A stretch of 64,000 nucleotides of DNA from Planctomycetaceae bacterium. Lineage in GTDB: Bacteria; Planctomycetota; Planctomycetia; Pirellulales; Pirellulaceae. The translations under genes and the position numbers were made by a program. Positions within the stretch are counted from its first letter, which is position 1. The number at the start of each line of letters is the position of its first letter. The stretch covers positions 1 through 64,000 of the forward strand of contig JAAYDI010000108.1 of assembly GCA_012729315.1 (NCBI GenBank), given 5' to 3'. The notes under the pieces were generated by a model, which was not told the DNA's origin, did not search any database, and saw only the letters and a list, made by a program, of their open reading frames with translations. Below are positions 1-64,000 of the stretch, one piece after another.

Positions 1-3000
1 CTCGCCCTGGTCCACGACGCTGATCTGCTTCTGCTGTGTGAAGTGCCGGGCCGGGTCCAACCCTCCGGCGAGACGCAGATCGACCGTGTGCCGGGTGTCT
101 TCCGGCAAGGTGACGGAGCGGCAGGCGATGTTCTGTGGATCGATGGCCACAACCCAGACGCGCTGGCAGGGGCCCAATGCCTGTCGATCGACGGCGATGC
201 AGCCGTTGTCGTCGGGCAGCAGATTCGCCAGCACGACGGCGCCGCGCGCCAGGAAATCGAGGTTAGCAGACTGCAGGAGTTCGGCGGGCGCCGTCTCGCC
301 GGCGGGAGGAGCAGCGAGTGCCGTCGGCGCGGGCGCCGACTCGGCGCCGAACGCGTCACCTTCCTCCGCCAGCTGCTGGCCCGTAGCCGTGCCGCGGATC
401 GCCCACGGATTGAGCAGCAGGCTCGGCCGCTCCAGCATATTGCCGGGATGCTTGGCCGCATACTTGCGATCGATGATGTACCGGTGCTCGTCCCCCAGCG
501 CGCGTCCGGCTGCATAATACGAGTCGCAGCCAGGCGGTGCATTCCGCCAGGGCTCCGGATCCCGGATGCGACCCAGATAGTCGCCGACCGCATACGCAGG
601 TTCGTAGCGGGTGGCGAAGACGTGGACACGCGCGAATGGGCTGGCATTGACCAGGTCGATGTTCAGCGCCGTGTCACTCACCTCCAGACGCTTGATCTGG
701 AGCGGTTTCTGGTTACGCAGCTCGAGATGCCGGCGGCTGCCCAGCACATGGGATGCCTGGACATCGCCCGCAGCGATCTGGATGCGGATCCGCACGCCGC
801 AGCGTTTGAGCGTGAGGTCATAGTCGCCGGCCGGCAGTCCAGAGATCACCAGCAGGCCGTCGGACAGCTTGAGTGCCTCGAAGCAGTCGGCGACATTCTG
901 GCCGCCGCGCACTTCCAGCAGGGACAAGTCGGCGCGCCGTGGTTCCGTGGCGTTGCCCGGATACGGCACCTCGACCGTCGCGCCTGCCGCGGCGTGCAGC
1001 ACGGCCGGGAACGAGTGCTGGTCTGCCCGCAGCTGCCAGGTGCGTGGCGTCTTCAGCGGGCCGGAGGCGGTCAGCTGATCCACGTCGGCCAGTGCGCCGA
1101 GCACTACTTGACCCTTGTCGGATGTCTGCAGATCGACCTCCACCGGGCGGCGGAAATCGCGATGCTTCAGCGCCACGTGTACTGCCTGGTACGGGCGCGG
1201 CTCGCCGTTCTTACCCAGCAGTTCCAGCACGTACTGGCCGGCGAAGTTCGTCAGGTGCAGGTCCTTGATTTCATCGGTCTGGTCGATGCCGTTGAGCTGG
1301 AACTCCTCCCCGACCACCAGGTCCACCTTCTTGCCCTGGCTCAGATTCTCGACTTTGGCGGTCAACCCGAAGTGGATCTTGCTCAGCCGCGGCGGCACCT
1401 GGAACTCGTGGACCGACTCGCAGTCTTCAGCCAGCTTGAAGTCTGCCACCTCCTTCCGCGTGGTCACGCCGTCCTGGTCGGTGGAGGTGATGGTGAGCCG
1501 TACATCTTCCAGCACGGTGAGGGTGACGGGCGTGCCGTTGACGCGCAGCGACGGGCGCACGAGCAGCTGGGCCGTCTTGCCCGCCAGGAGCGCTTCGCGG
1601 TCCACGTACATCCCGGCGGCCAGTTGATAGTCTTCTGCCTGGTGTTCGAACCAGGCGAGTGTCGACAGGCCCTGGTGGCTCAGAATGATCGGCTGCCGAC
1701 CGGGCTGGGCGGTGTAGGGGACGGCGAGCGTGCCGTCTTCGCCGGCGCGGTACTCGTGCCCGGCCAGCCACAGCGTGGCGTCTTTCAGCACCTGGTTGCG
1801 TTCGTCGAGGATCGTGAAAATGTGCCCGATCGTACTGTTCCGCAGCAGATAATGCAGTTGCCCCTTGCGGATCACGGCGCGACTGGTCTGGCCGTTGCCG
1901 ATGAAGTCGATCACATACACGCCCGGCCTGTCCAGCTCCGGAAACTCGAAGTGCCGTGCCACGCGACGCACGGCAGGTTCCTGGTATTCGAAGGTCTGTT
2001 CCGCGTTGGCCACCAGCCCGTCCAGGTTGATGTCCGCGCTCACCTCGCGCTGGTTCTGCTGATAATAGTTGAACGTATTGATCTCGTAGACCTTCACGAT
2101 CAAGGTCGCCACGTTCTTCACGTACAGATCCATGCGAAGCGGGTCGGCAGCGGCAAAGGTACGGCTGTTGGTGAAGGCGAAATCGAGATCCACCCGCTGT
2201 TTCAACGCCAGGTACTGTTCGGGCGGCAGCAGCGCCGCCCACTGCTCCGCGTCCCCCAGCCCGAACACGATCTTCGTCTCGGCGAACGTGTGCTTGAGGT
2301 AGGTGTCCTCCAGGTACACCTGATACGGCTCGTACGTCGTTTCGGTCAGGAAGAAGTGCTGCAGGTAACTGCGCACCAGCGGCTCGTCGTCTCCGACCGG
2401 CGGCAGACCGGTGACGTCTGCAAAATCAGCCTGGCAGTCCGCGGCGTACCGGCCGACCGACTCCTGCTCGATGTACTTGGGGTTCACATAGCTGGCGGTG
2501 CGCGGCAGGGCGATGTACGCCAGGAACCGCGGCTGGTCGTACACGCCGCGTTCCCGGTCCAGGAGCAGACGATGGTGCAGCACGTGCAGCTTGAGTGAGT
2601 TATGCACCGGCGCCAGACGCTCGACGAAGCTCCACAACCGGTCCAGATACGCCTGCCGCGCCGTGACGTCGTGCGGCAGGTCCACGTCGTCACTCGGACA
2701 CAACCGCGCCAGATAGACCTTGACGAACTCCGTCTGGTTCAACAGATCAGGCTGCAGTTTGAGACACTCGTCGAGCTGGGCCAGCAGCAGCTGGCGATGG
2801 ATCGGCAGCGAGCCGAAACCGCCACTGCCAGGCTGGCTCAGGTCGGCGACGATCAACGCGGGCAGTTGCGCAACATCGGGCCGCACCAGTCGCTCCAGCA
2901 GGTTGCGCCGCCGTTCGGCCGGCAGCTCGGTCTCCGCCAGCCAGTCCAAGGCGGCGTCTTCAAAGCCGTCGAGGTTCTGGAAGTTCTGCAGCGCATCCTG

Positions 3001-3450
3001 CATCAGACGCTCGCGGTCCAGCTGCGCCGCGTCCAGCTGCGCGGGGAGGTCGGGCCTGGCATCGAGCGACTGGCGCTGGTGATTGAACTGGAGATCAAGC
3101 GCCCGTTTCAGGAACTCCAGCGATGCATCGGGATGCTGAGGATAGGTGAGCAACGCCTGACGATACTGGATCTCGTACACGCGCGGCGTGTAACTGTGGC
3201 GCTGAATCCACGCCTGCAACAGCGGCTCGACCCGATCGTACTGTTCGAGGTTCTGATAGTACAGGCAGTGGTAGTAGTAAAAATCCTCCGTGCCACGGAC
3301 CAGTTGCTTCAACGCCTCCGCTCGGTCGGTCGCCAGTGCAAAGTCCTCGACATAGCCGATTTCATCCCCTCGCCCGCTCCGGGCCAGCGTGTTCAACACC
3401 ACGGCGCCCAGCACACTCAACAGCACTACGCCCAGTGCCCTGCATCTCAT
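1..3450 (-). CDS. Very large exported protein, possibly alpha-2-macroglobulin-like (partial, C-terminus outside window)
   Basis: Reading from an ATG at 3450 there are 1150 codons without a stop before the window edge, so the gene is 3'-truncated here. The start is preceded by a strong GGAGGAG ribosome site. The first 25 or so residues form a signal peptide (hydrophobic stretch GVVLLSVLGAVVL). Up to about residue 430 the protein is helical and charged, with many tyrosines and leucines and a TPR-like feel. After that it becomes beta-rich, with repeated segments such as LIVKVYEIN and RPGVYVIDFIGNG. These resemble the macroglobulin-like domains of bacterial alpha-2-macroglobulins, which act in the envelope as protease traps. 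No bait region or thioester motif (CxEQ) is seen, but it would lie downstream. The assignment is inference from composition and layout. A planctomycete-specific surface protein is equally possible. Confidence 0.72.
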   Translation of the reverse strand, partial: MRCRALGVVLLSVLGAVVLNTLARSGRGDEIGYVEDFALATDRAEALKQLVRGTEDFYYYHCLYYQNLEQYDRVEPLLQAWIQRHSYTPRVYEIQYRQALLTYPQHPDASLEFLKRALDLQFNHQRQSLDARPDLPAQLDAAQLDRERLMQDALQNFQNLDGFEDAALDWLAETELPAERRRNLLERLVRPDVAQLPALIVADLSQPGSGGFGSLPIHRQLLLAQLDECLKLQPDLLNQTEFVKVYLARLCPSDDVDLPHDVTARQAYLDRLWSFVERLAPVHNSLKLHVLHHRLLLDRERGVYDQPRFLAYIALPRTASYVNPKYIEQESVGRYAADCQADFADVTGLPPVGDDEPLVRSYLQHFFLTETTYEPYQVYLEDTYLKHTFAETKIVFGLGDAEQWAALLPPEQYLALKQRVDLDFAFTNSRTFAAADPLRMDLYVKNVATLIVKVYEINTFNYYQQNQREVSADINLDGLVANAEQTFEYQEPAVRRVARHFEFPELDRPGVYVIDFIGNGQTSRAVIRKGQLHYLLRNSTIGHIFTILDERNQVLKDATLWLAGHEYRAGEDGTLAVPYTAQPGRQPIILSHQGLSTLAWFEHQAEDYQLAAGMYVDREALLAGKTAQLLVRPSLRVNGTPVTLTVLEDVRLTITSTDQDGVTTRKEVADFKLAEDCESVHEFQVPPRLSKIHFGLTAKVENLSQGKKVDLVVGEEFQLNGIDQTDEIKDLHLTNFAGQYVLELLGKNGEPRPYQAVHVALKHRDFRRPVEVDLQTSDKGQVVLGALADVDQLTASGPLKTPRTWQLRADQHSFPAVLHAAAGATVEVPYPGNATEPRRADLSLLEVRGGQNVADCFEALKLSDGLLVISGLPAGDYDLTLKRCGVRIRIQIAAGDVQASHVLGSRRHLELRNQKPLQIKRLEVSDTALNIDLVNASPFARVHVFATRYEPAYAVGDYLGRIRDPEPWRNAPPGCDSYYAAGRALGDEHRYIIDRKYAAKHPGNMLERPSLLLNPWAIRGTATGQQLAEEGDAFGAESAPAPTALAAPPAGETAPAELLQSANLDFLARGAVVLANLLPDDNGCIAVDRQALGPCQRVWVVAIDPQNIACRSVTLPEDTRHTVDLRLAGGLDPARHFTQQKQISVVDQGE

Positions 3451-3774
3451 GACAGGATCTCCTCCGTTTCTGCTGCCGCTGCCGGCCAGACGTGGACTGA
3501 TACCGTGCCACGCACCCGACCTCTTCAACGACCCCGCCGTTTAACTACCCCTGAAATGGTACGATGCGATTCCCCGCGCTGGTAACAAACGAGGCTCGAA
3601 CGAGGCACGATTGTCGCGGATTAGACGATCGCAGGGGGTGGAAAGTTCCCTGCGGCACCCGCAAGATGGCTGGCACCAGCCCACCACGGTATATCAGCGG
3701 CATCGCCGCAGTCGCTGCGGGGCCGGTTCGCGACCGCGCGGGGCCTATACCGCTCCCGTTCCCTGCGTGCCGGG
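3451..3774. other. Intergenic region between two minus-strand genes
   Basis: These 324 bp separate the end of a methyltransferase gene from the start of the large exported protein. The only clear element is the GGAGGAG ribosome site of the latter (about 3456-3464). The first part presumably holds its promoter, but no convincing -35/-10 pair or sigma-54 box was found. Confidence 0.4.
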
Positions 3775-4437
3775 TCACGCTTGCGGCTTGCGGGCGGACC
3801 AGGTCCAGTGCCGATCGCTGGTGGCTTGAACGGTGCCCGGCTCGAACCCGATGGCGGCTACTGCAGCTCGCATCTCGTCCAGGCTCAGTGCCGCCTGCAG
3901 GGACTGCCGGAACAACTGCTGCTGGTCATTGCCGTCACCGGCGTACGTGCCGACCAGCGTCTCGAGCGTTTCGGTGTCTACGGGGCGCAGCAGGTCGCGA
4001 AAGAAGAGCCAGCCCTCGGGCGCGGTTACCCGGAGCGATTCGTAAAGCACCTCCAGGGGATCGGCGAATTGGTGCAGCGTGCCGTTGCACATGACCAGGT
4101 CGAACATGCCGTCGCGATAGAGCATCGCTTTGGCATCCGACCGGTCCAGCTGGATGCGCCCGATCATACTGGCGATCTCGATGCGGTAGCGGGCTTGCTC
4201 GAGCATGGCGGTGGACAGGTCGGAGGCCATCACGCGACAGGTTGCCACCTGCCGGCAGAGCTCGACCGGGATCAGCGCTGTGCCCGTGCCCACATCGAGC
4301 ACGTCTTTCGGCTCCGGGTAGACCTCCAGAAGGTCTGCGACGAACCGGCTGTTCACCGTCCGATAGTCCATCTCGTCGTACTGCCGCGCCTCGTCGGAGC
4401 GGCTCATCAATTCCGTTTCCAGGATGCGGGGAAGCAT
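3775..4437 (-). CDS. Class I SAM-dependent methyltransferase
   Basis: This 220-residue protein carries the SAM-binding motif I VLDVGTGTALIPVEL, an acidic strand-2 end (MASDLS) and the motif-IV-like FDLVMCNGTLHQF, so it should adopt the Rossmann fold and transfer a methyl group from SAM. The substrate cannot be told. The open frame extends upstream to a TTG/ATG pair at 4524-4527. The start at 4437 (MLPRILETELM) is preferred because the extra 30 residues are an unrelated hydrophobic stretch, and related planctomycete proteins, as I recall them, begin with a similar RILE-E-M segment. Neither start has a good ribosome site. It stands alone, downstream (on the minus strand) of the 4438-4847 spacer. 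Confidence 0.82.
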   Translation of the reverse strand: MLPRILETELMSRSDEARQYDEMDYRTVNSRFVADLLEVYPEPKDVLDVGTGTALIPVELCRQVATCRVMASDLSTAMLEQARYRIEIASMIGRIQLDRSDAKAMLYRDGMFDLVMCNGTLHQFADPLEVLYESLRVTAPEGWLFFRDLLRPVDTETLETLVGTYAGDGNDQQQLFRQSLQAALSLDEMRAAVAAIGFEPGTVQATSDRHWTWSARKPQA

Positions 4438-4847
4438 GTACTGCAGGGCAATAATTGTAGGAAAGTGAAAGACACCGGCCAACAGCCCGACCATCAGCAG
4501 CAGGTCGGCGACGTTGCCTAACATCAAGCCGAAGAAGGCGTTTGCGTCGCCCGGGGCTGCCCATGGAGGGAGTTATCTCGACACGGCCAGTCCGTCGGCA
4601 TGGGTTTTGCAGTCAGTAATGACCGTTCAGCCATTACCGTTCAGCCATGACTGTTCAGTCGTGGCCGTGAGTGTAAGACGGCTTCCGGCGCGTGTCAAAT
4701 CCCCCGCAAATTCTGGCGGGACAAATCCTTCGCCAAACCGGGCTTCTCATGTTACCATGGGGGGAATTGCGCCGAGGCCGCTCGCCCACCGCGATCTGAA
4801 CCAAGCTGAATCTCTTCGAACTTTCCCTTGCGGACTGCGTACAAAAC
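4438..4847. other. Divergent intergenic region with a short tandem repeat
   Basis: This spacer separates the methyltransferase (minus) from the ECF sigma gene (plus) and must hold both promoters. Apart from the 14-bp tandem repeat annotated separately, nothing is recognised. Confidence 0.4.
4622..4663. repeat. 14-bp tandem repeat, three copies
   Basis: Two copies differ only at their last base (ACCGTTCAGCCATT and ACCGTTCAGCCATG). A third, ACTGTTCAGTCGTG, is diverged. They sit head to tail about 185 bp before the ECF sigma start. They could be direct-repeat binding sites for a regulator or simply slippage products. Confidence 0.8.
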
Positions 4848-5492
4848 ATGACGGAAAGCATCTCGACCAGAATGGATTGTGCTCCACAGCAGGATTGCCA
4901 TGAGAGCGATGAGCAGCTGTTGGTGCGGTACCGGCAGACGGGGCGCCGTGAGTTGTTTGCGGAACTGGTCGGCCGGTACGAACGCGAGCTGTTCAACTAC
5001 CTGCGGCGCTACCTGGGTGACACCGGGATGGCCGAGGATGCCTTCCAGGCCACATTCCTGCAGGTGCATCTGAAGTGCGATCAATTTGAGGAGGGCCGCC
5101 GATTTCGGCCGTGGCTCTACACGATCGCGACGAATCAGGCGATCGACGCGCAGCGGCGCAACAAGCGGCACCGCATGATCAGCCTGGACCGGGTGAGTGC
5201 CTACAACGACAGCGAGGAAGTGGGGAAGCTCGTCGACTTGCTGGTCAGTGACGATGGAAATCCGTTTGACCACGTGACGGAGTACGAACGAGGCGAGTGG
5301 GTGCGTGAGGCACTCGATGAGCTGTCTGATCAGATGCGGGGCGTAGTGCATTTGGTATATTATGAAGGCATGACGTATCGGGAAGCGGCAGACGTGCTGG
5401 CGATTCCTGTCGGGACGGTCAAGAGCCGCCTGCATTCGGCGATCGCGAAGTTGAATGCGTTTTGGACGCGAGCACGCGTGCAACCTAAGTGA
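4848..5492 (+). CDS. ECF-type RNA polymerase sigma factor
   Basis: The 214-residue protein has sigma region 2 at about residues 35-100 (LVGRYERELFNYLRRYLGD, then EDAFQATFLQVH and FRPWLYTIATNQAID) and region 4 at about 145-205 (LSDQMRGVVHLVYYEGMTY followed by the helix-turn-helix AADVLAIPVGTVKSRLHSA). Regions 1 and 3 are absent, as in ECF sigmas. It would direct RNA polymerase to a specific promoter set in response to an envelope signal. Its partner is the membrane protein starting 9 bp after its stop, an arrangement usual for sigma/anti-sigma operons. The ribosome site before the ATG is weak. Confidence 0.93.
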   Translation: MTESISTRMDCAPQQDCHESDEQLLVRYRQTGRRELFAELVGRYERELFNYLRRYLGDTGMAEDAFQATFLQVHLKCDQFEEGRRFRPWLYTIATNQAIDAQRRNKRHRMISLDRVSAYNDSEEVGKLVDLLVSDDGNPFDHVTEYERGEWVREALDELSDQMRGVVHLVYYEGMTYREAADVLAIPVGTVKSRLHSAIAKLNAFWTRARVQPK

Positions 5493-5501
5493 CATCGGTA
5501 C

Positions 5502-6536
5502 ATGCACGAAGATTTGCTGGGTTATCTGTTGGGTGCCTTGAGTGCGGAGGAGCAGTGCCGCATTGAGTCGGAGCTGGCGCGGAATCCCCAGCTGCGGGCA
5601 GAGCTGGAACGGCTGCGGCGGTGCCTCGAACCGCTGGCGGACCTGCCGGAGGCGGCCGATGCGGATCCGCCGGCGGGTCTGACGGATCGCGTGTGGGCAG
5701 CGATCGACGCCCAGGAGGCCGTGTATCGCCCGGCGCCCGCCAGCCTGGCAGCGGCCCGCGCGGCGGTCGGCGTGCGGTTGCAGCACTATTCGATCTTTGA
5801 CAGCATCGCGCTGGCGCTGATCGTGCTGACCGCTTTCACCTTGATTCTGCCGGCGCTGGTCAACAGCCGTTATCAGGCGCGAAAAATCGCCTGCCAGGAC
5901 CGGCTCCGCGTGCTGGGCGAGGGGCTGCTGACCTACAGCACGCGCAATGCCGGCCAGCGGTTCCCGCTGGTCCCCATCTCGGGCAGCCGCTCGTTTGCCG
6001 GTGTCTTCGCACCGATCCTGTTCGAGTACGAGATGGTTGGGCCGGACGGCACGCAGGTGGTCTGCCCGGGCTCGGAACTGGCCACCGAGTTGGCCGTCAA
6101 CGACAGCAGCTGGTCTGTGCCGACGCTGCAGGAGATCGACCGGGCCGAACGCCTCGCGCTGCGGCAACTGCAGAGTCGCGCCGCGGGCAGCTACGCCTAT
6201 TGCGTGGGCTATCTGGAGGACGGCCACATACAGGCTGTCCGGAACCGGTCGCGGGCGAATTACGCCCTGCTGTCCGACGCGCCCAGCTACTACCTGCCGG
6301 GCCGGCTGAGCGCCAACCATGGCGGCCGAGGGCAGAACGTCTACTTCGAGGACGGCCACTACGCGTTCGTCACCGACCTGCGGGTCATGGCCGGTGCCGA
6401 CGACCCGCTGCGCAACCGGGATGGCTTTGCCGAGGCCGGCCTGGATCCGTTTGACTCCGTCGTGCTCCCGAGCGGCATGCGGCCGATCGTGGATCCGAGC
6501 GAGATGGTCCCGTTCATTGGGCCGCAGCGGCGGTAG
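5502..6536 (+). CDS. Transmembrane anti-sigma-like protein with pseudopilin-like outer domain
   Basis: This 344-residue protein is encoded 9 bp after the ECF sigma gene. Residues 1-70 (MHEDLLGYLLGALSAEEQ and following) look like an anti-sigma N-terminus without the Cys/His zinc motif. Residues 99-121 form one transmembrane helix (LALIVLTAFTLILPALV). Directly after it comes NSRYQARKIACQDRLRVLGE, which resembles the segment that follows the helix in DUF1559 pseudopilins. Near residue 273 is NHGGRGQNVYFEDGHYAF, close to the H-x9-DG end motif of that family, with ten residues between H and DG. So the cytoplasmic part would hold the sigma factor and the outer part would be a pseudopilin-like sensor. 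The role is inferred from context and was not recognised as a named family. Confidence 0.75.
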   Translation: MHEDLLGYLLGALSAEEQCRIESELARNPQLRAELERLRRCLEPLADLPEAADADPPAGLTDRVWAAIDAQEAVYRPAPASLAAARAAVGVRLQHYSIFDSIALALIVLTAFTLILPALVNSRYQARKIACQDRLRVLGEGLLTYSTRNAGQRFPLVPISGSRSFAGVFAPILFEYEMVGPDGTQVVCPGSELATELAVNDSSWSVPTLQEIDRAERLALRQLQSRAAGSYAYCVGYLEDGHIQAVRNRSRANYALLSDAPSYYLPGRLSANHGGRGQNVYFEDGHYAFVTDLRVMAGADDPLRNRDGFAEAGLDPFDSVVLPSGMRPIVDPSEMVPFIGPQRR

Positions 6537-6966
6537 CTGCCCGGCACCGGGCCCGCCACAGTGTTGCTCGTTGGCCACACGCGCCCAACTGGGTGTGTTG
6601 GGATTTGCCCACGTCCGGATCAGCGCCGGCTCCCGACGCCGCCCGACCGCACCACACCGAAGTCTCATGGCCATAATCGGTTATGGCGCGAGTCGCGGCG
6701 ACCTCTCAGACGCCGCTCCGAGGCGGCATCCGCTTTGCACCTGTATGCTGCCTGCGGGTCGGGTCAACTGCTGGCCACCCAACCTGTCCGCTCCCTTGCT
6801 CCCCAGCTCCCCGCGGCAGGTCCGGTGGCGTCCCGCAGGCCAGCTCCTGCAGCGCGAGCCCTGGTCCCCTCGGGCTCCCGCTGCAGGCGACGGCCGACAC
6901 AGTCGCCGGCGCGGGCCGGCCGCAGAACGCCTGTGCCGGCGACCGTTTCTCCGAAAGGACGGAAAC
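6537..6966. other. Intergenic region, nothing recognised
   Basis: This 430-bp GC-rich spacer precedes the unknown gene at 6967. An open frame runs through it in phase with that gene, but its codon content is unlike the gene proper. A good ribosome site (AGGA at 6956-6959) sits just before 6967, so the spacer is read as non-coding. Confidence 0.4.
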
Positions 6967-7761
6967 ATGCATGTCCGCGAACTGGTCGAACTGGGAGCCC
7001 TGGTGGCAGCGCACGGAACGGTCTGCATCCAGCGCACCAGCCTGCTCACGGAGCGACATCTGAAACAGTACTGGGTGGCCTCGCGCTGCCGGCTCGATCG
7101 CTGGGCACGGGCCACGCAGTCGTTCACCCAGTGCACGCCGGCCGCCGCCGCTGGCGAACGGCCGCGCATGCGCGGATTGATCCAGGAGATTCTGGGCAGT
7201 GAACTGCTGACACGCACGTGGAGCGCCGTGGCCTGCGGCTATGACCGGTTGCACAACTGCGGTTTTCTGGAGCCCGTCGTGCGGAGCATCCTGAAAGGGC
7301 ATCTCGAGGCGCGGCACCGCGCGCTGCGACTGATCGTCGGAGAGCACGGCTTCCCGGCGGAGGAAGGCATGGTCCTCAATCGCCTGCGCCGGCATACAGA
7401 ACGCTGGACCGATATGCTGTTGGGGTACCTGGTCCCCGAGCAGGACATTACGGAGTTCGCCTTCAGCGCGCAGCGGGCGCGGGATTTCGCCCTGGACCTC
7501 CGCGACGAAGAGCACGACCTGCCGGGCGATCAGCCCTGGCAACTGATCATCGCGTCGCTGCGCTCTACGTTCGCCCGGGGGCTGTCCGAGGACAGCCCGA
7601 ACCGGGATCTCAACCGGCGCATCGCCAGCAGCATTCTCGCCTGCTTCCGCAGCGAGTTATTTGACACCGCCGGGCTGCTCGAATCGCAGTGGGTCCTGCG
7701 ACTCGGGCAGATCGCCGACGATACGGAACACCTGGTGGATGATTTGCTGCAGATGGAGTAA
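6967..7761 (+). CDS. Conserved-looking protein of unknown function
   Basis: This is a soluble, helix-rich 264-residue protein. The ATG at 6967 is chosen because AAAGGA lies 7 bp upstream, although the frame is open further 5'. The protein has no signal peptide, no transmembrane segment and no motif I recognise. It is rich in Arg, Leu and Glu, with HTERWTDMLLGYLVPEQDI near the middle and an acidic C-terminus (DDTEHLVDDLLQME). It stands alone between the sigma operon and the convergent peptide-transporter operon. It is judged real because of its ribosome site, even codon use and plausible composition. Confidence 0.7.
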   Translation: MHVRELVELGALVAAHGTVCIQRTSLLTERHLKQYWVASRCRLDRWARATQSFTQCTPAAAAGERPRMRGLIQEILGSELLTRTWSAVACGYDRLHNCGFLEPVVRSILKGHLEARHRALRLIVGEHGFPAEEGMVLNRLRRHTERWTDMLLGYLVPEQDITEFAFSAQRARDFALDLRDEEHDLPGDQPWQLIIASLRSTFARGLSEDSPNRDLNRRIASSILACFRSELFDTAGLLESQWVLRLGQIADDTEHLVDDLLQME

Positions 7762-7853
7762 TCGCCGTCCGGCAGCAACTCAGATCCGGCACCAGCGCAC
7801 TCCGCGCGCCCTCCCTCACGAAGCAGGGGACACCGCACCACCGTCGCCCCGTC

Positions 7854-9464
7854 TCAGCCGGCCTCTACCGTTGGGCGCGGCACTGCGTACCGGTTGTACA
7901 GGGCCAGCGCCAGGGCGGTGATGAAAGCCATGACGCCGAAGACCACCCACATCAGGTCGGGGCGGCCCAGATCGCGCGCCAACTTGCCGTAGACAATGCC
8001 GCCCAGCACATTGCCGAACAGGTTGCCCAGCGCGACGGCGATGAAGTAGTAGCCCATATAGAGCGCCACTTTGTCCTTGGGGGCAATGCTGCCGATGTAC
8101 TCCTGGCTGGTCGGACTCGCCATCATCTCGCCGATGGAGAAGCAGAACACGGCCAGCACCACCAGCCACCCCGAGGCATGCAGCATCCCTACGGTTCCAC
8201 CACCGCTCAGCGCCGGCAGCGAGATGCCGATGCCGGCGATGATGATGCCGGTGATCATGCCGGGAAAGCGACCTATCCGGGTCACGATCAGCGAGATGGC
8301 GATCTGGAAGATGACAATGAACAGCGCGTCCAGGTTGGAGATCCACTCGGGATTGAACTGCCCTCCTCTGGCCACGTAGTCGGTGATGCCTTGCGACCAC
8401 CCCGACAACCCGACGGCGCCCAGGACGGCGGCCAGGAAATCGAGCAACGGCCGGGTCTGCACGAAATCCTGGATGTACTTCACCAGCGGCACACCGCCGA
8501 GAATCTGGTTGAACGCCGTCCAGAACCCCGACAGGATCAGCAGGTACACCGCAAATCGCCAGTTGCTCACCTGCATCGGCTTGAGCAGCCAGGGGCGACG
8601 ATCCACACTGCCCGGCGTCGGATTGCCGACCCGGAGCACCGCGTCGAAGATCAGGTTCCCCGCCAGCCAGGCTGCCGCCGCCAGCCCCGCGTGGGTCCAC
8701 GTGAGCCAGCTTTTGCCGGCCGCGAAAAACACGATCAGCATGCCCAAGACGCAGATGAAGAACCGCACGTTGCCCAGCACCTCCATGGCGTCGCGCAGCA
8801 CCTTGCCGAGCGTGCGGCGGGTGGCGGAGGTGGACTCGGTCGTCGGCTCCTGGTAGAAGCAGATCACCCAGATGAAGTTGATCGCGATGAAGATCGAGGA
8901 GCACAGGAAGAGCCGGTTCCAGTGGGAGATGCCGGTCTCCGGGTCGGGGCTGCGCAGGAAGCCTGAGATCGCCGGACCGAGGAAGCCCCCCACGTTGACC
9001 ATCATGTAAAAGATGCCGAACCCCAACTGGCTCGTCTGTTCATTGGTCACGCGGGCGATCGTGCCGACCACGACCGGTTTGAAAATCGCCGCCCCGACGG
9101 CGACAAACAGGAAGCCCATCAGGAACGTGCCATAGCTGGTGAATGTGCCGAGCATGTAGTAGGCGGGGGTCAGGATCGCGTAGGCGATCAGAAACATTTT
9201 CTTGTAGCCGAAGCGATCCCCCAGGGCGCCGGTGATGACCGGCATGAGATACAGGGCAAACGTGACGATGCCGATGATCGTCCCGGCATCCTCCTCGGTG
9301 AACTCCAGCCCCCCCCGCGCCCGCTTGTCGGTCAGGTAGAGTGCCAGCGGCGTGAACATGCCATACCACGCCATCCGCTCGAAGATCTCCATCGTGTTCG
9401 CGACGTAGAACGTACGCGGCAGCGACTTCACCTGCTGCACGAACCCCGCACCGGCCTGTGCCAT
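7854..9464 (-). CDS. POT-family (MFS) peptide transporter, divergent member
   Basis: The 536-residue membrane protein has about 12-14 helices. It begins with FYVANTMEIFERMAWYGMF, which contains the ExxER motif of proton-coupled oligopeptide transporters. The family's FxKPN-like motif is present as IFKPVVV, with the Asn lost. It should import di- or tripeptides or related solutes with protons, but the substrate is not certain. The start is ATG 9464, with a GTG directly before it and AAGGGAG upstream. It begins 15 bp after the stop of a second POT gene, so the two form an operon. The lost Asn suggests the two transporters differ in substrate. Confidence 0.85.
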   Translation of the reverse strand: MAQAGAGFVQQVKSLPRTFYVANTMEIFERMAWYGMFTPLALYLTDKRARGGLEFTEEDAGTIIGIVTFALYLMPVITGALGDRFGYKKMFLIAYAILTPAYYMLGTFTSYGTFLMGFLFVAVGAAIFKPVVVGTIARVTNEQTSQLGFGIFYMMVNVGGFLGPAISGFLRSPDPETGISHWNRLFLCSSIFIAINFIWVICFYQEPTTESTSATRRTLGKVLRDAMEVLGNVRFFICVLGMLIVFFAAGKSWLTWTHAGLAAAAWLAGNLIFDAVLRVGNPTPGSVDRRPWLLKPMQVSNWRFAVYLLILSGFWTAFNQILGGVPLVKYIQDFVQTRPLLDFLAAVLGAVGLSGWSQGITDYVARGGQFNPEWISNLDALFIVIFQIAISLIVTRIGRFPGMITGIIIAGIGISLPALSGGGTVGMLHASGWLVVLAVFCFSIGEMMASPTSQEYIGSIAPKDKVALYMGYYFIAVALGNLFGNVLGGIVYGKLARDLGRPDLMWVVFGVMAFITALALALYNRYAVPRPTVEAG

Positions 9465-9479
9465 CACCTCGCTCCCTTC

Positions 9480-10985
9480 TCACTTCACGCCGTGCATCAT
9501 CCGCTTGAGTGCCGGGACCAGCAGCAGCAGCAGCCCGGCGCCCGCCGCCGTGATCACGGCGACGCGCGCGAAGACATCCTCGAAGCCGCGCCCTTCAGCG
9601 GAACCGGCCACCCAGGGCGCGAGCACGTTGCCCAGCGCGCTGGATAAGAACCAGACCCCCATGAACATGCCTACCAGCCGCGCCGGCGCCAGCTTGGTGA
9701 TCGTCGACAGTCCGACCGGCGAGAGACATAACTCGCCCGTCGTGTGGAAGAAGAAGGCCAGGACCAGCCAGATCATCGAGCACCGCCCCGTCTCCGATCC
9801 GTGCGCCTCCTGCGCGCCGAGCAGCAGCATCACGAATCCCAGCGACAGGAAGCCCAGCCCCCAGACGAATTTGAACGGGGATGACGGCTCCCAGCGCCGG
9901 CGGTCCAGCCACACCCACAGCGCGGCGGTCGGAATACTCAAGGCCACGATCAGCAGCGGATTGAGGAAGTTGGCCAGGAAGGCGGCCTGCAACTCCCGTC
10001 CGAACACGTGACGATCCACAACCACTTCCGTGAACCGCGTGATCGTGCTGCCTGCCAGCTCAAAGAAACCCCAGAACATCATCGAGAAGCCACACAGCAC
10101 GAGGATCACCAGCATCCGCCCCCCTTCCTCCCGGCTGACCCGTGTCGCCTCCCACAGCAGATACAGCACAATGGGGCCGGCGATCACCAGCGCCAGGCTC
10201 TGTACCCACTCCGGACGTGAAATCAGGAAGGCGATCAGCGGGATGAAGATGCCGAGCCCCACGACCAGCAGCACGCCATGGGGCAGGCCCAGCGGACCGA
10301 CCGAGCGGAGACTCGCCCCGGCCGGCGGTAGCCCCTTTCCCTCGATCGTGCCGCGCCCGAAGAAGAAGACGAGCTGACCGCAGATCATCCCGCAGCCGGC
10401 CAGCAGGAACCCCAGGTGCCAGCCGTACTGCTGGGCAAAGCCGGCCGAGAAACTGGCCGCCAGAGCGCCCAGATTGATCCCCATATAGAAAATCGTGAAC
10501 GCGGCGTCCCGCCGCGCGTCCCCCTGGCGATAGAGCGTGCCGACGATGGTCGAGATGTTGGGCTTGAAGAAGCCGTTGCCGGCCGAGAGCAGTCCCAGGC
10601 CGGTGAAGAACAGCCAATGGAGCGCGGCAACCGGGACGCCGGACTGGATCAGCAGCGCATGGGCGGCCAGCGTGAACTGGCCCAGCGTCATCAGGGTCCC
10701 GCCGATGAAGATCGCGCGGCGCTGGCCCAGCAGGCGGTCGGCCAGCATGCCACCGATGAAGGTGGTCGCGTACACAAAGCCCAGGTACGCGCCGTAGATC
10801 GCGTCCGCTTGCCCGCCGGCGGCGTCCTGCTCCCAGGCCGCCAGCACCACGCAGGTCATGTACAGCGTCAGGATGCCGCGCATGCCGTAGAAGCTGAACC
10901 GCTCCCACAGCTCGGTGAAGAACAGGACAAACAGACCGTGGGGGTGCCCCAGCAGCGTTCCTGGGGGGCGGGTGCCGTCATTCAC
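9480..10985 (-). CDS. POT-family (MFS) peptide transporter
   Basis: This 501-residue polytopic membrane protein has the N-terminal motif FFTELWERFSFYGMRGIL (ExxERFxYYG type) and the PTR2 motif GNGFFKPNISTIVG, both hallmarks of proton-driven peptide symporters. A GTG at 10985 is chosen as the start because GAGGAGG stands about 8 bp upstream and the residues before it are low-complexity. It is the first gene of a two-gene operon with the divergent POT protein downstream. Planctomycetes commonly carry such pairs for peptide scavenging. Confidence 0.92.
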   Translation of the reverse strand: MNDGTRPPGTLLGHPHGLFVLFFTELWERFSFYGMRGILTLYMTCVVLAAWEQDAAGGQADAIYGAYLGFVYATTFIGGMLADRLLGQRRAIFIGGTLMTLGQFTLAAHALLIQSGVPVAALHWLFFTGLGLLSAGNGFFKPNISTIVGTLYRQGDARRDAAFTIFYMGINLGALAASFSAGFAQQYGWHLGFLLAGCGMICGQLVFFFGRGTIEGKGLPPAGASLRSVGPLGLPHGVLLVVGLGIFIPLIAFLISRPEWVQSLALVIAGPIVLYLLWEATRVSREEGGRMLVILVLCGFSMMFWGFFELAGSTITRFTEVVVDRHVFGRELQAAFLANFLNPLLIVALSIPTAALWVWLDRRRWEPSSPFKFVWGLGFLSLGFVMLLLGAQEAHGSETGRCSMIWLVLAFFFHTTGELCLSPVGLSTITKLAPARLVGMFMGVWFLSSALGNVLAPWVAGSAEGRGFEDVFARVAVITAAGAGLLLLLVPALKRMMHGVK

Positions 10986-11480
10986 CGCGTGGCCTCCTCG
11001 CGCCTCGATGTCGCCGTGTGACTTCCCCCGGACGACACGGGCCCCCGGGGCGGTGGCGGCTGGCCCGGACCTGCCGTCGTCCGGACCCTTTTCTTGCCGT
11101 TGCCGTCGCCGCAGCATACCAGCGCGACTCAGACGCAGCCAAGCAGGGGGACGGTGGCCGGCGCGTTACGGCTCCTGCGAGCCGTCACCACAACGTGGCG
11201 GTGCTGATGCTCGGCCAGATCCACCAGTGCGGCGAGCGCGAGTTCTTCCGCGCGCATTCGGATGTCCAGTTCACAGTGAATTGCTGCGAATTGCCGCTGT
11301 TTCACATTGCAATGCAGGGTGAGATGCGTCAAGCTGCATTGGCACCGGGGCTGCCGCGCTGCCGCGGGCGTGCCACGCCGGGGGACGACCCTGTGTTGAC
11401 CGACGAATACGGCAACGTCGCGATCGTACACGGCCTTGCAGGAATCCCCGTCCGCGGCTGGACGGTAGCGAGATCTAGTC
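10986..11480. other. Divergent intergenic region
   Basis: These 495 bp separate the peptide-transporter operon (minus) from acetate kinase (plus), so at least two promoters should lie here. A two-copy decamer (GAATTGCTGC, GAATTGCCGC) lies near 11278-11297 and the palindrome CATTGCAATG near 11305-11314. No clear promoter box or small gene is seen. Confidence 0.4.
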
Positions 11481-12683
11481 ATGAATGTGCTCGTGTTCAA
11501 CTGCGGCAGCTCGTCTCTCAAGTACCGGCTGATCGCCATGCCTGCCGAAGAGCAGCTTTCGGGAGGCGAAGCGCAGCGGATTGGCCCCCCGACGGCCAAG
11601 CCATCCTGCCTCGTGCTCAACCGTGGAGCGGCCGGCAAGGAGACCCGCGTCACACCGATGCGGGACCATGCAGAAGCACTGCAGGAAGTGGTCCACGCGC
11701 TGCGCGAGACCCCCGGGGCGACGCCCGATGTGATCGGCCATCGACTCGTCAATGGCGGCCCGACCATCACGGAATACTCGCTGGTGGACGATGCCGTGCT
11801 GGCGGAGTTGATTGCACAGCAGGATCTGGCACCGCTCCACAACCCGCCGGCAATCGCGACGATTCAGGCCTGCCGCCACGTGTTTCCCGGCTTGCCGCAG
11901 GTCGTCATCTCGGACACCGCCTTCCACCGCACGATCCCCGACTACGCGCGGGCTTATGCGATTCCCCATGCGTTGAGTCGCGAGTTGGGGATTCGCAAGT
12001 ATGGATACCATGGCATCAGCCACCAGTATGTGGTGACGGAGACGGCCCGCCTGATGAACGTGCCGCTGGACCAGTTCCGTGGTGTGAGCTGTCACCTGGG
12101 CAGCGGCGGCGCCAGCCTGTGTGCGGTGGTCCACGGGCAGTCGGTAGACAACACCATGGGCTACTCGCCGCTACAGGGACTGATCATGAGCACCCGGTGC
12201 GGTGATCTGGACCCGGGCGTCACGCTGCGGTTTCTGGCCGAAGCGCGGGGCGACAAGGTGGCCGTCGAGGAGCGACTCAACAACCGCAGCGGCGTGTTGG
12301 GCCTGTCCGGCACATCGGCCGACATCCGCGATGTGCTGGAAGCGGTTGCCGGTGACCCTGCGTCCACCCGGGCACGCGTCACGGCCGACGTGTACTTGTG
12401 GCGTCTGAAAAAGTACCTGGGCGCGTACCTGGTCCTCGTGGGCGATGCCCAGGCCGTCATCTTCACCGACACGATCGGCGAAACGGTGCCCGAGGTGCGT
12501 GAGGCCGTCTGCTCGGGCATGGACGTGTTCGGCATCGCCATTGACCACGAGCGAAACATCGGAGCGGACCAGCTCCCGGCCGATGTGGCCACAGCGGGCA
12601 GTCGTGTCCGCGTGTGGGCCGTTGCCACCAACGAAGAAATCTCCATTGCACGTTCCACCTACAAAGCCCAATGCACATCCTGA
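11481..12683 (+). CDS. ackA: Acetate kinase
   Basis: The 400-residue protein interconverts acetyl phosphate + ADP with acetate + ATP. It shows the full family set: N-terminal NVLVFNCGSSSLKY, the Arg-containing GHRLVNGG, SDTAFHRTIP with the catalytic Asp, YGYHGISHQYV with the catalytic His, STRCGDLDPG with the second catalytic Arg, and the C-terminal TNEEISIAR with the metal-linked Glu. Length is normal. No phosphotransacetylase is next to it, so acetyl phosphate may come from another route such as phosphoketolase; that is inference. Its last 13 bases overlap the start of a diverged paralogue, which implies translational coupling. Confidence 0.95.
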   Translation: MNVLVFNCGSSSLKYRLIAMPAEEQLSGGEAQRIGPPTAKPSCLVLNRGAAGKETRVTPMRDHAEALQEVVHALRETPGATPDVIGHRLVNGGPTITEYSLVDDAVLAELIAQQDLAPLHNPPAIATIQACRHVFPGLPQVVISDTAFHRTIPDYARAYAIPHALSRELGIRKYGYHGISHQYVVTETARLMNVPLDQFRGVSCHLGSGGASLCAVVHGQSVDNTMGYSPLQGLIMSTRCGDLDPGVTLRFLAEARGDKVAVEERLNNRSGVLGLSGTSADIRDVLEAVAGDPASTRARVTADVYLWRLKKYLGAYLVLVGDAQAVIFTDTIGETVPEVREAVCSGMDVFGIAIDHERNIGADQLPADVATAGSRVRVWAVATNEEISIARSTYKAQCTS

Positions 12684-13759
12684 CGCTCCAGCCCACACTC
12701 CGCGGTCTGGCCTTTGCTGCGTTCACCGAGGGATCGGACCAACCCGCCGTCGAGTCGCGGCTGACACTCAACCAGTTCGACCGCAGCACGCACCTGTTTC
12801 CCCCGGACCTGTTCGCCCGCATGAACGAGACGCTCCGCCGGGCGGAACTGCCGCCACCCACCGCCATTGGCGTGCACGCGCTCTACGGCGGCGACCGCTT
12901 CGCCACGCCGGTGTTCGCAAGTGACGACGTGTTGTCAGAACTGGAAACGCTGGCGCCGCAGGCGCCGTTGCTTGTGCCGAACCTCGTGGAGCTGACCCGC
13001 TCCGTCCGCCACACGTACCGCACAGCGCCTGTGGTGCTGGCCTTCGAAACCGCGTTCTTCGTGAATCTCCCGCAGTGCGAACAGTGGTATGGGCTGGATC
13101 TGGAACTGATGGTATCCCAGGCGATCCGGCGGTTCGGTTATCACGGCCTGTTTCACGAAGCGGCCTGCCGCGCGGCGGCCCGCCACCGGCGACTCTCAGC
13201 GCCGCGAGTCCTGTCGCTGTGCCTGGAACCACGCCCCGAACTGGCCGCCTGCCAGGGCCGCCGGCCGGTCATGGTCACCGGCGGCAATACGCTGATCGAG
13301 GGGCTGCCCGGAGAAACGACGTGCGGCGACCTGGATCCGAGTGTCGTCCTCAAACTGGCCCACGACACCCACTGGGGACCGGAGGAGGCCAGCCGCGTCC
13401 TGACGAGCGAAAGTGGGCTGCGCGGCCTGCTCGGGCGCGCCGTGACGCTCGCCGAAGTGCTCGGCAGCACCGGCGCATCGCTGCAGCTTGCGCGCGACGT
13501 GTTTCTGCACTGTGTGCTGCGGGCCTGCGGCGCCGGCATCGCCGCCCTGGAGGGCGTCGACGCAATTGTCTATTCAGGGCGGTACGCTGCGTCCGGTGCC
13601 GCCGTGCAGGCGTGGCTGGGTCCGCGTCTGGCGCGTGCTACCCGCTGCGACATTCCGCACCTGATCCACGCCCGCACCTTGTCGCAGCACGTCCGCGACG
13701 TGACCCGCGTCCTGGTACTCGAGGACAAAGGCCGCACGCGTCAAACGGCAGGCCACTGA
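12671..13759 (+). CDS. Degenerate acetate kinase paralogue
   Basis: This 362-residue protein starts at an ATG inside the last codons of ackA. It keeps the family outline but not the chemistry. GHRxVxGG has become GVHALYGGDRF (Arg lost), FDTAFH has become FETAFF (Asp to Glu, His lost), and the TR-GDLDP segment has become TTCGDLDPS (Arg to Thr). The HG of the FGYHGLFHE segment remains, and the TNEE end is replaced by VLVLEDKG. It is therefore probably not an active kinase. A regulatory or scaffolding partner of AckA is a reasonable guess. The frame is intact and the codon use normal, so it is not an obvious pseudogene. Confidence 0.88.
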   Translation: MHILTLQPTLRGLAFAAFTEGSDQPAVESRLTLNQFDRSTHLFPPDLFARMNETLRRAELPPPTAIGVHALYGGDRFATPVFASDDVLSELETLAPQAPLLVPNLVELTRSVRHTYRTAPVVLAFETAFFVNLPQCEQWYGLDLELMVSQAIRRFGYHGLFHEAACRAAARHRRLSAPRVLSLCLEPRPELAACQGRRPVMVTGGNTLIEGLPGETTCGDLDPSVVLKLAHDTHWGPEEASRVLTSESGLRGLLGRAVTLAEVLGSTGASLQLARDVFLHCVLRACGAGIAALEGVDAIVYSGRYAASGAAVQAWLGPRLARATRCDIPHLIHARTLSQHVRDVTRVLVLEDKGRTRQTAGH

Positions 13760-13970
13760 CGCTCCACAGGACCGCTCGGCAGGGCGGGCCGCCAGAACGC
13801 CGCCCCCGCCCGCTCTCCCGGAACTCCCGTCTTGCCCAGCTTCTCTTGCCGTCGAGCGCGGGAATCGGTCTAATCTCGAGCCTCATCTATTGGCCGTACG
13901 TCTGCGCGCGTTGGTCGGTCGATGCAGGGATGCGCAACAGGTTGCTGCTCTTGCAACGGACGAGGATGTC

Positions 13971-16900
13971 ATGAGAGACCCGAACGAGTCAGCACGATCC
14001 ACCTGGGTGTGGTGGAAGCTGTGGACCGCAGCGATGCTGGTGGTGGGTGGGGTGTTTCAATCCGGCTCGGTCGCAGAGGCGCGGGAGGCGCACTGGATCT
14101 GGTCGCCCGCCCACACCAAGAACGAGGTGCCGATCGGTGAGTGTTATTTTCGCAAGACATTCACGGCGCAGGCTCCGATCCGGGTGCAAGCGACCATTGC
14201 GGCGGACGACGAGTACGAGTTGTTCGTCAACGGGCAGAAGGTTGGTGCGGGCGAATCGCATCGGCAGTTGGACGAGTACAACATCACCGACCACGTGACG
14301 GCGGGGCCGAACACGATTGCGGTGAAAGTGACCAACCGGCGTGGCTCCACGGCGGCGCTCGTTGCGCGAGTGTTTGTGCGCGAGCGGGACGCGGGCTGGG
14401 ATGCCTACTCGAGCGACGAGACGTGGCGCACCAGTCTGCATCCTGAGGGGACCTGGAACCGCGCGAGCTACGACGATGCGCAATGGGATGCGGCCCAGTC
14501 GTTTGGCGTGCTAGGGGAGACGGCCCCCTGGGATCGCGAGGAGGACGCGGCGCGCGATGAGGTGCACCGGGGGGAACGCTTTCGCATTGCGCGGGGTTTT
14601 GGGGTGGAGCGGGTGATTGACGCCGAGCAGACAGGCTCGGTGCTGGCGATGGCATTCAACGAGTTCGGGCATGTGATTCTCTCGCGGGAAGGCGCGGGGC
14701 TGTTCCTGGTGGTGGACACGGACCACGACGAGATTGTGGACGAAGTGCGGAGCTACTGCGACCAGGTGCAGAATGTGCAGGGCATCCTGCCACTCAATGG
14801 CGACGTGTACGTCGTAGCCGTAGGACCGGAAGGGCACGGCCTGTATCGCCTGGAGGACCAAGACCGCGATGGCAGGCTGGAATCGGTGAAGTTGCTGTTT
14901 AATTTCGAAGGGGAGATGGGGGAGCAGACCGCACACTCCCTGGTCCTGGGCCCGGACGGCTGGATTTATGTCGTGTTGGGAGCCTACACCGCACCGCTCA
15001 AGGAGTACGACCCGGGCAGTCCACACCGCGACTACTATGAAGGGGACCTGGTCGGGCCCCGCTACGAGGATCCGGGTGGGTACGCGGTCGGGCGGAAGGC
15101 GCCGGGTGGCATGATCATCCGGACGGACCTGCAGGGCCAGGTAGTCCAGCTGGTGGCGGGCGGTTTGCGGAATGCGTGCGACCTGGCGTTCAGCCCGGCG
15201 GGCGAGCTGTTCGTGCACGACAGCGACATGGAATCGGACATTGGCACGACGTGGTACCGCCCGACCCGGTTGTGCCATATCCTGCCAGGCGGCGAGTACG
15301 GCTGGCGCAGCGGCTGGGCCAACTGGCCCGAATACTATGTCGATCTGCTGCCGGCGATTGCCCACACCGGACGCTCCTCGCCCACCGGCGCGGTGTTCTA
15401 CGCGCATAACATGTTCCCCGAGGAGTATCGCCAGGCGCTGTTTCTCGGCGACTGGTTGGAAGGGCGCATCCTGGTGGCGCGCCTCAAACCCGACGGTGCT
15501 TCGTTCACCGCCAACGTCGAGACGTTCCTCTCCGGGCAGCCGTTGAACGTCACCGACCTGGACGTCGGCCCCGATGGCTGGCTGTACTTCGTCACCGGGG
15601 GACGCGGCACCGGCGGGGGCCTGTACCGTGTGACCTGGACCGGAGACGCTCCGCCGCACCCGGCTGATCTGGGGCCGGGCATCGGGCCGGCCATTCGGCA
15701 ACCGCAGCTGGCCAGTGCCTGGAGTCGCCAGCAGATCGCCCGCATCCAGCAGCGGCTGGGCAGCGACTGGGGGCCGATGCTTGTCGGAGTGGCACGCAGC
15801 ACGGCCAATCCTACCGCGTACCGCACCCGCGCCTTCGATCTCATGCAGCTCTACGGGCCGCGCCCCGATGTCACGCTGCTTCTGGAACTGGCCCAGGACA
15901 AGAACGAACTGGTACGAGCCAAAGTGGCCGAACTCATGGGACTGTACCCGAACGAGGAGACCCGGGAACGCCTGATCGATCTGTTCGAGGATTCTGATCG
16001 CCTGGTGCGCCGCAAGGCCATGGAGGCCGTCGTGCGGGCCGAACAGCAGGCGCCGCCCGACACCGTCATCCCGCTGCTCGCCTCCGACGACCCGTTTGAA
16101 GCCTGGGCCGCCCGCCGCCTGCTCGAACGGAGCCCGACCAACCAGTGGCGCGACACGGTGCTGCGGTCCGAGACGCATCGTGTCTTCATCCAGGGCGCGC
16201 TGGCCCTGCTGATCGCTGACCCGTCCACGGAGCACGCGTTTGCGGTGTTGGAACGGGCCAGCCAGTTGATGGTGGGATTTGTCAGCGATCGGGACTTCAT
16301 CGATATGCTGCGCGTCATGCAGGTGGCCATGATGCAGGGCCAGGTGGCGCCGGAACAGGTGGAAACACTCCGCGCGCAGCTGGCCGAGGAATTCCCGGCC
16401 GGCGACCCGCTCATGAACCGCGAACTGATCCGCCTGCTGGTCTACCTCCAGGACGAGTCGATCCTGGAACGGTGCTTCGAGTACCTGGCGTCGGATGTCT
16501 CCAGCGCCGACAAAATGCATGTCGCCATGTACCTGCGGTTCCTCCAGGCCGGCTGGACGCTGGAACGCAAGGAAGCGTGGCTCCAGTTCGTCACTCAGGC
16601 CAAGACCTGGGATGGCGGCAGCGGCTATCCGCTGTATCTGGCCAGCGCGGCACGCGACTTCGCTAAACTGCTCACCGTGGACGAGAGCATCGCCATCCTG
16701 CGCCGCGGAGCGGAATGGCCCGATGCAGCGCTCGGATCGCTCTACACGCTGCCACACCAACTGGACGACAGTCTGCTCGATACGCTCATCACGCTCGATC
16801 TGGAACTCGACCAGCGGCAAGACGTGGCCAGCCGGAAGCTGATGGTCGGCATCGTGGCCGTGCTGGCACGCAGCAAAGACCCGGCAGCCATGGCTTACCT

Positions 16901-17825
16901 GCGGACGGTCTGGGACCGCAACCCGGAGCGGCGTGAACCGGTCGCCATGGGACTGGCTCAGGACCCGGAGGGGGAGAACTGGTCGTACCTGGTTCACAGC
17001 CTGCCCGTGGTGGAATCGATCACCGCCCGCGAAGTGCTCGAGAGCCTGGCCACCGTCGATCAGCAGCCAGACGATCCAGAGCACATCCGGCAGGTCATCC
17101 TGTGCGGACTGCGGTTGGGGGAACAGGGGGCGCTCCAGGCAATCGCGCTCCTGGAACTGTGGACCGGCCAGCAGATCGGCACCGCGACGGACAGCTGGGA
17201 TGTGCAGCTGGCCGCCTGGCAGAAATGGTTTGCCGAGACGTTTCCGGAATTGCCCGAGGCGGTGCTGCCGGTGCATACGGCGCAGAACAAGTGGGCCTAC
17301 GACGGACTGCTGGAATTCCTGACCGGCCGGGAAGGACTCGCGGGGGATCCCACAAACGGAGCGTTCGTGTTCCAGAAGGCGAACTGCGAGAAGTGCCATC
17401 GCTTCGGCGACCAGGGCGAAGCCATGGGCCCCGACCTCACGGCGCTGTCGAAACGTTTCACCCGCAAGGAGATTCTCCAGTCTGTGCTGTACCCGTCACA
17501 TGCGATCTCCAGCCAGTACGCGTCCCAGAACCTCCTGCTGATGGATAATCGCCAGATTCTCGGGATCGTCGCGCCCGGCGGGGCCGGTGAGATAGTCGTC
17601 CTCAACACGGACGGGGAGAAGATCTCCATCCTCGACAGCGAGATTGACGAGATCACCGCCAGCAAACTGTCCGTCATGCCCGACGGAACGCTTAACGAGT
17701 TGACGCTCCAGGAGATCGCCGACTTGTTTGCGTATGTCACCACCGACCCGACTCAGGCCGTGGCGCTCCAGCCTCCGGAGGTGGACCGGAAGAAGTCCTA
17801 CAAGGAGGACATGCCGCGCCGCTAG
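13971..17825 (+). CDS. Planctomycetal membrane-bound dehydrogenase-like protein with HEAT-like repeats and c-type haem motif
   Basis: This exported 1284-residue protein starts at ATG 13971 with GAGGA upstream; an open 5' extension is ignored. Residues 1-37 are a signal peptide. Residues 38-190 form a beta domain (AHWIWSPAHT, ADDEYELFVNGQKV, NTIAVKVTNRRGS) like the N-terminal sugar-binding domain of alpha-L-rhamnosidases. Residues 200-560 are a glucose/sorbosone-dehydrogenase-type beta propeller (AFNEFGHVILS, HSLVLGPDGWIYVVLG, GLRNACDLAFSPAGELFVHDSDME). Then follows a long HEAT-like helical region. Near residue 1139 is the haem motif CEKCH, with the axial-Met-like GPDLTALSKRFTRKEILQSV after it. 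The planctomycete family is abundant but biochemically undefined. Periplasmic oxidation of a carbohydrate is a plausible role. Confidence 0.9.
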   Translation: MRDPNESARSTWVWWKLWTAAMLVVGGVFQSGSVAEAREAHWIWSPAHTKNEVPIGECYFRKTFTAQAPIRVQATIAADDEYELFVNGQKVGAGESHRQLDEYNITDHVTAGPNTIAVKVTNRRGSTAALVARVFVRERDAGWDAYSSDETWRTSLHPEGTWNRASYDDAQWDAAQSFGVLGETAPWDREEDAARDEVHRGERFRIARGFGVERVIDAEQTGSVLAMAFNEFGHVILSREGAGLFLVVDTDHDEIVDEVRSYCDQVQNVQGILPLNGDVYVVAVGPEGHGLYRLEDQDRDGRLESVKLLFNFEGEMGEQTAHSLVLGPDGWIYVVLGAYTAPLKEYDPGSPHRDYYEGDLVGPRYEDPGGYAVGRKAPGGMIIRTDLQGQVVQLVAGGLRNACDLAFSPAGELFVHDSDMESDIGTTWYRPTRLCHILPGGEYGWRSGWANWPEYYVDLLPAIAHTGRSSPTGAVFYAHNMFPEEYRQALFLGDWLEGRILVARLKPDGASFTANVETFLSGQPLNVTDLDVGPDGWLYFVTGGRGTGGGLYRVTWTGDAPPHPADLGPGIGPAIRQPQLASAWSRQQIARIQQRLGSDWGPMLVGVARSTANPTAYRTRAFDLMQLYGPRPDVTLLLELAQDKNELVRAKVAELMGLYPNEETRERLIDLFEDSDRLVRRKAMEAVVRAEQQAPPDTVIPLLASDDPFEAWAARRLLERSPTNQWRDTVLRSETHRVFIQGALALLIADPSTEHAFAVLERASQLMVGFVSDRDFIDMLRVMQVAMMQGQVAPEQVETLRAQLAEEFPAGDPLMNRELIRLLVYLQDESILERCFEYLASDVSSADKMHVAMYLRFLQAGWTLERKEAWLQFVTQAKTWDGGSGYPLYLASAARDFAKLLTVDESIAILRRGAEWPDAALGSLYTLPHQLDDSLLDTLITLDLELDQRQDVASRKLMVGIVAVLARSKDPAAMAYLRTVWDRNPERREPVAMGLAQDPEGENWSYLVHSLPVVESITAREVLESLATVDQQPDDPEHIRQVILCGLRLGEQGALQAIALLELWTGQQIGTATDSWDVQLAAWQKWFAETFPELPEAVLPVHTAQNKWAYDGLLEFLTGREGLAGDPTNGAFVFQKANCEKCHRFGDQGEAMGPDLTALSKRFTRKEILQSVLYPSHAISSQYASQNLLLMDNRQILGIVAPGGAGEIVVLNTDGEKISILDSEIDEITASKLSVMPDGTLNELTLQEIADLFAYVTTDPTQAVALQPPEVDRKKSYKEDMPRR

Positions 17826-18646
17826 GAGGTGCGTTTCCCCCGCCACCGCTCCCAGGCGAGAGCCAGTCCCACGAGGCAGGACGAGAGGATCACGATCATC
17901 GCTCCCGTTGGCAGATCGGTCCAGGCGGAGATCAGAAAACCGCCTGCCCCGCTGACACCGCCCAGGCCTGCCGCGACGATCAGCATGCGACCATAACCGC
18001 GCACGAGCCGCGCGGCGGCAACGGCCGGATTGGCGAGCAGGCTGTAGATCATCAGACCGCCCACGGTCTGGAAGTTGACTGTCAACACGAGGCTGGCCAG
18101 CAGCAGGAACAGGGTCCAGACCAGCGTGACGTGTACCCCGGCTGCCGCGGCGTGCGTGCGGGAGAAGAGGATCGCGCGCATCTCCTTGTAGAACGCGACG
18201 ACGAACAGCAGTTCCACCGCAGCGGTGCCGGTCATCAGCCAGACGTCGTGCCAGCGGCAGAATGCCAGGCTGCCCCACAGGAGGCTGCGCACTTCGTTGT
18301 CCGAGACGCCGTAGACGCTGAAGAGCCCCAGCCCCAGAAAGGCCAGGCCCATCGTGAACGAGAACAGGATCCCCAGCACGACGTTGATGTCCGCACGCAC
18401 GGTCTGCGGGTCGATCACCCCGACCAGCACGGCAGACAATGCGGCGGCCGCCAGGGCGGGCAGCAGTAGCGTGGTGCCAGTGAGTCCGGCCAGCGCGCCG
18501 AACACGGCGCCGGCCAGTGCCGCGTGCGCGATGCAGATGCCGAGAAACGGAATGCGCATGCCGACGATGTAGGTGCCTAACATGCCGGTCGAGGCGCCTG
18601 CCACCAGGCCGGCACACAGGACGGGAGCCCAGAAGAGCCAATCCAT
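17822..18646 (-). CDS. Metal-ion ABC transporter permease (ABC-3/ZnuB-MntB type)
   Basis: The 274-residue protein has about eight transmembrane helices and the ABC-3 family layout: GMLGTYIVGMRIPFLGICIAHAALAGAVFG near the N-terminus and SLVLTVNFQTVGGLMIYSLLANPAVAAARL, the coupling-helix region, near residue 200. It forms the membrane channel for zinc, manganese or iron together with the ATPase encoded immediately upstream. Its ATG overlaps the TGA of that gene as GTGATG, so GTG 18649 is an alternative start. The stop overlaps the convergent dehydrogenase-like gene by 4 bp. Confidence 0.92.
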   Translation of the reverse strand: MDWLFWAPVLCAGLVAGASTGMLGTYIVGMRIPFLGICIAHAALAGAVFGALAGLTGTTLLLPALAAAALSAVLVGVIDPQTVRADINVVLGILFSFTMGLAFLGLGLFSVYGVSDNEVRSLLWGSLAFCRWHDVWLMTGTAAVELLFVVAFYKEMRAILFSRTHAAAAGVHVTLVWTLFLLLASLVLTVNFQTVGGLMIYSLLANPAVAAARLVRGYGRMLIVAAGLGGVSGAGGFLISAWTDLPTGAMIVILSSCLVGLALAWERWRGKRTS

Positions 18647-19452
18647 CACGCCGGCCCCTCCTGTGGCTGGGGCACGAGCACGTACCGGCTGCCATGCTGC
18701 AGCACGCTCAGGCCGCGACCATAGAGATTCTCGATGCAGTCCTGGGTGAGCACTTCGCGACAGGGGCCGTGCGCGACGACGCGGCCGTCGCGCAGGACCA
18801 GCACGTGGCGGGTTGTGGTGGGAATCGCCTCCAGGTCGTGGCAGACGAGCAGAATTGTCAACTGCTGCGTGCGATGCAGTGTCTCGAGCGTGGCCACGAT
18901 CTGCTCGCGCCAGTAGACGTCGAGGTTCGCCGTCGGTTCGTCCAGCAGCAGGATCTCGGGTTCCTGCACCATGGCCATGGCCAGCAGTGCCTTGCGCTGC
19001 TCGCCCCCGGACAAGGCGCTGTAGGACTGCCCAGCTACGCGCTGCAGCCCCAGGCGTTCGATCCAGCTGTCCACCAGCGACCAGTCGTACCGGGTCAGCG
19101 GCCGCGCCAGACCGGCGCGGCCGGTCCGGCCAATGGCCACGACTTCCCGCACCAGCAGCGGCATCTCGCTCCCTGCCGCCAGCACCTGCGCCAGATGGGC
19201 GACGCGCCGACGGAGTTCGGTCAATGCCATGGTGGACAGGCGGCCCACGTCCTGGCCCAGGATCCGCACGCTCCCCGGCGGTGGACGCACCGCGCCGGTC
19301 AGGCAGTGCAGCAGGGTGCTCTTGCCGGCACCGTTGGGGCCCAGAATCACCAGCACCGCGCCACCCGGCACCTGCAGCTGGTCCACGGACAGGATGGTGC
19401 GGCGTTCGCGTCGGACCTGCAGCCCGCGGATCTCGATGGCCAATGCAGTCAC
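18646..19452 (-). CDS. Metal-ion ABC transporter ATP-binding protein
   Basis: The 268-residue ATPase has Walker A GPNGAGKST at about residue 38, a Q-loop, the signature SALSGGEQRKALLAMAMVQ, Walker B ILLLDEPTANLD and the switch His in LLVCHDLEA. The best context-based assignment is the energy subunit of a ZnuABC/MntABC-type importer. It overlaps the permease start by its stop codon and overlaps the end of the binding-protein gene by 4 bp (ATGA), so all three subunits are translationally coupled. Confidence 0.93.
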   Translation of the reverse strand: MTALAIEIRGLQVRRERRTILSVDQLQVPGGAVLVILGPNGAGKSTLLHCLTGAVRPPPGSVRILGQDVGRLSTMALTELRRRVAHLAQVLAAGSEMPLLVREVVAIGRTGRAGLARPLTRYDWSLVDSWIERLGLQRVAGQSYSALSGGEQRKALLAMAMVQEPEILLLDEPTANLDVYWREQIVATLETLHRTQQLTILLVCHDLEAIPTTTRHVLVLRDGRVVAHGPCREVLTQDCIENLYGRGLSVLQHGSRYVLVPQPQEGPA

Positions 19453-20315
19453 TGTGGCACTGCCTTCACCAGGGAGGTCACGTTGTCGCGTACAAGCCGG
19501 TCGAAGGAATCGGTGCCCTGGCCGTCAGGGAAATTCCCGAACACAACGACCTGGGCCGACAAACGGTCAGCCAACGCGTCCGCCGCCTGGCGCCCCTCCG
19601 GCAGATTGGCCACGACCCACGCAATGCCCGACTTCTGCCCCTGCTGTACCGCACGGTTGATCTCGCTGGGAATGCTCTCGTCCACGCTGGGGAACGTGGC
19701 CACGACATGGAGTCCCAGACTGCGGCAGAAATCAGCCTGATGGCGGCTGGCCATAACCGCAACCTGGTCCAGCCCGGCCGACACTATCTGCTCGCGCGCC
19801 CATGCCTGCAACGCATCCATCCGCTGCTCGACAGCTACCAGCCGCTCGTCCGCCGCGTCTCGGGCCAGCAACCCGGCCGCCACCAGCGCATCCGCCACCT
19901 GCCGCCCCGCCTCCACGTAGCTCTGCGGTTCGCACATCCCGCCCGAGACATGGACCGCCGCAATCGTCGGAGACGGCCCGCGCGTAGCCGTCAGCCGCGC
20001 ATCGAGTGACTGCTGGAAGTCGAAACGAACGACCACCTGGCAGCGCTGCGCCTGACGCACCTGACTGGGCCGCAAATCGAAATGCCCCGGACACATGCCG
20101 GGCTCCGCCAACGTCAGCAACGGGATGGTCTCACCAACCAGTTCCCGCGTCACCGCCGCCAGGAACGGGCTGGCCACGCTGATCGGCGGCACCGACGCCT
20201 CCTCCCCGGCCGCCACGGCCTCCGACAGTTCGTCCGACGGACCGGCACAGCCAGCCAGACCCACCAGGGCCAGCCCGACCAGCACCACCAGCCAACCTGC
20301 TCTTCTCCAACGCAT
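19449..20315 (-). CDS. Metal-binding lipoprotein of ABC transporter (ZnuA-like, atypical ligands)
   Basis: This 288-residue solute-binding protein has a lipoprotein signal ending in LVGLAGC. It has the cluster A-1 outline: CPGHFDLRPSQV (first His), ASRHQADFCRSLGLHV (a later His) and a C-terminal TDSFDRLVRDNV. The usual central PHxW segment is replaced by HVSGGMCEPQSYV, so the second His is displaced or replaced by Cys. The bound metal is therefore uncertain. The start is ATG 20315, with AAGGG 7 bp upstream; a GTG at 20330 is the alternative. It is the first gene of the three-gene importer operon. No Zur- or MntR-like palindrome was recognised upstream. Confidence 0.85.
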   Translation of the reverse strand: MRWRRAGWLVVLVGLALVGLAGCAGPSDELSEAVAAGEEASVPPISVASPFLAAVTRELVGETIPLLTLAEPGMCPGHFDLRPSQVRQAQRCQVVVRFDFQQSLDARLTATRGPSPTIAAVHVSGGMCEPQSYVEAGRQVADALVAAGLLARDAADERLVAVEQRMDALQAWAREQIVSAGLDQVAVMASRHQADFCRSLGLHVVATFPSVDESIPSEINRAVQQGQKSGIAWVVANLPEGRQAADALADRLSAQVVVFGNFPDGQGTDSFDRLVRDNVTSLVKAVPQ

Positions 20316-20667
20316 GCGGGAGCCCTTCACGCTCTACAATCTCAGTCCGTCCGATGCTGTGCACCGCCAGCACCACACAGCGTCTCCGTATCTCCACGTC
20401 TCCGTCTGTGTCTGTGTCTGTGTCCCTGTCTCCGTTTCCCCCGCATTATGGCGCCGTTGCCCCGCGGCCCGCAATCCCCGATGCGCCTGCTTGACGTTCC
20501 CCCAAAGCGCCCCATACAATCGCAATTATTACAAACATATGGAGGCGTAATACCGCCACGGCGGTGAGCCTGTCCTGTTGCGTCAGGCACCGCGTGAGCG
20601 GCACGGAGGCACGCGCCAGGTCGTCCCTGGGAGGTCTTTACTCTTTTTGGACTTCGAGGTTGCAACC
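20316..20667. other. Divergent intergenic region with hexamer repeats
   Basis: This spacer separates the metal-importer operon (minus) from the PEP-CTERM gene (plus). It holds a pyrimidine-rich hexamer repeat (annotated separately) and an AT-rich patch at about 20515-20550 (CGCAATTATTACAAACATAT), the least GC-rich stretch nearby. That patch is a candidate promoter or operator for either side. No canonical metal-regulator box is recognised. Confidence 0.45.
20399..20434. repeat. Hexamer tandem repeat, six units
   Basis: Six head-to-tail hexamers run TCTCCG, TCTGTG, TCTGTG, TCTGTG, TCCCTG, TCTCCG in a purely pyrimidine/G stretch. They begin about 84 bp from the start codon of the metal-binding lipoprotein. 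Slippage could change its length. Confidence 0.85.
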
Positions 20668-21678
20668 ATGACTTTCTCCCCTGCCAGATTGTGTGCCAGT
20701 TCCGGCTGTGCTTTTGTCCTGGTCCTCAGTTGGTTGATTGCCAGTGGGCCGGCGCCGCGCGCGCACGGCGACGTGTTCACCCCCATTACGCACAAGATGC
20801 TTCAGGAGGTGTTCGACGACGGCAATACTGCGTATCAGGGGGGCGGAAACGTCTCGCTGACCGGTATCGTCATCAATAATCCGTGGGACATGCTGAACTA
20901 CAGCAACGATGCCGGGTTTCCGCAGTGGCAGGTGTTCGTGCAGGCCGACGACCCCGAGGATCATGGGGGCACCGCGCTGTACATGATGAAGAACAGTTTC
21001 GTAGACAGACCGCACAACCAGTACACGGACGAGGAGTGGACGGCCGAGATGGACCGGTTGAACCTGCCGGTGGGCAGCAACGGGGAACCGCTGCGAAAAG
21101 GGGACCGGGTCACGGTCAATGCGCGCGCTCCGGGGATGTTCTTCAGAGGCAAGTACAACATCAATGAACAGCATCGCAAGAATCCCGAGAAAGACTTCGA
21201 AATCGAGATCCTGGAACGCGGTCTGGTGCCGGTGGCCGCCTCGATCACGCTGGCCGATCTGAAGGATTCGCAGGACGAATTCATTTTCGACGATTCGCGC
21301 GAGACAGGATGCGAGTACTACCAGGCGAGCCTGGTGCATCTGGACAACCTGCTGCTTGACGACACTTCCAGCTGGGCAGCTGGCGGCACAGTCGGCGTGA
21401 GGCAAGGCGATTTGACGTTTGACATGATTCTCGGGCTCGATCCGATGCTGGAAGCGATCGGCACACGGTACGACCTGACGACCACCCCTTTCAGCCTCAC
21501 GGCTATTCTCGATCAGGAAGATACGGATGGCGCTCCGTTCACGAATGGCTACCGTCTGTGGTTGACCAGTGCCGACGACCTGCACGTCGTGCCGGAACCG
21601 GGCGCGCTGGTGTTGGCGGCCGTCGGCAGCATCCTGGTGTATCCGCTCGTGCGGAGGAGGCTGCATCGCAGTCGTTGA
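20668..21678 (+). CDS. Exported PEP-CTERM protein
   Basis: The 336-residue protein begins with a signal peptide (CAFVLVLSWLIASGPAPRAHG). It ends with a PEP-CTERM sorting signal: HVVPEPGALVLAAVGSILVYP, then the basic tail RRRLHRSR. Such tails are recognised by exosortase and send proteins through the envelope or to the surface. The body is acidic and beta-rich (NVSLTGIVINNPWDML, NYSNDAGFPQWQVFVQADD). It may bind a surface ligand, but no enzymatic motif is seen. The ATG at 20668 is chosen because it starts the signal peptide. It is followed 127 bp later by a pseudopilin gene. Confidence 0.88.
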   Translation: MTFSPARLCASSGCAFVLVLSWLIASGPAPRAHGDVFTPITHKMLQEVFDDGNTAYQGGGNVSLTGIVINNPWDMLNYSNDAGFPQWQVFVQADDPEDHGGTALYMMKNSFVDRPHNQYTDEEWTAEMDRLNLPVGSNGEPLRKGDRVTVNARAPGMFFRGKYNINEQHRKNPEKDFEIEILERGLVPVAASITLADLKDSQDEFIFDDSRETGCEYYQASLVHLDNLLLDDTSSWAAGGTVGVRQGDLTFDMILGLDPMLEAIGTRYDLTTTPFSLTAILDQEDTDGAPFTNGYRLWLTSADDLHVVPEPGALVLAAVGSILVYPLVRRRLHRSR

Positions 21679-21805
21679 GTTGCGGTACACCGGCGGGTGT
21701 TCCCGCTCCCGCAGGCAGCGATGCGGAAGGTTGTCTCACAGCTGGTCGGAGCGTCATGTTGTGGGCAACCAGGTTGGTTGCGGGTCGAAAGGAGTGCCGT
21801 AGATC

Positions 21806-22768
21806 ATGTGGGTGCGACGCCGGGGATTCACACTGGTAGAGCTGCTGGTTGTCATCGCGATCGTGGGGGTGCTCACGGCGCTGCTGTTGCCGGCGGTGCA
21901 GGCCGCGCGGGAAGCAGCGCGGCGGACTCAGTGCGCGAATAATCTACGGCAGATCGGACTGGCGTTGCACAGTTACCACCTGGTGGAACGTTCATTTCCG
22001 CCGGGGAATATCAACCGCACGGCAGGCTTCTGTCCTGGTATGGACGAGCCTGCCGTGTCCTATTCGACCCGGTTTGGCAACTGGCTGATTGCGATCCTGC
22101 CGTTTCTGGAGCAGGGGACGCTGGCTGATCGCTACGATGTGCGCTTCGCCAACGACGCGCCGGAGAACCGGCTTGTGCGGGAGGCGTTTGTGCCGACGTA
22201 CGTATGTCCGGCGGACTACGAGACGACGCTGGCAGCGGTCCCCGCTACAGGGCCGGCTGCCCGGCTCTCCGTGGCATACATGCCGGGCTCCTATCGTGCG
22301 GTGAGCGGCCGCAGTGACGATGGGTACAACTACCTCGACTCCGAGATGATGTTCTCGTACGCGCCGCACTCGCGCGGCGCGATCCACATGGTGGGCGTCT
22401 GGGGGTTTCACTGCGAGACGATTGCGGGCATTCGTGACGGACTGTCACAGACGCTGATTGTTGGTGAAGCGACGACGCGCAGCGCTCCCAGGTTGCGGAC
22501 GTTCTGGGCTTATCCTTATGCTTACTACACGCTGTCAGGCGTGACGAACCAGGGCCGGACCCTGCTGGGAGATTTCGACCGCTGTGTGGAGGCGGGGGGC
22601 ACGGGAGACGACCTTCCCTGCCGCCGCGGATGGGGCGGACTGCACAGCAGCGGCATCAACTTCTGTGTGGGGGACGGTTCCGTACGCATGATCACTACTT
22701 CCGTGGACATGACGTTGCTGGGGAACCTGGCCACCATTGCGGGCGGCGAGGTCGCCGACCTGCCGTAA
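21806..22768 (+). CDS. DUF1559 pseudopilin (prepilin N-terminal methylation motif)
   Basis: This 320-residue protein starts MWVRRRGFTLVELLVVIAIV, a type IV prepilin signal cleaved after Gly with Phe then methylated. TALLLPAVQAAREAARRTQC follows, the planctomycete DUF1559 hallmark. It ends with the H-x9-DG-type segment GLHSSGINFCVGDGSVRMITT. These proteins are multiplied in planctomycetes and probably build or sit on type II/IV pilus-like fibres; their functions are not established. AAAGGAG lies before the ATG. It lies between the PEP-CTERM gene and a methyltransferase gene on the same strand. Confidence 0.93.
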   Translation: MWVRRRGFTLVELLVVIAIVGVLTALLLPAVQAAREAARRTQCANNLRQIGLALHSYHLVERSFPPGNINRTAGFCPGMDEPAVSYSTRFGNWLIAILPFLEQGTLADRYDVRFANDAPENRLVREAFVPTYVCPADYETTLAAVPATGPAARLSVAYMPGSYRAVSGRSDDGYNYLDSEMMFSYAPHSRGAIHMVGVWGFHCETIAGIRDGLSQTLIVGEATTRSAPRLRTFWAYPYAYYTLSGVTNQGRTLLGDFDRCVEAGGTGDDLPCRRGWGGLHSSGINFCVGDGSVRMITTSVDMTLLGNLATIAGGEVADLP

Positions 22769-22798
22769 GCGCGCCACATCACACAAAGGACCCCTTGC

Positions 22799-23413
22799 AT
22801 GTCGCAGCAGTCACACGCGGACGAGGATCCGCGGAGGCACTACTTCGAGGAGCTGGCGCCGCGGTGGGATGTGGACGGTCAGGATCCGGGCGGGACGGTG
22901 GCGCGGCTTGAGGAGCTGGCCGACCAGTTGCAGCTGCAGTCGGGGATGGATCTGCTGGAGGTGGGCTGCGGCACCGGCCAGATCACCGGCTGGCTGGCTG
23001 CCCGGGTGGCGCCCGGCAAGGTGGTGGCGGTGGATTTCGCCGAGGCGATGCTCGCGCAGGCGCGCCGCAAGCAGCTGGCCGCGGAGTTCCGGCGGGCGGA
23101 CGTGTGCTGCGACCCGCTGGGACAACGCTGTTTCGACGTGGCACTCTGTTTCCACTCGTTTCCGCACTTCCGGGACCAGGCGGCAGCGCTGCGGAATCTG
23201 GCCTCGGCACTGCGACCCGACGGGCGGCTGATGGTCATGCACCTGGCCGGCAGTGCGCAGATCAACGCGTTTCATGACGAGGTGGGAGGAGCCGTGAGCG
23301 GCGACCACCTGCCGTCCCGTACCGACTGGGAGTGCCTGCTGGCGCAGGCCGGGCTGCAGATTCGCCAGCTTCTGGACCACGACGACCTGTTCCTGCTCGT
23401 CGCCAGTTCCTGA
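22799..23413 (+). CDS. Class I SAM-dependent methyltransferase
   Basis: The 204-residue protein has motif I LLEVGCGTGQITGWLA, the acidic strand-2 end VVAVDFAEAML, and FDVALCFHSFPHF as motif IV. It resembles the UbiE/Methyltransf_11 group. The substrate is unknown. A good AAAGGA ribosome site precedes the ATG. It starts 30 bp after the pseudopilin gene and may be cotranscribed with it. Confidence 0.88.
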   Translation: MSQQSHADEDPRRHYFEELAPRWDVDGQDPGGTVARLEELADQLQLQSGMDLLEVGCGTGQITGWLAARVAPGKVVAVDFAEAMLAQARRKQLAAEFRRADVCCDPLGQRCFDVALCFHSFPHFRDQAAALRNLASALRPDGRLMVMHLAGSAQINAFHDEVGGAVSGDHLPSRTDWECLLAQAGLQIRQLLDHDDLFLLVASS

Positions 23414-23448
23414 CGCCGGGCCGGGGCTCACTGGCACTGCGGGCAGAC

Positions 23449-24171
<723 letters not shown>

Positions 24172-24246
24172 GCGGCGAACTCCCACGGACGCTGACAACC
24201 AATGCGTTCCATTCTAGTCCACACTACTCCGCCTGTCACTTCCAGC

Positions 24247-25404
24247 TCAATCCAGGAAGTCGCCTTCTCGCAGGCGTTCCGGAACATAGGTCTCCGTCAC
24301 GTAACTGATGTCCTTGCTGATAAGCGCTTCGACCTCCAGCTTGAAACCGTTGCGGAGCATCTGTTCGATTTCCTTCTGCCACGCCTTTTTCTTCTCGAAC
24401 CAGGGGTAACGGGCGATCTGTTTGGCGCGGCGGATATCTGTGTCTTTCAGGTTGATCCGCACGCTGGGGGACAGCTGGCAGCGTTCGAAATCCTTGCTCC
24501 GCAGGCCGATGTAACGCGCGTCGGGAATGGCCATCCGCTTCGACTCGTAGGCCAGATTAATCGATCCCTGCTTGATGACGCTGTAGATGTAGTACCCCCA
24601 GGGGTCGTTATCGAGCAGGCAGTAGAGGGGGAGCTGGAGTTCATTGTGCAGGCGATTGAGCATGCGCCGGACGCCGCGCGGCGGCTGGCCGCCACCGTGG
24701 GTCAGCACGCACTTGTGTGTGCGCCAGAACTTGTCTTCGTTGAAGCGGCGCCAGACCGTGTCTTTTTCGACGTGCAGGATGAATTTGGCGTCATGTTTCT
24801 TGAACTGTACGGTCTCCGGTTCGACGATCGACGGGATGTTATAGCCGCCGGAGCCCATCCGTGAGCAGTCGATTTCGTCGCCGGTGTCGATCAGTGTGAT
24901 CGGGCCCACCATGGCGCCGGCATTCTTGGCGTACAGGTGCAGCTCTTCGCGCATGGCGTTGAGCATGACTTCGACGTCTTCAATCACCGGATCGCAATCA
25001 TCCTGGGTATCGAACGTCTCCTCGCGCGTGCCTTCGATGGAGTGTTTGAGCAGGTAGAACAGACCTCGGATGCTGGTTGTCTTGCCCTGTTCGATCAGCC
25101 GTTTGCAGCCGCTGCTGACGAGCATGGTCTGCATGTAGCTCTTAGCCTGGGACAGATTGAAGAGCTCGCGGCGGTTCTTGCCGTTGCCCATTTCGATGAA
25201 GCGTTTCGTCTTGTTGTACTTCACGTTGCTGAGCGATCGCGAGGGCACGTCGAGGTGGGGCGGTTTGCGCCGGGCGGCCGTCTCCACCACTGTGTCGGCC
25301 AGGGCGGTGAGCGCCTGGAGCGTCTTCTGGTCCTGCGCGGGCACCACGACGGTGGTCTTGTCAGCGGCCGGGGCGGCCGTTTGGCGTCGCACTTTCTTGG
25401 CCAT
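24247..25404 (-). CDS. top6A: DNA topoisomerase VI subunit A
   Basis: The 385-residue protein is the DNA-cleaving subunit of a type IIB topoisomerase (Spo11 family). The catalytic Tyr lies in TTSIRGLFYLLKHSIE, corresponding to the archaeal TSxRDxYY motif. The Toprim metal motif is LYCLLDNDPWGYYIYSVIKQ (DxDPWGYYI for the usual DGDPxGxxI), and an acidic Toprim region precedes it. It forms an A2B2 enzyme with the B subunit encoded just upstream; the gap is 49 bp from the chosen ATG. The complex relaxes and decatenates DNA by double-strand passage. The gene order B then A matches many archaea. Topoisomerase VI is archaeal and plant in the main but is known in some bacteria. Confidence 0.93.
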   Translation of the reverse strand: MAKKVRRQTAAPAADKTTVVVPAQDQKTLQALTALADTVVETAARRKPPHLDVPSRSLSNVKYNKTKRFIEMGNGKNRRELFNLSQAKSYMQTMLVSSGCKRLIEQGKTTSIRGLFYLLKHSIEGTREETFDTQDDCDPVIEDVEVMLNAMREELHLYAKNAGAMVGPITLIDTGDEIDCSRMGSGGYNIPSIVEPETVQFKKHDAKFILHVEKDTVWRRFNEDKFWRTHKCVLTHGGGQPPRGVRRMLNRLHNELQLPLYCLLDNDPWGYYIYSVIKQGSINLAYESKRMAIPDARYIGLRSKDFERCQLSPSVRINLKDTDIRRAKQIARYPWFEKKKAWQKEIEQMLRNGFKLEVEALISKDISYVTETYVPERLREGDFLD

Positions 25405-25453
25405 GGTCACACAATCCTGCACTACGAGAGTTACACAGCGACGTCACACCGGG

Positions 25454-27580
25454 TCAGAACAGTTTGCGCTGCGGGTCGGGGGGGGACGGGGTGGTGAGGA
25501 CCAGATCTTCGGGGCGCTGCTCGACGATCAGGACGTTGTCACCGTAGTCTTCGGTTTCTTCCATGCGCCGCCCGCGTTCATCGAACCGCGCGTCGGCTTC
25601 CGCCGTTATCTTCTTGGCGACCTCGAGCAGCTGGGTGTACAGTTGTTCGCGATCGGTCCCATTGATGGTGCTGACCGCGGAGGCGACTTCACCGAGGTAC
25701 CGCAGGAAGATGGCGCGGCGTTCCCCTTCCTGTGCCGCCCGCTGGCGCCGCCGCAGGTACATGCCGAGCTTGCGTCCGACCGCCTGGAGCCCCAGCCGCA
25801 GCTCCTTTTCGATTTCCGGATATGCGGCGATCGCCTCCTTCGATTCGCTGGTAAAGGGGACCCACACGCTGGCGATGTGCACCATCACGCTCACCGGGCC
25901 GCTGGGGAGGGAGCCGCGGGACTGACTCAGCCCGTAGGAGCGCCAGTTCGTGGCGATTACCGCTTCGGTGATGGCGCAGTCGCGCTGCTTGAACTGCAGC
26001 GGGACCCGGTTCGCATAGCGCAGGACCTGGATCGACTGCCCTTCGGAGACGTTCACGTTGCGCATGGCGTGATGCAGCGTCTTGATTTCGTCCCGCGACA
26101 GCTTGGCCGGCGACTTGCGCGTGCCGAATTCGGCTTCCTTGATGATCTGGTCGGCGGCCGCCGGCCCGATCCCGTCAAAGGTGTTGATCAGGAACTGCCG
26201 CAGGGTCCGGGCGTCGGTCTCGCGCAGCAGTTGCTGCAGCAGTTCGAGCGAGATTTTCTGGGCGGCATTGGTGCCGCCGTAGGCGAGCGCCACTTCGATC
26301 TGGAAAGGATTGCCCCGGTAGACGGCGGGCGGGCGGGTGCTGGCGCAGTAGAACTCGCCCGGCACCACCTGATGCAGTCCCTTGAGCAGCAGTTCTTCGC
26401 CGATCGGCACGATACAGTCAGTCGCCGGGGCGCTGATCTTCGTTTTCTGGATGGCCTGGTAGAGCGAGTCGGCTTCTTCGCGGCCGATCTTGCGCGTGGA
26501 TGCCCGCGGACTCAACCCGGCTGCGTCGCAGATCCGCCGTGCCACCGACGGACTGACGCGCGAAAACGAGCCGGTGAGGAACTGGGTGAGGGTGGTCGTT
26601 TTGGTGGCTTTGAGCATGGTGACCAGGCGCCCGAGTTCCACACCATAGGGATGCGGCAAGATCTCCTTCGGTTCGGTGGGCAATGTGAACGTAGCGCGGC
26701 GATAGATCGCCTGGTTGCCTTCGGGATCGGTGTAGTGCAGTGTGACGTGCGGGTTCGCGATCGCCGTCTGCTGCAGGTATTCGTCGACGCTGCCGCGGCC
26801 CCGCTGGTGTTTTCCTTCGAGTTCGATCGTGACGCGCGTGCCGCTGGCGACTTCTTCTGCGGGCTGGCCGTCTTCCGGCGGGTCGTAATACCCGGCCCAC
26901 TCGATATTGTGCCGCTGCATGTAGTCCCGCCCGGCTTCCCCCGGCGGAATGTCGACCCCCTCGCCCCGCCCGTTGAGGATCTCGGGAATGTTCTTCTTCG
27001 TATCGATCTGGATTTCGTAGTAGTGAGCCGGCTTCTTCAGCGCCGTTTTGGAGACGATCTTGACCGGTTTACCAGTGGTCAGCATGCCGTACATCCCCGC
27101 CGCGCTGATCCCGATCCCCTGCTGGCCGCGACTCATGCGCAGCCGGTGGAACTTCGACCCGTAGAGCAGCTTGCCGAAGATCAGCGGGATCTGCTGCTTC
27201 ATGATCCCCGGACCGTTGTCTTGAACGGCCACGCGAAAGCGTTCCGGCTGCGTCTGCTCCAGATGCACCCAGATCTCCGGCGCGATCCCCGCCTCCTCGC
27301 ACGCGTCGAGCGAATTGTCCACCGCCTCTTTGACGGTGGTGAGCAGCGCTTTGCGCGGGTTGTCGAAGCCCAACAGGTGGCGGTTCTTGGCAAAGAACTC
27401 GCTCACCGAGATGTCGCGCTGTTTGGCGGCCATGGCTTCGACGGTGGCCCGCCGCCGAGGCTTGCTGTTGGTGCCTGCCGCGCCGTCGGCAGGGACTAAC
27501 CGGCCATTGTCGGAGGGGGCGGCCGGCGCCGCTGCGGACCGGGGACGAGAGATCTTCTGGTTGCGCTTCACCGTGGCCAA
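25454..27580 (-). CDS. top6B: DNA topoisomerase VI subunit B (GHKL ATPase)
   Basis: The 708-residue ATPase subunit has the GHKL motifs: DNSLDACEEAGI (Asn box), VQDNGPGIMKQQIPLIFGKL (G1) and MSRGQQGIGISAAGMYGML (G2). A transducer domain and a C-terminal extension make it longer than most archaeal versions. ATP binding dimerises it and drives strand passage. The start is a TTG at 27580: AAGGAG lies 9 bp before it, the proper spacing, while the next candidate (GTG 27571) would be 18 bp away. It heads an operon with top6A. Confidence 0.94.
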   Translation of the reverse strand: MATVKRNQKISRPRSAAAPAAPSDNGRLVPADGAAGTNSKPRRRATVEAMAAKQRDISVSEFFAKNRHLLGFDNPRKALLTTVKEAVDNSLDACEEAGIAPEIWVHLEQTQPERFRVAVQDNGPGIMKQQIPLIFGKLLYGSKFHRLRMSRGQQGIGISAAGMYGMLTTGKPVKIVSKTALKKPAHYYEIQIDTKKNIPEILNGRGEGVDIPPGEAGRDYMQRHNIEWAGYYDPPEDGQPAEEVASGTRVTIELEGKHQRGRGSVDEYLQQTAIANPHVTLHYTDPEGNQAIYRRATFTLPTEPKEILPHPYGVELGRLVTMLKATKTTTLTQFLTGSFSRVSPSVARRICDAAGLSPRASTRKIGREEADSLYQAIQKTKISAPATDCIVPIGEELLLKGLHQVVPGEFYCASTRPPAVYRGNPFQIEVALAYGGTNAAQKISLELLQQLLRETDARTLRQFLINTFDGIGPAAADQIIKEAEFGTRKSPAKLSRDEIKTLHHAMRNVNVSEGQSIQVLRYANRVPLQFKQRDCAITEAVIATNWRSYGLSQSRGSLPSGPVSVMVHIASVWVPFTSESKEAIAAYPEIEKELRLGLQAVGRKLGMYLRRRQRAAQEGERRAIFLRYLGEVASAVSTINGTDREQLYTQLLEVAKKITAEADARFDERGRRMEETEDYGDNVLIVEQRPEDLVLTTPSPPDPQRKLF

Positions 27581-28025
27581 CGCTCGCTACTCCTTGACCC
27601 GCGGGGATTCCGTTCGGGGGACAGGGGGGAACCGCGCCGGGAGCAGAGCCCGCCGCAGTGCAGATCAGCTTGAGGGTGCGGAAAGAGGGTTCCAACGGTA
27701 GCGATTATAACGACTGTGCGTGTTCTGTCCCAGTCTGCTTTCACACCTCCCTGCTCCAATCCCTGCGTTTGCTGCAAAGCGCAAATAAAGATGCACTTGT
27801 ACCCCCGAGCTGGCCGAGAAAATCTACTAGGCTCTGTGGCTGGCGCCACGGCCATGTACCCCAAGGATGCCCGAGTGCGCGAGATACCGCCCCGCCGGCG
27901 AGTTACGCGCAGACTCCCACACCATACGACCCGCCATGCGCCCGAACCGTCTGCCGGCTGCAATGCCGGCGCCCGGTTCGACCCGCCATCGGCCGCATTC
28001 CCCGCAGGCAAGGAGGAGCGTTTCG
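27581..28025. other. Divergent intergenic region
   Basis: These 445 bp lie between the topoisomerase VI operon and a small secreted-protein gene, so they should hold two promoters. Near 27766-27795 is a stretch with the near-palindrome GCGTTTGCTGCAAAGCGC followed by an A-rich run (AAATAAAG). No defined regulator site is recognised. Confidence 0.4.
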
Positions 28026-28529
28026 ATGTCTCGGATGTACGGAAAAACTACTGTGCTGACCGCCACGCTGTTGACCGGCGTGTGCGTCGGCCTGCTGGGC
28101 ACTGCTGTGGCAGTGGCGCAGGACGCCGTTTGCTGTCCCTGCCCTGATGAAGCATGCCTCGATGTCAGGTGTCGATCCTGCTGCAGATTGGGCGGTGCCA
28201 TCGCCAACCTGTCAGCCAAACACAACAACGACATCACCAATTGCCGGGCACGCACGTACGGCCAGCCCGACCTATTCTACAACTACTATATGCCCGCCAC
28301 GTGTGGCGGGGTGCCGGCCGCCATGTACCTGGCTCCGCAGCCGGTACCGGCCTGGGTCGGGCACACCTACTACACGTATCAGCCGGTGCTGCCCAACGAG
28401 CTGCTCTACCAGCACCATCGCCACTACTACCGCTACTACGATCAAGGGCGTGGTCTGACGCGGACCGCCATTTCCTGGTATCGTCCGCCGCTGTCGACCC
28501 TGCCAGCCCATTTCCGGATCGCTCGGTAG
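28026..28529 (+). CDS. Small Tyr- and Cys-rich secreted protein of unknown function
   Basis: This 167-residue protein has a signal peptide ending VAVAQDA. A cysteine cluster follows (CCPCPDEACLDVRCRSCCRL, eight Cys in 20 residues). The C-terminal half is rich in Tyr, His and Pro (HTYYTYQPVLPNELLYQHHR and HYYRYYDQGRG). AGGAGG lies before the ATG at 28026, which fixes the start despite an open upstream frame. No family is recognised. The Cys cluster suggests disulphides or metal binding, and the Tyr-rich part is reminiscent of structural coat proteins; both are inference. A second small secreted gene follows 37 bp later. Confidence 0.75.
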   Translation: MSRMYGKTTVLTATLLTGVCVGLLGTAVAVAQDAVCCPCPDEACLDVRCRSCCRLGGAIANLSAKHNNDITNCRARTYGQPDLFYNYYMPATCGGVPAAMYLAPQPVPAWVGHTYYTYQPVLPNELLYQHHRHYYRYYDQGRGLTRTAISWYRPPLSTLPAHFRIAR

Positions 28530-28566
28530 CGTCCTGGATCCACGTATCGACGAGGGGGGTTCACCC

Positions 28567-28941
28567 ATGAGAAGATTCGTCCTCTGCTTGACGCTGGCCG
28601 CCACGCTGCTGCTGGTCGCACTCCAGGAGGCGCGCGCGGACGTGCGGCGCGTCTCCAATCGCTGGGGTGAACGCTTCGCGCGGACCATGCCCTGGCACGG
28701 CCAGTATTACTATGCGCCCTGGGGAGCGCCGGTGTCCCTGGTGGTCCCGCCGGTTTCGAACATGCAGACCAGCATGGGCTGGGGAGTCACCCAGACCGAG
28801 ATGCGGCCCATCTACCACCAGTTCGCGCGACCGTACCCGGGTGACGGCGCGGGACAGGGAGTCGGCTTCCTGTCCACACCGCGTTGGCCCAGCCACACCG
28901 ATCAGTTCGGTGTCTACTACGTACGCGGTCCGTGGAAATAG
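28567..28941 (+). CDS. Small secreted aromatic-rich protein of unknown function
   Basis: The 124-residue protein has a clear signal peptide (FVLCLTLAATLLLVALQEARA). The mature part is rich in Trp, Tyr, Pro and Gly (MPWHGQYYYAPWGAPVSLVV). GAGGGGGG precedes the ATG. It probably forms an operon with the similar secreted gene upstream and ends before a strong hairpin shared with the convergent methyltransferase. No known family is recognised. Confidence 0.72.
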   Translation: MRRFVLCLTLAATLLLVALQEARADVRRVSNRWGERFARTMPWHGQYYYAPWGAPVSLVVPPVSNMQTSMGWGVTQTEMRPIYHQFARPYPGDGAGQGVGFLSTPRWPSHTDQFGVYYVRGPWK

Positions 28942-28971
28942 GCCCCGTTGCCACGACAGCCACGCATCATA

Positions 28972-29009
28972 CGCCGGGCGATTGCGCTACCCATGCCAAT
29001 CGCCCGGTG
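28972..29009. terminator. Bidirectional terminator-like hairpin
   Basis: A perfect 11-bp stem, CCGGGCGATTG (28974-28984) paired with CAATCGCCCGG (28997-29007), encloses a 12-base loop. Wobble pairs extend the stem outward. It lies between two convergent genes, with TATTT just after it on the plus strand. The U-run is short, so termination strength is uncertain. Confidence 0.65.
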
Positions 29010-29630
29010 CTATTTGGCAGGCTTGGCCTCCGCCTCCGGCTGGAACGGCAGCCTGTAGAGAATCAGGATGTGTTCCGCTCCCGTCTCCTTTGACACGACA
29101 GTCTTGACATCCTCGGCTTGCACGCCAGGGATCAGGTAGTCGTGCGACACAATGCGCGTGCCCGGCCTGAGCTTCTCCAGTTTCGGCTTGAGCCGTTCGA
29201 GCATGGTGGGCAGCAGGTATATCGGCAGTACCGTGGCCTCGCGCATGTCGGCCTCGAACAGGTCCTCTTCTTTGATCGTGACCAGATGGGAGACGCCATT
29301 CTCCTTGGCGCTGTCGCGCCCTTTCTGCGCAAGCTCCGGCACGATTTCGAACCCGACGCCGCGGCAGCCCCGTTTCTTGGCGGCCTGCACCACGATCCGT
29401 CCGTCCCCGCACCCCAGATCGTAGATCACGTCGTCCCTCTGGACCTGGGCCATCTCCAGCATCTTCTCGACGATGTCGTGGGGCGTCGGCACGAACACAC
29501 AGTCCGGACCCTTCCCCTTCCGTTCATCGGCCGACAGGCCGGTGGCACCGCACAGCACCAGGCTGAGGCACCACAGGCCGCTCGTGACGAGTCCCCAACG
29601 CACACACTGAGTCGGACGAAGTTGCCACAT
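29010..29630 (-). CDS. Exported class I methyltransferase-fold protein
   Basis: The 206-residue protein has an apparent signal peptide (WGLVTSGLWCLSLVLCGATGLSA) followed by a normal SAM methyltransferase core: FVPTPHDIVEKMLEMAQV, motif I VIYDLGCGDGRIVVQAAK and strand-2 GVGFEIVPE. The motif-IV-like strand is VLPIYLLPTML, which lacks the usual catalytic acid. Secretion of a SAM-dependent enzyme is odd because SAM is cytoplasmic. The sequence may act as a membrane anchor, or the fold may have another use. GGAG precedes the ATG. A 10-bp tandem repeat lies just upstream. Confidence 0.82.
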   Translation of the reverse strand: MWQLRPTQCVRWGLVTSGLWCLSLVLCGATGLSADERKGKGPDCVFVPTPHDIVEKMLEMAQVQRDDVIYDLGCGDGRIVVQAAKKRGCRGVGFEIVPELAQKGRDSAKENGVSHLVTIKEEDLFEADMREATVLPIYLLPTMLERLKPKLEKLRPGTRIVSHDYLIPGVQAEDVKTVVSKETGAEHILILYRLPFQPEAEAKPAK

Positions 29631-29660
29631 GGATGTTGCTCCGTGGTCGTGAGTTCACCT

Positions 29661-29720
29661 GTTCTGCCATGTTCTGCTATATACTGCCACGCTCTGCCGT
29701 CATCTGCCAAATACTGCCAG
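29661..29720. repeat. 10-bp tandem repeat, six copies
   Basis: Six decamers in exact register read GTTCTGCCAT, GTTCTGCTAT, ATACTGCCAC, GCTCTGCCGT, CATCTGCCAA and ATACTGCCAG, with CTGCCA as the conserved core. The array begins about 30 bp before the start of the exported methyltransferase and covers the stop codon and last codons of the LRR lipoprotein gene. Confidence 0.88.
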
Positions 29721-30524
29721 CAACGGATGATGTTTCTGCAGCTGCTTGACCCCTTGGTCGTCGAGCCCGCACCCGTGCGCGTACAGCATGCGCATGTTGT
29801 CGAGTCCCACCAGCTGCAGGAGATCCGCATCGTGCACATCGCAGCGATCGATGTTCAAGACCCGCAGCTTGGCCAGCGGCTTGAGATGCTTCAGGCCGGC
29901 GCCTGTCACCTGCGTGTCGGCCAGGACGAGCGTGTCGAGATCGCGCAGGCGTCCGATGCTTGCCAGCGCGTCGTCCGTGATCTGTGTGCCCGAGAGATTC
30001 AACACCTCCAGATGCGCCAGCTTCGTTACCAGCTCGAGCCCCAGCCCATCGATCTGCGTCTTCTTGAGCGACAGCACTCGCAACCGGGGGAGTTTCTCCA
30101 GCACAGCCAGGCCATCATTGGTGATATTGAGCTTGTCAAGATACAGGCGCTGCAGCCCCGGCACGCCACTCAGCTGCGCCACCCCCTCGTCGTCCACAGT
30201 GCCGCCACTGACTTCCAGCGACTCCAGGTACGGCAACTGCAGCAGATGCTGGAAGTCGGCGTTGGCAACCTGGGTGTCCGTCAGCTCCACGAGCCGCGCA
30301 TGCCCGCCCTCATCCCGGTCGATCTGGGCCCCCAGCTCTTCCAGCGCCGTGATCGCGGCCGTCTCCTCCGCACAGACCGGGACCGGCAACGGCGCCACGG
30401 CCCCCGGCTGGCCGTCCGCCGCACGCTGTGCCGCCACGGCCTCGTCTGGCGACGTCGTGGAATTGCACCCCGGCACTGTCTGGCACACGAGGCCCACTGC
30501 AATACATATCAGAATCAGTCTCAT
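29700..30524 (-). CDS. Leucine-rich-repeat lipoprotein
   Basis: The 274-residue protein has a lipobox (VCQTVPGC). It contains about seven leucine-rich repeats with the LxxLxLxxTxITDxGLxxL pattern (LEVLNLSGTQITDDALASI, LDTLVLADTQVTGAGLKHL). It should be an envelope-anchored protein-interaction module, likely facing the periplasm. ATG 30524 is chosen, with GGGG upstream; a GTG lies two codons before it. It starts 8 bp after the vWA gene and is probably cotranscribed. Its final codons overlap the decamer repeat. Confidence 0.88.
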   Translation of the reverse strand: MRLILICIAVGLVCQTVPGCNSTTSPDEAVAAQRAADGQPGAVAPLPVPVCAEETAAITALEELGAQIDRDEGGHARLVELTDTQVANADFQHLLQLPYLESLEVSGGTVDDEGVAQLSGVPGLQRLYLDKLNITNDGLAVLEKLPRLRVLSLKKTQIDGLGLELVTKLAHLEVLNLSGTQITDDALASIGRLRDLDTLVLADTQVTGAGLKHLKPLAKLRVLNIDRCDVHDADLLQLVGLDNMRMLYAHGCGLDDQGVKQLQKHHPLLAVFGR

Positions 30525-30532
30525 CGTCACCC

Positions 30533-31453
30533 CTACTCCGACGGCAGCTTTGTCACGTCGATATAGACATGTTCACCATGATTCTGTTTGGCCAACTGCA
30601 CCAGGAAATTCGTGCCGCCCGGATCGGGGCCGACTCCGAATTCGATGGCGTTGATCGTGGCCCCGACACGCTCGTTGCGCCGCGCGATTTCCTCCAGTTC
30701 CTTGGCCGACAACCGCGGCTCACCCGCGTCCGTCACGAGAAAGATCACATCTGGCCGCATGCCCAATGCCAGCTTCAGTGCCGCCATGTGCTCCGTGCCG
30801 CCACCAGCCTCCATGCGCTGCACGAACTCTTCTGCCCGACGTCTGGTCGCCGCATCTCCGAACTCCATCCGAGGAGCGTACGGGTGATGCGGATTGAAGA
30901 CCGAAAGACGGTCATTGTAAAACACGATCTGGAACTGGTGAATCCGATCCAGGTCCGCGAGACTGGCGATCAACTCGCGCTTGGCTCCTGCCAAAGGCCG
31001 GCCGTCAAAGTCGTTCATGCTGTTCGAACGATCGAACACGTAAACGAACTTCGAGCCAGTCCCGTGCGAGCCGAAGATGCTGGTCTGCGCCGGGCTCCCC
31101 TGGCTGGCACCCCGCGCCCGCCGCGTGCCCGCGGGAGCCTTGGCGGCCGGTGCACTCTGATCACCCGGCACCAGCCGCGTGTCGGCTGCCTGCTCGTGCG
31201 CATCGCCCGGTGCGGCCGGCGGCTGTTGAGCGGCAGACGGGGCGGTGGCGAGCAGCCCCAGGAAGAACCCCAGGAACAGCCTCAGGAAGAAGGGGGTCGG
31301 AAACGATCGTGCCGGAGCCCGTGTGGGCAGCCAGCCGGCACACGGCCCATGCCCAGTGCCGGCACCACGTACGGCTGCCGGGCTCCAATGGGCCGAGCTC
31401 CTGGCGGCAGGGCGTCTGAAGTCTGCTCGCGCGTACACAAAGGGTTGTGTCAT
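30533..31453 (-). CDS. Exported von Willebrand factor A domain protein
   Basis: The 306-residue protein has a hydrophobic segment (FFLRLFLGFFLGLLATAPSAA) at about residues 54-75, then an Ala/Pro-rich linker. The vWA domain follows, with a complete MIDAS: DRSNSM, Thr in GGGTEHM and Asp in FLVTDAGEP. It should bind a metal and a protein partner outside the cytoplasm. The first 50 residues before the hydrophobic segment are unusual, no ribosome site precedes the ATG, and no better start codon is seen. It probably forms an operon with the LRR lipoprotein. Confidence 0.83.
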   Translation of the reverse strand: MTQPFVYARADFRRPAARSSAHWSPAAVRGAGTGHGPCAGWLPTRAPARSFPTPFFLRLFLGFFLGLLATAPSAAQQPPAAPGDAHEQAADTRLVPGDQSAPAAKAPAGTRRARGASQGSPAQTSIFGSHGTGSKFVYVFDRSNSMNDFDGRPLAGAKRELIASLADLDRIHQFQIVFYNDRLSVFNPHHPYAPRMEFGDAATRRRAEEFVQRMEAGGGTEHMAALKLALGMRPDVIFLVTDAGEPRLSAKELEEIARRNERVGATINAIEFGVGPDPGGTNFLVQLAKQNHGEHVYIDVTKLPSE

Positions 31454-31674
31454 AATGGATTACAGCTCTAGTATCTTTATCAGTCTAGCGCGGCGTACAC
31501 GCCGCGTCAACGTAGATCAGCCAGCTTGGCCGGCCAGATGTCTCTGGACCTGGACGGTAATAGGGCTTAACCTTGCTCAGACACGCTGCGTACCAGCGCG
31601 GACGCTCGATCGCCAGCTTCCCGTGCCGCCTCGCGTGCGGCGCCCAGACCATAAGAAGAAACCAAGCAGGTATC

Positions 31675-32280
31675 ATGTCCACACTGTGTGATCCCGCTAC
31701 TCTGCAGATTATAACTCATCCCCACCCGACACTACGGCGGATATCCAAGCCGGTGCGGCGCGTCGATGCGCTGCTGCGCGATACGATCCGCCGCATGTTC
31801 GAGCTGATGTACGAGTCGCGTGGCGTCGGGCTGGCGGCCAATCAGGTCGACCTGCCGCTGCGGTTCTTCATCGCCAATACCAAGGCAGATCCAGCCGAGG
31901 CGGAAGAACTGGTGTTCATCAACCCCGTGCTCAGCCGTCCCAAGGGGTTGGAGGAAGCGGAAGAGGGCTGCCTGAGTCTGCCCGAACTCTACGGCCATGT
32001 GACGCGTCCCAAACGGATCCGTGTCAATGCCTACAACTTGAACGGGCAGGAAATCAACATGGAACTGGACGGCCTGCTGGCGCGGATCGTGCAGCATGAG
32101 ACGGACCACCTGGACGGGATCATGTATACTGACCGCATGACCACCACCGGCCGCCTGTCGGTGGCCGAGGCGCTGGACGACTTTGAAACGGACTTTGCCA
32201 GTCGCCGGCAACTGGGAGAAATCCCCAATGACGCCGACATCGAGACCCGGCTGATCGCGTGGGAAAGACGTTACTGCTGA
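31675..32280 (+). CDS. def: Peptide deformylase
   Basis: The 201-residue metalloenzyme removes the formyl group from nascent proteins. Its motifs are GVGLAANQVD (GxGLAAxQ), EEGCLSLPEL (metal Cys) and IVQHETDHLDGIMYTDRM (HExDH with two metal His). The ATG at 31675 starts the family N-terminus; upstream frame is ignored. It is followed 43 bp later by fmt, the enzyme that adds the formyl group to initiator tRNA, which is the usual def-fmt operon. Confidence 0.96.
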   Translation: MSTLCDPATLQIITHPHPTLRRISKPVRRVDALLRDTIRRMFELMYESRGVGLAANQVDLPLRFFIANTKADPAEAEELVFINPVLSRPKGLEEAEEGCLSLPELYGHVTRPKRIRVNAYNLNGQEINMELDGLLARIVQHETDHLDGIMYTDRMTTTGRLSVAEALDDFETDFASRRQLGEIPNDADIETRLIAWERRYC

Positions 32281-32323
32281 GTTGCGCAGGTGGCCGGCGG
32301 CCAGACACGGAGGAGCCACGTCG

Positions 32324-33283
32324 ATGCGACTGATCCTGATGGGAACCGGTGCCTTCGCAATCCCTGCGTTCCAGGCCGTGCTGGCCTCACGCCACGAGGT
32401 GCTGGCACTGGTGACGCGTTCGGTACCGCCGGCCATTGGGCGGCACAAGGGACCGGTGAACCCGGTGCTCGAGATGTTTGCCGCGTCCGGCAAACCGGTA
32501 TTGCCCCTCGACAATGTGAATGCTGCGGCGGCCCATGACCAGCTGCGGCAGTGGGCGCCGGATCTGTTCGTCGTCTGCGATTTCGGCCAGATCCTCAAGC
32601 CGGAGACGTTAAGCATTGCACGGTGCGGGGGCATCAACCTGCACGGCTCGTTGCTGCCGAGATACCGCGGCGCGGCGCCGGTTAACTGGGCCATCTGGCA
32701 GGGTGAAACAGAGACGGGCGTGACCGTCATTCACATCACACCGCGTCTGGACAGCGGCCCCTGTCTGACAACGGCCCGCACACAGATTGCGCCCGGCGAA
32801 GATGCCCCGGCGCTGGAGCGGCGTTTGGCGCTGATGGGGGTTGAGCCGGTTCTGCAAGCCATCGATATGCTGGAAGCCTGGGACGGCCAGACCCCGCTGG
32901 GCACCCCACAGGATCCCGCTCAGGCAACTCTCGCCCCACGCCTGCAGAAGGCGCATGGCCGCGTGGACTGGACACGTCCGGCTGGAGACATCGTGAATCA
33001 GATCCGCGCTCTGCGCCCCTGGCCCGGCACCTACACGCATTGGCTGCGCGAGCAGCGCCCCGTGCGGTTGATCCTGGAGCGGGCGGCAGTCGATGAGCGG
33101 ACCACGGCGTCCGAGCCAGGACGCGTGATGCGCGTCGATCGACAGGCGATCGTCGTAGCGACCGGCCACCAGTGTCTGGCCATCCGGCAGCTGCAGCCGG
33201 CTGGCAAACGTATCCTGGATGCCCACGAGTTCCTCTGCGGCTATCCCGTGCAGGTGGGTGACTCGTTGGGAGACAGCGACTAA
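32324..33283 (+). CDS. fmt: Methionyl-tRNA formyltransferase
   Basis: The 319-residue protein formylates Met-tRNA(fMet) using 10-formyl-tetrahydrofolate. Evidence: LILMGTGAFAIPAF at the N-terminus, INLHGSLLPRYRGAAPVNWAI (the SLLPxxRG signature) and the Asp-containing ITPRLDSGPCL. The C-terminal OB-fold tRNA-binding domain is present (RALRPWPGTYTHW). GGAGGAG lies before ATG 32324. It is cotranscribed with def. Confidence 0.96.
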   Translation: MRLILMGTGAFAIPAFQAVLASRHEVLALVTRSVPPAIGRHKGPVNPVLEMFAASGKPVLPLDNVNAAAAHDQLRQWAPDLFVVCDFGQILKPETLSIARCGGINLHGSLLPRYRGAAPVNWAIWQGETETGVTVIHITPRLDSGPCLTTARTQIAPGEDAPALERRLALMGVEPVLQAIDMLEAWDGQTPLGTPQDPAQATLAPRLQKAHGRVDWTRPAGDIVNQIRALRPWPGTYTHWLREQRPVRLILERAAVDERTTASEPGRVMRVDRQAIVVATGHQCLAIRQLQPAGKRILDAHEFLCGYPVQVGDSLGDSD

Positions 33284-33436
33284 GTCAGCCGCGGCACGGC
33301 TGGCACGCAGGTGTGTCCGTGTAGCCGTGTCCGCACCTGTCGACAGCCTGCGGCATGTTTCCCTCTCGCTCGGCCTGCGGTCGCGGTGTAGAATCTGGAC
33401 CTTAGCCTTGCAACGGACTGCCGGGGGAATGGTGCG

Positions 33437-33664
33437 ATGGCCCAGATGAGTATTGGCGAGGTGGCGATCCTGCTGGGAGCGTCCTACGTCGCGGTCCTGA
33501 CGCTGGTGCGGCTCATGCGGCGTCGGCGCGATGCGATAGTCGCCGAGCTGCAGACGGAGGTCGCCGCGCAGCTGGAGCGGAAACACATCGAGAAGCAGCG
33601 CGAGCAGAACCGCAAGAAGCGTGGGAAGCAGCCCCCGAGCGCGGCGCAGGAAGCGAAACCGTAG
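33437..33664 (+). CDS. Small membrane-anchored protein of unknown function
   Basis: The 75-residue protein has one N-terminal transmembrane helix (GEVAILLGASYVAVLTLVRLM) and a charged helical C-terminus that may form a short coiled coil (QLERKHIEKQREQNRKKRGK). GGGGGAATGG lies before the ATG. It sits between fmt and miaB. No family is recognised. Confidence 0.6.
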   Translation: MAQMSIGEVAILLGASYVAVLTLVRLMRRRRDAIVAELQTEVAAQLERKHIEKQREQNRKKRGKQPPSAAQEAKP

Positions 33665-33757
33665 GTGCGCGTCCCGCCGGCCCGGTGAGGGCACTGCCCG
33701 CCGGCGGCACAGTCCTGTCATACACCCCTTCGTCTGCTCAAGGGCAGGGGAATCCCG

Positions 33758-35173
33758 ATGTCGAAGCGCGTGCTGATCGAAACGGTCGGCTGCCAGATGA
33801 ACCTGCTGGACAGCGAAATGGTCGTGGCGCTGCTGCGCCGCGACGGCTACAGCGTGACCCACGATGTGGAGATGGCCGACGTCGTCCTGTTCAACACATG
33901 CAGTGTGCGGCAGCACGCGGAGGACAAGGTCTACAGCGCACTGGGCACACTCCGCCGGTGGAAGCAGGAACATCCGGACCGGATCCTGGGAGTGCTGGGT
34001 TGCATGGCCCAGAAGGAACAACACGAGCTGTTCGCGCGGATTCCATACCTGGACCTGGTCGTCGGCCCCGGGCAGTTGCAGCGGCTCAGCGAGTTGCTGG
34101 CTGGTGCTGCCGCGGGTGAGCGACGCCAGATGGCGGTCAGCCTGGGCCGCACGGCTGGCTCGCGGGACGAGATCCGGCGGAGCCACGAAACGTTCGATCC
34201 GCTGCGCGATCCGACCATGCGCCCGACGCCGTTTCAGGCCTACCTGCGCATTCAGATCGGCTGCGACAAGTTCTGTACCTACTGTGTCGTCCCGATGACC
34301 CGCGGCCCGGAGCAGGGCCGTCCGCCCGGCGCCATCCTGCGAGAAGCGCAGACCCTGGCGCGGCAGGGCTGCGTGGAGATCACGCTGCTTGGCCAGACGG
34401 TCAACAGCTACCGCTATGAAACCGGCGGGCAGACGACCGATCTGGCTGACCTGCTGTTTCGGCTGCACGAGATACCGGAGATACAGCGACTGAAGTTTGT
34501 CACCAACTTCCCGCCAGATATGACGCCGCGTCTGCTGCAGACTGTGCGCGCGCTCCCCAAGTGCTCACCCTACCTGCACGTTCCGCTGCAGAGCGGTTCG
34601 AATGCCGTGTTGCGACGCATGAAGCGCGGCTATACGGTCGAGCAGTACCGGGACATGATGCATGGCATCTGGGACACCGTGCCCGCGGCGGCCGTCTCCA
34701 GCGATTTCATCGTGGGGTTCCCGGGCGAAACGGACGAGGATTTCGCGGGCACCGTCGCCGCAGTGCGGGAATTCCGCTTCAAGAACAGCTTCATCTTCAA
34801 GTACAGCCCGCGGCCGGGAACAAAGGCGATCACGCGGTTTCCCGACGACGTCCCGCAGGATGTGAAGCTGGCGCGCAACAACGAACTGCTGGCCATTCAG
34901 GACGCGATCAGCCAGGAGGACAACCAACGGTTTATCGGCCGGACTGTCCAGGTGCTGGTGGAAGGGCCAAGCAAGACCGCGCGCAAACGCGCGGCAACCG
35001 GCCCCCGGCTGCAACTCACTGGCCGTACGCACTGCGATCGTATTGTTGTGTTCGAGGGCACGCTGCAGCACGTCGGCGCCATGTTGCCGATCGTCATTGT
35101 GGAAGCCACCGCGCACACCCTGTTCGGCCGCCATGCCACGCGTTCCGCCATGCGGCCGGGTCATTTCGAGTAA
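33758..35173 (+). CDS. miaB: tRNA-2-methylthio-N6-dimethylallyladenosine synthase
   Basis: This 471-residue radical-SAM methylthiotransferase modifies A37 of tRNAs that read codons beginning with U. The N-terminal cluster-binding domain has its three Cys (VGCQMN, FNTCSVR, LGCMAQ). The radical SAM motif is GCDKFCTYCVVPMTRG (CxxxCxxC). The TRAM domain is C-terminal (FIGRTVQVLVEGPS). Length and order are normal. It starts 93 bp after the small membrane protein. Confidence 0.96.
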   Translation: MSKRVLIETVGCQMNLLDSEMVVALLRRDGYSVTHDVEMADVVLFNTCSVRQHAEDKVYSALGTLRRWKQEHPDRILGVLGCMAQKEQHELFARIPYLDLVVGPGQLQRLSELLAGAAAGERRQMAVSLGRTAGSRDEIRRSHETFDPLRDPTMRPTPFQAYLRIQIGCDKFCTYCVVPMTRGPEQGRPPGAILREAQTLARQGCVEITLLGQTVNSYRYETGGQTTDLADLLFRLHEIPEIQRLKFVTNFPPDMTPRLLQTVRALPKCSPYLHVPLQSGSNAVLRRMKRGYTVEQYRDMMHGIWDTVPAAAVSSDFIVGFPGETDEDFAGTVAAVREFRFKNSFIFKYSPRPGTKAITRFPDDVPQDVKLARNNELLAIQDAISQEDNQRFIGRTVQVLVEGPSKTARKRAATGPRLQLTGRTHCDRIVVFEGTLQHVGAMLPIVIVEATAHTLFGRHATRSAMRPGHFE

Positions 35174-35273
35174 GATCCTGCTGTCCTGCTGATCCTGATC
35201 ACGCTGGTGGTCTTCACGCCCGTGGTGCTGGGGGCGGCGTGCCTTGTACATCGAACGGCAGGATTTGCCGCGG

Positions 35274-36041
35274 CTACGGTGTTTCCCGCGGCCATTCCAG
35301 ACGCACGCCGCCGGCGAACCGCACGTTGAGGCCGAAGCAGATGACCACCGCTTCGCTGCACACTGCGAGCGCGAAGAACCCGAGGTCGCGTGCCAACTCC
35401 GTGCGATGCATCACGGCCCCCGCAGCCAGGCACACCAGTGTCAGCGCGGCGAGCCGCACGGCAACAGTACGGGGCGATGTCATGGCCCACACCGATCCGA
35501 CGGCAACGCCGGTGAGACACATGGCGTAGCTGGCCAGCGCCGGTGCATGCGACCAGGGAAATGCCACCCAGCCGCGCAGCGCACACGCGATCCCGACGGC
35601 CGTCGTGAGCGACAGGAGCCCGCCGAGCGAGTACTGGCAACCGTGCAACCGCGGGCCGGTGGCACACGCGCGGTCATCTGTGCCGGCGCGCACCACGGCC
35701 AGTCCCGACCAGCGCGCCACGGCCAGTGAGGCTGCCACCAGGAGTGCAAACAGACACAGAACTCCAAACCACTCGGTCCACAGGCCGGGCGTGGCAGCCG
35801 CCAGCGGAACACTCAGCAGGCCAGCGGCGGCAAGCACTGCCAGCCAACGGACGAGCCAGGCCGCACCACCCCATGAACCCCATACACACCAGGCACTCAG
35901 TAACGCGAGCTGACCGCAGGCGGCACCCAATAACAGCACGAGCGCTCCCTGCTGCCCAACGCGCAGATGCTGCGCCAGGACCACATCCAACAACAGGGCG
36001 GCGATCGTGAGCAGGCCAGCCAACAGGTGCCCGGGTTTCAT
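35274..36041 (-). CDS. Polytopic membrane protein of unknown function
   Basis: The 255-residue protein has roughly seven hydrophobic helices (LLAGLLTIAALLLDVVLA, LVRWLAVLAAAGLLSVPLAA, ASYAMCLTGVAVGSVWAM and others) and short loops. No transporter or enzyme motif is recognised. It is convergent with miaB and divergent from aroE, whose open frame overlaps its 5' end. Codon use matches its neighbours. Confidence 0.68.
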   Translation of the reverse strand: MKPGHLLAGLLTIAALLLDVVLAQHLRVGQQGALVLLLGAACGQLALLSAWCVWGSWGGAAWLVRWLAVLAAAGLLSVPLAAATPGLWTEWFGVLCLFALLVAASLAVARWSGLAVVRAGTDDRACATGPRLHGCQYSLGGLLSLTTAVGIACALRGWVAFPWSHAPALASYAMCLTGVAVGSVWAMTSPRTVAVRLAALTLVCLAAGAVMHRTELARDLGFFALAVCSEAVVICFGLNVRFAGGVRLEWPRETP

Positions 36042-36201
36042 GCCGTTTTATTCTGGTTGCACGCCGACACATGTCGAGAGACCGCTGGCGGGAGTCGGGC
36101 AGCGGCGTTGCATTCCGCGACGGCGTACTACAGAATATGTGGACTCTAACGATTATCATGCTTCCCGAGGCCCGGGTGCTCCATTGTTCCACGAGGTGTG
36201 C

Positions 36202-37050
36202 GTGCCGGATTCCGCCCTGCAGGAAATCGTCTGTTGTATCGGCCAGCCGGTTGCTGGGAATCCGACACAGTTCATGATGCAGCGGGTGCTGGCCCATCTC
36301 GGGCTGGACTGGTGCTATCTGACGCTGGAGGTGGCTCCGGCCGATCTTGGCGATGCGCTGCGGGGCATCCGGGCGCTGGGATTCCGCGGCGTGAGTCTGT
36401 CGATTCCTCATAAGGTGGCGGCCATCCCGTGGCTCGACGCGCTGAGCGAATCGGCCGAGCTGATGGGGGCCGTCAGTTGCGTATGCCGCGAAGGAGAGCG
36501 GCTGGTGGGAGACAACACGGACGGTCGCGCGTTTACCGAGTCGCTCAGTGAACTCTGTGACCCGACCGATAAACGCGTGCTGCTGCTCGGAGCCGGCGGC
36601 GTGGCGCGGGCCATCGCGGTAGAGCTGGCGCGGCGCGGGGTCGCCGAGATCCTGGTGGCCAACCGGACGGCGGAACGCGGCCAGGTGCTCGTGGAACTGC
36701 TCGAGCAGCGGTTGGCGACCGCAGCCCGCCTGCTGCCGTGGGACGGATCGCTGGTCGTCCCGGAAGATGCGGGAATCGTGATCAACGCCACATCCGTCGG
36801 ACTGCTCGACAGCGAAGCGCGGCTGGCGATTGAACCGCAATCGCTGCACAGCGGGCTGATCGTCGCCGACGCCGTGTTCAATCCGCCGCAAACCTGGCTG
36901 CTCAAGGAAGCCCGCCGCCGTGGCTGTCGCACCCTCAACGGCCTGGGGATGCTCGTCAATCAGGCAGCCATCAACTTTCAGTTGTGGACCGGGCTCGAGC
37001 CGGACAAAGCCATCATGCGCGAAGCGGTCGAGGAGTATCTGGAGATCTGA
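36202..37050 (+). CDS. aroE: Shikimate dehydrogenase
   Basis: The 282-residue NADP-dependent enzyme reduces 3-dehydroshikimate to shikimate in the aromatic pathway. The substrate domain has SLSIPHKVAAIPWLD (catalytic Lys) and VGDNTDGRAF (catalytic Asp). The cofactor domain has LLLGAGGVARAIAVEL and VANRTAER (NADP preference). Similarity starts at about IVCCIGQPVAGNPTQFMM. GTG 36202 is chosen as the start because GAGG lies about 6 bp upstream; GTG 36196 or upstream ATG codons are possible but would add unrelated residues. It lies alone between two minus-strand genes. Confidence 0.9.
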   Translation: MPDSALQEIVCCIGQPVAGNPTQFMMQRVLAHLGLDWCYLTLEVAPADLGDALRGIRALGFRGVSLSIPHKVAAIPWLDALSESAELMGAVSCVCREGERLVGDNTDGRAFTESLSELCDPTDKRVLLLGAGGVARAIAVELARRGVAEILVANRTAERGQVLVELLEQRLATAARLLPWDGSLVVPEDAGIVINATSVGLLDSEARLAIEPQSLHSGLIVADAVFNPPQTWLLKEARRRGCRTLNGLGMLVNQAAINFQLWTGLEPDKAIMREAVEEYLEI

Positions 37051-37168
37051 CCGCCCCTGAGGCTGCCACGCGAGGACGTGACGCCGGACGGCCGGGCATG
37101 ACCGCCCGCCCCGCGAACAGACGCGCGTTCGCGGAGCGCGAGATGGCCCGGAGTGTCATGCCCCCGTC

Positions 37169-39346
37169 TCAGCCTGGCTCGGCCAGCGCGGCGGCGACCG
37201 GAGACAGCATGCGGCTTTCGGCCAGACGGGTGTCGATCTGCAGCTGGAACGTGACGCTCCAGCACCCGTGGGCATCACCTCGAACGAGCCAGTGCGGGTG
37301 GACGACGACCGACTGGTGTACGAGCTCGAAGCCCCCCTCGGAGTTGCTGACCGTCTCGATCGGGAACGTCCACCACGAGGTCGGCTGATTGGCAACCAGC
37401 CGCAGGTCGATTCCCAGCCACTGATCGACCAGGCCGAGCTCCAGGTGTTCCTGCAGGTCGAGCTGTGTCTGGAGTGGTCCCAGCCTCGTGCCGTCTTGCT
37501 GGTAGAAGAACCGATCATCGGCATGTGACGGCAGGCCGGCAAAATTGAACTCCACGCCGAAATGCAGTGGTCGATCGGGGGGCAGGCCTTCCAGGAGGTA
37601 CGCGATCTCGAGCGTCTGGCTGCCGGCTTCCGCCGTGATGCCCTTGGTGAGTTTCAAGGGGACGCCGCTGGCATATCCGTCACGGGTCAGGAGAATCTGG
37701 ATCCGGTTCGGGTTGCGCCGAATCCGCGTCTCGTAGGCGCTCCCGAGGAAATCCCCCTGCTGCTCAGCCCGCCCATCGCGGACGGCTTCGAGGTCGGTGT
37801 CGAGGCTATAGAAGTGGTCCAGCATGCTCTTGCGCGGATGCGCGTCGTACTGCAGGCGCTGGCCGAGCCCCTCCTGCTTGAAGACAATACGCTCGTGAAT
37901 GCTGGCCACATCCTGGCCGGATTGCTGCCCGCCCGCGAGGACTTTACGGTGATAGGCCTCGGGACGCCGCGCGAGAGTCGCCAGCAGATTGTGGCAGATG
38001 CTCCGCACGTCGAGCTCGTACAGCTGGCCGCCGGCCGCCGGTGCCAGCAGGCAGATCAGGTGGTCGTTCGCCAGCCGCACTTCCTGACGCGCGTCGAAGT
38101 TGTAGTCGCTGACCGTCGCTTCGATCCAGGGCCCGGTCTTGCCGGTGGCCTGGTCCAGTTGGTTGTCCGCAGCAATCATCTGGTTGTAGACGGCGTTGCG
38201 CAGATGCGGCAGGTAGATCCCGCCGAACGCGCCGTGCCAATAAGGACAGTTGCACTGCGCGCGATACAGCGCGCGGCGTGCCCAGTCCATGTGAGGCCCG
38301 TCCACGGCGTGCTGTTCCAACTCCGCCAGCCGCCGGCTGACCATCATCATCCGCGCGTACATCTCGTTGGTTTCGGGATACTTCACCTTGAAGTTGCGCC
38401 AGCCGCCGCCGCGCACGAACTGTTGGACACGCGGCCAACGCTCGTCCTGCTGCATGTCATGCACCAGGTTGTCATATTCCAGCTGCCGGTCGACCGGCAG
38501 CGCCCATTCCGTCATTTCCCGGTAGCTCGCGTCCGGCAGATACACCTTGCCCCACGGTGAAGACCCGGCCGCCGCCTCGGCCAGCGTGGTCGTGGCGAGC
38601 CAGTCTCGCTGCGCTGCCAACGCCTCAAAGAATGACCGCAGCCACCCATCTTCGTATACGTGCTTCTTCGTGTCCGGCCACGTGCCGAACTTCTCGCCGT
38701 CGTCGCCAAATACAATGACCGCGTTGGTGAACCGGTCGGCAATCCCCCGCAAGTACGCAATCGTCTCGTGCGGCGCAGCAAAGGGGATCAGGTACCGCAA
38801 CCGCTCGCTGCCGGGAAACACGGTCAACAGCCGACCGTTGTCCTCGGTCAGATAGAAGCCGTGCAACTGGTCGGCCACCAGCCCCGCATTGCGGAAATGG
38901 AAGTCGTCGAGGACCGTGTATTTCACCCCCGCCTGCACCAGGTCGCTGGTCAACGATTGCTCCCAAACCCGCTCGGGAATCCACATCCCCTGCACCCGTG
39001 CGTCCAACCGCGACTCTAACCACTGCGAGTACCGCTCGATCTGCCCGATCCGGTCACGTGATGGAATCATCGTCAGGATCGGTTCGTAGTACGCACCGCC
39101 CACGATCTCGATCCGACCGGCAGTAACCAGTCGCGCGAGTCGGTCCAGGTAGTCCGGATGATGGTCGTCCAGCCACTCAAGCAGAGGTCCACTGACGTGC
39201 AATGAAAGCCGGAGATCCTGAAACGGTTCGAACACGTCCAGAAACGGCAGGTAACTGTCCTGATACGCTTGTTCGAATACACCGTCAAAGTTGCCGATCG
39301 GCTGGTGATTGTGGAGCACCAGGCAGAAACGAATTGGATTTGTCAT
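37169..39346 (-). CDS. GH57 glycoside hydrolase, 4-alpha-glucanotransferase/amylase type
   Basis: The 725-residue protein has the GH57 N-terminal barrel (RFCLVLHNHQPIGNFDGVFE). The nucleophile Glu lies in QGMWIPERVWEQSLT and the acid/base Asp in IVFGDDGEKFGTWP. The C-terminal half looks like the DUF1925/DUF1926 beta domains of Thermococcus-type 4-alpha-glucanotransferases. It should cut and transfer alpha-1,4-glucan chains in the cytoplasm (no signal peptide). It lies downstream of galT, and glgA lies further upstream on the same strand, which suggests a part in glycogen turnover. Amylase or branching activity cannot be excluded. Confidence 0.92.
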   Translation of the reverse strand: MTNPIRFCLVLHNHQPIGNFDGVFEQAYQDSYLPFLDVFEPFQDLRLSLHVSGPLLEWLDDHHPDYLDRLARLVTAGRIEIVGGAYYEPILTMIPSRDRIGQIERYSQWLESRLDARVQGMWIPERVWEQSLTSDLVQAGVKYTVLDDFHFRNAGLVADQLHGFYLTEDNGRLLTVFPGSERLRYLIPFAAPHETIAYLRGIADRFTNAVIVFGDDGEKFGTWPDTKKHVYEDGWLRSFFEALAAQRDWLATTTLAEAAAGSSPWGKVYLPDASYREMTEWALPVDRQLEYDNLVHDMQQDERWPRVQQFVRGGGWRNFKVKYPETNEMYARMMMVSRRLAELEQHAVDGPHMDWARRALYRAQCNCPYWHGAFGGIYLPHLRNAVYNQMIAADNQLDQATGKTGPWIEATVSDYNFDARQEVRLANDHLICLLAPAAGGQLYELDVRSICHNLLATLARRPEAYHRKVLAGGQQSGQDVASIHERIVFKQEGLGQRLQYDAHPRKSMLDHFYSLDTDLEAVRDGRAEQQGDFLGSAYETRIRRNPNRIQILLTRDGYASGVPLKLTKGITAEAGSQTLEIAYLLEGLPPDRPLHFGVEFNFAGLPSHADDRFFYQQDGTRLGPLQTQLDLQEHLELGLVDQWLGIDLRLVANQPTSWWTFPIETVSNSEGGFELVHQSVVVHPHWLVRGDAHGCWSVTFQLQIDTRLAESRMLSPVAAALAEPG

Positions 39347-39478
39347 GGATACTGCGATGCCGGGGGGGGAACGGATGTAACAGGCACGAGCGCGCAGGTA
39401 TCAAACACACGCCCGACAACGTAATCGGCACGATTTATCTGGCTTGGCTAGTTTTTCCAATCGGAAAGGTCGCGGATC

Positions 39479-40492
39479 TCAAGTCGGGTGCGTGCCGTTG
39501 GACCGCAGAACCGCCGCAGCCTGTTCAGGCGGAACCGGGTTGATGAAACAACCTGCACCCCATTCAAAACCAGCCGTGGTTGTCAGACGTGGAAATATTT
39601 CTATGTGCCAGTGGTAGTGGCGCAGCGGTGCGGTGTCAAAGGGTGCCGTGTGGAGAAAGTAGTTGTAGGCGAACTGAGTGTGCTGCGACTCCAGCAGGCC
39701 GATCGTGTGTTGCAAGAAGTCTGCCAACTCCTCTAACTGATCGGGTGACTGGCGTTCGAAGTGGCTCTGGTGCTGGCGAGGGAGCACCCACAGCTCGAAG
39801 GGCGTGCGGCTGGCATACGGACAGATTGCCGCGAACCGATCGGATTCGGCTGCCAACCGCAGCCGGTGATCCAGTTCATCCTGAATCACGTAGCAGAAGA
39901 AGCACTGTTTGTGTTGCCGGTACAGACGCCGGCAGGCGACCAGCTCGCGCTGAACTTCGCTCGGAACCATCGGCGTCCCGACGATCTGGCTGTGCGAGTG
40001 TTCGAGCGACGCCCCGGCTTCTGGTCCGACGTTTTTGAACACCAGCGCGTACTGGACGCCGGGCTGCGTCTGGAGGGCGCGGATCCGATCGCTGTAGACC
40101 CGCATCAGCAGGCGGGCTTCCTGGGGGGTCAGTTGTGTGAGACTGGCGACGTGCCGTGGCGTCTCGACGATCACTTCGTGAGCGCCGACCGCATCGCACA
40201 GCACGTAGATCCCGCTCTGCGTGGGATCAGCACAGCCGCTGGCCAGCAGCGCTGGGTACTTGTTGGGGACCACCCGCACGGTCCAGTCATCGCCGTTGCT
40301 GGCGCTGGTGCCCGCCACGGCGCGATAGACAGCGATGGCAGGCGGCGTATTCTCTTCGTTACCAACACAGAAGGGGCACTGAGCGTCGGCCCGCCGCCGC
40401 TCGACACGCTCAAACTCGTTGGGCCGCTGCTCCCGTCCTTCGGCGTAGATTACCCAGCGGTCGGACAATGGATCTTTTCGCAGATGCGGCAT
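39479..40492 (-). CDS. galT: Galactose-1-phosphate uridylyltransferase
   Basis: The 337-residue HIT-superfamily enzyme exchanges UMP between UDP-glucose and galactose-1-phosphate, or acts as a related UDP-sugar transferase. Evidence: CPFCVGNEENTPP (zinc ligand pair), VVPNKYPAL and EAGASLEHSHSQIVGTPMVP, which holds the active-site HxH triad. The C-terminal second HIT-like half is FNYF-like with HWHIEIFPRL. It lies between glgA and the GH57 gene, 132 bp from the latter. The link fits glucose-1-phosphate and glycogen metabolism. Confidence 0.93.
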   Translation of the reverse strand: MPHLRKDPLSDRWVIYAEGREQRPNEFERVERRRADAQCPFCVGNEENTPPAIAVYRAVAGTSASNGDDWTVRVVPNKYPALLASGCADPTQSGIYVLCDAVGAHEVIVETPRHVASLTQLTPQEARLLMRVYSDRIRALQTQPGVQYALVFKNVGPEAGASLEHSHSQIVGTPMVPSEVQRELVACRRLYRQHKQCFFCYVIQDELDHRLRLAAESDRFAAICPYASRTPFELWVLPRQHQSHFERQSPDQLEELADFLQHTIGLLESQHTQFAYNYFLHTAPFDTAPLRHYHWHIEIFPRLTTTAGFEWGAGCFINPVPPEQAAAVLRSNGTHPT

Positions 40493-40886
40493 GGGAAATG
40501 CCCGTGCATGGTGGTCGATCTGGGAGTCTGCTCAAGGGCACTCCGGGCGAAACGGCCCACTGTCGGAACTGCCCCCAAACACTGCCCCGGGGAGACGTCT
40601 GCCCCTTGGTTGCTGTGCTTCAGTAACATGTAACAACATGTAACATGTTGTCACACGTGACACATGGTGCTGGTGATACCCAGGCACCGGACGACCAAGG
40701 CGACAGGCACGGATTGTGCGCCGAGCGTGACTGTCTGGCAACCCGTCATTCCCCCGTCAGGGCCTGGCGAGATAACCAACTCCGTCGCTACCGTTTACCC
40801 TTACGATGGGGGCCTGGAAGTGCTCAGCGGCGGTTCGGGGGCAGATGGTGCACGCGCGTGGCGCTGGGGGGCGGAGTCGCGTCTGG
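40493..40886. other. Intergenic region upstream of galT
   Basis: These 394 bp separate glgA from galT on the same strand, long enough to give galT its own promoter. It contains two adjacent palindromes (annotated as a candidate operator), about 140 bp before the galT ATG. Nothing else is recognised. Confidence 0.45.
40633..40660. promoter_or_regulatory. Candidate operator: adjacent inverted repeats upstream of galT
   Basis: A perfect 9-bp inverted repeat, ACAACATGT (40633-40641) and ACATGTTGT (40643-40651), has a single-base spacer. Overlapping its edge is GTCAC-AC-GTGAC (about 40650-40661). The block is AT-richer than its surroundings. The geometry suits a dimeric repressor or activator; no known regulator consensus is claimed. 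Confidence 0.5.
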
Positions 40887-42365
40887 TCACAGGCGCCGCT
40901 GGGCGAGAATCGAGGTATAGAGTTCGACATAGCGCTGGGCGCTGCGATCCCAGGACCAGTCCTGTTGCATCCCGGTCGTGACCAGGTTCTGCCAGTGTTC
41001 CGGCTCATGTTCGTACATGTGGCAGGCGCGGTTGAGCGCATGCTCCAGCTGTTCGCTGGTGTACGGGGAGAACGAGAACCCGTTGGCGGTGCCCTGGGCC
41101 ATCTGTTCGGGTGTGGCGTCGGTGATCGTGTCGGCCAGGCCGCCCGTGCGGTGGACGATGGGCACGGTGCCGTATTTGAGGCTGTAAAGCTGATTCAAAC
41201 CGCACGGCTCATACTGGCTGGCCATCACCAGCATGTCGCAGCCGGCTTCGATGCGGTGTGCCAGTGGGTCGGAGAATCCCAGCCGTACGGCGACCTTGGT
41301 GGGGAACTCGCCGGACAGGCGATGCAGCAGGTGATGGTATTCCTCTTCGCCGGTTCCCAGGACGGCCCACTGCACTTCGCGATGCCCCACCCAGCGCCGC
41401 ATGAGTTCGGCGACCAGGCACCAGCCTTTCTGGTTTGCCAGACGCCCGACCAGGCCAATCAGGGGCTGGCGCGGCGCGATCGGCAGTCCCAGTTCCCGTT
41501 GCAGTGCCGCCTTGCACCGGGCCTTCCCGACCTGCCACGACGACACGTCGTAGGTTGCCGCGATCAACCCGTCGCGCTGCGGGTTCCAGGTGTCGTAGTT
41601 CACACCGTTGAGAATGCCGCTGAGCACATCCCGGCGGTCACGCAGCACACCCGCCAGGCCGCAGCCGAGCGGTTCGGTCTGTATCTCTTGCGCATATTGC
41701 GGACTGACTGTGTTGAGTGCATCGGCGAACACGATGCCAGTCTTCAGCAGATTCAAGTGGCCGTGGAACTCCATCTGGTGCCAGTTGAAGTATTTCCAAT
41801 CGAGACCGGTGATCAGCATGTCCCAGTGCCAGAAGTTGCCCTGGTACGCCAGGTTGTGCAGCGTGAAGAGGCTGGCGATATGCTCATAGCCGGGCACGCG
41901 AGCATGTTCGATCTTGAGATACGCGGGGATCAAGCCGGTCTGCCAGTCGTGGCAGTGCAGCACGTCGATGGGCATCTCGAGCACCCCCAGCGACTGCATG
42001 ACGGCGCGACAGAAGAACACAAACCGCTCGCAGTTGTCGCGGTAGTCATTGCCACCGTCCCGGTACAACTGCGGGCGATCGTAATAGCTGTCCTGTTCGA
42101 CGAGGTACACCGGCACATGGGAGTCGGGCAGCCGGCTGCGCAGAAGCCGGCCGCGGACGTCCTTTGAGCCGATCCGCACCATCACGGAAATGTCCGTGGG
42201 TTCGATCGGCTGTCCACACTGCCGTGCATGCCGGTAGGCCGGGACAAACACGACCGGGTGATGGCCGAGTTTTTCCAGTGCCCGCGGCAGGGCCTCGACC
42301 ACATCGGCTAACCCACCCGTCTTGGCGAACGGAACGACTTCACTGCTGGCAAAGAGTATATTCAC
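40887..42365 (-). CDS. glgA: Glycogen synthase (ADP-glucose type)
   Basis: This 492-residue GT5 glycosyltransferase extends alpha-1,4-glucan from ADP-glucose (or UDP-glucose). The N-terminus MNILFASSEVVPFAKTGGLA contains the KTGGLADV nucleotide-sugar motif. LHCHDWQTGLIPAYLK and the C-terminal CDMLVMASQYEPCGLNQLYSLKYG (EPCGLNQ motif) complete it. The length is normal. On the same strand the window continues with galT and a GH57 glucanotransferase, so this end of the cluster builds glucan. A VOC gene starts divergently 264 bp away. Confidence 0.95.
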   Translation of the reverse strand: MNILFASSEVVPFAKTGGLADVVEALPRALEKLGHHPVVFVPAYRHARQCGQPIEPTDISVMVRIGSKDVRGRLLRSRLPDSHVPVYLVEQDSYYDRPQLYRDGGNDYRDNCERFVFFCRAVMQSLGVLEMPIDVLHCHDWQTGLIPAYLKIEHARVPGYEHIASLFTLHNLAYQGNFWHWDMLITGLDWKYFNWHQMEFHGHLNLLKTGIVFADALNTVSPQYAQEIQTEPLGCGLAGVLRDRRDVLSGILNGVNYDTWNPQRDGLIAATYDVSSWQVGKARCKAALQRELGLPIAPRQPLIGLVGRLANQKGWCLVAELMRRWVGHREVQWAVLGTGEEEYHHLLHRLSGEFPTKVAVRLGFSDPLAHRIEAGCDMLVMASQYEPCGLNQLYSLKYGTVPIVHRTGGLADTITDATPEQMAQGTANGFSFSPYTSEQLEHALNRACHMYEHEPEHWQNLVTTGMQQDWSWDRSAQRYVELYTSILAQRRL

Positions 42366-42629
42366 CGATCAGTGCTCCCCATGCAGAGTCTACCCTGTCC
42401 AGTGTCGACACACGCCCGCAAACTGGTCGAGTCTTTCCTGATGTGCGCGGAAAACTGGCCAGCGAACCGGGGCAGACACTACGGTTTTGGCAGCTTTGCG
42501 GGCCTCTCCCGACAGGGCGGACGTAGGGACCGTGCGGGCTGCGTCCGGATGGCCGGCATAACATTGCCTAATCGCCCCCGGTCATTTAGTCTGTCAAGGC
42601 ACGATATGCTTCTTTCGAAAGGAACCGAG

Positions 42630-43421
42630 ATGGCCGTTCGCGATCACTATGCACTCGGGCAATTCTGTTGGGTCGATCTGACGTCGCGCGACATGGCCGA
42701 GTCCCGGCAATTCTACCAGCGTCTGTTCCGCTGGCAGAGTGTCGACCGGGGCCCGGAGAGCGACGCGCCGTACTGCCATTTCCAGCTGCAGGGGATGACG
42801 GTCGCCGGGCTGGGCCAGATGAGTCAGGAACTGGTGCGCAAGCGGGTATCGGCCACCTGGAACAGTTACATTCACGTGGAGGACATTCAGGCCGCGTGCG
42901 CGCAGGCGACCGAGCTGGGTGGGACGGTGACGGTGCCGGTGACCAAAGTCGAGGAAGCCGGCTGGCTGGCGTTCATCCGGGATCCCACCGGCGCGCAGGT
43001 GGGTTTGTGGCAGAAAGACCAGCATTTCGGCGCTGAATTGCACCAGGACTTCCATTGCTTCTGCTGGAACGAGCTCTGCACCCGCAACATCGACCAAGCG
43101 GCCGAATTCTTCACGCAGATGTTCGGCTGGGAGTACGCAGAGTATCCCTCGCAGGTGGGGAAGCATTACGTGGTGCGGCACCGGGGCGAGGAGTGCAGCG
43201 GCCTGCTGCAGATGGATCAGCGCTGGGGGGAGATGCCACCGAACTGGCTGATCTATTTCGCGGTACGGAACGTTGACATCACCGTGGATCAGGTGCGGCA
43301 ACTCGGCGGCTATGTGCTGGTCCACCCGTTCGACATTGAAGAAGGACGCCTGGCGGTGGTCGCCGATAATCAGGGCGCGATGTTCGATCTGGTGCAGATG
43401 AACGACGCACCGGCGAGTTGA
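42630..43421 (+). CDS. VOC-family (glyoxalase/bleomycin resistance fold) protein, two domains
   Basis: The 263-residue protein holds two vicinal-oxygen-chelate modules. The first starts FCWVDLTSRDMAESRQFYQRL, the second CWNELCTRNIDQAAEFFTQMFGWEY. Typical strand ends GWLAFIRDPTGAQVGLWQ and GRLAVVADNQGAMFDLVQ follow. Such proteins often act on glyoxals, dioxygen or small ligands, but the substrate cannot be inferred. ATG 42630 is preceded by AAAGGA, which fixes the start. Confidence 0.9.
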   Translation: MAVRDHYALGQFCWVDLTSRDMAESRQFYQRLFRWQSVDRGPESDAPYCHFQLQGMTVAGLGQMSQELVRKRVSATWNSYIHVEDIQAACAQATELGGTVTVPVTKVEEAGWLAFIRDPTGAQVGLWQKDQHFGAELHQDFHCFCWNELCTRNIDQAAEFFTQMFGWEYAEYPSQVGKHYVVRHRGEECSGLLQMDQRWGEMPPNWLIYFAVRNVDITVDQVRQLGGYVLVHPFDIEEGRLAVVADNQGAMFDLVQMNDAPAS

Positions 43422-43600
43422 CGCGGTCCCGGTCCCAGGCAACTCTGCGACACGGCCGGCCAGGACGCGCAACGTTGCGCCGTGCCGTCCCGTCCCGCCG
43501 CCCCCCTGCCGGCCCTGTCACGCCTCGGGCTGACCTAGAATGGAACAGGGGCACTGCGAATCGGGGGACACTCCGCAGCGGGTGGTGGGAGTTGATGACC

Positions 43601-45679
43601 ATGCGAAATCTCGTGATCAGTCTGATTGTATGTACGCTATGTGCGTTCGGGCAGCCACTGGTTCAAGCGGGCGAGCGGCTCTCTCCCGAGCGGTTGTGGG
43701 GGCTGGCCCGACTCGGCAGTGCCTGTGTGCATCCGGACGGGACCGCGGTCGCCTATGCAGTGCGGCGGTACAGCCTGCCAGACAACCAGGGGACGTCGGA
43801 GATTCACCTGCTGGATCTGGCGACGCGGCAGAGTCGGGTGCTGATCGGGAATCTCCAGGCAGCCGATTCGCTGACGTTCGGCCGGTCGGGAGAGGAGTTG
43901 CGTCTGTTCTACGTCGGGCTGCCGCGAGGGGACGAGTTCCAGGATACGGAGCCACAGGTCTGGTCGGTGGATCTGGCGGGACAGGGGCCGCGGCAAGTCA
44001 CGTCGGTGGCTGCCGGAGTGGGGCACCTGAAGGTATCGCCCACTGGGACGCATATCGCCTTCACGTCGGCCGTGACGATGGATCCCACGGTGACGCAGCA
44101 GTATCCGGACCTGCCCCACGCGGACGCCCGGATCATTGACGCGCTGCTCTACCGCCACTGGGATTCCTGGCACGACCACGCCTACAGTCACGTGCATGTC
44201 GCGGCGCTCCAGGACGACGGCCGGGCGGGGGAACCGATCGATGTGATGGAGGGGCTGCACGCCGACTGTCCGCTGCCACCGTTCGGCGGTGACGAACAGT
44301 TCAACTGGTCCCCGGATGGGAAGGAGATCGCGTTCACCGCGAAGGTTGTCAACAACCCGGCAGAGTCGACGGACAGTGACATCTATGTGGCACGTATCGA
44401 TGGCAGCCGGCCGACGGTCTGCGTCACACCCGGCATGGACGGGTTCGATACGGACCCGGTCTTCTCGCCCGACGGGGCGTTCCTGGCATTTCACTCGATG
44501 CAGCGTCCGGGATTCGAGGCAGACAAGAACCGCCTCCTGCTGCTGGATCGCGCCAGCCACACGATGCGCGATCTGACGGCCGGCATCGACCAGACCAGCC
44601 ACGGCGCCACCTGGATGCCCGACTCGCGGAGTCTCGTGTTTGCCTCCGAGTGCCACGGTTGCGAGCAGCTGTTCCGTGTGACCCTGGCCGACGGGGGCGT
44701 CACGCAGATCAGCCGCGGCTGGTACGACTGGTCCCTCCGGGGCGTGCTGCCTGACGGCCACACGCTGCTGGTCGACTCGCAGTCGATGCTGCGCCCACGG
44801 GAACTGGCACTGCTGAACCTGCAGGACACCACGTCGCAAGTCCTCACGCATCTGAACGATTCGTCGCTTGCGGAGCTGGAACTGCCCCAGGTGGCCGAGC
44901 GGTGGGTCACGGCCAGCGACGGCCAGCAGATCCACTGCTGGGTGATCTATCCGCCCGACTTCGATCCGCACAAGAACCAGAAGTGGCCGTTGATCACTTA
45001 TTGCCAGGGGGGGCCGCAGTCGCAGATTGGCCAGTGGTTCTCGTACCGCTGGAACTTCCACCTGATGGCGGCCCAAGGTTATGTGGTCGTGGCACCCAAT
45101 CGCCGCGGCCTGCCGGGATTTGGCCGCGCGTGGAACGATCAGATCAGTGGCGACTGGGGTGGGCAGGCGATGCGGGACATCCTGGCCGCCACCGATGCGA
45201 TGATGGTCGAACCGTACATCGACACGAAGCGGATGGCGGCGGTGGGCGCGAGCTTCGGTGGCTATTCGGTCTACTGGCTGATGGGCCACCACCAGGACCG
45301 TTTCTGCTGCATGATCGCCCATGCCGGAGTCTTCAACCTGGAGTCCATGTACGGCGCCACCGATGAGATCTGGTTTTCGAACTGGGATCTGGGTGGACCG
45401 TATTGGCAGGATGCCCAGGTCCGGCGGGCGTACGACCGCTTCTCACCCCACCGTTTCGTGGCGAACTGGCGCACACCGCTGCTGGTCATCCACGGCGAGA
45501 AGGACTTCCGAATTCCGGTGACGCAGGCGATGGAGGCATTCACTGCCGCGCAGCTCAACGGCGTGCCCTCACGCTTCCTCTATTTCCCGTCAGAAGGGCA
45601 CTGGGTGCTCAGTCCCCAGAATGGAGTCTTGTGGCATCGCGTCTTCTTCGACTGGCTGGACCGTTACTGCAAGCCTTAG
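43601..45679 (+). CDS. Exported S9-family (prolyl oligopeptidase-type) serine peptidase
   Basis: The 692-residue protein has a signal peptide (LVISLIVCTLCAFGQPLVQA) and an N-terminal WD/propeller-like region (FNWSPDGKEIAFTA, FSPDGAFLAFHS). The C-terminal alpha/beta-hydrolase domain has catalytic Ser GASFGGYSVYW, Asp HGEKDFRIPVTQ and His EGHWVL. It resembles dipeptidyl peptidase/acylaminoacyl peptidases of family S9C acting outside the cytoplasm. ATG 43601 gives 9 bp to the GGGAG site; ATG 43595 is too close. A strong terminator follows the gene. Confidence 0.92.
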   Translation: MRNLVISLIVCTLCAFGQPLVQAGERLSPERLWGLARLGSACVHPDGTAVAYAVRRYSLPDNQGTSEIHLLDLATRQSRVLIGNLQAADSLTFGRSGEELRLFYVGLPRGDEFQDTEPQVWSVDLAGQGPRQVTSVAAGVGHLKVSPTGTHIAFTSAVTMDPTVTQQYPDLPHADARIIDALLYRHWDSWHDHAYSHVHVAALQDDGRAGEPIDVMEGLHADCPLPPFGGDEQFNWSPDGKEIAFTAKVVNNPAESTDSDIYVARIDGSRPTVCVTPGMDGFDTDPVFSPDGAFLAFHSMQRPGFEADKNRLLLLDRASHTMRDLTAGIDQTSHGATWMPDSRSLVFASECHGCEQLFRVTLADGGVTQISRGWYDWSLRGVLPDGHTLLVDSQSMLRPRELALLNLQDTTSQVLTHLNDSSLAELELPQVAERWVTASDGQQIHCWVIYPPDFDPHKNQKWPLITYCQGGPQSQIGQWFSYRWNFHLMAAQGYVVVAPNRRGLPGFGRAWNDQISGDWGGQAMRDILAATDAMMVEPYIDTKRMAAVGASFGGYSVYWLMGHHQDRFCCMIAHAGVFNLESMYGATDEIWFSNWDLGGPYWQDAQVRRAYDRFSPHRFVANWRTPLLVIHGEKDFRIPVTQAMEAFTAAQLNGVPSRFLYFPSEGHWVLSPQNGVLWHRVFFDWLDRYCKP

Positions 45680-45779
45680 CCGATTTTGCCAGAAACCGGG
45701 TGCCCGTGGCGAAACCCTGCCGCACGCCGGGTGTTCAAGAGCTTATTGGTTTGGATCGAACCTTGATCCTCCAAGACAG

Positions 45780-45816
45780 GCCGCTCGGGCGTTCTCACCT
45801 CCCGAGCGGCTTTTTT
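45780..45816 (+). terminator. Intrinsic (rho-independent) terminator
   Basis: A perfect 10-bp GC stem, GCCGCTCGGG (45780-45789) with CCCGAGCGGC (45801-45810), encloses an 11-base loop. A run of six T follows directly. It lies 100 bp after the S9 peptidase stop and is oriented to end its transcript. Confidence 0.95.
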
Positions 45817-45872
45817 CCAACTTCCCGAAAGGGCCGGGATTGTCGGCGGCGCGTATCTGGGACCTGACGATG

Positions 45873-47054
45873 TCAAGTGACCTCGCGCCGGACTTCCGCG
45901 AACTTCTCCAGGGCGAAGACCAGGTCGTCGTGCGAATGCGCCGCGGAGATCTGGGTGCGAATGCGCGCCTTGCCCACCGGCACGACCGGGTAGGAAAAGC
46001 CGGTCACGTAGACGCCTTTCTCCAGCAGGGCATCGGCCGTGCGGCCGGCCAGTGCGGCGTCATAGAGCATGACGGGCACGATCGGATGTTCGCCGGGCAG
46101 CACGTCGTAGCCCACGCTGGCGATCTCGGCGCGGAAGAACTGTGTGTTGCGTACCAGCTGGTCGCGGAGCTCTGTCGATTCCAGCAGCAGATCCAGTGCG
46201 GCGATCGACGCTGACGCGATGGGCGGAGGCAGGGAATTCGAGAACAGGTACGGCCGGGAACGCTGCCGCAGCAGGTCAATCAGCACGCGTCGCCCGCTGG
46301 TATACCCGCCGCTGGCCCCGCCCAACGCCTTGCCGAGCGTGCCGGTGAGCAGGTCGATCCGGTCCATCACGTCGTGGTACTCGGGTGTGCCCCGTCCTCG
46401 CGGGCCCAGGAACCCGACGGCGTGCGAATCATCCACCATCACCAGGGCATTGTACTTGTCCGCCAGTTCGCAGATTCCCGGCAGGTTGGCGATGTAGCCG
46501 TCCATGGAGAACACACCATCCGTGGCGATCATCCGGAAGCGGGCGTGCCGAGCCTGCTGAAGCTGCTGCTCCAGGTCGGCCATGTCGTTGTTCCGGTACC
46601 GGAACCGCTGCGCCTTGCAGAGCCGGATGCCGTCGATGATGCTGGCGTGGTTGAGTTCATCCGAGATGATGGCATCCTCGGCCGTCAGCAGCGTCTCGAA
46701 GAGTCCGCCATTGGCATCGAAACACGAGGTGTACAGGATCGTGTCTTCGGTCTGCAGGAACTCGCTGATCTTGGCTTCCAGCTGCTTGTGGATGGTCTGG
46801 GTGCCGCAGATGAAACGGACCGAGGACAGCCCGTAACCCCAGCGATCGAGTCCTTCGTGCGCGGCCCGGATGACGGTCGGGTGTTCCGTCAGTCCCAGGT
46901 AGTTGTTGGCGCACATGTTCAACACCAGACGCCCGTCCCCCGCCCGGATGTGCGCACTCTGCGGGGTCGTGATCACCCGTTCGGCCTTGAACAGTCCGCG
47001 GGCGCGGATCTCGTCGAGTTGCTGTTGGACATGCTGTGTGATCGAATCGTGCAT
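45873..47054 (-). CDS. kbl: Glycine C-acetyltransferase (2-amino-3-ketobutyrate CoA ligase)
   Basis: This 393-residue PLP enzyme converts 2-amino-3-ketobutyrate + CoA to glycine + acetyl-CoA. Evidence: [31 protein letters not shown], the cofactor site [12 protein letters not shown] and the PLP Lys in [14 protein letters not shown]. It is the second gene of a two-gene operon with threonine dehydrogenase, 35 bp apart, giving the complete threonine-to-glycine route. Confidence 0.96.
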
Positions 47055-47089
47055 GGATCCACCTTCTGGCTGTGCGACGCCGGGCTGGA

Positions 47090-48124
47090 CTACAGCGGAT
47101 CATTCCAGTACAGGACCACCTTGCCGGACTTGCCGGACCGCATGGCCGCGAAGCCCTGTTCAAAGTCCGTATAATGGTACCGGTGGGTGATGATGGGGCG
47201 GATGTCGAGGCCGCTTTGCAGCATCACGGTCATCTTGTACCAGGTTTCGTACATCTCGCGCCCGTAAATGCCTTGGATCGTGAGCATGTTGAACACGACC
47301 GTGCTCCAGTCGATGGCAATGTCCTCGGCCGGAATCCCCAGCATGGCGATCTTGCCACCATGGCACATGTTTTGGAGCATGTCGCGGAAGGCGGCCGGGT
47401 TGCCCGACATCTCCAGTCCCACGTCGAAGCCTTCCTGCATGTGCAGCTGCCGCTGGACATCCGCCAACTGCGTCTGCCGCACATCTACCGCCAGCGTCGC
47501 ACCCAGCCGCTGGGCCAGCTCCAGGCGATAGGGATTGACGTCCGTGATGACGACATAGCGCGCGCCGGCATGCCGCACGATCGCCGCCGCCATCGCGCCA
47601 ATCGGGCCGGCGCCGGTGATCAGGACGTCTTCGCCCAGCACGGGGAATGACAGCGCTGTGTGCACGGCATTGCCGAACGGATCGAAGATGGCCGCCACGT
47701 CGCGATCGATGGCCGGGTCGAGCAGCCACACGTTGGTCATGGGCAGCGCCATATACTGGGCAAAGGCCCCCGGCCGGTTGACCCCGATCCCCTTCGTCGC
47801 TTTGCACAAGTGCCGGCGGCCGGCCAGGCAGTTGCGGCAGCGGCCGCACACGACATGCCCCTCGCCGCTCACCATATCCCCCGGCCGGAAGTCGGCCACG
47901 TTCGAGCCGACCGCGACGACCTCCCCCACAAACTCGTGCCCCACAATCAGCGGGACGGGAATGGTCTTCTGCGACCAGGCATCCCAGTTGTAGATGTGTA
48001 CGTCGGTCCCGCAGATGCCCGTGCGCCCGACTTTGATCAGCACGTCATTGATGCCGATCTGAGGTTCCGGCACGTCTTCGAGCCACAGTCCCGGGGCCTT
48101 CTCCCGCTTCACTAACGCCTTCAT
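47090..48124 (-). CDS. tdh: L-threonine 3-dehydrogenase
   Basis: The 344-residue zinc-dependent alcohol-dehydrogenase-type enzyme oxidises threonine to 2-amino-3-ketobutyrate with NAD+. Evidence: [12 protein letters not shown] (catalytic zinc Cys), [12 protein letters not shown], the four-Cys structural zinc loop [15 protein letters not shown], and [19 protein letters not shown] for NAD+. ATG 48124 (MKALVKREK) is the family start. No good ribosome site precedes it; instead a 19-bp tandem duplication covers that region. It is the first gene of the operon with kbl. Confidence 0.95.
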
Positions 48125-48134
48125 AGACTGCTCT

Positions 48135-48172
48135 GCTACTTGGAGAGACAATGGCTACTTGGAGAGACAATG
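48135..48172. repeat. Perfect 19-bp tandem duplication at the tdh 5' end
   Basis: The unit GCTACTTGGAGAGACAATG occurs twice without mismatch (48135-48153 and 48154-48172). It starts 10 bp before the tdh start codon on the other strand. On the plus strand each copy carries GGAG close to an ATG, but no plausible gene follows there. Confidence 0.95.
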
Positions 48173-48430
48173 GCCCGGACGTGCCTTGGCAACAGCCCGC
48201 TGGGCCTGGCTCAGGATCATCAGTCATCAGGTTGCCAGTACCGCTACGCTATCGCGTCGGGGGACCAGCCACAAGCGGGCCTGCGGAAAAGGAGACGGGC
48301 GGTGGCCGCCGCGACCGCACGACTCGCTTTCCCGGCGGCTATCGGGTAGGCTTGAGTCACGTTTTCCGAGACGCGCTCGCAGCGTGCACGAACACTCATT
48401 GTTCTATGGGTTCTACAGCAGATCACCGCC

Positions 48431-49048
48431 ATGGCAGACGCGACTCCTTCTCCGGCCGACCGTTTTCGCGACGCATACGAGAACCAGCCTGCGTGGGAAA
48501 TCGGACGCCTGCAGCCGGCGCTGGCGGCCGTCGCCGACCGCATCCAGGGTTCCATCCTCGATGCCGGCTGCGGCACGGGGGATTGCGCCCTGTTCTTCGC
48601 CGAACGCGGCCACGAAGTCCATGGCGTGGACATCGTCGCCGAAGTGATCGCGTTGGCCAGGACCAAGGCGGCCGACCGCGGCTTGCAGGCCCAGTTCCTG
48701 GTCCTGGACGCTACGAATCTGGACCAGCTGCCCCGTTCGTTCGATAACGTCATTGACAGTGGCCTGTTCCATGTGTTGTCCGACCTGGACCGCACGCGAT
48801 ATATTGCCGCGATCCAGCATGTGCTGCGGCCGGGTGGTCGCCTCTGGCTGCTGTGCTGGAGCGACCAGGAACCGCCCAAGCCGGGCCCGCGCCGGATCTC
48901 GCGCCGCGAACTGCAGGAGGCCTTCGCGGCAGGCTGGACAATCGAATCTCTCGAAGAGGTGCGGATGGAGGCGGCCGCTCACGTGCCGCCCGGAACTTTT
49001 GACCCAGGAGGGCCACGCGCCTACCGTCTCATCGCCTGCCGCACGTAG
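48431..49048 (+). CDS. Class I SAM-dependent methyltransferase
   Basis: The 205-residue protein has the lead-in PSPADRFRDAYENQPAWEIG, motif I SILDAGCGTGDCALFFAERG, strand 2 HGVDIVAEV, and motif IV FDNVIDSGLFHVLSD. The pattern is close to small tellurite-resistance/thiopurine-type methyltransferases, though the actual acceptor is unknown. It stands alone, divergent from tdh-kbl. Confidence 0.88.
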   Translation: MADATPSPADRFRDAYENQPAWEIGRLQPALAAVADRIQGSILDAGCGTGDCALFFAERGHEVHGVDIVAEVIALARTKAADRGLQAQFLVLDATNLDQLPRSFDNVIDSGLFHVLSDLDRTRYIAAIQHVLRPGGRLWLLCWSDQEPPKPGPRRISRRELQEAFAAGWTIESLEEVRMEAAAHVPPGTFDPGGPRAYRLIACRT

Positions 49049-49097
49049 CTGTACAGCCCGGCGGCGTGCGGTGGCCGGGAGGCGGGTACGCCCCGCC

Positions 49098-49814
49098 CTA
49101 GCGGCTGCGCGGCACCGTCGTATTCTTGGACGTACGCTGCGGCTGCGCCCGCCGCGACTGTTCCGGTGCGCTGTTCATGACGCTGGCCCGCTCGAACTGC
49201 TCGACCTTTTTCTGGTATTCGATCAGCGATGCACGCTCAAACTGTTCGGCTTTGGTGAGTATCGCCTGGTCGTTGGACGCCAGTCCCTTCTCGCGGAGCT
49301 GGGCCGCATACTCCAGCCGCTTTGCCAGCAGCTGTTCTTCCTTCGCGATGAGCATCTGTAGGCTGCGGATACGCCCATGTATCTGCTGTTCCTCTGCGGC
49401 AGCCGCCTGCCGGCCCGCAGCCGCCCGCCGTTTCTCTTCTTCCGTTACCTGGATGTTTTCAAACGTCCGCACGACCTTGGGCGTGGGCTCCGCCAGCGGG
49501 TCATCTGTCAGGTTCTCTGTCGTCGGCTGATCGAACTCGGCTGGTTCCGATGCCACGACCGTCTCGTCCGTGGGCACTGCCCGGACCGGCGCAGGCTCCT
49601 CCGGCGGCGCTCCGGCACGTCTCCAACGGGTCTCGCCAGAGCGTGTGGGCTCAGTGGGGGCGGCCTTGGTACCTGACGTGTCGACCAGCTTCTTGACCAC
49701 GCGTTTCGGGTTCGTGTTGATTACACGTCCTTCCGGTTCCTGGGCCGCTGCCGTCGAACTGAGCACCAGACTCGCGCTGACCACCAACACCGATGCTCCA
49801 AACAGACGTCGCAT
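49098..49814 (-). CDS. Exported coiled-coil protein of unknown function
   Basis: The 238-residue protein has a signal peptide (MRRLFGASVLVVSASLVLSS, ending about AAAQ). A Pro/Thr-rich acidic linker follows, then a charged helical segment with heptad-like spacing (EEEKRRAAAGRQAAAAEEQ, IRSLQMLIAKEEQLLAKRLE). An internal duplication is visible (KAEQFERASLIEYQKKVEQFERASV, where EQFERAS occurs twice). ATG 49814 is used because GGGAG precedes it and the signal peptide starts there. Confidence 0.78.
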   Translation of the reverse strand: MRRLFGASVLVVSASLVLSSTAAAQEPEGRVINTNPKRVVKKLVDTSGTKAAPTEPTRSGETRWRRAGAPPEEPAPVRAVPTDETVVASEPAEFDQPTTENLTDDPLAEPTPKVVRTFENIQVTEEEKRRAAAGRQAAAAEEQQIHGRIRSLQMLIAKEEQLLAKRLEYAAQLREKGLASNDQAILTKAEQFERASLIEYQKKVEQFERASVMNSAPEQSRRAQPQRTSKNTTVPRSR

Positions 49815-49986
49815 ATTGCGTCTCCCGTCGAAGAAGATATCGAATACACCTGTCATGCGAGATCGGTGATAATCGCGACAATCTTAAGGTTTAGTTCGAT
49901 TAGCCACCTGCACAAACATGGAGGAGCGTGCGGGTCGGTCAGACTGGGCAGACCGGGCAGGCAGCGAAGATCTGTCTGCGGTCGTG

Positions 49987-52557
49987 CTACGTACTCCGCC
50001 GGATGTACTGCCGAATACCGTCGGCCAGCTGAGCGACCAGGGGACCCAGCTGCCGGGCCAGCGGCTCGGCACCGTCGACCGTACCCTGTCTACCCAGCTG
50101 CTCCAGTTGATGGGCGATGTCCGTCGCCTGCTGGAATGCATAGCGGGCGACCATGCCTTTAAGTCGATGGGCGGCCAGCTGCAGCCGGTGCGCATCGCGC
50201 TGTTGGATCGCCTGGTGGATGTCTGCGAGCAGGGCCGGGCCGTCGTTCAGGAAGAACGACATCTGGCTGACCAGCAGGTCGGCGTCCTGGTCCAGGCTAT
50301 CCAGGGCCGCCTGGAAATCGTAGCCCGGCACGGGAGCATCCGGGGTGCTGGCGGGTGCGGCAGGCGTGGTGGACGTGGCAGGCGTGGTGGATGTAGTGGA
50401 GGCCGGCACGCTTTCGACCAGCCGCACGAGTTCGGCGGGGCGGAGCGGCTTGGCCAGGTAGGCGTCCATGCCGGCCATCAGGCACTTCTCGCGGTCACCG
50501 CTCATGGCATGGGCCGTCAGGGCGATGATCGGCACGTGTCCTCCTTCCCGCGCTTCCCGCTGGCGGATCGCGGCCGTCGTCTGGTATCCGTCGAGTCCGG
50601 GCATCTGGACGTCGAGCAGCACGACGTCGAACGGCTGCCGTGCCAGCGCGGCAAGCACCTGGTAGCCGTTGGCGGCCTGCACGCACTGGTGGCCCCGCTT
50701 GGCGAGCACCGTGGTCGCGAGACTGCGATTCGCGTCGTGATCATCGGCCACGAGGACCCGCAGTGGGCGCGGCGCGGGCACCGCGAGCAGCATTTCGTTG
50801 GGCCCGTCCGCGGGGCGCGGCAGTGCGCGCGGCGTGCTGGCGGGCAGTGCAACGGGTGCCTCGCTCCACCGCAGACGTACGGTGAAATGGAAGGTGCTCC
50901 CCTGTCCCACGGTGCTCTCCACCCAGATCCGCCCCTGCATCATCCGCACCAGTTCCGACGAGATGGTCAGCCCCAGGCCGGAACCGCCGTACTTGCGTGT
51001 CGTCGAGGCGTCGACCTGTTTGAAGGCCTCGAAGATGGCATCCTGTTGCTCGGCCGGAATGCCGATGCCGGTGTCGCGCACCGTCCAATGCAGGCTGACT
51101 TCCGTGTCACTCCGCCACTGTTCTTCCACCGCCACCGCCACCTCCCCCTGTTCGGTGAACTTGATGGCGTTGCCGAGCAGGTTGAGCAGGATCTGGCGCA
51201 GACGCGTTGGATCGCCGCGCAGCACGGCCGGCAGGCTGGCCGGCAGGTGCGTTTCCAGCCGGATCCCCTTCTGTTGCGCTTTGACCTCCAGCGTCTTGAC
51301 CACCTCCGCGACCACTTCCGGCAGGGAGAAATCGATTTCCTCCATCTCCATCTTGTCGGCTTCGATCTTGGACAGGTCGAGAATGTCGTTCAGCAGTCCC
51401 AGCAGCAGTTCGCTGGACGACCGCACCGTCCGCAGGTACTCGCGCTGTTCATCGCTCAGCTCCGTGCCGAGTGCCAGTTCGGTCATGCCCATGATCGCGT
51501 TCATGGGAGTGCGGATCTCGTGGCTCATGTTGGCCAGGAACTCGCTCTTGAGACGGCTGTTGGTTTCCGCCGTCTCTTTGGCCCGGCGGAGGACCTCTTC
51601 CGTCTGGCGTCGTTTGGTGATGTCGTTGCCAATGGAGATCCAACGTGTGAGCTGGCCGGCGTCGTTTCGGACGGGGATCAGATCGCTCTCGATCCAGAAT
51701 GTCGCGCCGTCCTTGCGGTAGAGCAGCAGGTCCTGTATGAGCTCACTCCCCTGCTGCCGGGCCCGCTGGTAGTCGCGGATCGAAGCGGCGTCGGTGCTGG
51801 GCCCGAACAGCAGCTCGTCGAATCGCTGGCCGACCGCCTCGCCGGGCGGGTAGAGAGTCATCTGCACGAAGGCCGCGTTAACGGCCATGATGGTACCGTC
51901 CGGTTCCATGATGGCGATGGAGTTCTTGGTCTTGCTGATCACCAGCGACAGCATGGTGAGGTGTTCCGCTTCCGTCGCGCGCGCGGCCAGTCCCGCGCGC
52001 AATTCGCGGGCGCGGTGGGCACGGTCGAGAGCCTCCTCGAGCGAGCGGGCGCGGCGCAGCGCGACGGCCAGTGCATCGATCGCGGTGTTTGCCTGCAGCA
52101 GCTGAGACCACTCGGCGACTTCCGCCTCGGTGGGAGAGGTGAAGCCCGGCGACAGCGTCTGGGCCATGCGGATCACGGCGCCCGCCACCGGCCATCCCGA
52201 AGATTCGAAGTGATCGACCAGCTCGCCGACCCGCTGGATGACGGCCGCTTCCACGTCCGCTGGTGCCGGCCGGGGCCCCGCCGACTCGGCAGACTGCTCC
52301 GCCGACGCCCGGGCCGGCTGATCGCAGATCGACACTTCGATGCACCGATGTCCGCCGCGCTGCACCAGCGCGAAACGCACCTTGCCTTTTCCGCCATGCG
52401 CGGCAATGGTGCGGCAGACCATGTCGACCGCTTCAGCCAGCTCGTTACGCCGCTGGGGCGACAGCTGTGTCAAGGCTGCCAGGAGTTGCGCCCGCTGCGC
52501 CAGATCCTTGGCGTCGGATGCGTGACGGAGCAGAAATTCGGCAATGATGGCGTTCAC
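49987..52557 (-). CDS. Hybrid sensor histidine kinase with PAS, REC and HPt domains
   Basis: The 856-residue cytoplasmic kinase reads in order as follows. An N-terminal segment ([20 protein letters not shown], then [20 protein letters not shown]) resembles a partial RsbT/RsbW-type ATPase. A PAS domain follows at about 200-320 ([36 protein letters not shown]). HisKA with [14 protein letters not shown] comes at about residue 345. The HATPase has [17 protein letters not shown] and [10 protein letters not shown] receiver domain has the phosphoacceptor Asp in [12 protein letters not shown] Thr/Pro linker precedes an HPt domain with the His in [15 protein letters not shown]. It is a full phosphorelay in one chain. 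The HPt most likely passes phosphate to the response regulator encoded divergently 106 bp away. Confidence 0.95.
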
Positions 52558-52663
52558 AATCGAGCACCCTTCTGCGGCACCGATCAGTCGGTTTCAGCAC
52601 TCCCGGTCGCTGTCCCTTTCGGCTACATTGTAGTGGTCACACCACTCCCACGGTACGCGCGCC

Positions 52664-54271
52664 ATGTCAACTATCCTGGTCGTTGACGATGATCCGGCCG
52701 ATCGCGATCTGATCGTGCAGACCCTGCAGAAACAGGGGCACACGACACTCACGGCCGCGACCGCCGCTGAGGGCCTGGAGCTGGCCAGCCGGGAGCAGGC
52801 GGATACGGCCGTCTTGGACGTGCTGCTCCCCGACGGTGACGGCATCGAGTTGTTTCGCAAAATCCGCGCCATAGACAACACGCTTCCGGTAATCTTCGTC
52901 ACCGCCTCGGGCTCGAGCAACACCGCGATTGAAGCGATGCAGCTCGGAGCGCTGGACTATCTGATCAAACCGCTGCAGGTCGCCGAGGTGCGCCGCGTCG
53001 TTCAACGGGCGCTGGAAGTCCGCAGACTGGCGCGCGACCCCATCACCGTGAACCCGGCCCCCACGCAGGAGACGGGAGGCGAGGGGGATGTCATCATCGG
53101 CCGGTCCCCCGCCATGCAGGAGGTGTACAAGGCGATCGGGCTGGTCGCCTCGCAGCAGGTGACGGTGCTGATTCGGGGCGAGAGCGGCACAGGCAAGGAA
53201 CTGGTGGCCCGGGCGCTCTACAAGTTCGGCAAACGGGCCGAGGGTCCCTTGCTGGCAGTCAATTGTGCGGCGATCCCAGAAACCCTGCTCGAGAGCGAAC
53301 TGTTCGGCCACGAACGCGGTGCATTCACGGGCGCCGACCGGCGGCGGATCGGCAAGTTTGAACAGTGCCATGGCGGTACGCTGTTCCTGGACGAGATTGG
53401 CGACATGCCGCCGCTGCTCCAGAGCAAGTTGCTGCGCGTGCTGCAGGAGCAGAAGTTTCAGCGTGTGGGGGGAGAGCAGGTGATCGCGACTGACGTGCGG
53501 GTCATCGCGGCCACGAATCGGAACCTGGAGGAGATGGTAGCGCAGAATCTGTTCCGGGAAGATCTGTTCTATCGCCTGAACGGCTACACGATCCAATTGC
53601 CCCCGCTGCGCGAGCGCGGTTCAGACATTGAGCTGCTGGTCGATCACTTCCTGCGCCAGGCGAACCGCGATCTGGACAAGCAGGTACGGGCGGTGGCGCC
53701 GGAAGCCAGGCAGCTGCTGCGCGAATATACCTGGCCCGGGAACGTGCGCGAGCTGCAGAATGTCATTCGGCAGGCGGTCCTGCAGACAACCGGTCCGGTG
53801 TTGCTGGCCGATTTCCTGCCGGATGTGGTGCGCGCGACGGATGCCTGCGGCCCGCAGGCGGATGGCTCCGCAGGTGCCGGAGACGCGCTGGACCGGTTCA
53901 TTGACGAACGGCTGCGTGCCGGCTCTCAACAGCTGTATGACGAGGTGGTCGGGCGGGTGGAGGCCCGCTTGATCGAGCGGGCCTTGAGCCACACCGGGGG
54001 AGACAAGCTGGAAGCCATCCGGCTGCTGGGTACGAACCCGGCGACGCTGCGTTCCACCGCAGCGCTGTCGCTGCTGAATCTCGAACCCAAGTCCCTGCCG
54101 GGTGGCGCGCTCGATACGCTCATTCAACCGGGCATGACGATGGAGGAGATCGAGAAGGAGGCCATCCGGCGCGCGCTGGCCCACACCAACGGCCGGCGTA
54201 CCGAAGCGTCGCAGCTGCTGGGTCTGAGCGTTCGCACGCTGCAACGCAAGATCAAGGAATACGATCTCTAG
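52664..54271 (+). CDS. Sigma-54-dependent response regulator (NtrC family) with two Fis-like HTH segments
   Basis: The 535-residue activator has a receiver domain ([11 protein letters not shown], phosphoacceptor Asp in [12 protein letters not shown], Lys in LIKPLQ). An AAA+ domain follows with Walker [17 protein letters not shown], the sigma-54 contact loop [12 protein letters not shown], Walker B LFLDEIGD and sensor [13 protein letters not shown]. Two C-terminal segments resemble Fis-type helix-turn-helices: [22 protein letters not shown]-like near residue 430 (the second helix is irregular), and the canonical [37 protein letters not shown] at the end. It should activate sigma-54 promoters. 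One such promoter, for chaperone genes, lies about 3 kb downstream. Confidence 0.95.
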
Positions 54272-54293
54272 CCTCCCCGCGTCTCGGCTGCAC

Positions 54294-56231
<1,938 letters not shown>

Positions 56232-56446
56232 GTTCCCCTTTCACCATGTACGGTGGAGCAGGCGGGGGGTCCGCGGCTGCCGCCGGCAGGCTGCCCGCCT
56301 GTTCCACCTCAGCACCGAAACGAACGGCGTGCCAGGCACCGCCAGCACGCCGCACGCGTGTCATCCGCGAGTCGCGTTCAGGCGCCCACACAGCAACCCG
56401 TTGCGACCCGCTTTTCCAGGGAGCGATGACTCGATCGCCAATTCGC

Positions 56447-56839
56447 TCAGCTTGTTACTTCGATCCGTCGCGGCTTGACCGCTTCCCGCTTGGGCAGGTG
56501 TACGGTCAAGACGCCGTTTTTGAGTTCCGCCGCAATCTTCTCCGAGTCGATCGCTTCCGACACGGAAAACGAACGGTGGAAGTCGCCGATACCGTACTCA
56601 CCGTACAGAAGCTCCACGTTCGCGTTGCGCGGGGCGACTTTGCCGTAGATCTTCAGGTCGCCCTGTTCAAAATGGATGTTCAGATCGCCGGACTCCACCC
56701 CCGGCAGGTCGCCGTAGAGGACCAGCTCATCGTCATCCTCCCAGATGTCGAACCGGGGGCTGTAGGTCACGGCACCTTTCATTACCTGCGCCTCCGGTGC
56801 GGAGCAACTGGGAGTGTTCTTCTTCAGTGTATTGGCCAT
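56447..56839 (-). CDS. Small heat-shock protein, Hsp20/alpha-crystallin family
   Basis: The 130-residue protein has the alpha-crystallin domain FDIWEDDDELVLYGDLPGVE, LKIYGKVAP and the C-terminal strand GVLTVHLPKREAVKPRRIEV with the conserved GVL and P-R-I-x-V tail (I-x-V anchor). It forms oligomers that hold unfolding proteins for DnaK. ATG 56839 has AAAGGAA upstream; the extra open frame before it is basic and unlikely. It lies between the first hsp20 and dnaK. Confidence 0.95.
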   Translation of the reverse strand: MANTLKKNTPSCSAPEAQVMKGAVTYSPRFDIWEDDDELVLYGDLPGVESGDLNIHFEQGDLKIYGKVAPRNANVELLYGEYGIGDFHRSFSVSEAIDSEKIAAELKNGVLTVHLPKREAVKPRRIEVTS

Positions 56840-56903
56840 GGATCGTGTTCCTTTCCAGTTTCTGGTGTCTTTCCGAATGACTGTCAGCGCGGCACCGAGC
56901 CGA

Positions 56904-57350
56904 TCAGCTGATCTTGACCGCGATACGGCGCGGCTTCGATTCCTCACGTTTGGGCAAGGTGATCGTCAACACGCCCAGCTTGAACTCCGCGGATACCCGT
57001 TCCGCATCGACGTCGTGCGGCAATTCGAGCGTCCGTTCGAAGCTGCCGAAGTTGCGCTCCTGACGATGCCAGACGCCTCCCGTGACAGCGGCCTGCTTGC
57101 GTGTTCCCTTGAGCGTCAGACGCTTGCCTCCAGTGACGACGATCTCCAGGTCGTCCAGTTCGAAACCGGGCAGTTCGGCCTCGACACACAACCGATCGCT
57201 GTCTTCCCACAGGTTCAGCGCCGGGAACGCGGCCTGCGCGAACCGGCGCAGCGCGCCTCCGCCAGCGAATCGCTCGAAGAAGCGGTCCATGTCATGCTGC
57301 CAGTTGCTCCAATCTGCGACGTTCAATGGTTGCCATCGAATTCCCCACAT
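56904..57350 (-). CDS. Small heat-shock protein, Hsp20/alpha-crystallin family
   Basis: The 148-residue protein starts at ATG 57350 with a strong AGGGAGGAA site. The N-terminus is aromatic (MWGIRWQPLNVADWSNWQHD). The alpha-crystallin domain reads LNLWEDSDRLCVEAELPGFE, RLTLKGTRKQ, FGSFERTLELPHDVDAERVS and GVLTITLPKREESKPRRIAV. It is diverged from its neighbour, so the two may form mixed or distinct oligomers. It is the first gene after the sigma-54 promoter and heads the chaperone cluster. Confidence 0.95.
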   Translation of the reverse strand: MWGIRWQPLNVADWSNWQHDMDRFFERFAGGGALRRFAQAAFPALNLWEDSDRLCVEAELPGFELDDLEIVVTGGKRLTLKGTRKQAAVTGGVWHRQERNFGSFERTLELPHDVDAERVSAEFKLGVLTITLPKREESKPRRIAVKIS

Positions 57351-57458
57351 CGTGTATTCCTCCCTTGTATTGACAGGCTGTCCAGTGCGGACTTGTGCGG
57401 TATTACCCGCAGAGAACGCTTCGCACCGCGAGTCCTCTGCAACTGTTACAGGAGGATG

Positions 57459-57474
57459 TGCAAAAGGCGTGCCA
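57459..57474 (-). promoter_or_regulatory. Sigma-54 promoter for the hsp20-hsp20-dnaK cluster
   Basis: On the minus strand the sequence TGGCACGCCTTTTGCA matches the -24/-12 consensus TGGCACG-N4-TTGCW at every defined base. The GG and GC are separated by the required 10 bases. It points at the first hsp20 ATG 109 bp downstream and lies in the intergenic region. The expected transcript start is about 57448. Confidence 0.9.
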
Positions 57475-57633
57475 AACGATGCGCGCGAGAGAAACGGATG
57501 CCGGCCGGCGCTGGAACGTGCCGGCCCGCTGCCCGAGGCGGCCCGAGGGCGGGAGGTATGGGAGATATTCAGCACCGGGGGCTGCCAGGCCCCTCAACGG
57601 CCATTGTGGCACATGGCTTCCGCGTCATATTGT

Positions 57634-57664
57634 CCGGCCAAAGTGGCCGGTAGGGTGCCGGCCA
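57634..57664. promoter_or_regulatory. Inverted repeat that may be an activator site or terminator
   Basis: CCGGCCA (57634-57640) and TGGCCGG (57644-57650) form a perfect inverted repeat with a 3-base spacer. A further CCGGCCA stands at 57658-57664. It lies about 160 bp upstream of the sigma-54 promoter, the usual distance for an enhancer-like activator site, and also just past the end of the hydrolase gene. No T-run follows on the minus strand, which weakens the terminator reading. Confidence 0.4.
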
Positions 57665-57675
57665 GTGCCCGGCGC

Positions 57676-59094
57676 CTACTCGGTCGCCGGATCCTTGTCG
57701 GCGAACGGGAGCGTGTCGGGAGTGACGCGGACGGCGGTGGTCAGCTTGAACGGCACCGGCTGGCCGATGTCGTACGTCAGCTCGATGAAGTAGGCGGTCC
57801 AGCCGGTCTGTGGTGGAGTCACGCGGCCGACGTACGTGCCAGCGCTGTCAGGGAACAGCTCCGCTCCCCGGTAGCTGCGGCCGAGCGTATCGACGCGGAA
57901 ATCACGCGCGGTCGGATTGGTGGCCTGCCACAGCACGGCCTTGGCCACCGGCGTCGGCGACGAAACGCGGATGGCGCCGTCGTCCTCGAACGTCCAGGTC
58001 ATCACTGGACGCGGCGTATTGTGCAGGACGGTCAGATAGAAGGCCAGCAGGCTCTCGACCGCATCGGACTCGCCCAGCGAGTGATCGGTGTTCGGCACAT
58101 ATCGCAGATACTTCTCTCCCGGCAGATCGTCGAAGTAGAACTGCGACGAGTCGGGCAGGAAGAACTGGTCGCCCGTGGCGTTCATGATGAACTTCGGCAT
58201 TGTCAGGCGGTCGCGGTAGAAGTAGGGATCGACCAGCTTCACGAGCGCCTCCATTTCGGGTGTCCCGATGTGTTGGAAGATCTTGTGCCTCGTGTAGTCT
58301 CCCACGGCGGGGGCCCAGAAGCCGTAGGCCGCGTAGTGATGCCGCATGGACGGCTGCACGTTCAGGATGTCGATCACCAGCGGTGCGATCGCGACCACGC
58401 GTTTGTCCACCGCACCTGTGATCCAGGTGGTCCACCCGCGTTTCGAGCCCCCCGCCACGACGAACTTGTCGACCTGCAAGCGGCCCCCCTGCTCGCTGGC
58501 CAGCACCGCCGTGATCGTGTCCATCGCGCGCACGGCACTTTTGACCATCGCGTTGCGCGCGGGCCAGGTCGGATCCCCGGTCTCCAGAAACTGCGTCCAG
58601 GTGTACGCGATCAGGTCATCCTCCATGCGCGGCTGGCCGTCATTGTGGAAAACCAGCGGCTGGTTGGGGACCATCATCAGACTGGCCACCACCGATTGGG
58701 AACCGCGCGCGAGCTGTGTCACCCGCTCGTCAGGTTTCGACGGCGCCTCCCGCCCGTTGCGCCCCCCGCCGATGAACAGCAGCCCCGTACCCGCCTGCGC
58801 TCCGTCGGGCCGGGCGATGAGCAACCAGTGTTGCCAGAGCGGGCGGTCGACTTCGTCCGGAGTGCGCCAGGTCTGGGACTTCAAGTCCACGACGAAGGTC
58901 GTCATACCGGGCTCGCGGATCGTCTGGACGATGTTCCACGAGTAGCTCGGATCAGGTGCTGCCACGTACTGGTCCAACCCGGTTTCCTCTGCCCACGCAG
59001 CGCTGGCCGCGCCGAACGCCATGCACGCGCCGAACACTGCGGCGAATCGAAAGCACCCAAGCCCGTAACACCCGCACCGCATAACACACCTCAT
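57676..59094 (-). CDS. Exported PhoPQ-activated pathogenicity-related-type alpha/beta hydrolase
   Basis: The 472-residue protein has a signal peptide (FAAVFGACMAFGAASAAWA). Its catalytic residues sit in a hydrolase fold: Ser in VVAGGSKRGWTTWITG, Asp in MNATGDQFFLP and His in VPNTDHSLGESDAV. The family was named after PqaA of Salmonella but is common in planctomycetes, where its substrate is unknown. A C-terminal beta domain follows (VMTWTFEDDGAIRVSSP). The start may be the ATG at 59094 or the second one at 59082, which begins the compact signal peptide. A 20-bp tandem duplication lies at the 5' end. Confidence 0.88.
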   Translation of the reverse strand: MRCVMRCGCYGLGCFRFAAVFGACMAFGAASAAWAEETGLDQYVAAPDPSYSWNIVQTIREPGMTTFVVDLKSQTWRTPDEVDRPLWQHWLLIARPDGAQAGTGLLFIGGGRNGREAPSKPDERVTQLARGSQSVVASLMMVPNQPLVFHNDGQPRMEDDLIAYTWTQFLETGDPTWPARNAMVKSAVRAMDTITAVLASEQGGRLQVDKFVVAGGSKRGWTTWITGAVDKRVVAIAPLVIDILNVQPSMRHHYAAYGFWAPAVGDYTRHKIFQHIGTPEMEALVKLVDPYFYRDRLTMPKFIMNATGDQFFLPDSSQFYFDDLPGEKYLRYVPNTDHSLGESDAVESLLAFYLTVLHNTPRPVMTWTFEDDGAIRVSSPTPVAKAVLWQATNPTARDFRVDTLGRSYRGAELFPDSAGTYVGRVTPPQTGWTAYFIELTYDIGQPVPFKLTTAVRVTPDTLPFADKDPATE

Positions 59095-59132
59095 TGCTGC
59101 AGGAGACGCCTGATTGCTGCAGGAGACGCCTG
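59093..59132. repeat. Perfect 20-bp tandem duplication at the 5' end of the hydrolase gene
   Basis: ATTGCTGCAGGAGACGCCTG occurs twice in direct succession (59093-59112 and 59113-59132). The first copy overlaps the start codon region of the minus-strand gene, so the duplication sits in its leader. Confidence 0.95.
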
Positions 59133-59400
59133 CTGGTTCTGACTGACCCCGGTCGCACGCAGCGCGTGCTGGCGATCATCCTAACCCCCGGCAGGTGGTC
59201 CGGCAACCTGCACCCTCTTCCCCGAATCCGGAACGTTCAGCCCGCCACAGTCCGCCCACGGCGGTGGATGCGCCGGCTGCGGAAATCGGGTGGAACCGTC
59301 TGCCGACTGATCTCGACGATGGAGGCGGCCGGGAAGGTCGCGACCTGGACCAGCACGCGGTTGGTGGTATCAAGTGTCTATGGGGCGTTCCGGGGGCGGG
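59133..59400. other. Intergenic region between two minus-strand genes
   Basis: With the adjacent 20-bp duplication this spacer spans about 305 bp between the hydrolase start and the restored ceramidase-like stop. No gene or regulatory site is recognised. Confidence 0.35.
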
Positions 59401-60863
59401 CTATTCCCGGACCCTTGCGAGCAGGGACAGGACCATGGCGCGGATCTTCGGCTCGGCCTGCACCTCAAGATAGCTGCTCCGCGCGCGCCAGGTGGTGTAG
59501 CCTCCCAACAGGAACTGGTCAGGGGGGGCAGGTAGCCGCAATACGCGTTGGCCAGGTCAATCGTGAACGTCGTTGCAAACGGACTCTCTTGTTTGATGGC
59601 CAGCCCCGTGCTGCCGTACGCCTCACATGGCAGCGCCACGATGCCCAGGGCACCGATCCGGATCACCTGGATGGGAACCGGCCTGGTATCCGGCCAATCG
59701 GCCAGCAGCACGGTCTCCTGCGCGTAGACCTCCGGGATGGACGCCGGTGGCCGGTCCCCGATCTGTGCAAGGAGTTCCTTGGCCTGCGCGACCTCCTCGG
59801 CGGTCGGCTTGCGGACACCCAGCTGCAGCGTCTCGCAGGCTGTGGCCAGCGGCACCCAGTCCTGATACACAATCTGCTGGTACGCCGCCCAGGCCGCCTG
59901 CGCAACGTCCTCACCCACCGTTCGATAGTCGAATTCGCGCGGCGGGTTGACGAAGTCGCAGCAGTTGGCGTCGCCGCTGGTGCCGTTGGTCATGATGCCG
60001 ACAAACTCCGGCGTCGTGCCGGTGGCGCCGATGAGTTGGCCGATGCGGCGGGCGAACACGCCGAAATAGTCGGCCGACAGTTCCGGGGCGCCCGCATAGT
60101 GCGTGGAGTAGTTGCCAAGCACCGCCAGCGGCGTGCCGTCGCGCGTCTGTACCGACAGGACCGACACGTCCGTATCCACCGGCCCTGTCCGCGCGATCGC
60201 ATCCCGATTCTGGTAGCCGGGATTCATCTGCGCACGATCGTTCGTCGTCCCGCCGAACGGATTAGTGGCGGCAGTGCCGGGCTGCATGATGAATCGGCGG
60301 CAGAAGACGTTCCGTGGATCGGAGCCCACGGCCCAGCCGATGCGGGCGGGGGTGAGCCGGCCGTGAGCTGTGACGATCCCTTCCGCAATGCGCTGGGCGA
60401 GATACACCGCGTAGTCGTCATTCTGGCCGCTGCCCAGTATGCTCAGTACCGAGGGGGTCGAATGCGAGTGCGTGGCCGAGATCAGGACCTGGCTGGGGGG
60501 CAGCCCGATCCGCTGCTCGACCATCTCCTTCGCGCTGTCTATCAGCGCGCCGGGCATCACGCAGCTGTCGACCACCGCCAAAGCGATCTGCGTGGAACCG
60601 TCGTCCAGCACGAGGCAGCGGGCATGGAGCGGATCGGTGACCGTGGAACTCAACCGTTCCGTCATGCCGCCGTTGACTTTGACGGGAAACGTCAGCGGCG
60701 TCACGTCAATCGCACAGGCGCCGGCGCGCAGCATACGCGCCGCCGGTGGCGCCTGGTCGGCAGCTTGTTGCCCCAGCGCGGCGGCGCCGGACGCGGCGAT
60801 CAGCGACAGGGAGCAGGCGAGGCGAAGGGCGATCAGGCGAAAGTGTCGACCGTACCAGGTCAT
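59370..60863 (-). CDS. Neutral/alkaline ceramidase-like protein with a C-terminal frameshift
   Basis: The exported protein (signal peptide near LACSLSLIAASGAAALG) shows the neutral-ceramidase pattern: RAGACAIDVTPLTFPV, VLISATHSHSTPS with zinc His and LGNYSTHYAGAPELSADY. Ceramidases split ceramide or related amides; planctomycete members may act on other lipids or sugars. After DLANAYCGYLPP the frame turns to nonsense and stops at 59370. A seven-C tract (59522-59528) is where one extra C would restore PDQFLLGGYTTWRARSSYLE and a stop at 59401, the typical family ending. ATG 60863 has AAGGAG 7 bp before it. It is probably cotranscribed with the upstream membrane protein. Confidence 0.85.
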   Translation of the reverse strand: MTWYGRHFRLIALRLACSLSLIAASGAAALGQQAADQAPPAARMLRAGACAIDVTPLTFPVKVNGGMTERLSSTVTDPLHARCLVLDDGSTQIALAVVDSCVMPGALIDSAKEMVEQRIGLPPSQVLISATHSHSTPSVLSILGSGQNDDYAVYLAQRIAEGIVTAHGRLTPARIGWAVGSDPRNVFCRRFIMQPGTAATNPFGGTTNDRAQMNPGYQNRDAIARTGPVDTDVSVLSVQTRDGTPLAVLGNYSTHYAGAPELSADYFGVFARRIGQLIGATGTTPEFVGIMTNGTSGDANCCDFVNPPREFDYRTVGEDVAQAAWAAYQQIVYQDWVPLATACETLQLGVRKPTAEEVAQAKELLAQIGDRPPASIPEVYAQETVLLADWPDTRPVPIQVIRIGALGIVALPCEAYGSTGLAIKQESPFATTFTIDLANAYCGYLPPLTSSCWEATPPGARGAAILRCRPSRRSAPWSCPCSQGSGNSPPPERPIDT

Positions 60864-60880
60864 GATGGAACTCCTTGTGG

Positions 60881-62890
60881 TCAATCCAGGTCAATCTGAC
60901 GGAAAATGGGCAGGTGGCGGTAATAGACCTCCAGGCAGCAGACGGCCAGCGCGGTCATGTAGATGCGTCCCCCTTGCGACGTGAGGGGGCCGGCGACCGA
61001 CCAGCTGCCGGCCGCGTGCCCGCGGGTCTCCTGCGTGGCGACCAGCACATCGCGCATCTGGAGGTTCCAGGCGTTCCACTCAGGGCCGCCGAAATGGTGA
61101 ATCGTCTGCGTGGCATAATACCAGTAATAGATATTGGGGCGGTCTTGGGTCGGGGGCTCGTGGGCGAGCATCCAGCTGATGGAGGCGGCCAGCGGCGGAT
61201 GATTCCGCTTCCAGCCCAGGTAGATGCGGCAGAGCTGCGCCTCGGCGGTCATCGGCGCACTCGGCGCTTCCCGCGGCAGATACGAGTACAGCGCTCCCTC
61301 GTCGTGCTGCACCGTGTCGAGGAAGTGGCTGGCGTTCTCGAGGGTCGTCTCGGGCACGGTCAGGCCGGCCGTCCGCGCGCTCTGGAGCGCCATCAGCTGC
61401 CAGCCGACCACGCTCGTGTCGCCCTGCAGGTGCCGCGTTTCGCGCCGCGGATAGTAGCGCCAGCCGCCGTCCGGATACTGCGCCGCCACGATGTAGTCGA
61501 TCGCCTTCTGCGCCGGAACGCGCAGCGCTTCATCGCCGGTCATCAGAAACGCTTCGCAGAGCACGATCGCGGCCTGGCCGTGAGCGTACATGCCGGGGTA
61601 CTGGTCGTTACTGCCGCGCAGATCGCCGTCGGCACCCTGGTTCTGCAGCAGCCAGCGCAGGCCTTGGGATACCTCCGCCTGATAGATGCCGGTCAGATGC
61701 GTCTGGCCAGCGCCCAGGAAGGGCAGCAGCGCCAGTGCCGTGCCGGCGCTGGCACTCTTCAGACTCCCCCGGTCGCCGCAGTTGCAGCGCGCGACACGGT
61801 CGAAGCGGTCGAGGCTCCAGCTGCCGTCCGGACTCTGGTGCCGCGCCAGCCAGCGCAGGCCGCGCGCTACAGCGGCCTCGGTCAACGTCGTTCCGCCTTC
61901 ACGCCGTACCATCTCGACGCGCAGACGCGGATCACGGACCGCCAGGGTGCGCGCTGCCGACGAGCCGCTGGTGAGCTGCTGTCGGACGCGGCCCAGGTCG
62001 GGCAGATAGGGATTGTCGGGATCGACCAGCCGCAGTGCACGGGCATCCTGATCGGCCCGCAGCAGGGCGCGGTGTTGGACCGGGTCGCTCATGTCGATGC
62101 CGTCAGGTAGCCCCAGGTCGAACACGGAAGCCTCCGGAGCACTGGTCCACTGCGCGTAGCCCCCGTCGCGCACCGACTGGCTCACGCGCATGGACAGCGT
62201 GATGAAGGGGCCGTCCGGCGGTGGCTGCGTGAACAGGCCCAGGAACATCAGGAGCAGCACGTGGAACAGCAGGCTGATCAGCCAGGCGGGCATGTTCTTG
62301 ACGAACGCGTTGAACCAGTGCGAAACCGCATCGGCCGCGTCGTCCTCGGTGCGTGATGCGCCACGCCGCCGCGCCGCACTGCGTGGCGGTGCCAGCGGCT
62401 CGTGGGCGATGTGCGGCTGCCGCCCGTCAGGAAGCCGGACGGACGCAGGACGGTTCCGCCCATCGCCCGGGGGAGACGCCACTGGTGCCACAGGCTGATG
62501 CGCCGCGTGCCGTTCCAGCAACCGCTCCGCCACCCGCTGCTGGGCCTCGGTCAGTTCAATACTCGTGTCGCATTGCCAGCAGTCGGCCAGCATGAGCCAC
62601 CGTCGGACTGTCAGAGGGGCCCCGCAGTCCGGACAGGCGCACATCAGAACATCGCCGTTGAGCCAGAACATGCCCGTCAGGTCGCGCCGCACCGGCAACT
62701 CCTCGTGCGCGATGATGGCGGCCAGCGTGTCGTCCCGCCAGCCAGCGGCGCGACGAGCCGCCAAGGGTGGCAAGGGCTCCCGCGACTGCAGGTCGACCGT
62801 CGGCAGACGCTGCGTGCCGCCGGCTGTCTCCGCAAGCGCCCGCAGCAGGCGGGGAGGAACCGGGAACCGGGAGTCCTGGGAAGACGCCAT
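60881..62890 (-). CDS. Membrane protein with zinc ribbon and prenyltransferase/terpenoid-cyclase-like repeats
   Basis: The 669-residue protein reads in order as follows. A short N-terminal region holds a four-Cys zinc-ribbon-like motif (CACPDCGAP and later CWQCD). A polar linker follows, then one transmembrane helix near residue 215 (AWLISLLFHVLLLMFLGLF). A helical toroid-like domain comes last, with QSPDGSWSLDRFDR, GLRWLLQNQGADGD, AQYPDGGWRYYP and similar QxxDGxW repeats typical of squalene-hopene cyclase/prenyltransferase folds. The ends face opposite sides of the membrane. The planctomycete family has no known function; the DxDD acid of real cyclases is not seen, so it may be a binding module. 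It starts at ATG 62890 and ends 17 bp before the ceramidase-like gene. Confidence 0.8.
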   Translation of the reverse strand: MASSQDSRFPVPPRLLRALAETAGGTQRLPTVDLQSREPLPPLAARRAAGWRDDTLAAIIAHEELPVRRDLTGMFWLNGDVLMCACPDCGAPLTVRRWLMLADCWQCDTSIELTEAQQRVAERLLERHAAHQPVAPVASPPGDGRNRPASVRLPDGRQPHIAHEPLAPPRSAARRRGASRTEDDAADAVSHWFNAFVKNMPAWLISLLFHVLLLMFLGLFTQPPPDGPFITLSMRVSQSVRDGGYAQWTSAPEASVFDLGLPDGIDMSDPVQHRALLRADQDARALRLVDPDNPYLPDLGRVRQQLTSGSSAARTLAVRDPRLRVEMVRREGGTTLTEAAVARGLRWLARHQSPDGSWSLDRFDRVARCNCGDRGSLKSASAGTALALLPFLGAGQTHLTGIYQAEVSQGLRWLLQNQGADGDLRGSNDQYPGMYAHGQAAIVLCEAFLMTGDEALRVPAQKAIDYIVAAQYPDGGWRYYPRRETRHLQGDTSVVGWQLMALQSARTAGLTVPETTLENASHFLDTVQHDEGALYSYLPREAPSAPMTAEAQLCRIYLGWKRNHPPLAASISWMLAHEPPTQDRPNIYYWYYATQTIHHFGGPEWNAWNLQMRDVLVATQETRGHAAGSWSVAGPLTSQGGRIYMTALAVCCLEVYYRHLPIFRQIDLD

Positions 62891-63168
62891 AGCGAACCAC
62901 GAGCCGAAGAGGACCAGCCGTCGCACTCCATTGTCACCACGACTATTGTAGTAGTTCGTCAACGCCACTGGAATTCACGCGGGATACACGGAACAGACCG
63001 GGCACGAGCCACGTCGCACGGCCAACAAGTAGGACGTGCCACACGCCCATTTCGCCCCCTGCGGGTTCGATACGCGCGGCCACACAAATGTGCTACTGTA
63101 TACACGCTCGCCCTTGTGGCGGGACCTGGCGTGCCCTTCGTTCATTCGGCAGGTCGTGAGTGCGACGC

Positions 63169-64000
63169 ATGAAAATCGGTATCATCGGTTACCAAGGTTC
63201 CGGTAAGAGCACGCTGTTCCACTGGCTTACAGGGGAGCAGCCGGACCCGGTGCTGGTGAACAAGACACAGTCTGCGATGGCGGCCGTTCCGGACCCGCGC
63301 GTCGAACAGCTGTGCCAGATCTACCATCCCAAGAAGGTGACGCTGGCAGCGTTGGAAATGGTCGATACCCCCGGCCTGAGTCGCTCGCACGAAGGCAGCG
63401 CCGCGCGATTGGCGATGATTCGGCAGGCCGGCTGCCTGATCATCGTGGTAGCTGCGTTTGACGGCAGCGATGCCGCGGCCGATCTGCATAGTTTTGAGGA
63501 GGATCTGCTGATCGCCGACCTGGACATCGTGGCCGGACGCATTGCACGCATTCAGGAGGCCATCAAGAAGCCCATTCCCAACCGGGACGAGTTGCAGCAT
63601 GAGCTGCAGGCACTGCTGCCGATGCAGGAGGCGCTGGAGCAGGGACGATCGTTGCGGCAGCTGGAACTGACTCCCGATCAGCGGCGGGCGACGAAGGCCT
63701 TCCAGCTGTTTGGCGACAAGCCGCGTCTGATCGTGGTCAACACGAGCGACACGGAGGAACAGCCGGAGCGATTCCGCTCGCTGGCACCACCCGAGACACC
63801 GCTGTTTGCCTTCTCGCTCGGCCTGGAAATGGACCTGAAACAGATGGAGCCGGCGGAACGGGAGGCGTTCTGCCGGGAAATGGAGGTCCACCCGTTTGAT
63901 CGGGACACCTTCATCCACAGCGTCATGGAGACCTCCGGACAGATGCTCTTCTTCACCGCCGGCGAGAAAGAAGTGCGGACGTGGATGATCCACCGGGGGG
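63169..64000 (+). CDS. YchF/Obg-like GTPase, divergent (partial, 3' end outside window)
   Basis: From ATG 63169 there are 277 codons without a stop to the window edge. MKIGIIGYQGSGKSTLFHWL is the P-loop, MVDTPGLSRSHEG the G3 region, and LIVVNTSDTEEQ the base-recognition region (N-x-x-D/E). A helical coiled part (ELQHELQALLPMQEALEQG) and the C-terminal FFTAGEKEVRTWMIHRG match the TGS-like domain of YchF. Unlike true YchF, the P-loop lacks GxPNVGKS, so it is a paralogue. YchF proteins are ribosome-associated ATP/GTPases of the stress response. Its divergent partner is the membrane protein at 60881-62890. Confidence 0.85.
   Translation, partial: MKIGIIGYQGSGKSTLFHWLTGEQPDPVLVNKTQSAMAAVPDPRVEQLCQIYHPKKVTLAALEMVDTPGLSRSHEGSAARLAMIRQAGCLIIVVAAFDGSDAAADLHSFEEDLLIADLDIVAGRIARIQEAIKKPIPNRDELQHELQALLPMQEALEQGRSLRQLELTPDQRRATKAFQLFGDKPRLIVVNTSDTEEQPERFRSLAPPETPLFAFSLGLEMDLKQMEPAEREAFCREMEVHPFDRDTFIHSVMETSGQMLFFTAGEKEVRTWMIHRG

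Follow-up and report, generated by a model that had tools for sequence, protein, structure and literature searches.

Textbooks describe acetate kinase as a homodimer. An acetate kinase gene overlapped by a second gene for a catalytically degraded member of the same family raises the question of what the second protein does and why it is kept. This arrangement was found in a 64,000-nucleotide stretch of DNA from a Planctomycetaceae bacterium (GCA_012729315.1, contig JAAYDI010000108.1, positions 1-64,000), hereafter called the window, whose genome we label G000.

Overlapping frames and a degraded paralogue

The forward strand of the window carries ackA at 11481..12683 (P0001, 400 aa), whose open frame, Pfam and NCBIfam matches and motifs point to an Entamoeba-like type of acetate kinase, and then an open frame from ATG 12671, at 12671..13759, encoding an AckA paralogue that is catalytically degraded (P0002, 362 aa). 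As the initial annotation had noted, this second frame starts before the ackA stop codon, which falls inside the 13 bp common to both frames (ATGCACATCCTGA, 12671..12683, forward strand). The length and register of the overlap are identical in G000 and in three further genomes, G744, G745 and G759. A promoter scan at the locus was uninformative, with 0 found versus 0.4 expected.

The same annotation took the second frame for an AckA paralogue that keeps the outline of the fold, and homology searches bear this out. P0002 passes Pfam PF00871 (99.4 bits against a cut-off of 22, residues 64-303), fails TIGR00016 (90.6 bits against a cut-off of 293.4) and shares 26% identity with P0001 over 256 columns in BLASTP (E 7e-19). 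When its structure model was submitted to Foldseek, ranks 1-38 were all acetate or propionate kinases, with TM scores of about 0.5-0.64 and an rmsd of ~9 Å, low agreement that reflects a model of middling quality (mean pLDDT 67.6). Since poor stretches lie inside residues 127-248, the model was used for the fold only.

The paralogues were compared with the catalytic residues of MtACK. The equivalents of Ser10, Lys14, Asp148, His208, Asn211, Arg241, Gly331 and Glu384 are changed in all four paralogues, with Asp148 replaced by Glu, His208 by Cys, Asn211 by Pro (Ser in the pair AckAs) and Gly331 by Arg (Thr in the pair AckAs). The window paralogue alone has lost the places of Arg91 and His123, which the other three keep, and the place of His180 is kept in three of the four and lost in G745 alone. 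The claim that both catalytic Arg motifs have gone thus holds for the window copy and, at the Arg241 place, for all four, but the Arg91 place is still Arg in three of them. Across the two alignments, the AckA and paralogue sets are separated by 86 fixed differences, including S10L, D145E, H205C, S208P and T331R in P0001 numbering. Among the residues of MtACK named in papers are those of PHOSPHATE1, Asn211, Gly239, Gly331 and Pro232 (PMC4390882 among the sources).

Other parts of the paralogue are strongly conserved (all coordinates on the forward strand). The alignment places LEPRPELAAC (13223..13252) where the PHOSPHATE2 loop would be and VYSGRYA (13568..13588) where the ADENOSINE motif would be, both invariant in all four paralogues. 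Between them, the LOOP3 core is kept as CGDLDPS without the catalytic Arg (13322..13342), and a long helix of the P0002 model, residues 269-293 (13475..13549), lies within a stretch that the alignment shows to be highly conserved. Invariance among the paralogues peaks in AckA columns 201-320 (81/114) and is lowest in columns 1-80 (15/61); AckA itself is strongly conserved at the N-terminal phosphate loop (36/40 in columns 1-40). Part of the conserved paralogue block is poorly modelled.

Distribution of the pair and selection on the paralogue

A search of planctomycete genomes for the same overlapping pair, as the initial annotation had proposed, yielded G744, G745 and G759, and an AckA stands in front of the paralogue in all four paralogue-bearing genomes, three of which were sampled as mutual relatives. 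When 84,980 species genomes were scanned with the paralogue as the single query, an approach that reaches close relatives only, one relative was returned, locus L034 (MAG JAMOAF010000608.1, Planctomycetota, genome G744), and G745 and G759 were left unlisted. At L034, AckA (178-1380) and the paralogue (1368-2453) again overlap by 13 bp; this AckA is 78% identical to that of the window and the paralogue about 56-57% (56% over residues 1-352). Full-length paralogues were present in three of the 197 genomes drawn as relatives of G744, itself included (G744, G745 and G759), and 296 genomes drawn as relatives of G759 had them in those three only, besides one partial match. This match (G883, locus L130, 159.7 bits) was rejected as a paralogue, being an ordinary AckA with intact motifs.

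Searches of overlapping genome sets from the family (241 genomes, at most eight best candidates per genome), the phylum (392 genomes, at most five) and the order (146 genomes) found the paralogue in G000 only, with next best matches of 144, 153 and 119 bits, respectively, against a G000 self-score of at least 745 bits. These matches were rejected as distant relatives of P0002, true relatives scoring at least 578 bits, and none of those whose motifs were read had the paralogue motifs. Among the matches listed, the genus of G000 is represented by one further genome, G146, whose three AckAs lie on separate contigs and form no pair. A survey of 108 loci (flanks mostly ~1.5 kb, some ended by contig ends) found no twins beside ordinary AckAs: two AckA-like frames of at least 150 aa occurred at seven pair loci, and the other 101 had one. 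Being limited to few genomes in these searches, the pair is rare and patchy, and this patchy spread arose by loss or transfer.

A split or misassembled gene was rejected, as the architecture is identical in four assemblies. Nei-Gojobori estimates on codon alignments of six genome pairs gave a dN/dS of 0.178-0.309 for the paralogue in all six comparisons and of 0.126-0.175 for AckA, ratios that are rough but clear in direction, since dS is close to saturation (between the window and its relatives, 0.96-1.03 for AckA and 1.16-1.42 for the paralogue). Differences at third codon positions of the paralogue outnumber those at first or second positions by a factor of 1.7-4.1. Neither a lack of conservation of the pair nor frameshifts in relatives, both of which the initial annotation had named as evidence against its reading, came to light: the pair is conserved in all four paralogue-bearing genomes, its frames there have neither frameshift nor internal stop, indels occur only near column 40 and at the C-terminus, and the paralogue, which evolves faster than AckA (57% versus 78% identity to the G744 copies), is instead under purifying selection. 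In all four genomes, a degenerate paralogue is thus kept by selection with its active twin, in the manner of a prozyme. As to its origin, a position as sister of the pair AckAs was not rejected (p 0.33), nor was one as sister of the wider Entamoeba-type group (p 0.45), its branch being very long.

Nucleotide-pocket motifs of the AckA in front

P0001 meets the acetate kinase cut-offs (PF00871, 353.4 bits versus 22; TIGR00016, 343 bits versus 293.4) and retains the catalytic Arg88, His120, Asp145, His177, His205, Arg239 and Glu385, together with the phosphate-1 loop and NEE. The description of ackA as intact is accurate for the frame and for most catalytic residues, but the nucleotide-pocket motifs are not the ordinary ones and are of the Entamoeba type. 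The structure model of P0001 was poor (pLDDT 45) and was left out of the analysis.

On the forward strand, the PHOSPHATE2 loop has an extra Gly (CHLGSGGAS, 12090..12116; signature from PMC5517563), LOOP3 reads MSTRCG (12186..12203), with Ser at the place of MtACK Gly239 as in the Entamoeba enzyme (roles in PMC4390882), and the ADENOSINE motif VIFTDTIGETV (12456..12488) has Asp330 and Thr331 replacing Ala/Gly and Gly (PMC5517563). According to PMC5517563, a second PHOSPHATE2 Gly, an ADENOSINE Asp beside position 331 and a residue other than Gly at 331 itself are common to the PPi-dependent Entamoeba enzyme and four Anaerolineaceae homologues, the latter characterised by sequence only; as of 2017, the Entamoeba enzyme was the only acetate kinase known to use pyrophosphate (PMC5517563). 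EhACK (Entamoeba histolytica, PDB 4h0o) is like P0001 in the extra Gly, the Asp before 331, the non-Gly 331 and the LOOP3 Ser. The two differ in the residue at 331, which is Thr in P0001, Gln in Entamoeba and Asp in the Chloroflexi homologues, and at Lys14, which is kept in P0001 and is Thr in Entamoeba and in the G098 AckA (P0006), a stand-alone enzyme of the same marked type with no pair. For EhACK, unlike P0001, no partner paralogue is described in the literature consulted. The ATP-dependent AckAs (MtACK, 1tuu; T. maritima, 2iir) share with P0001 the family, the length and most catalytic residues but differ in the nucleotide-pocket motifs, and P0001, unlike them, has a degenerate twin.

The extra Gly (GSGGAS) and the Asp before 331 (FTDTIGE) are present in all four pair AckAs. 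Among 124 distinct AckA-like rows, from which the four paralogues had been removed beforehand, both marks occur in six (the four pair AckAs, the G098 AckA and Entamoeba 4h0o) and a non-Gly residue at 331 in those six and L093, counts that do not describe a random sample, since the rows, most of them planctomycete, were picked as matches to these queries. The Ser at the Gly239 place is not specific (12 of the 124 rows), and residues other than Asn at MtACK 211 are common among ordinary planctomycete AckAs. When the 392 phylum genomes were searched with a profile of five marked AckAs and the best 24 non-self AckAs were read for motifs, both marks were absent from all 24. After removal of the marker columns, a 58-row maximum-likelihood tree grouped the G098 AckA with Entamoeba (100/98) and these two with the pair AckAs (83/88, under the tool's star threshold); the latter grouping reached 92/90 in a 36-row tree with the motif columns removed. 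These groupings are suggestive, and only suggestive, of shared descent between the pair AckAs and the Entamoeba kinase.

Places 211 and 331 and the length of the PHOSPHATE2 loop all differ from MtACK and are fixed in the four pair AckAs. Judged from its sequence, the nucleotide pocket of P0001 is unlike that of ordinary ATP acetate kinases; this AckA probably does not act as the usual ATP-dependent enzyme, and its donor may be pyrophosphate/phosphate or a different compound, with the qualification that pocket-residue swaps left the donor unchanged in PMC5517563, so that the donor is not readable from the motifs. The Entamoeba (pyrophosphate) type of this AckA had been missed by the initial annotation, as had the M20 gene of the relatives described below.

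The window genome also has two PFK genes, one with GGDG and one with GGDD, the latter marking PPi-using PFK enzymes; we give this little weight. Three PPi-dependent phosphofructokinases have been reported in the planctomycete Thermogutta (PMC5673643), which likewise carries little weight. The second AckA of the window genome (C51) lies near genes resembling PduL, aldehyde dehydrogenase and class II aldolase, and planctomycete microcompartment loci with acetate kinase and class II aldolase have been reported (PMC4207490).

A candidate partner subunit, its rivals and a third gene

We see about an even chance that the paralogue serves the acetate kinase whose gene precedes its own as a partner subunit without catalytic activity. 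Ribosomes finishing ackA would re-initiate at the overlapping ATG (termination-reinitiation), and both proteins would therefore be made close together and in a set ratio. GGAG, GAGG and AGGA are absent, as read by eye, from the 20 nt before the paralogue start in all four genomes, and this lack of a Shine-Dalgarno-like motif fits re-initiation. Short overlaps are enriched among genes of heteromeric complexes (PMC10666635), but the 13 bp found here, compared with the usual 1 or 4, count against a translationally coupled heteromer.

The paralogue would pair with AckA via the dimerisation domain of the family (domain II), where its conservation is concentrated, to give an AckA/pseudo-AckA heteromer. 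It is chiefly domain II that holds the AckA dimer together, and alpha-II1 is among the interface segments (PMC3475010); helix 269-293 of the paralogue would correspond to this domain-II helix, and the conserved block as a whole may serve dimerisation. Most of the homodimer-pocket residues (taken from PMC3475010 and placed by numbering offset) differ in the paralogue, with D223M, M226G and Y312A fixed, so that its interface would differ from that of the homodimer. Once bound, the pseudo-subunit would activate, stabilise or regulate the active AckA, like dead paralogues in other enzymes. The earlier proposal of a heteromer or pseudo-enzyme regulator is partly supported. Among the literature matches listed, which cover few subscription papers, no title dealt with an acetate kinase that is heteromeric or with one of the PPi type from planctomycetes.

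The plant alpha/beta PPi-phosphofructokinase, in which one paralogue is catalytic and the other degenerate and regulatory, belongs to a different family and serves as an analogy only. Trypanosome AdoMetDC and its prozyme, an active enzyme with a conserved dead paralogue whose activation of its twin is established (PMC5201418), and deoxyhypusine synthase with its dead paralogue (PMC3663545) are comparisons in the way they work; their folds are unrelated to that of AckA, and a complex has been shown in these trypanosome systems, whereas we infer one for the AckA pair. The fatty acid kinase FakA/FakB is likewise a two-component acyl kinase, but FakB is a fatty-acid-binding protein and, unlike P0002, not a kinase paralogue (PMC9136124). 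A bacterial kinase of Entamoeba type with a conserved dead twin would offer a tractable case both of the choice between ATP and pyrophosphate in this family and of the route by which a dead paralogue turns into a fixed partner.

The main rival, which we regard as unlikely, is that the paralogue works on its own, as a ligand-binding protein or an enzyme: its old active-site cleft would hold a new ligand or carry out a new reaction, and the protein would be co-expressed with AckA and not bound to it. The replacement of the nucleotide loops by the invariant LEPRPELAAC and VYSGRYA in all four paralogues would suit such a role, as would the partial retention of the acid-binding side (at the H123 and R91 places of MtACK in three of four, at H180 also in three of four); however, AckA is the neighbour in all four genomes, the fixed register of the overlap suggests a stoichiometric link, and no known catalytic motif was recognised in the paralogue. 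It is still less probable that the paralogue is a ligand-sensing regulator that acts elsewhere, in the way of a ROK repressor, and is merely co-regulated with AckA. An AckA fold kept with remodelled catalytic loops is compatible with this, and two proteins of its superfamily, Mlc and a ROK repressor, do appear far down the Foldseek list (ranks 44 and 47), but the 362 aa hold no second Pfam domain and hence no DNA-binding domain.

An ordinary pair, in which a plain ATP acetate kinase has undergone neutral motif changes and the second protein does no more than stabilise it, seems to us quite improbable. P0001 does keep the phosphate-1 loop, Arg88, His120, Asp145, His177, Arg239 and NEE, and the donor is not predictable from motif residues alone (PMC5517563), yet in MtACK either Asn211Ser or Gly331Ala/Gln by itself greatly cuts ATP activity (PMC4390882), and here both places and the loop length differ, fixed in the four pair AckAs. 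That the paralogue is a decaying tandem duplicate with its frame still open is hardly credible: motif loss and faster evolution than that of AckA would be expected of it, but the dN/dS of 0.18-0.31, the lack of frameshifts and internal stops in four genomes and a dS above 1 between the window and its relatives, a long span for an open frame to survive under neutrality, speak against decay. A pseudogene was rejected on dN/dS and conservation.

In relatives, the module has a third gene, for an M20 hydrolase. In G759 (locus L122), a whole M20 gene lies directly upstream, its stop adjoining the ackA start; its product (P0011) is M20 by Pfam and YgeY-like, under the NCBIfam cut-off (185.6 versus 321 bits). 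In G744 and G745, a C-terminal M20 piece precedes ackA at a contig end and the N-terminal piece lies on another contig. The window retains a remnant at 11405..11478 (forward strand), a frameshifted tail of about the last 24 codons, recognised as a syntenic match and from the DNA by eye; 21 aa of it are 57% identical to the C-terminus encoded upstream in L034 (E 0.006), in the syntenic place. No close full M20 copy was found in the window genome, where the best match scored 36 bits, and in this lineage the pair is intact though the M20 gene is lost. Taking the partner-subunit reading further, a two-subunit, PPi-using bacterial acetate kinase can be envisaged, in which an Entamoeba-type catalytic subunit would need its coupled dead paralogue and which would once have belonged to a three-gene module with the M20 hydrolase supplying the carboxylic acid; we hold this fuller picture to be tentative and on balance doubtful.

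Pfam searches of eight chosen window frames left five without a match, some of them possibly wrong frames, and no conclusion here depends on them. By Pfam, two divergent POT/MFS transporters lie upstream of the M20 remnant, and downstream of the pair, past a gap, lies a large separate gene whose product has HEAT, GSDH-like and cytochrome c domains.

AckA proteins with lysine and glutamate replacements

An AckA subfamily in which Arg91 is replaced by Lys and Asp148 by Glu (MtACK numbering) is common in planctomycetes, accounting for 40 of the 103 rows under a motif filter, the G000:C51 protein of the window genome (loci L002 and L114) among them. In these proteins, FKAVHGG or FKAVFGG takes the place of HRVVHGG, and ET-FH that of DTAFH. 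The G000:C51 gene sits within a microcompartment-like locus.

Stand-alone, degenerate and split AckA-like frames

An Entamoeba-type AckA without a neighbouring twin was found in genome G098 (contig C16, L019:1291-2502), where the adjoining gene is unrelated and lies on the opposite strand. This protein and the Entamoeba enzyme have in common the change of Lys14 (MtACK numbering) to Thr. A further degenerate AckA-like protein, L093 (G664:C587), forms a long branch and carries VLISGALVKDS at the ADENOSINE place and PAREEL at its C-terminal end; motif and tree comparison of the AckA-like rows revealed no connection with the pair of ackA and its degraded paralogue. The AckA match was split into two pieces at G151:C98:3863-5139, as two frames, and at G016:C109:2252-3565, where additional residues separate the pieces within one 650-aa frame.

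Fused frames and features of the pair loci

At three loci, one open frame joins a cyclic-nucleotide (cNMP)-binding domain, acetate kinase and a PduL-type phosphotransacylase: L078:703-3273 (G146, same genus as the window genome), L076:523-3135 (G559) and L066:730-3135 (G297). This fusion is perhaps a cNMP-gated acyl-CoA/acetate enzyme. Directly 5' of the window ackA, at 11405-11478, an M20 hydrolase gene has left a decayed tail that carries a frameshift. In the pair-bearing G759 locus, a predicted frame (L122:4664-5100) contains a GRHGGACLLLWRTARRSVPA-like peptide in tandem repeats.
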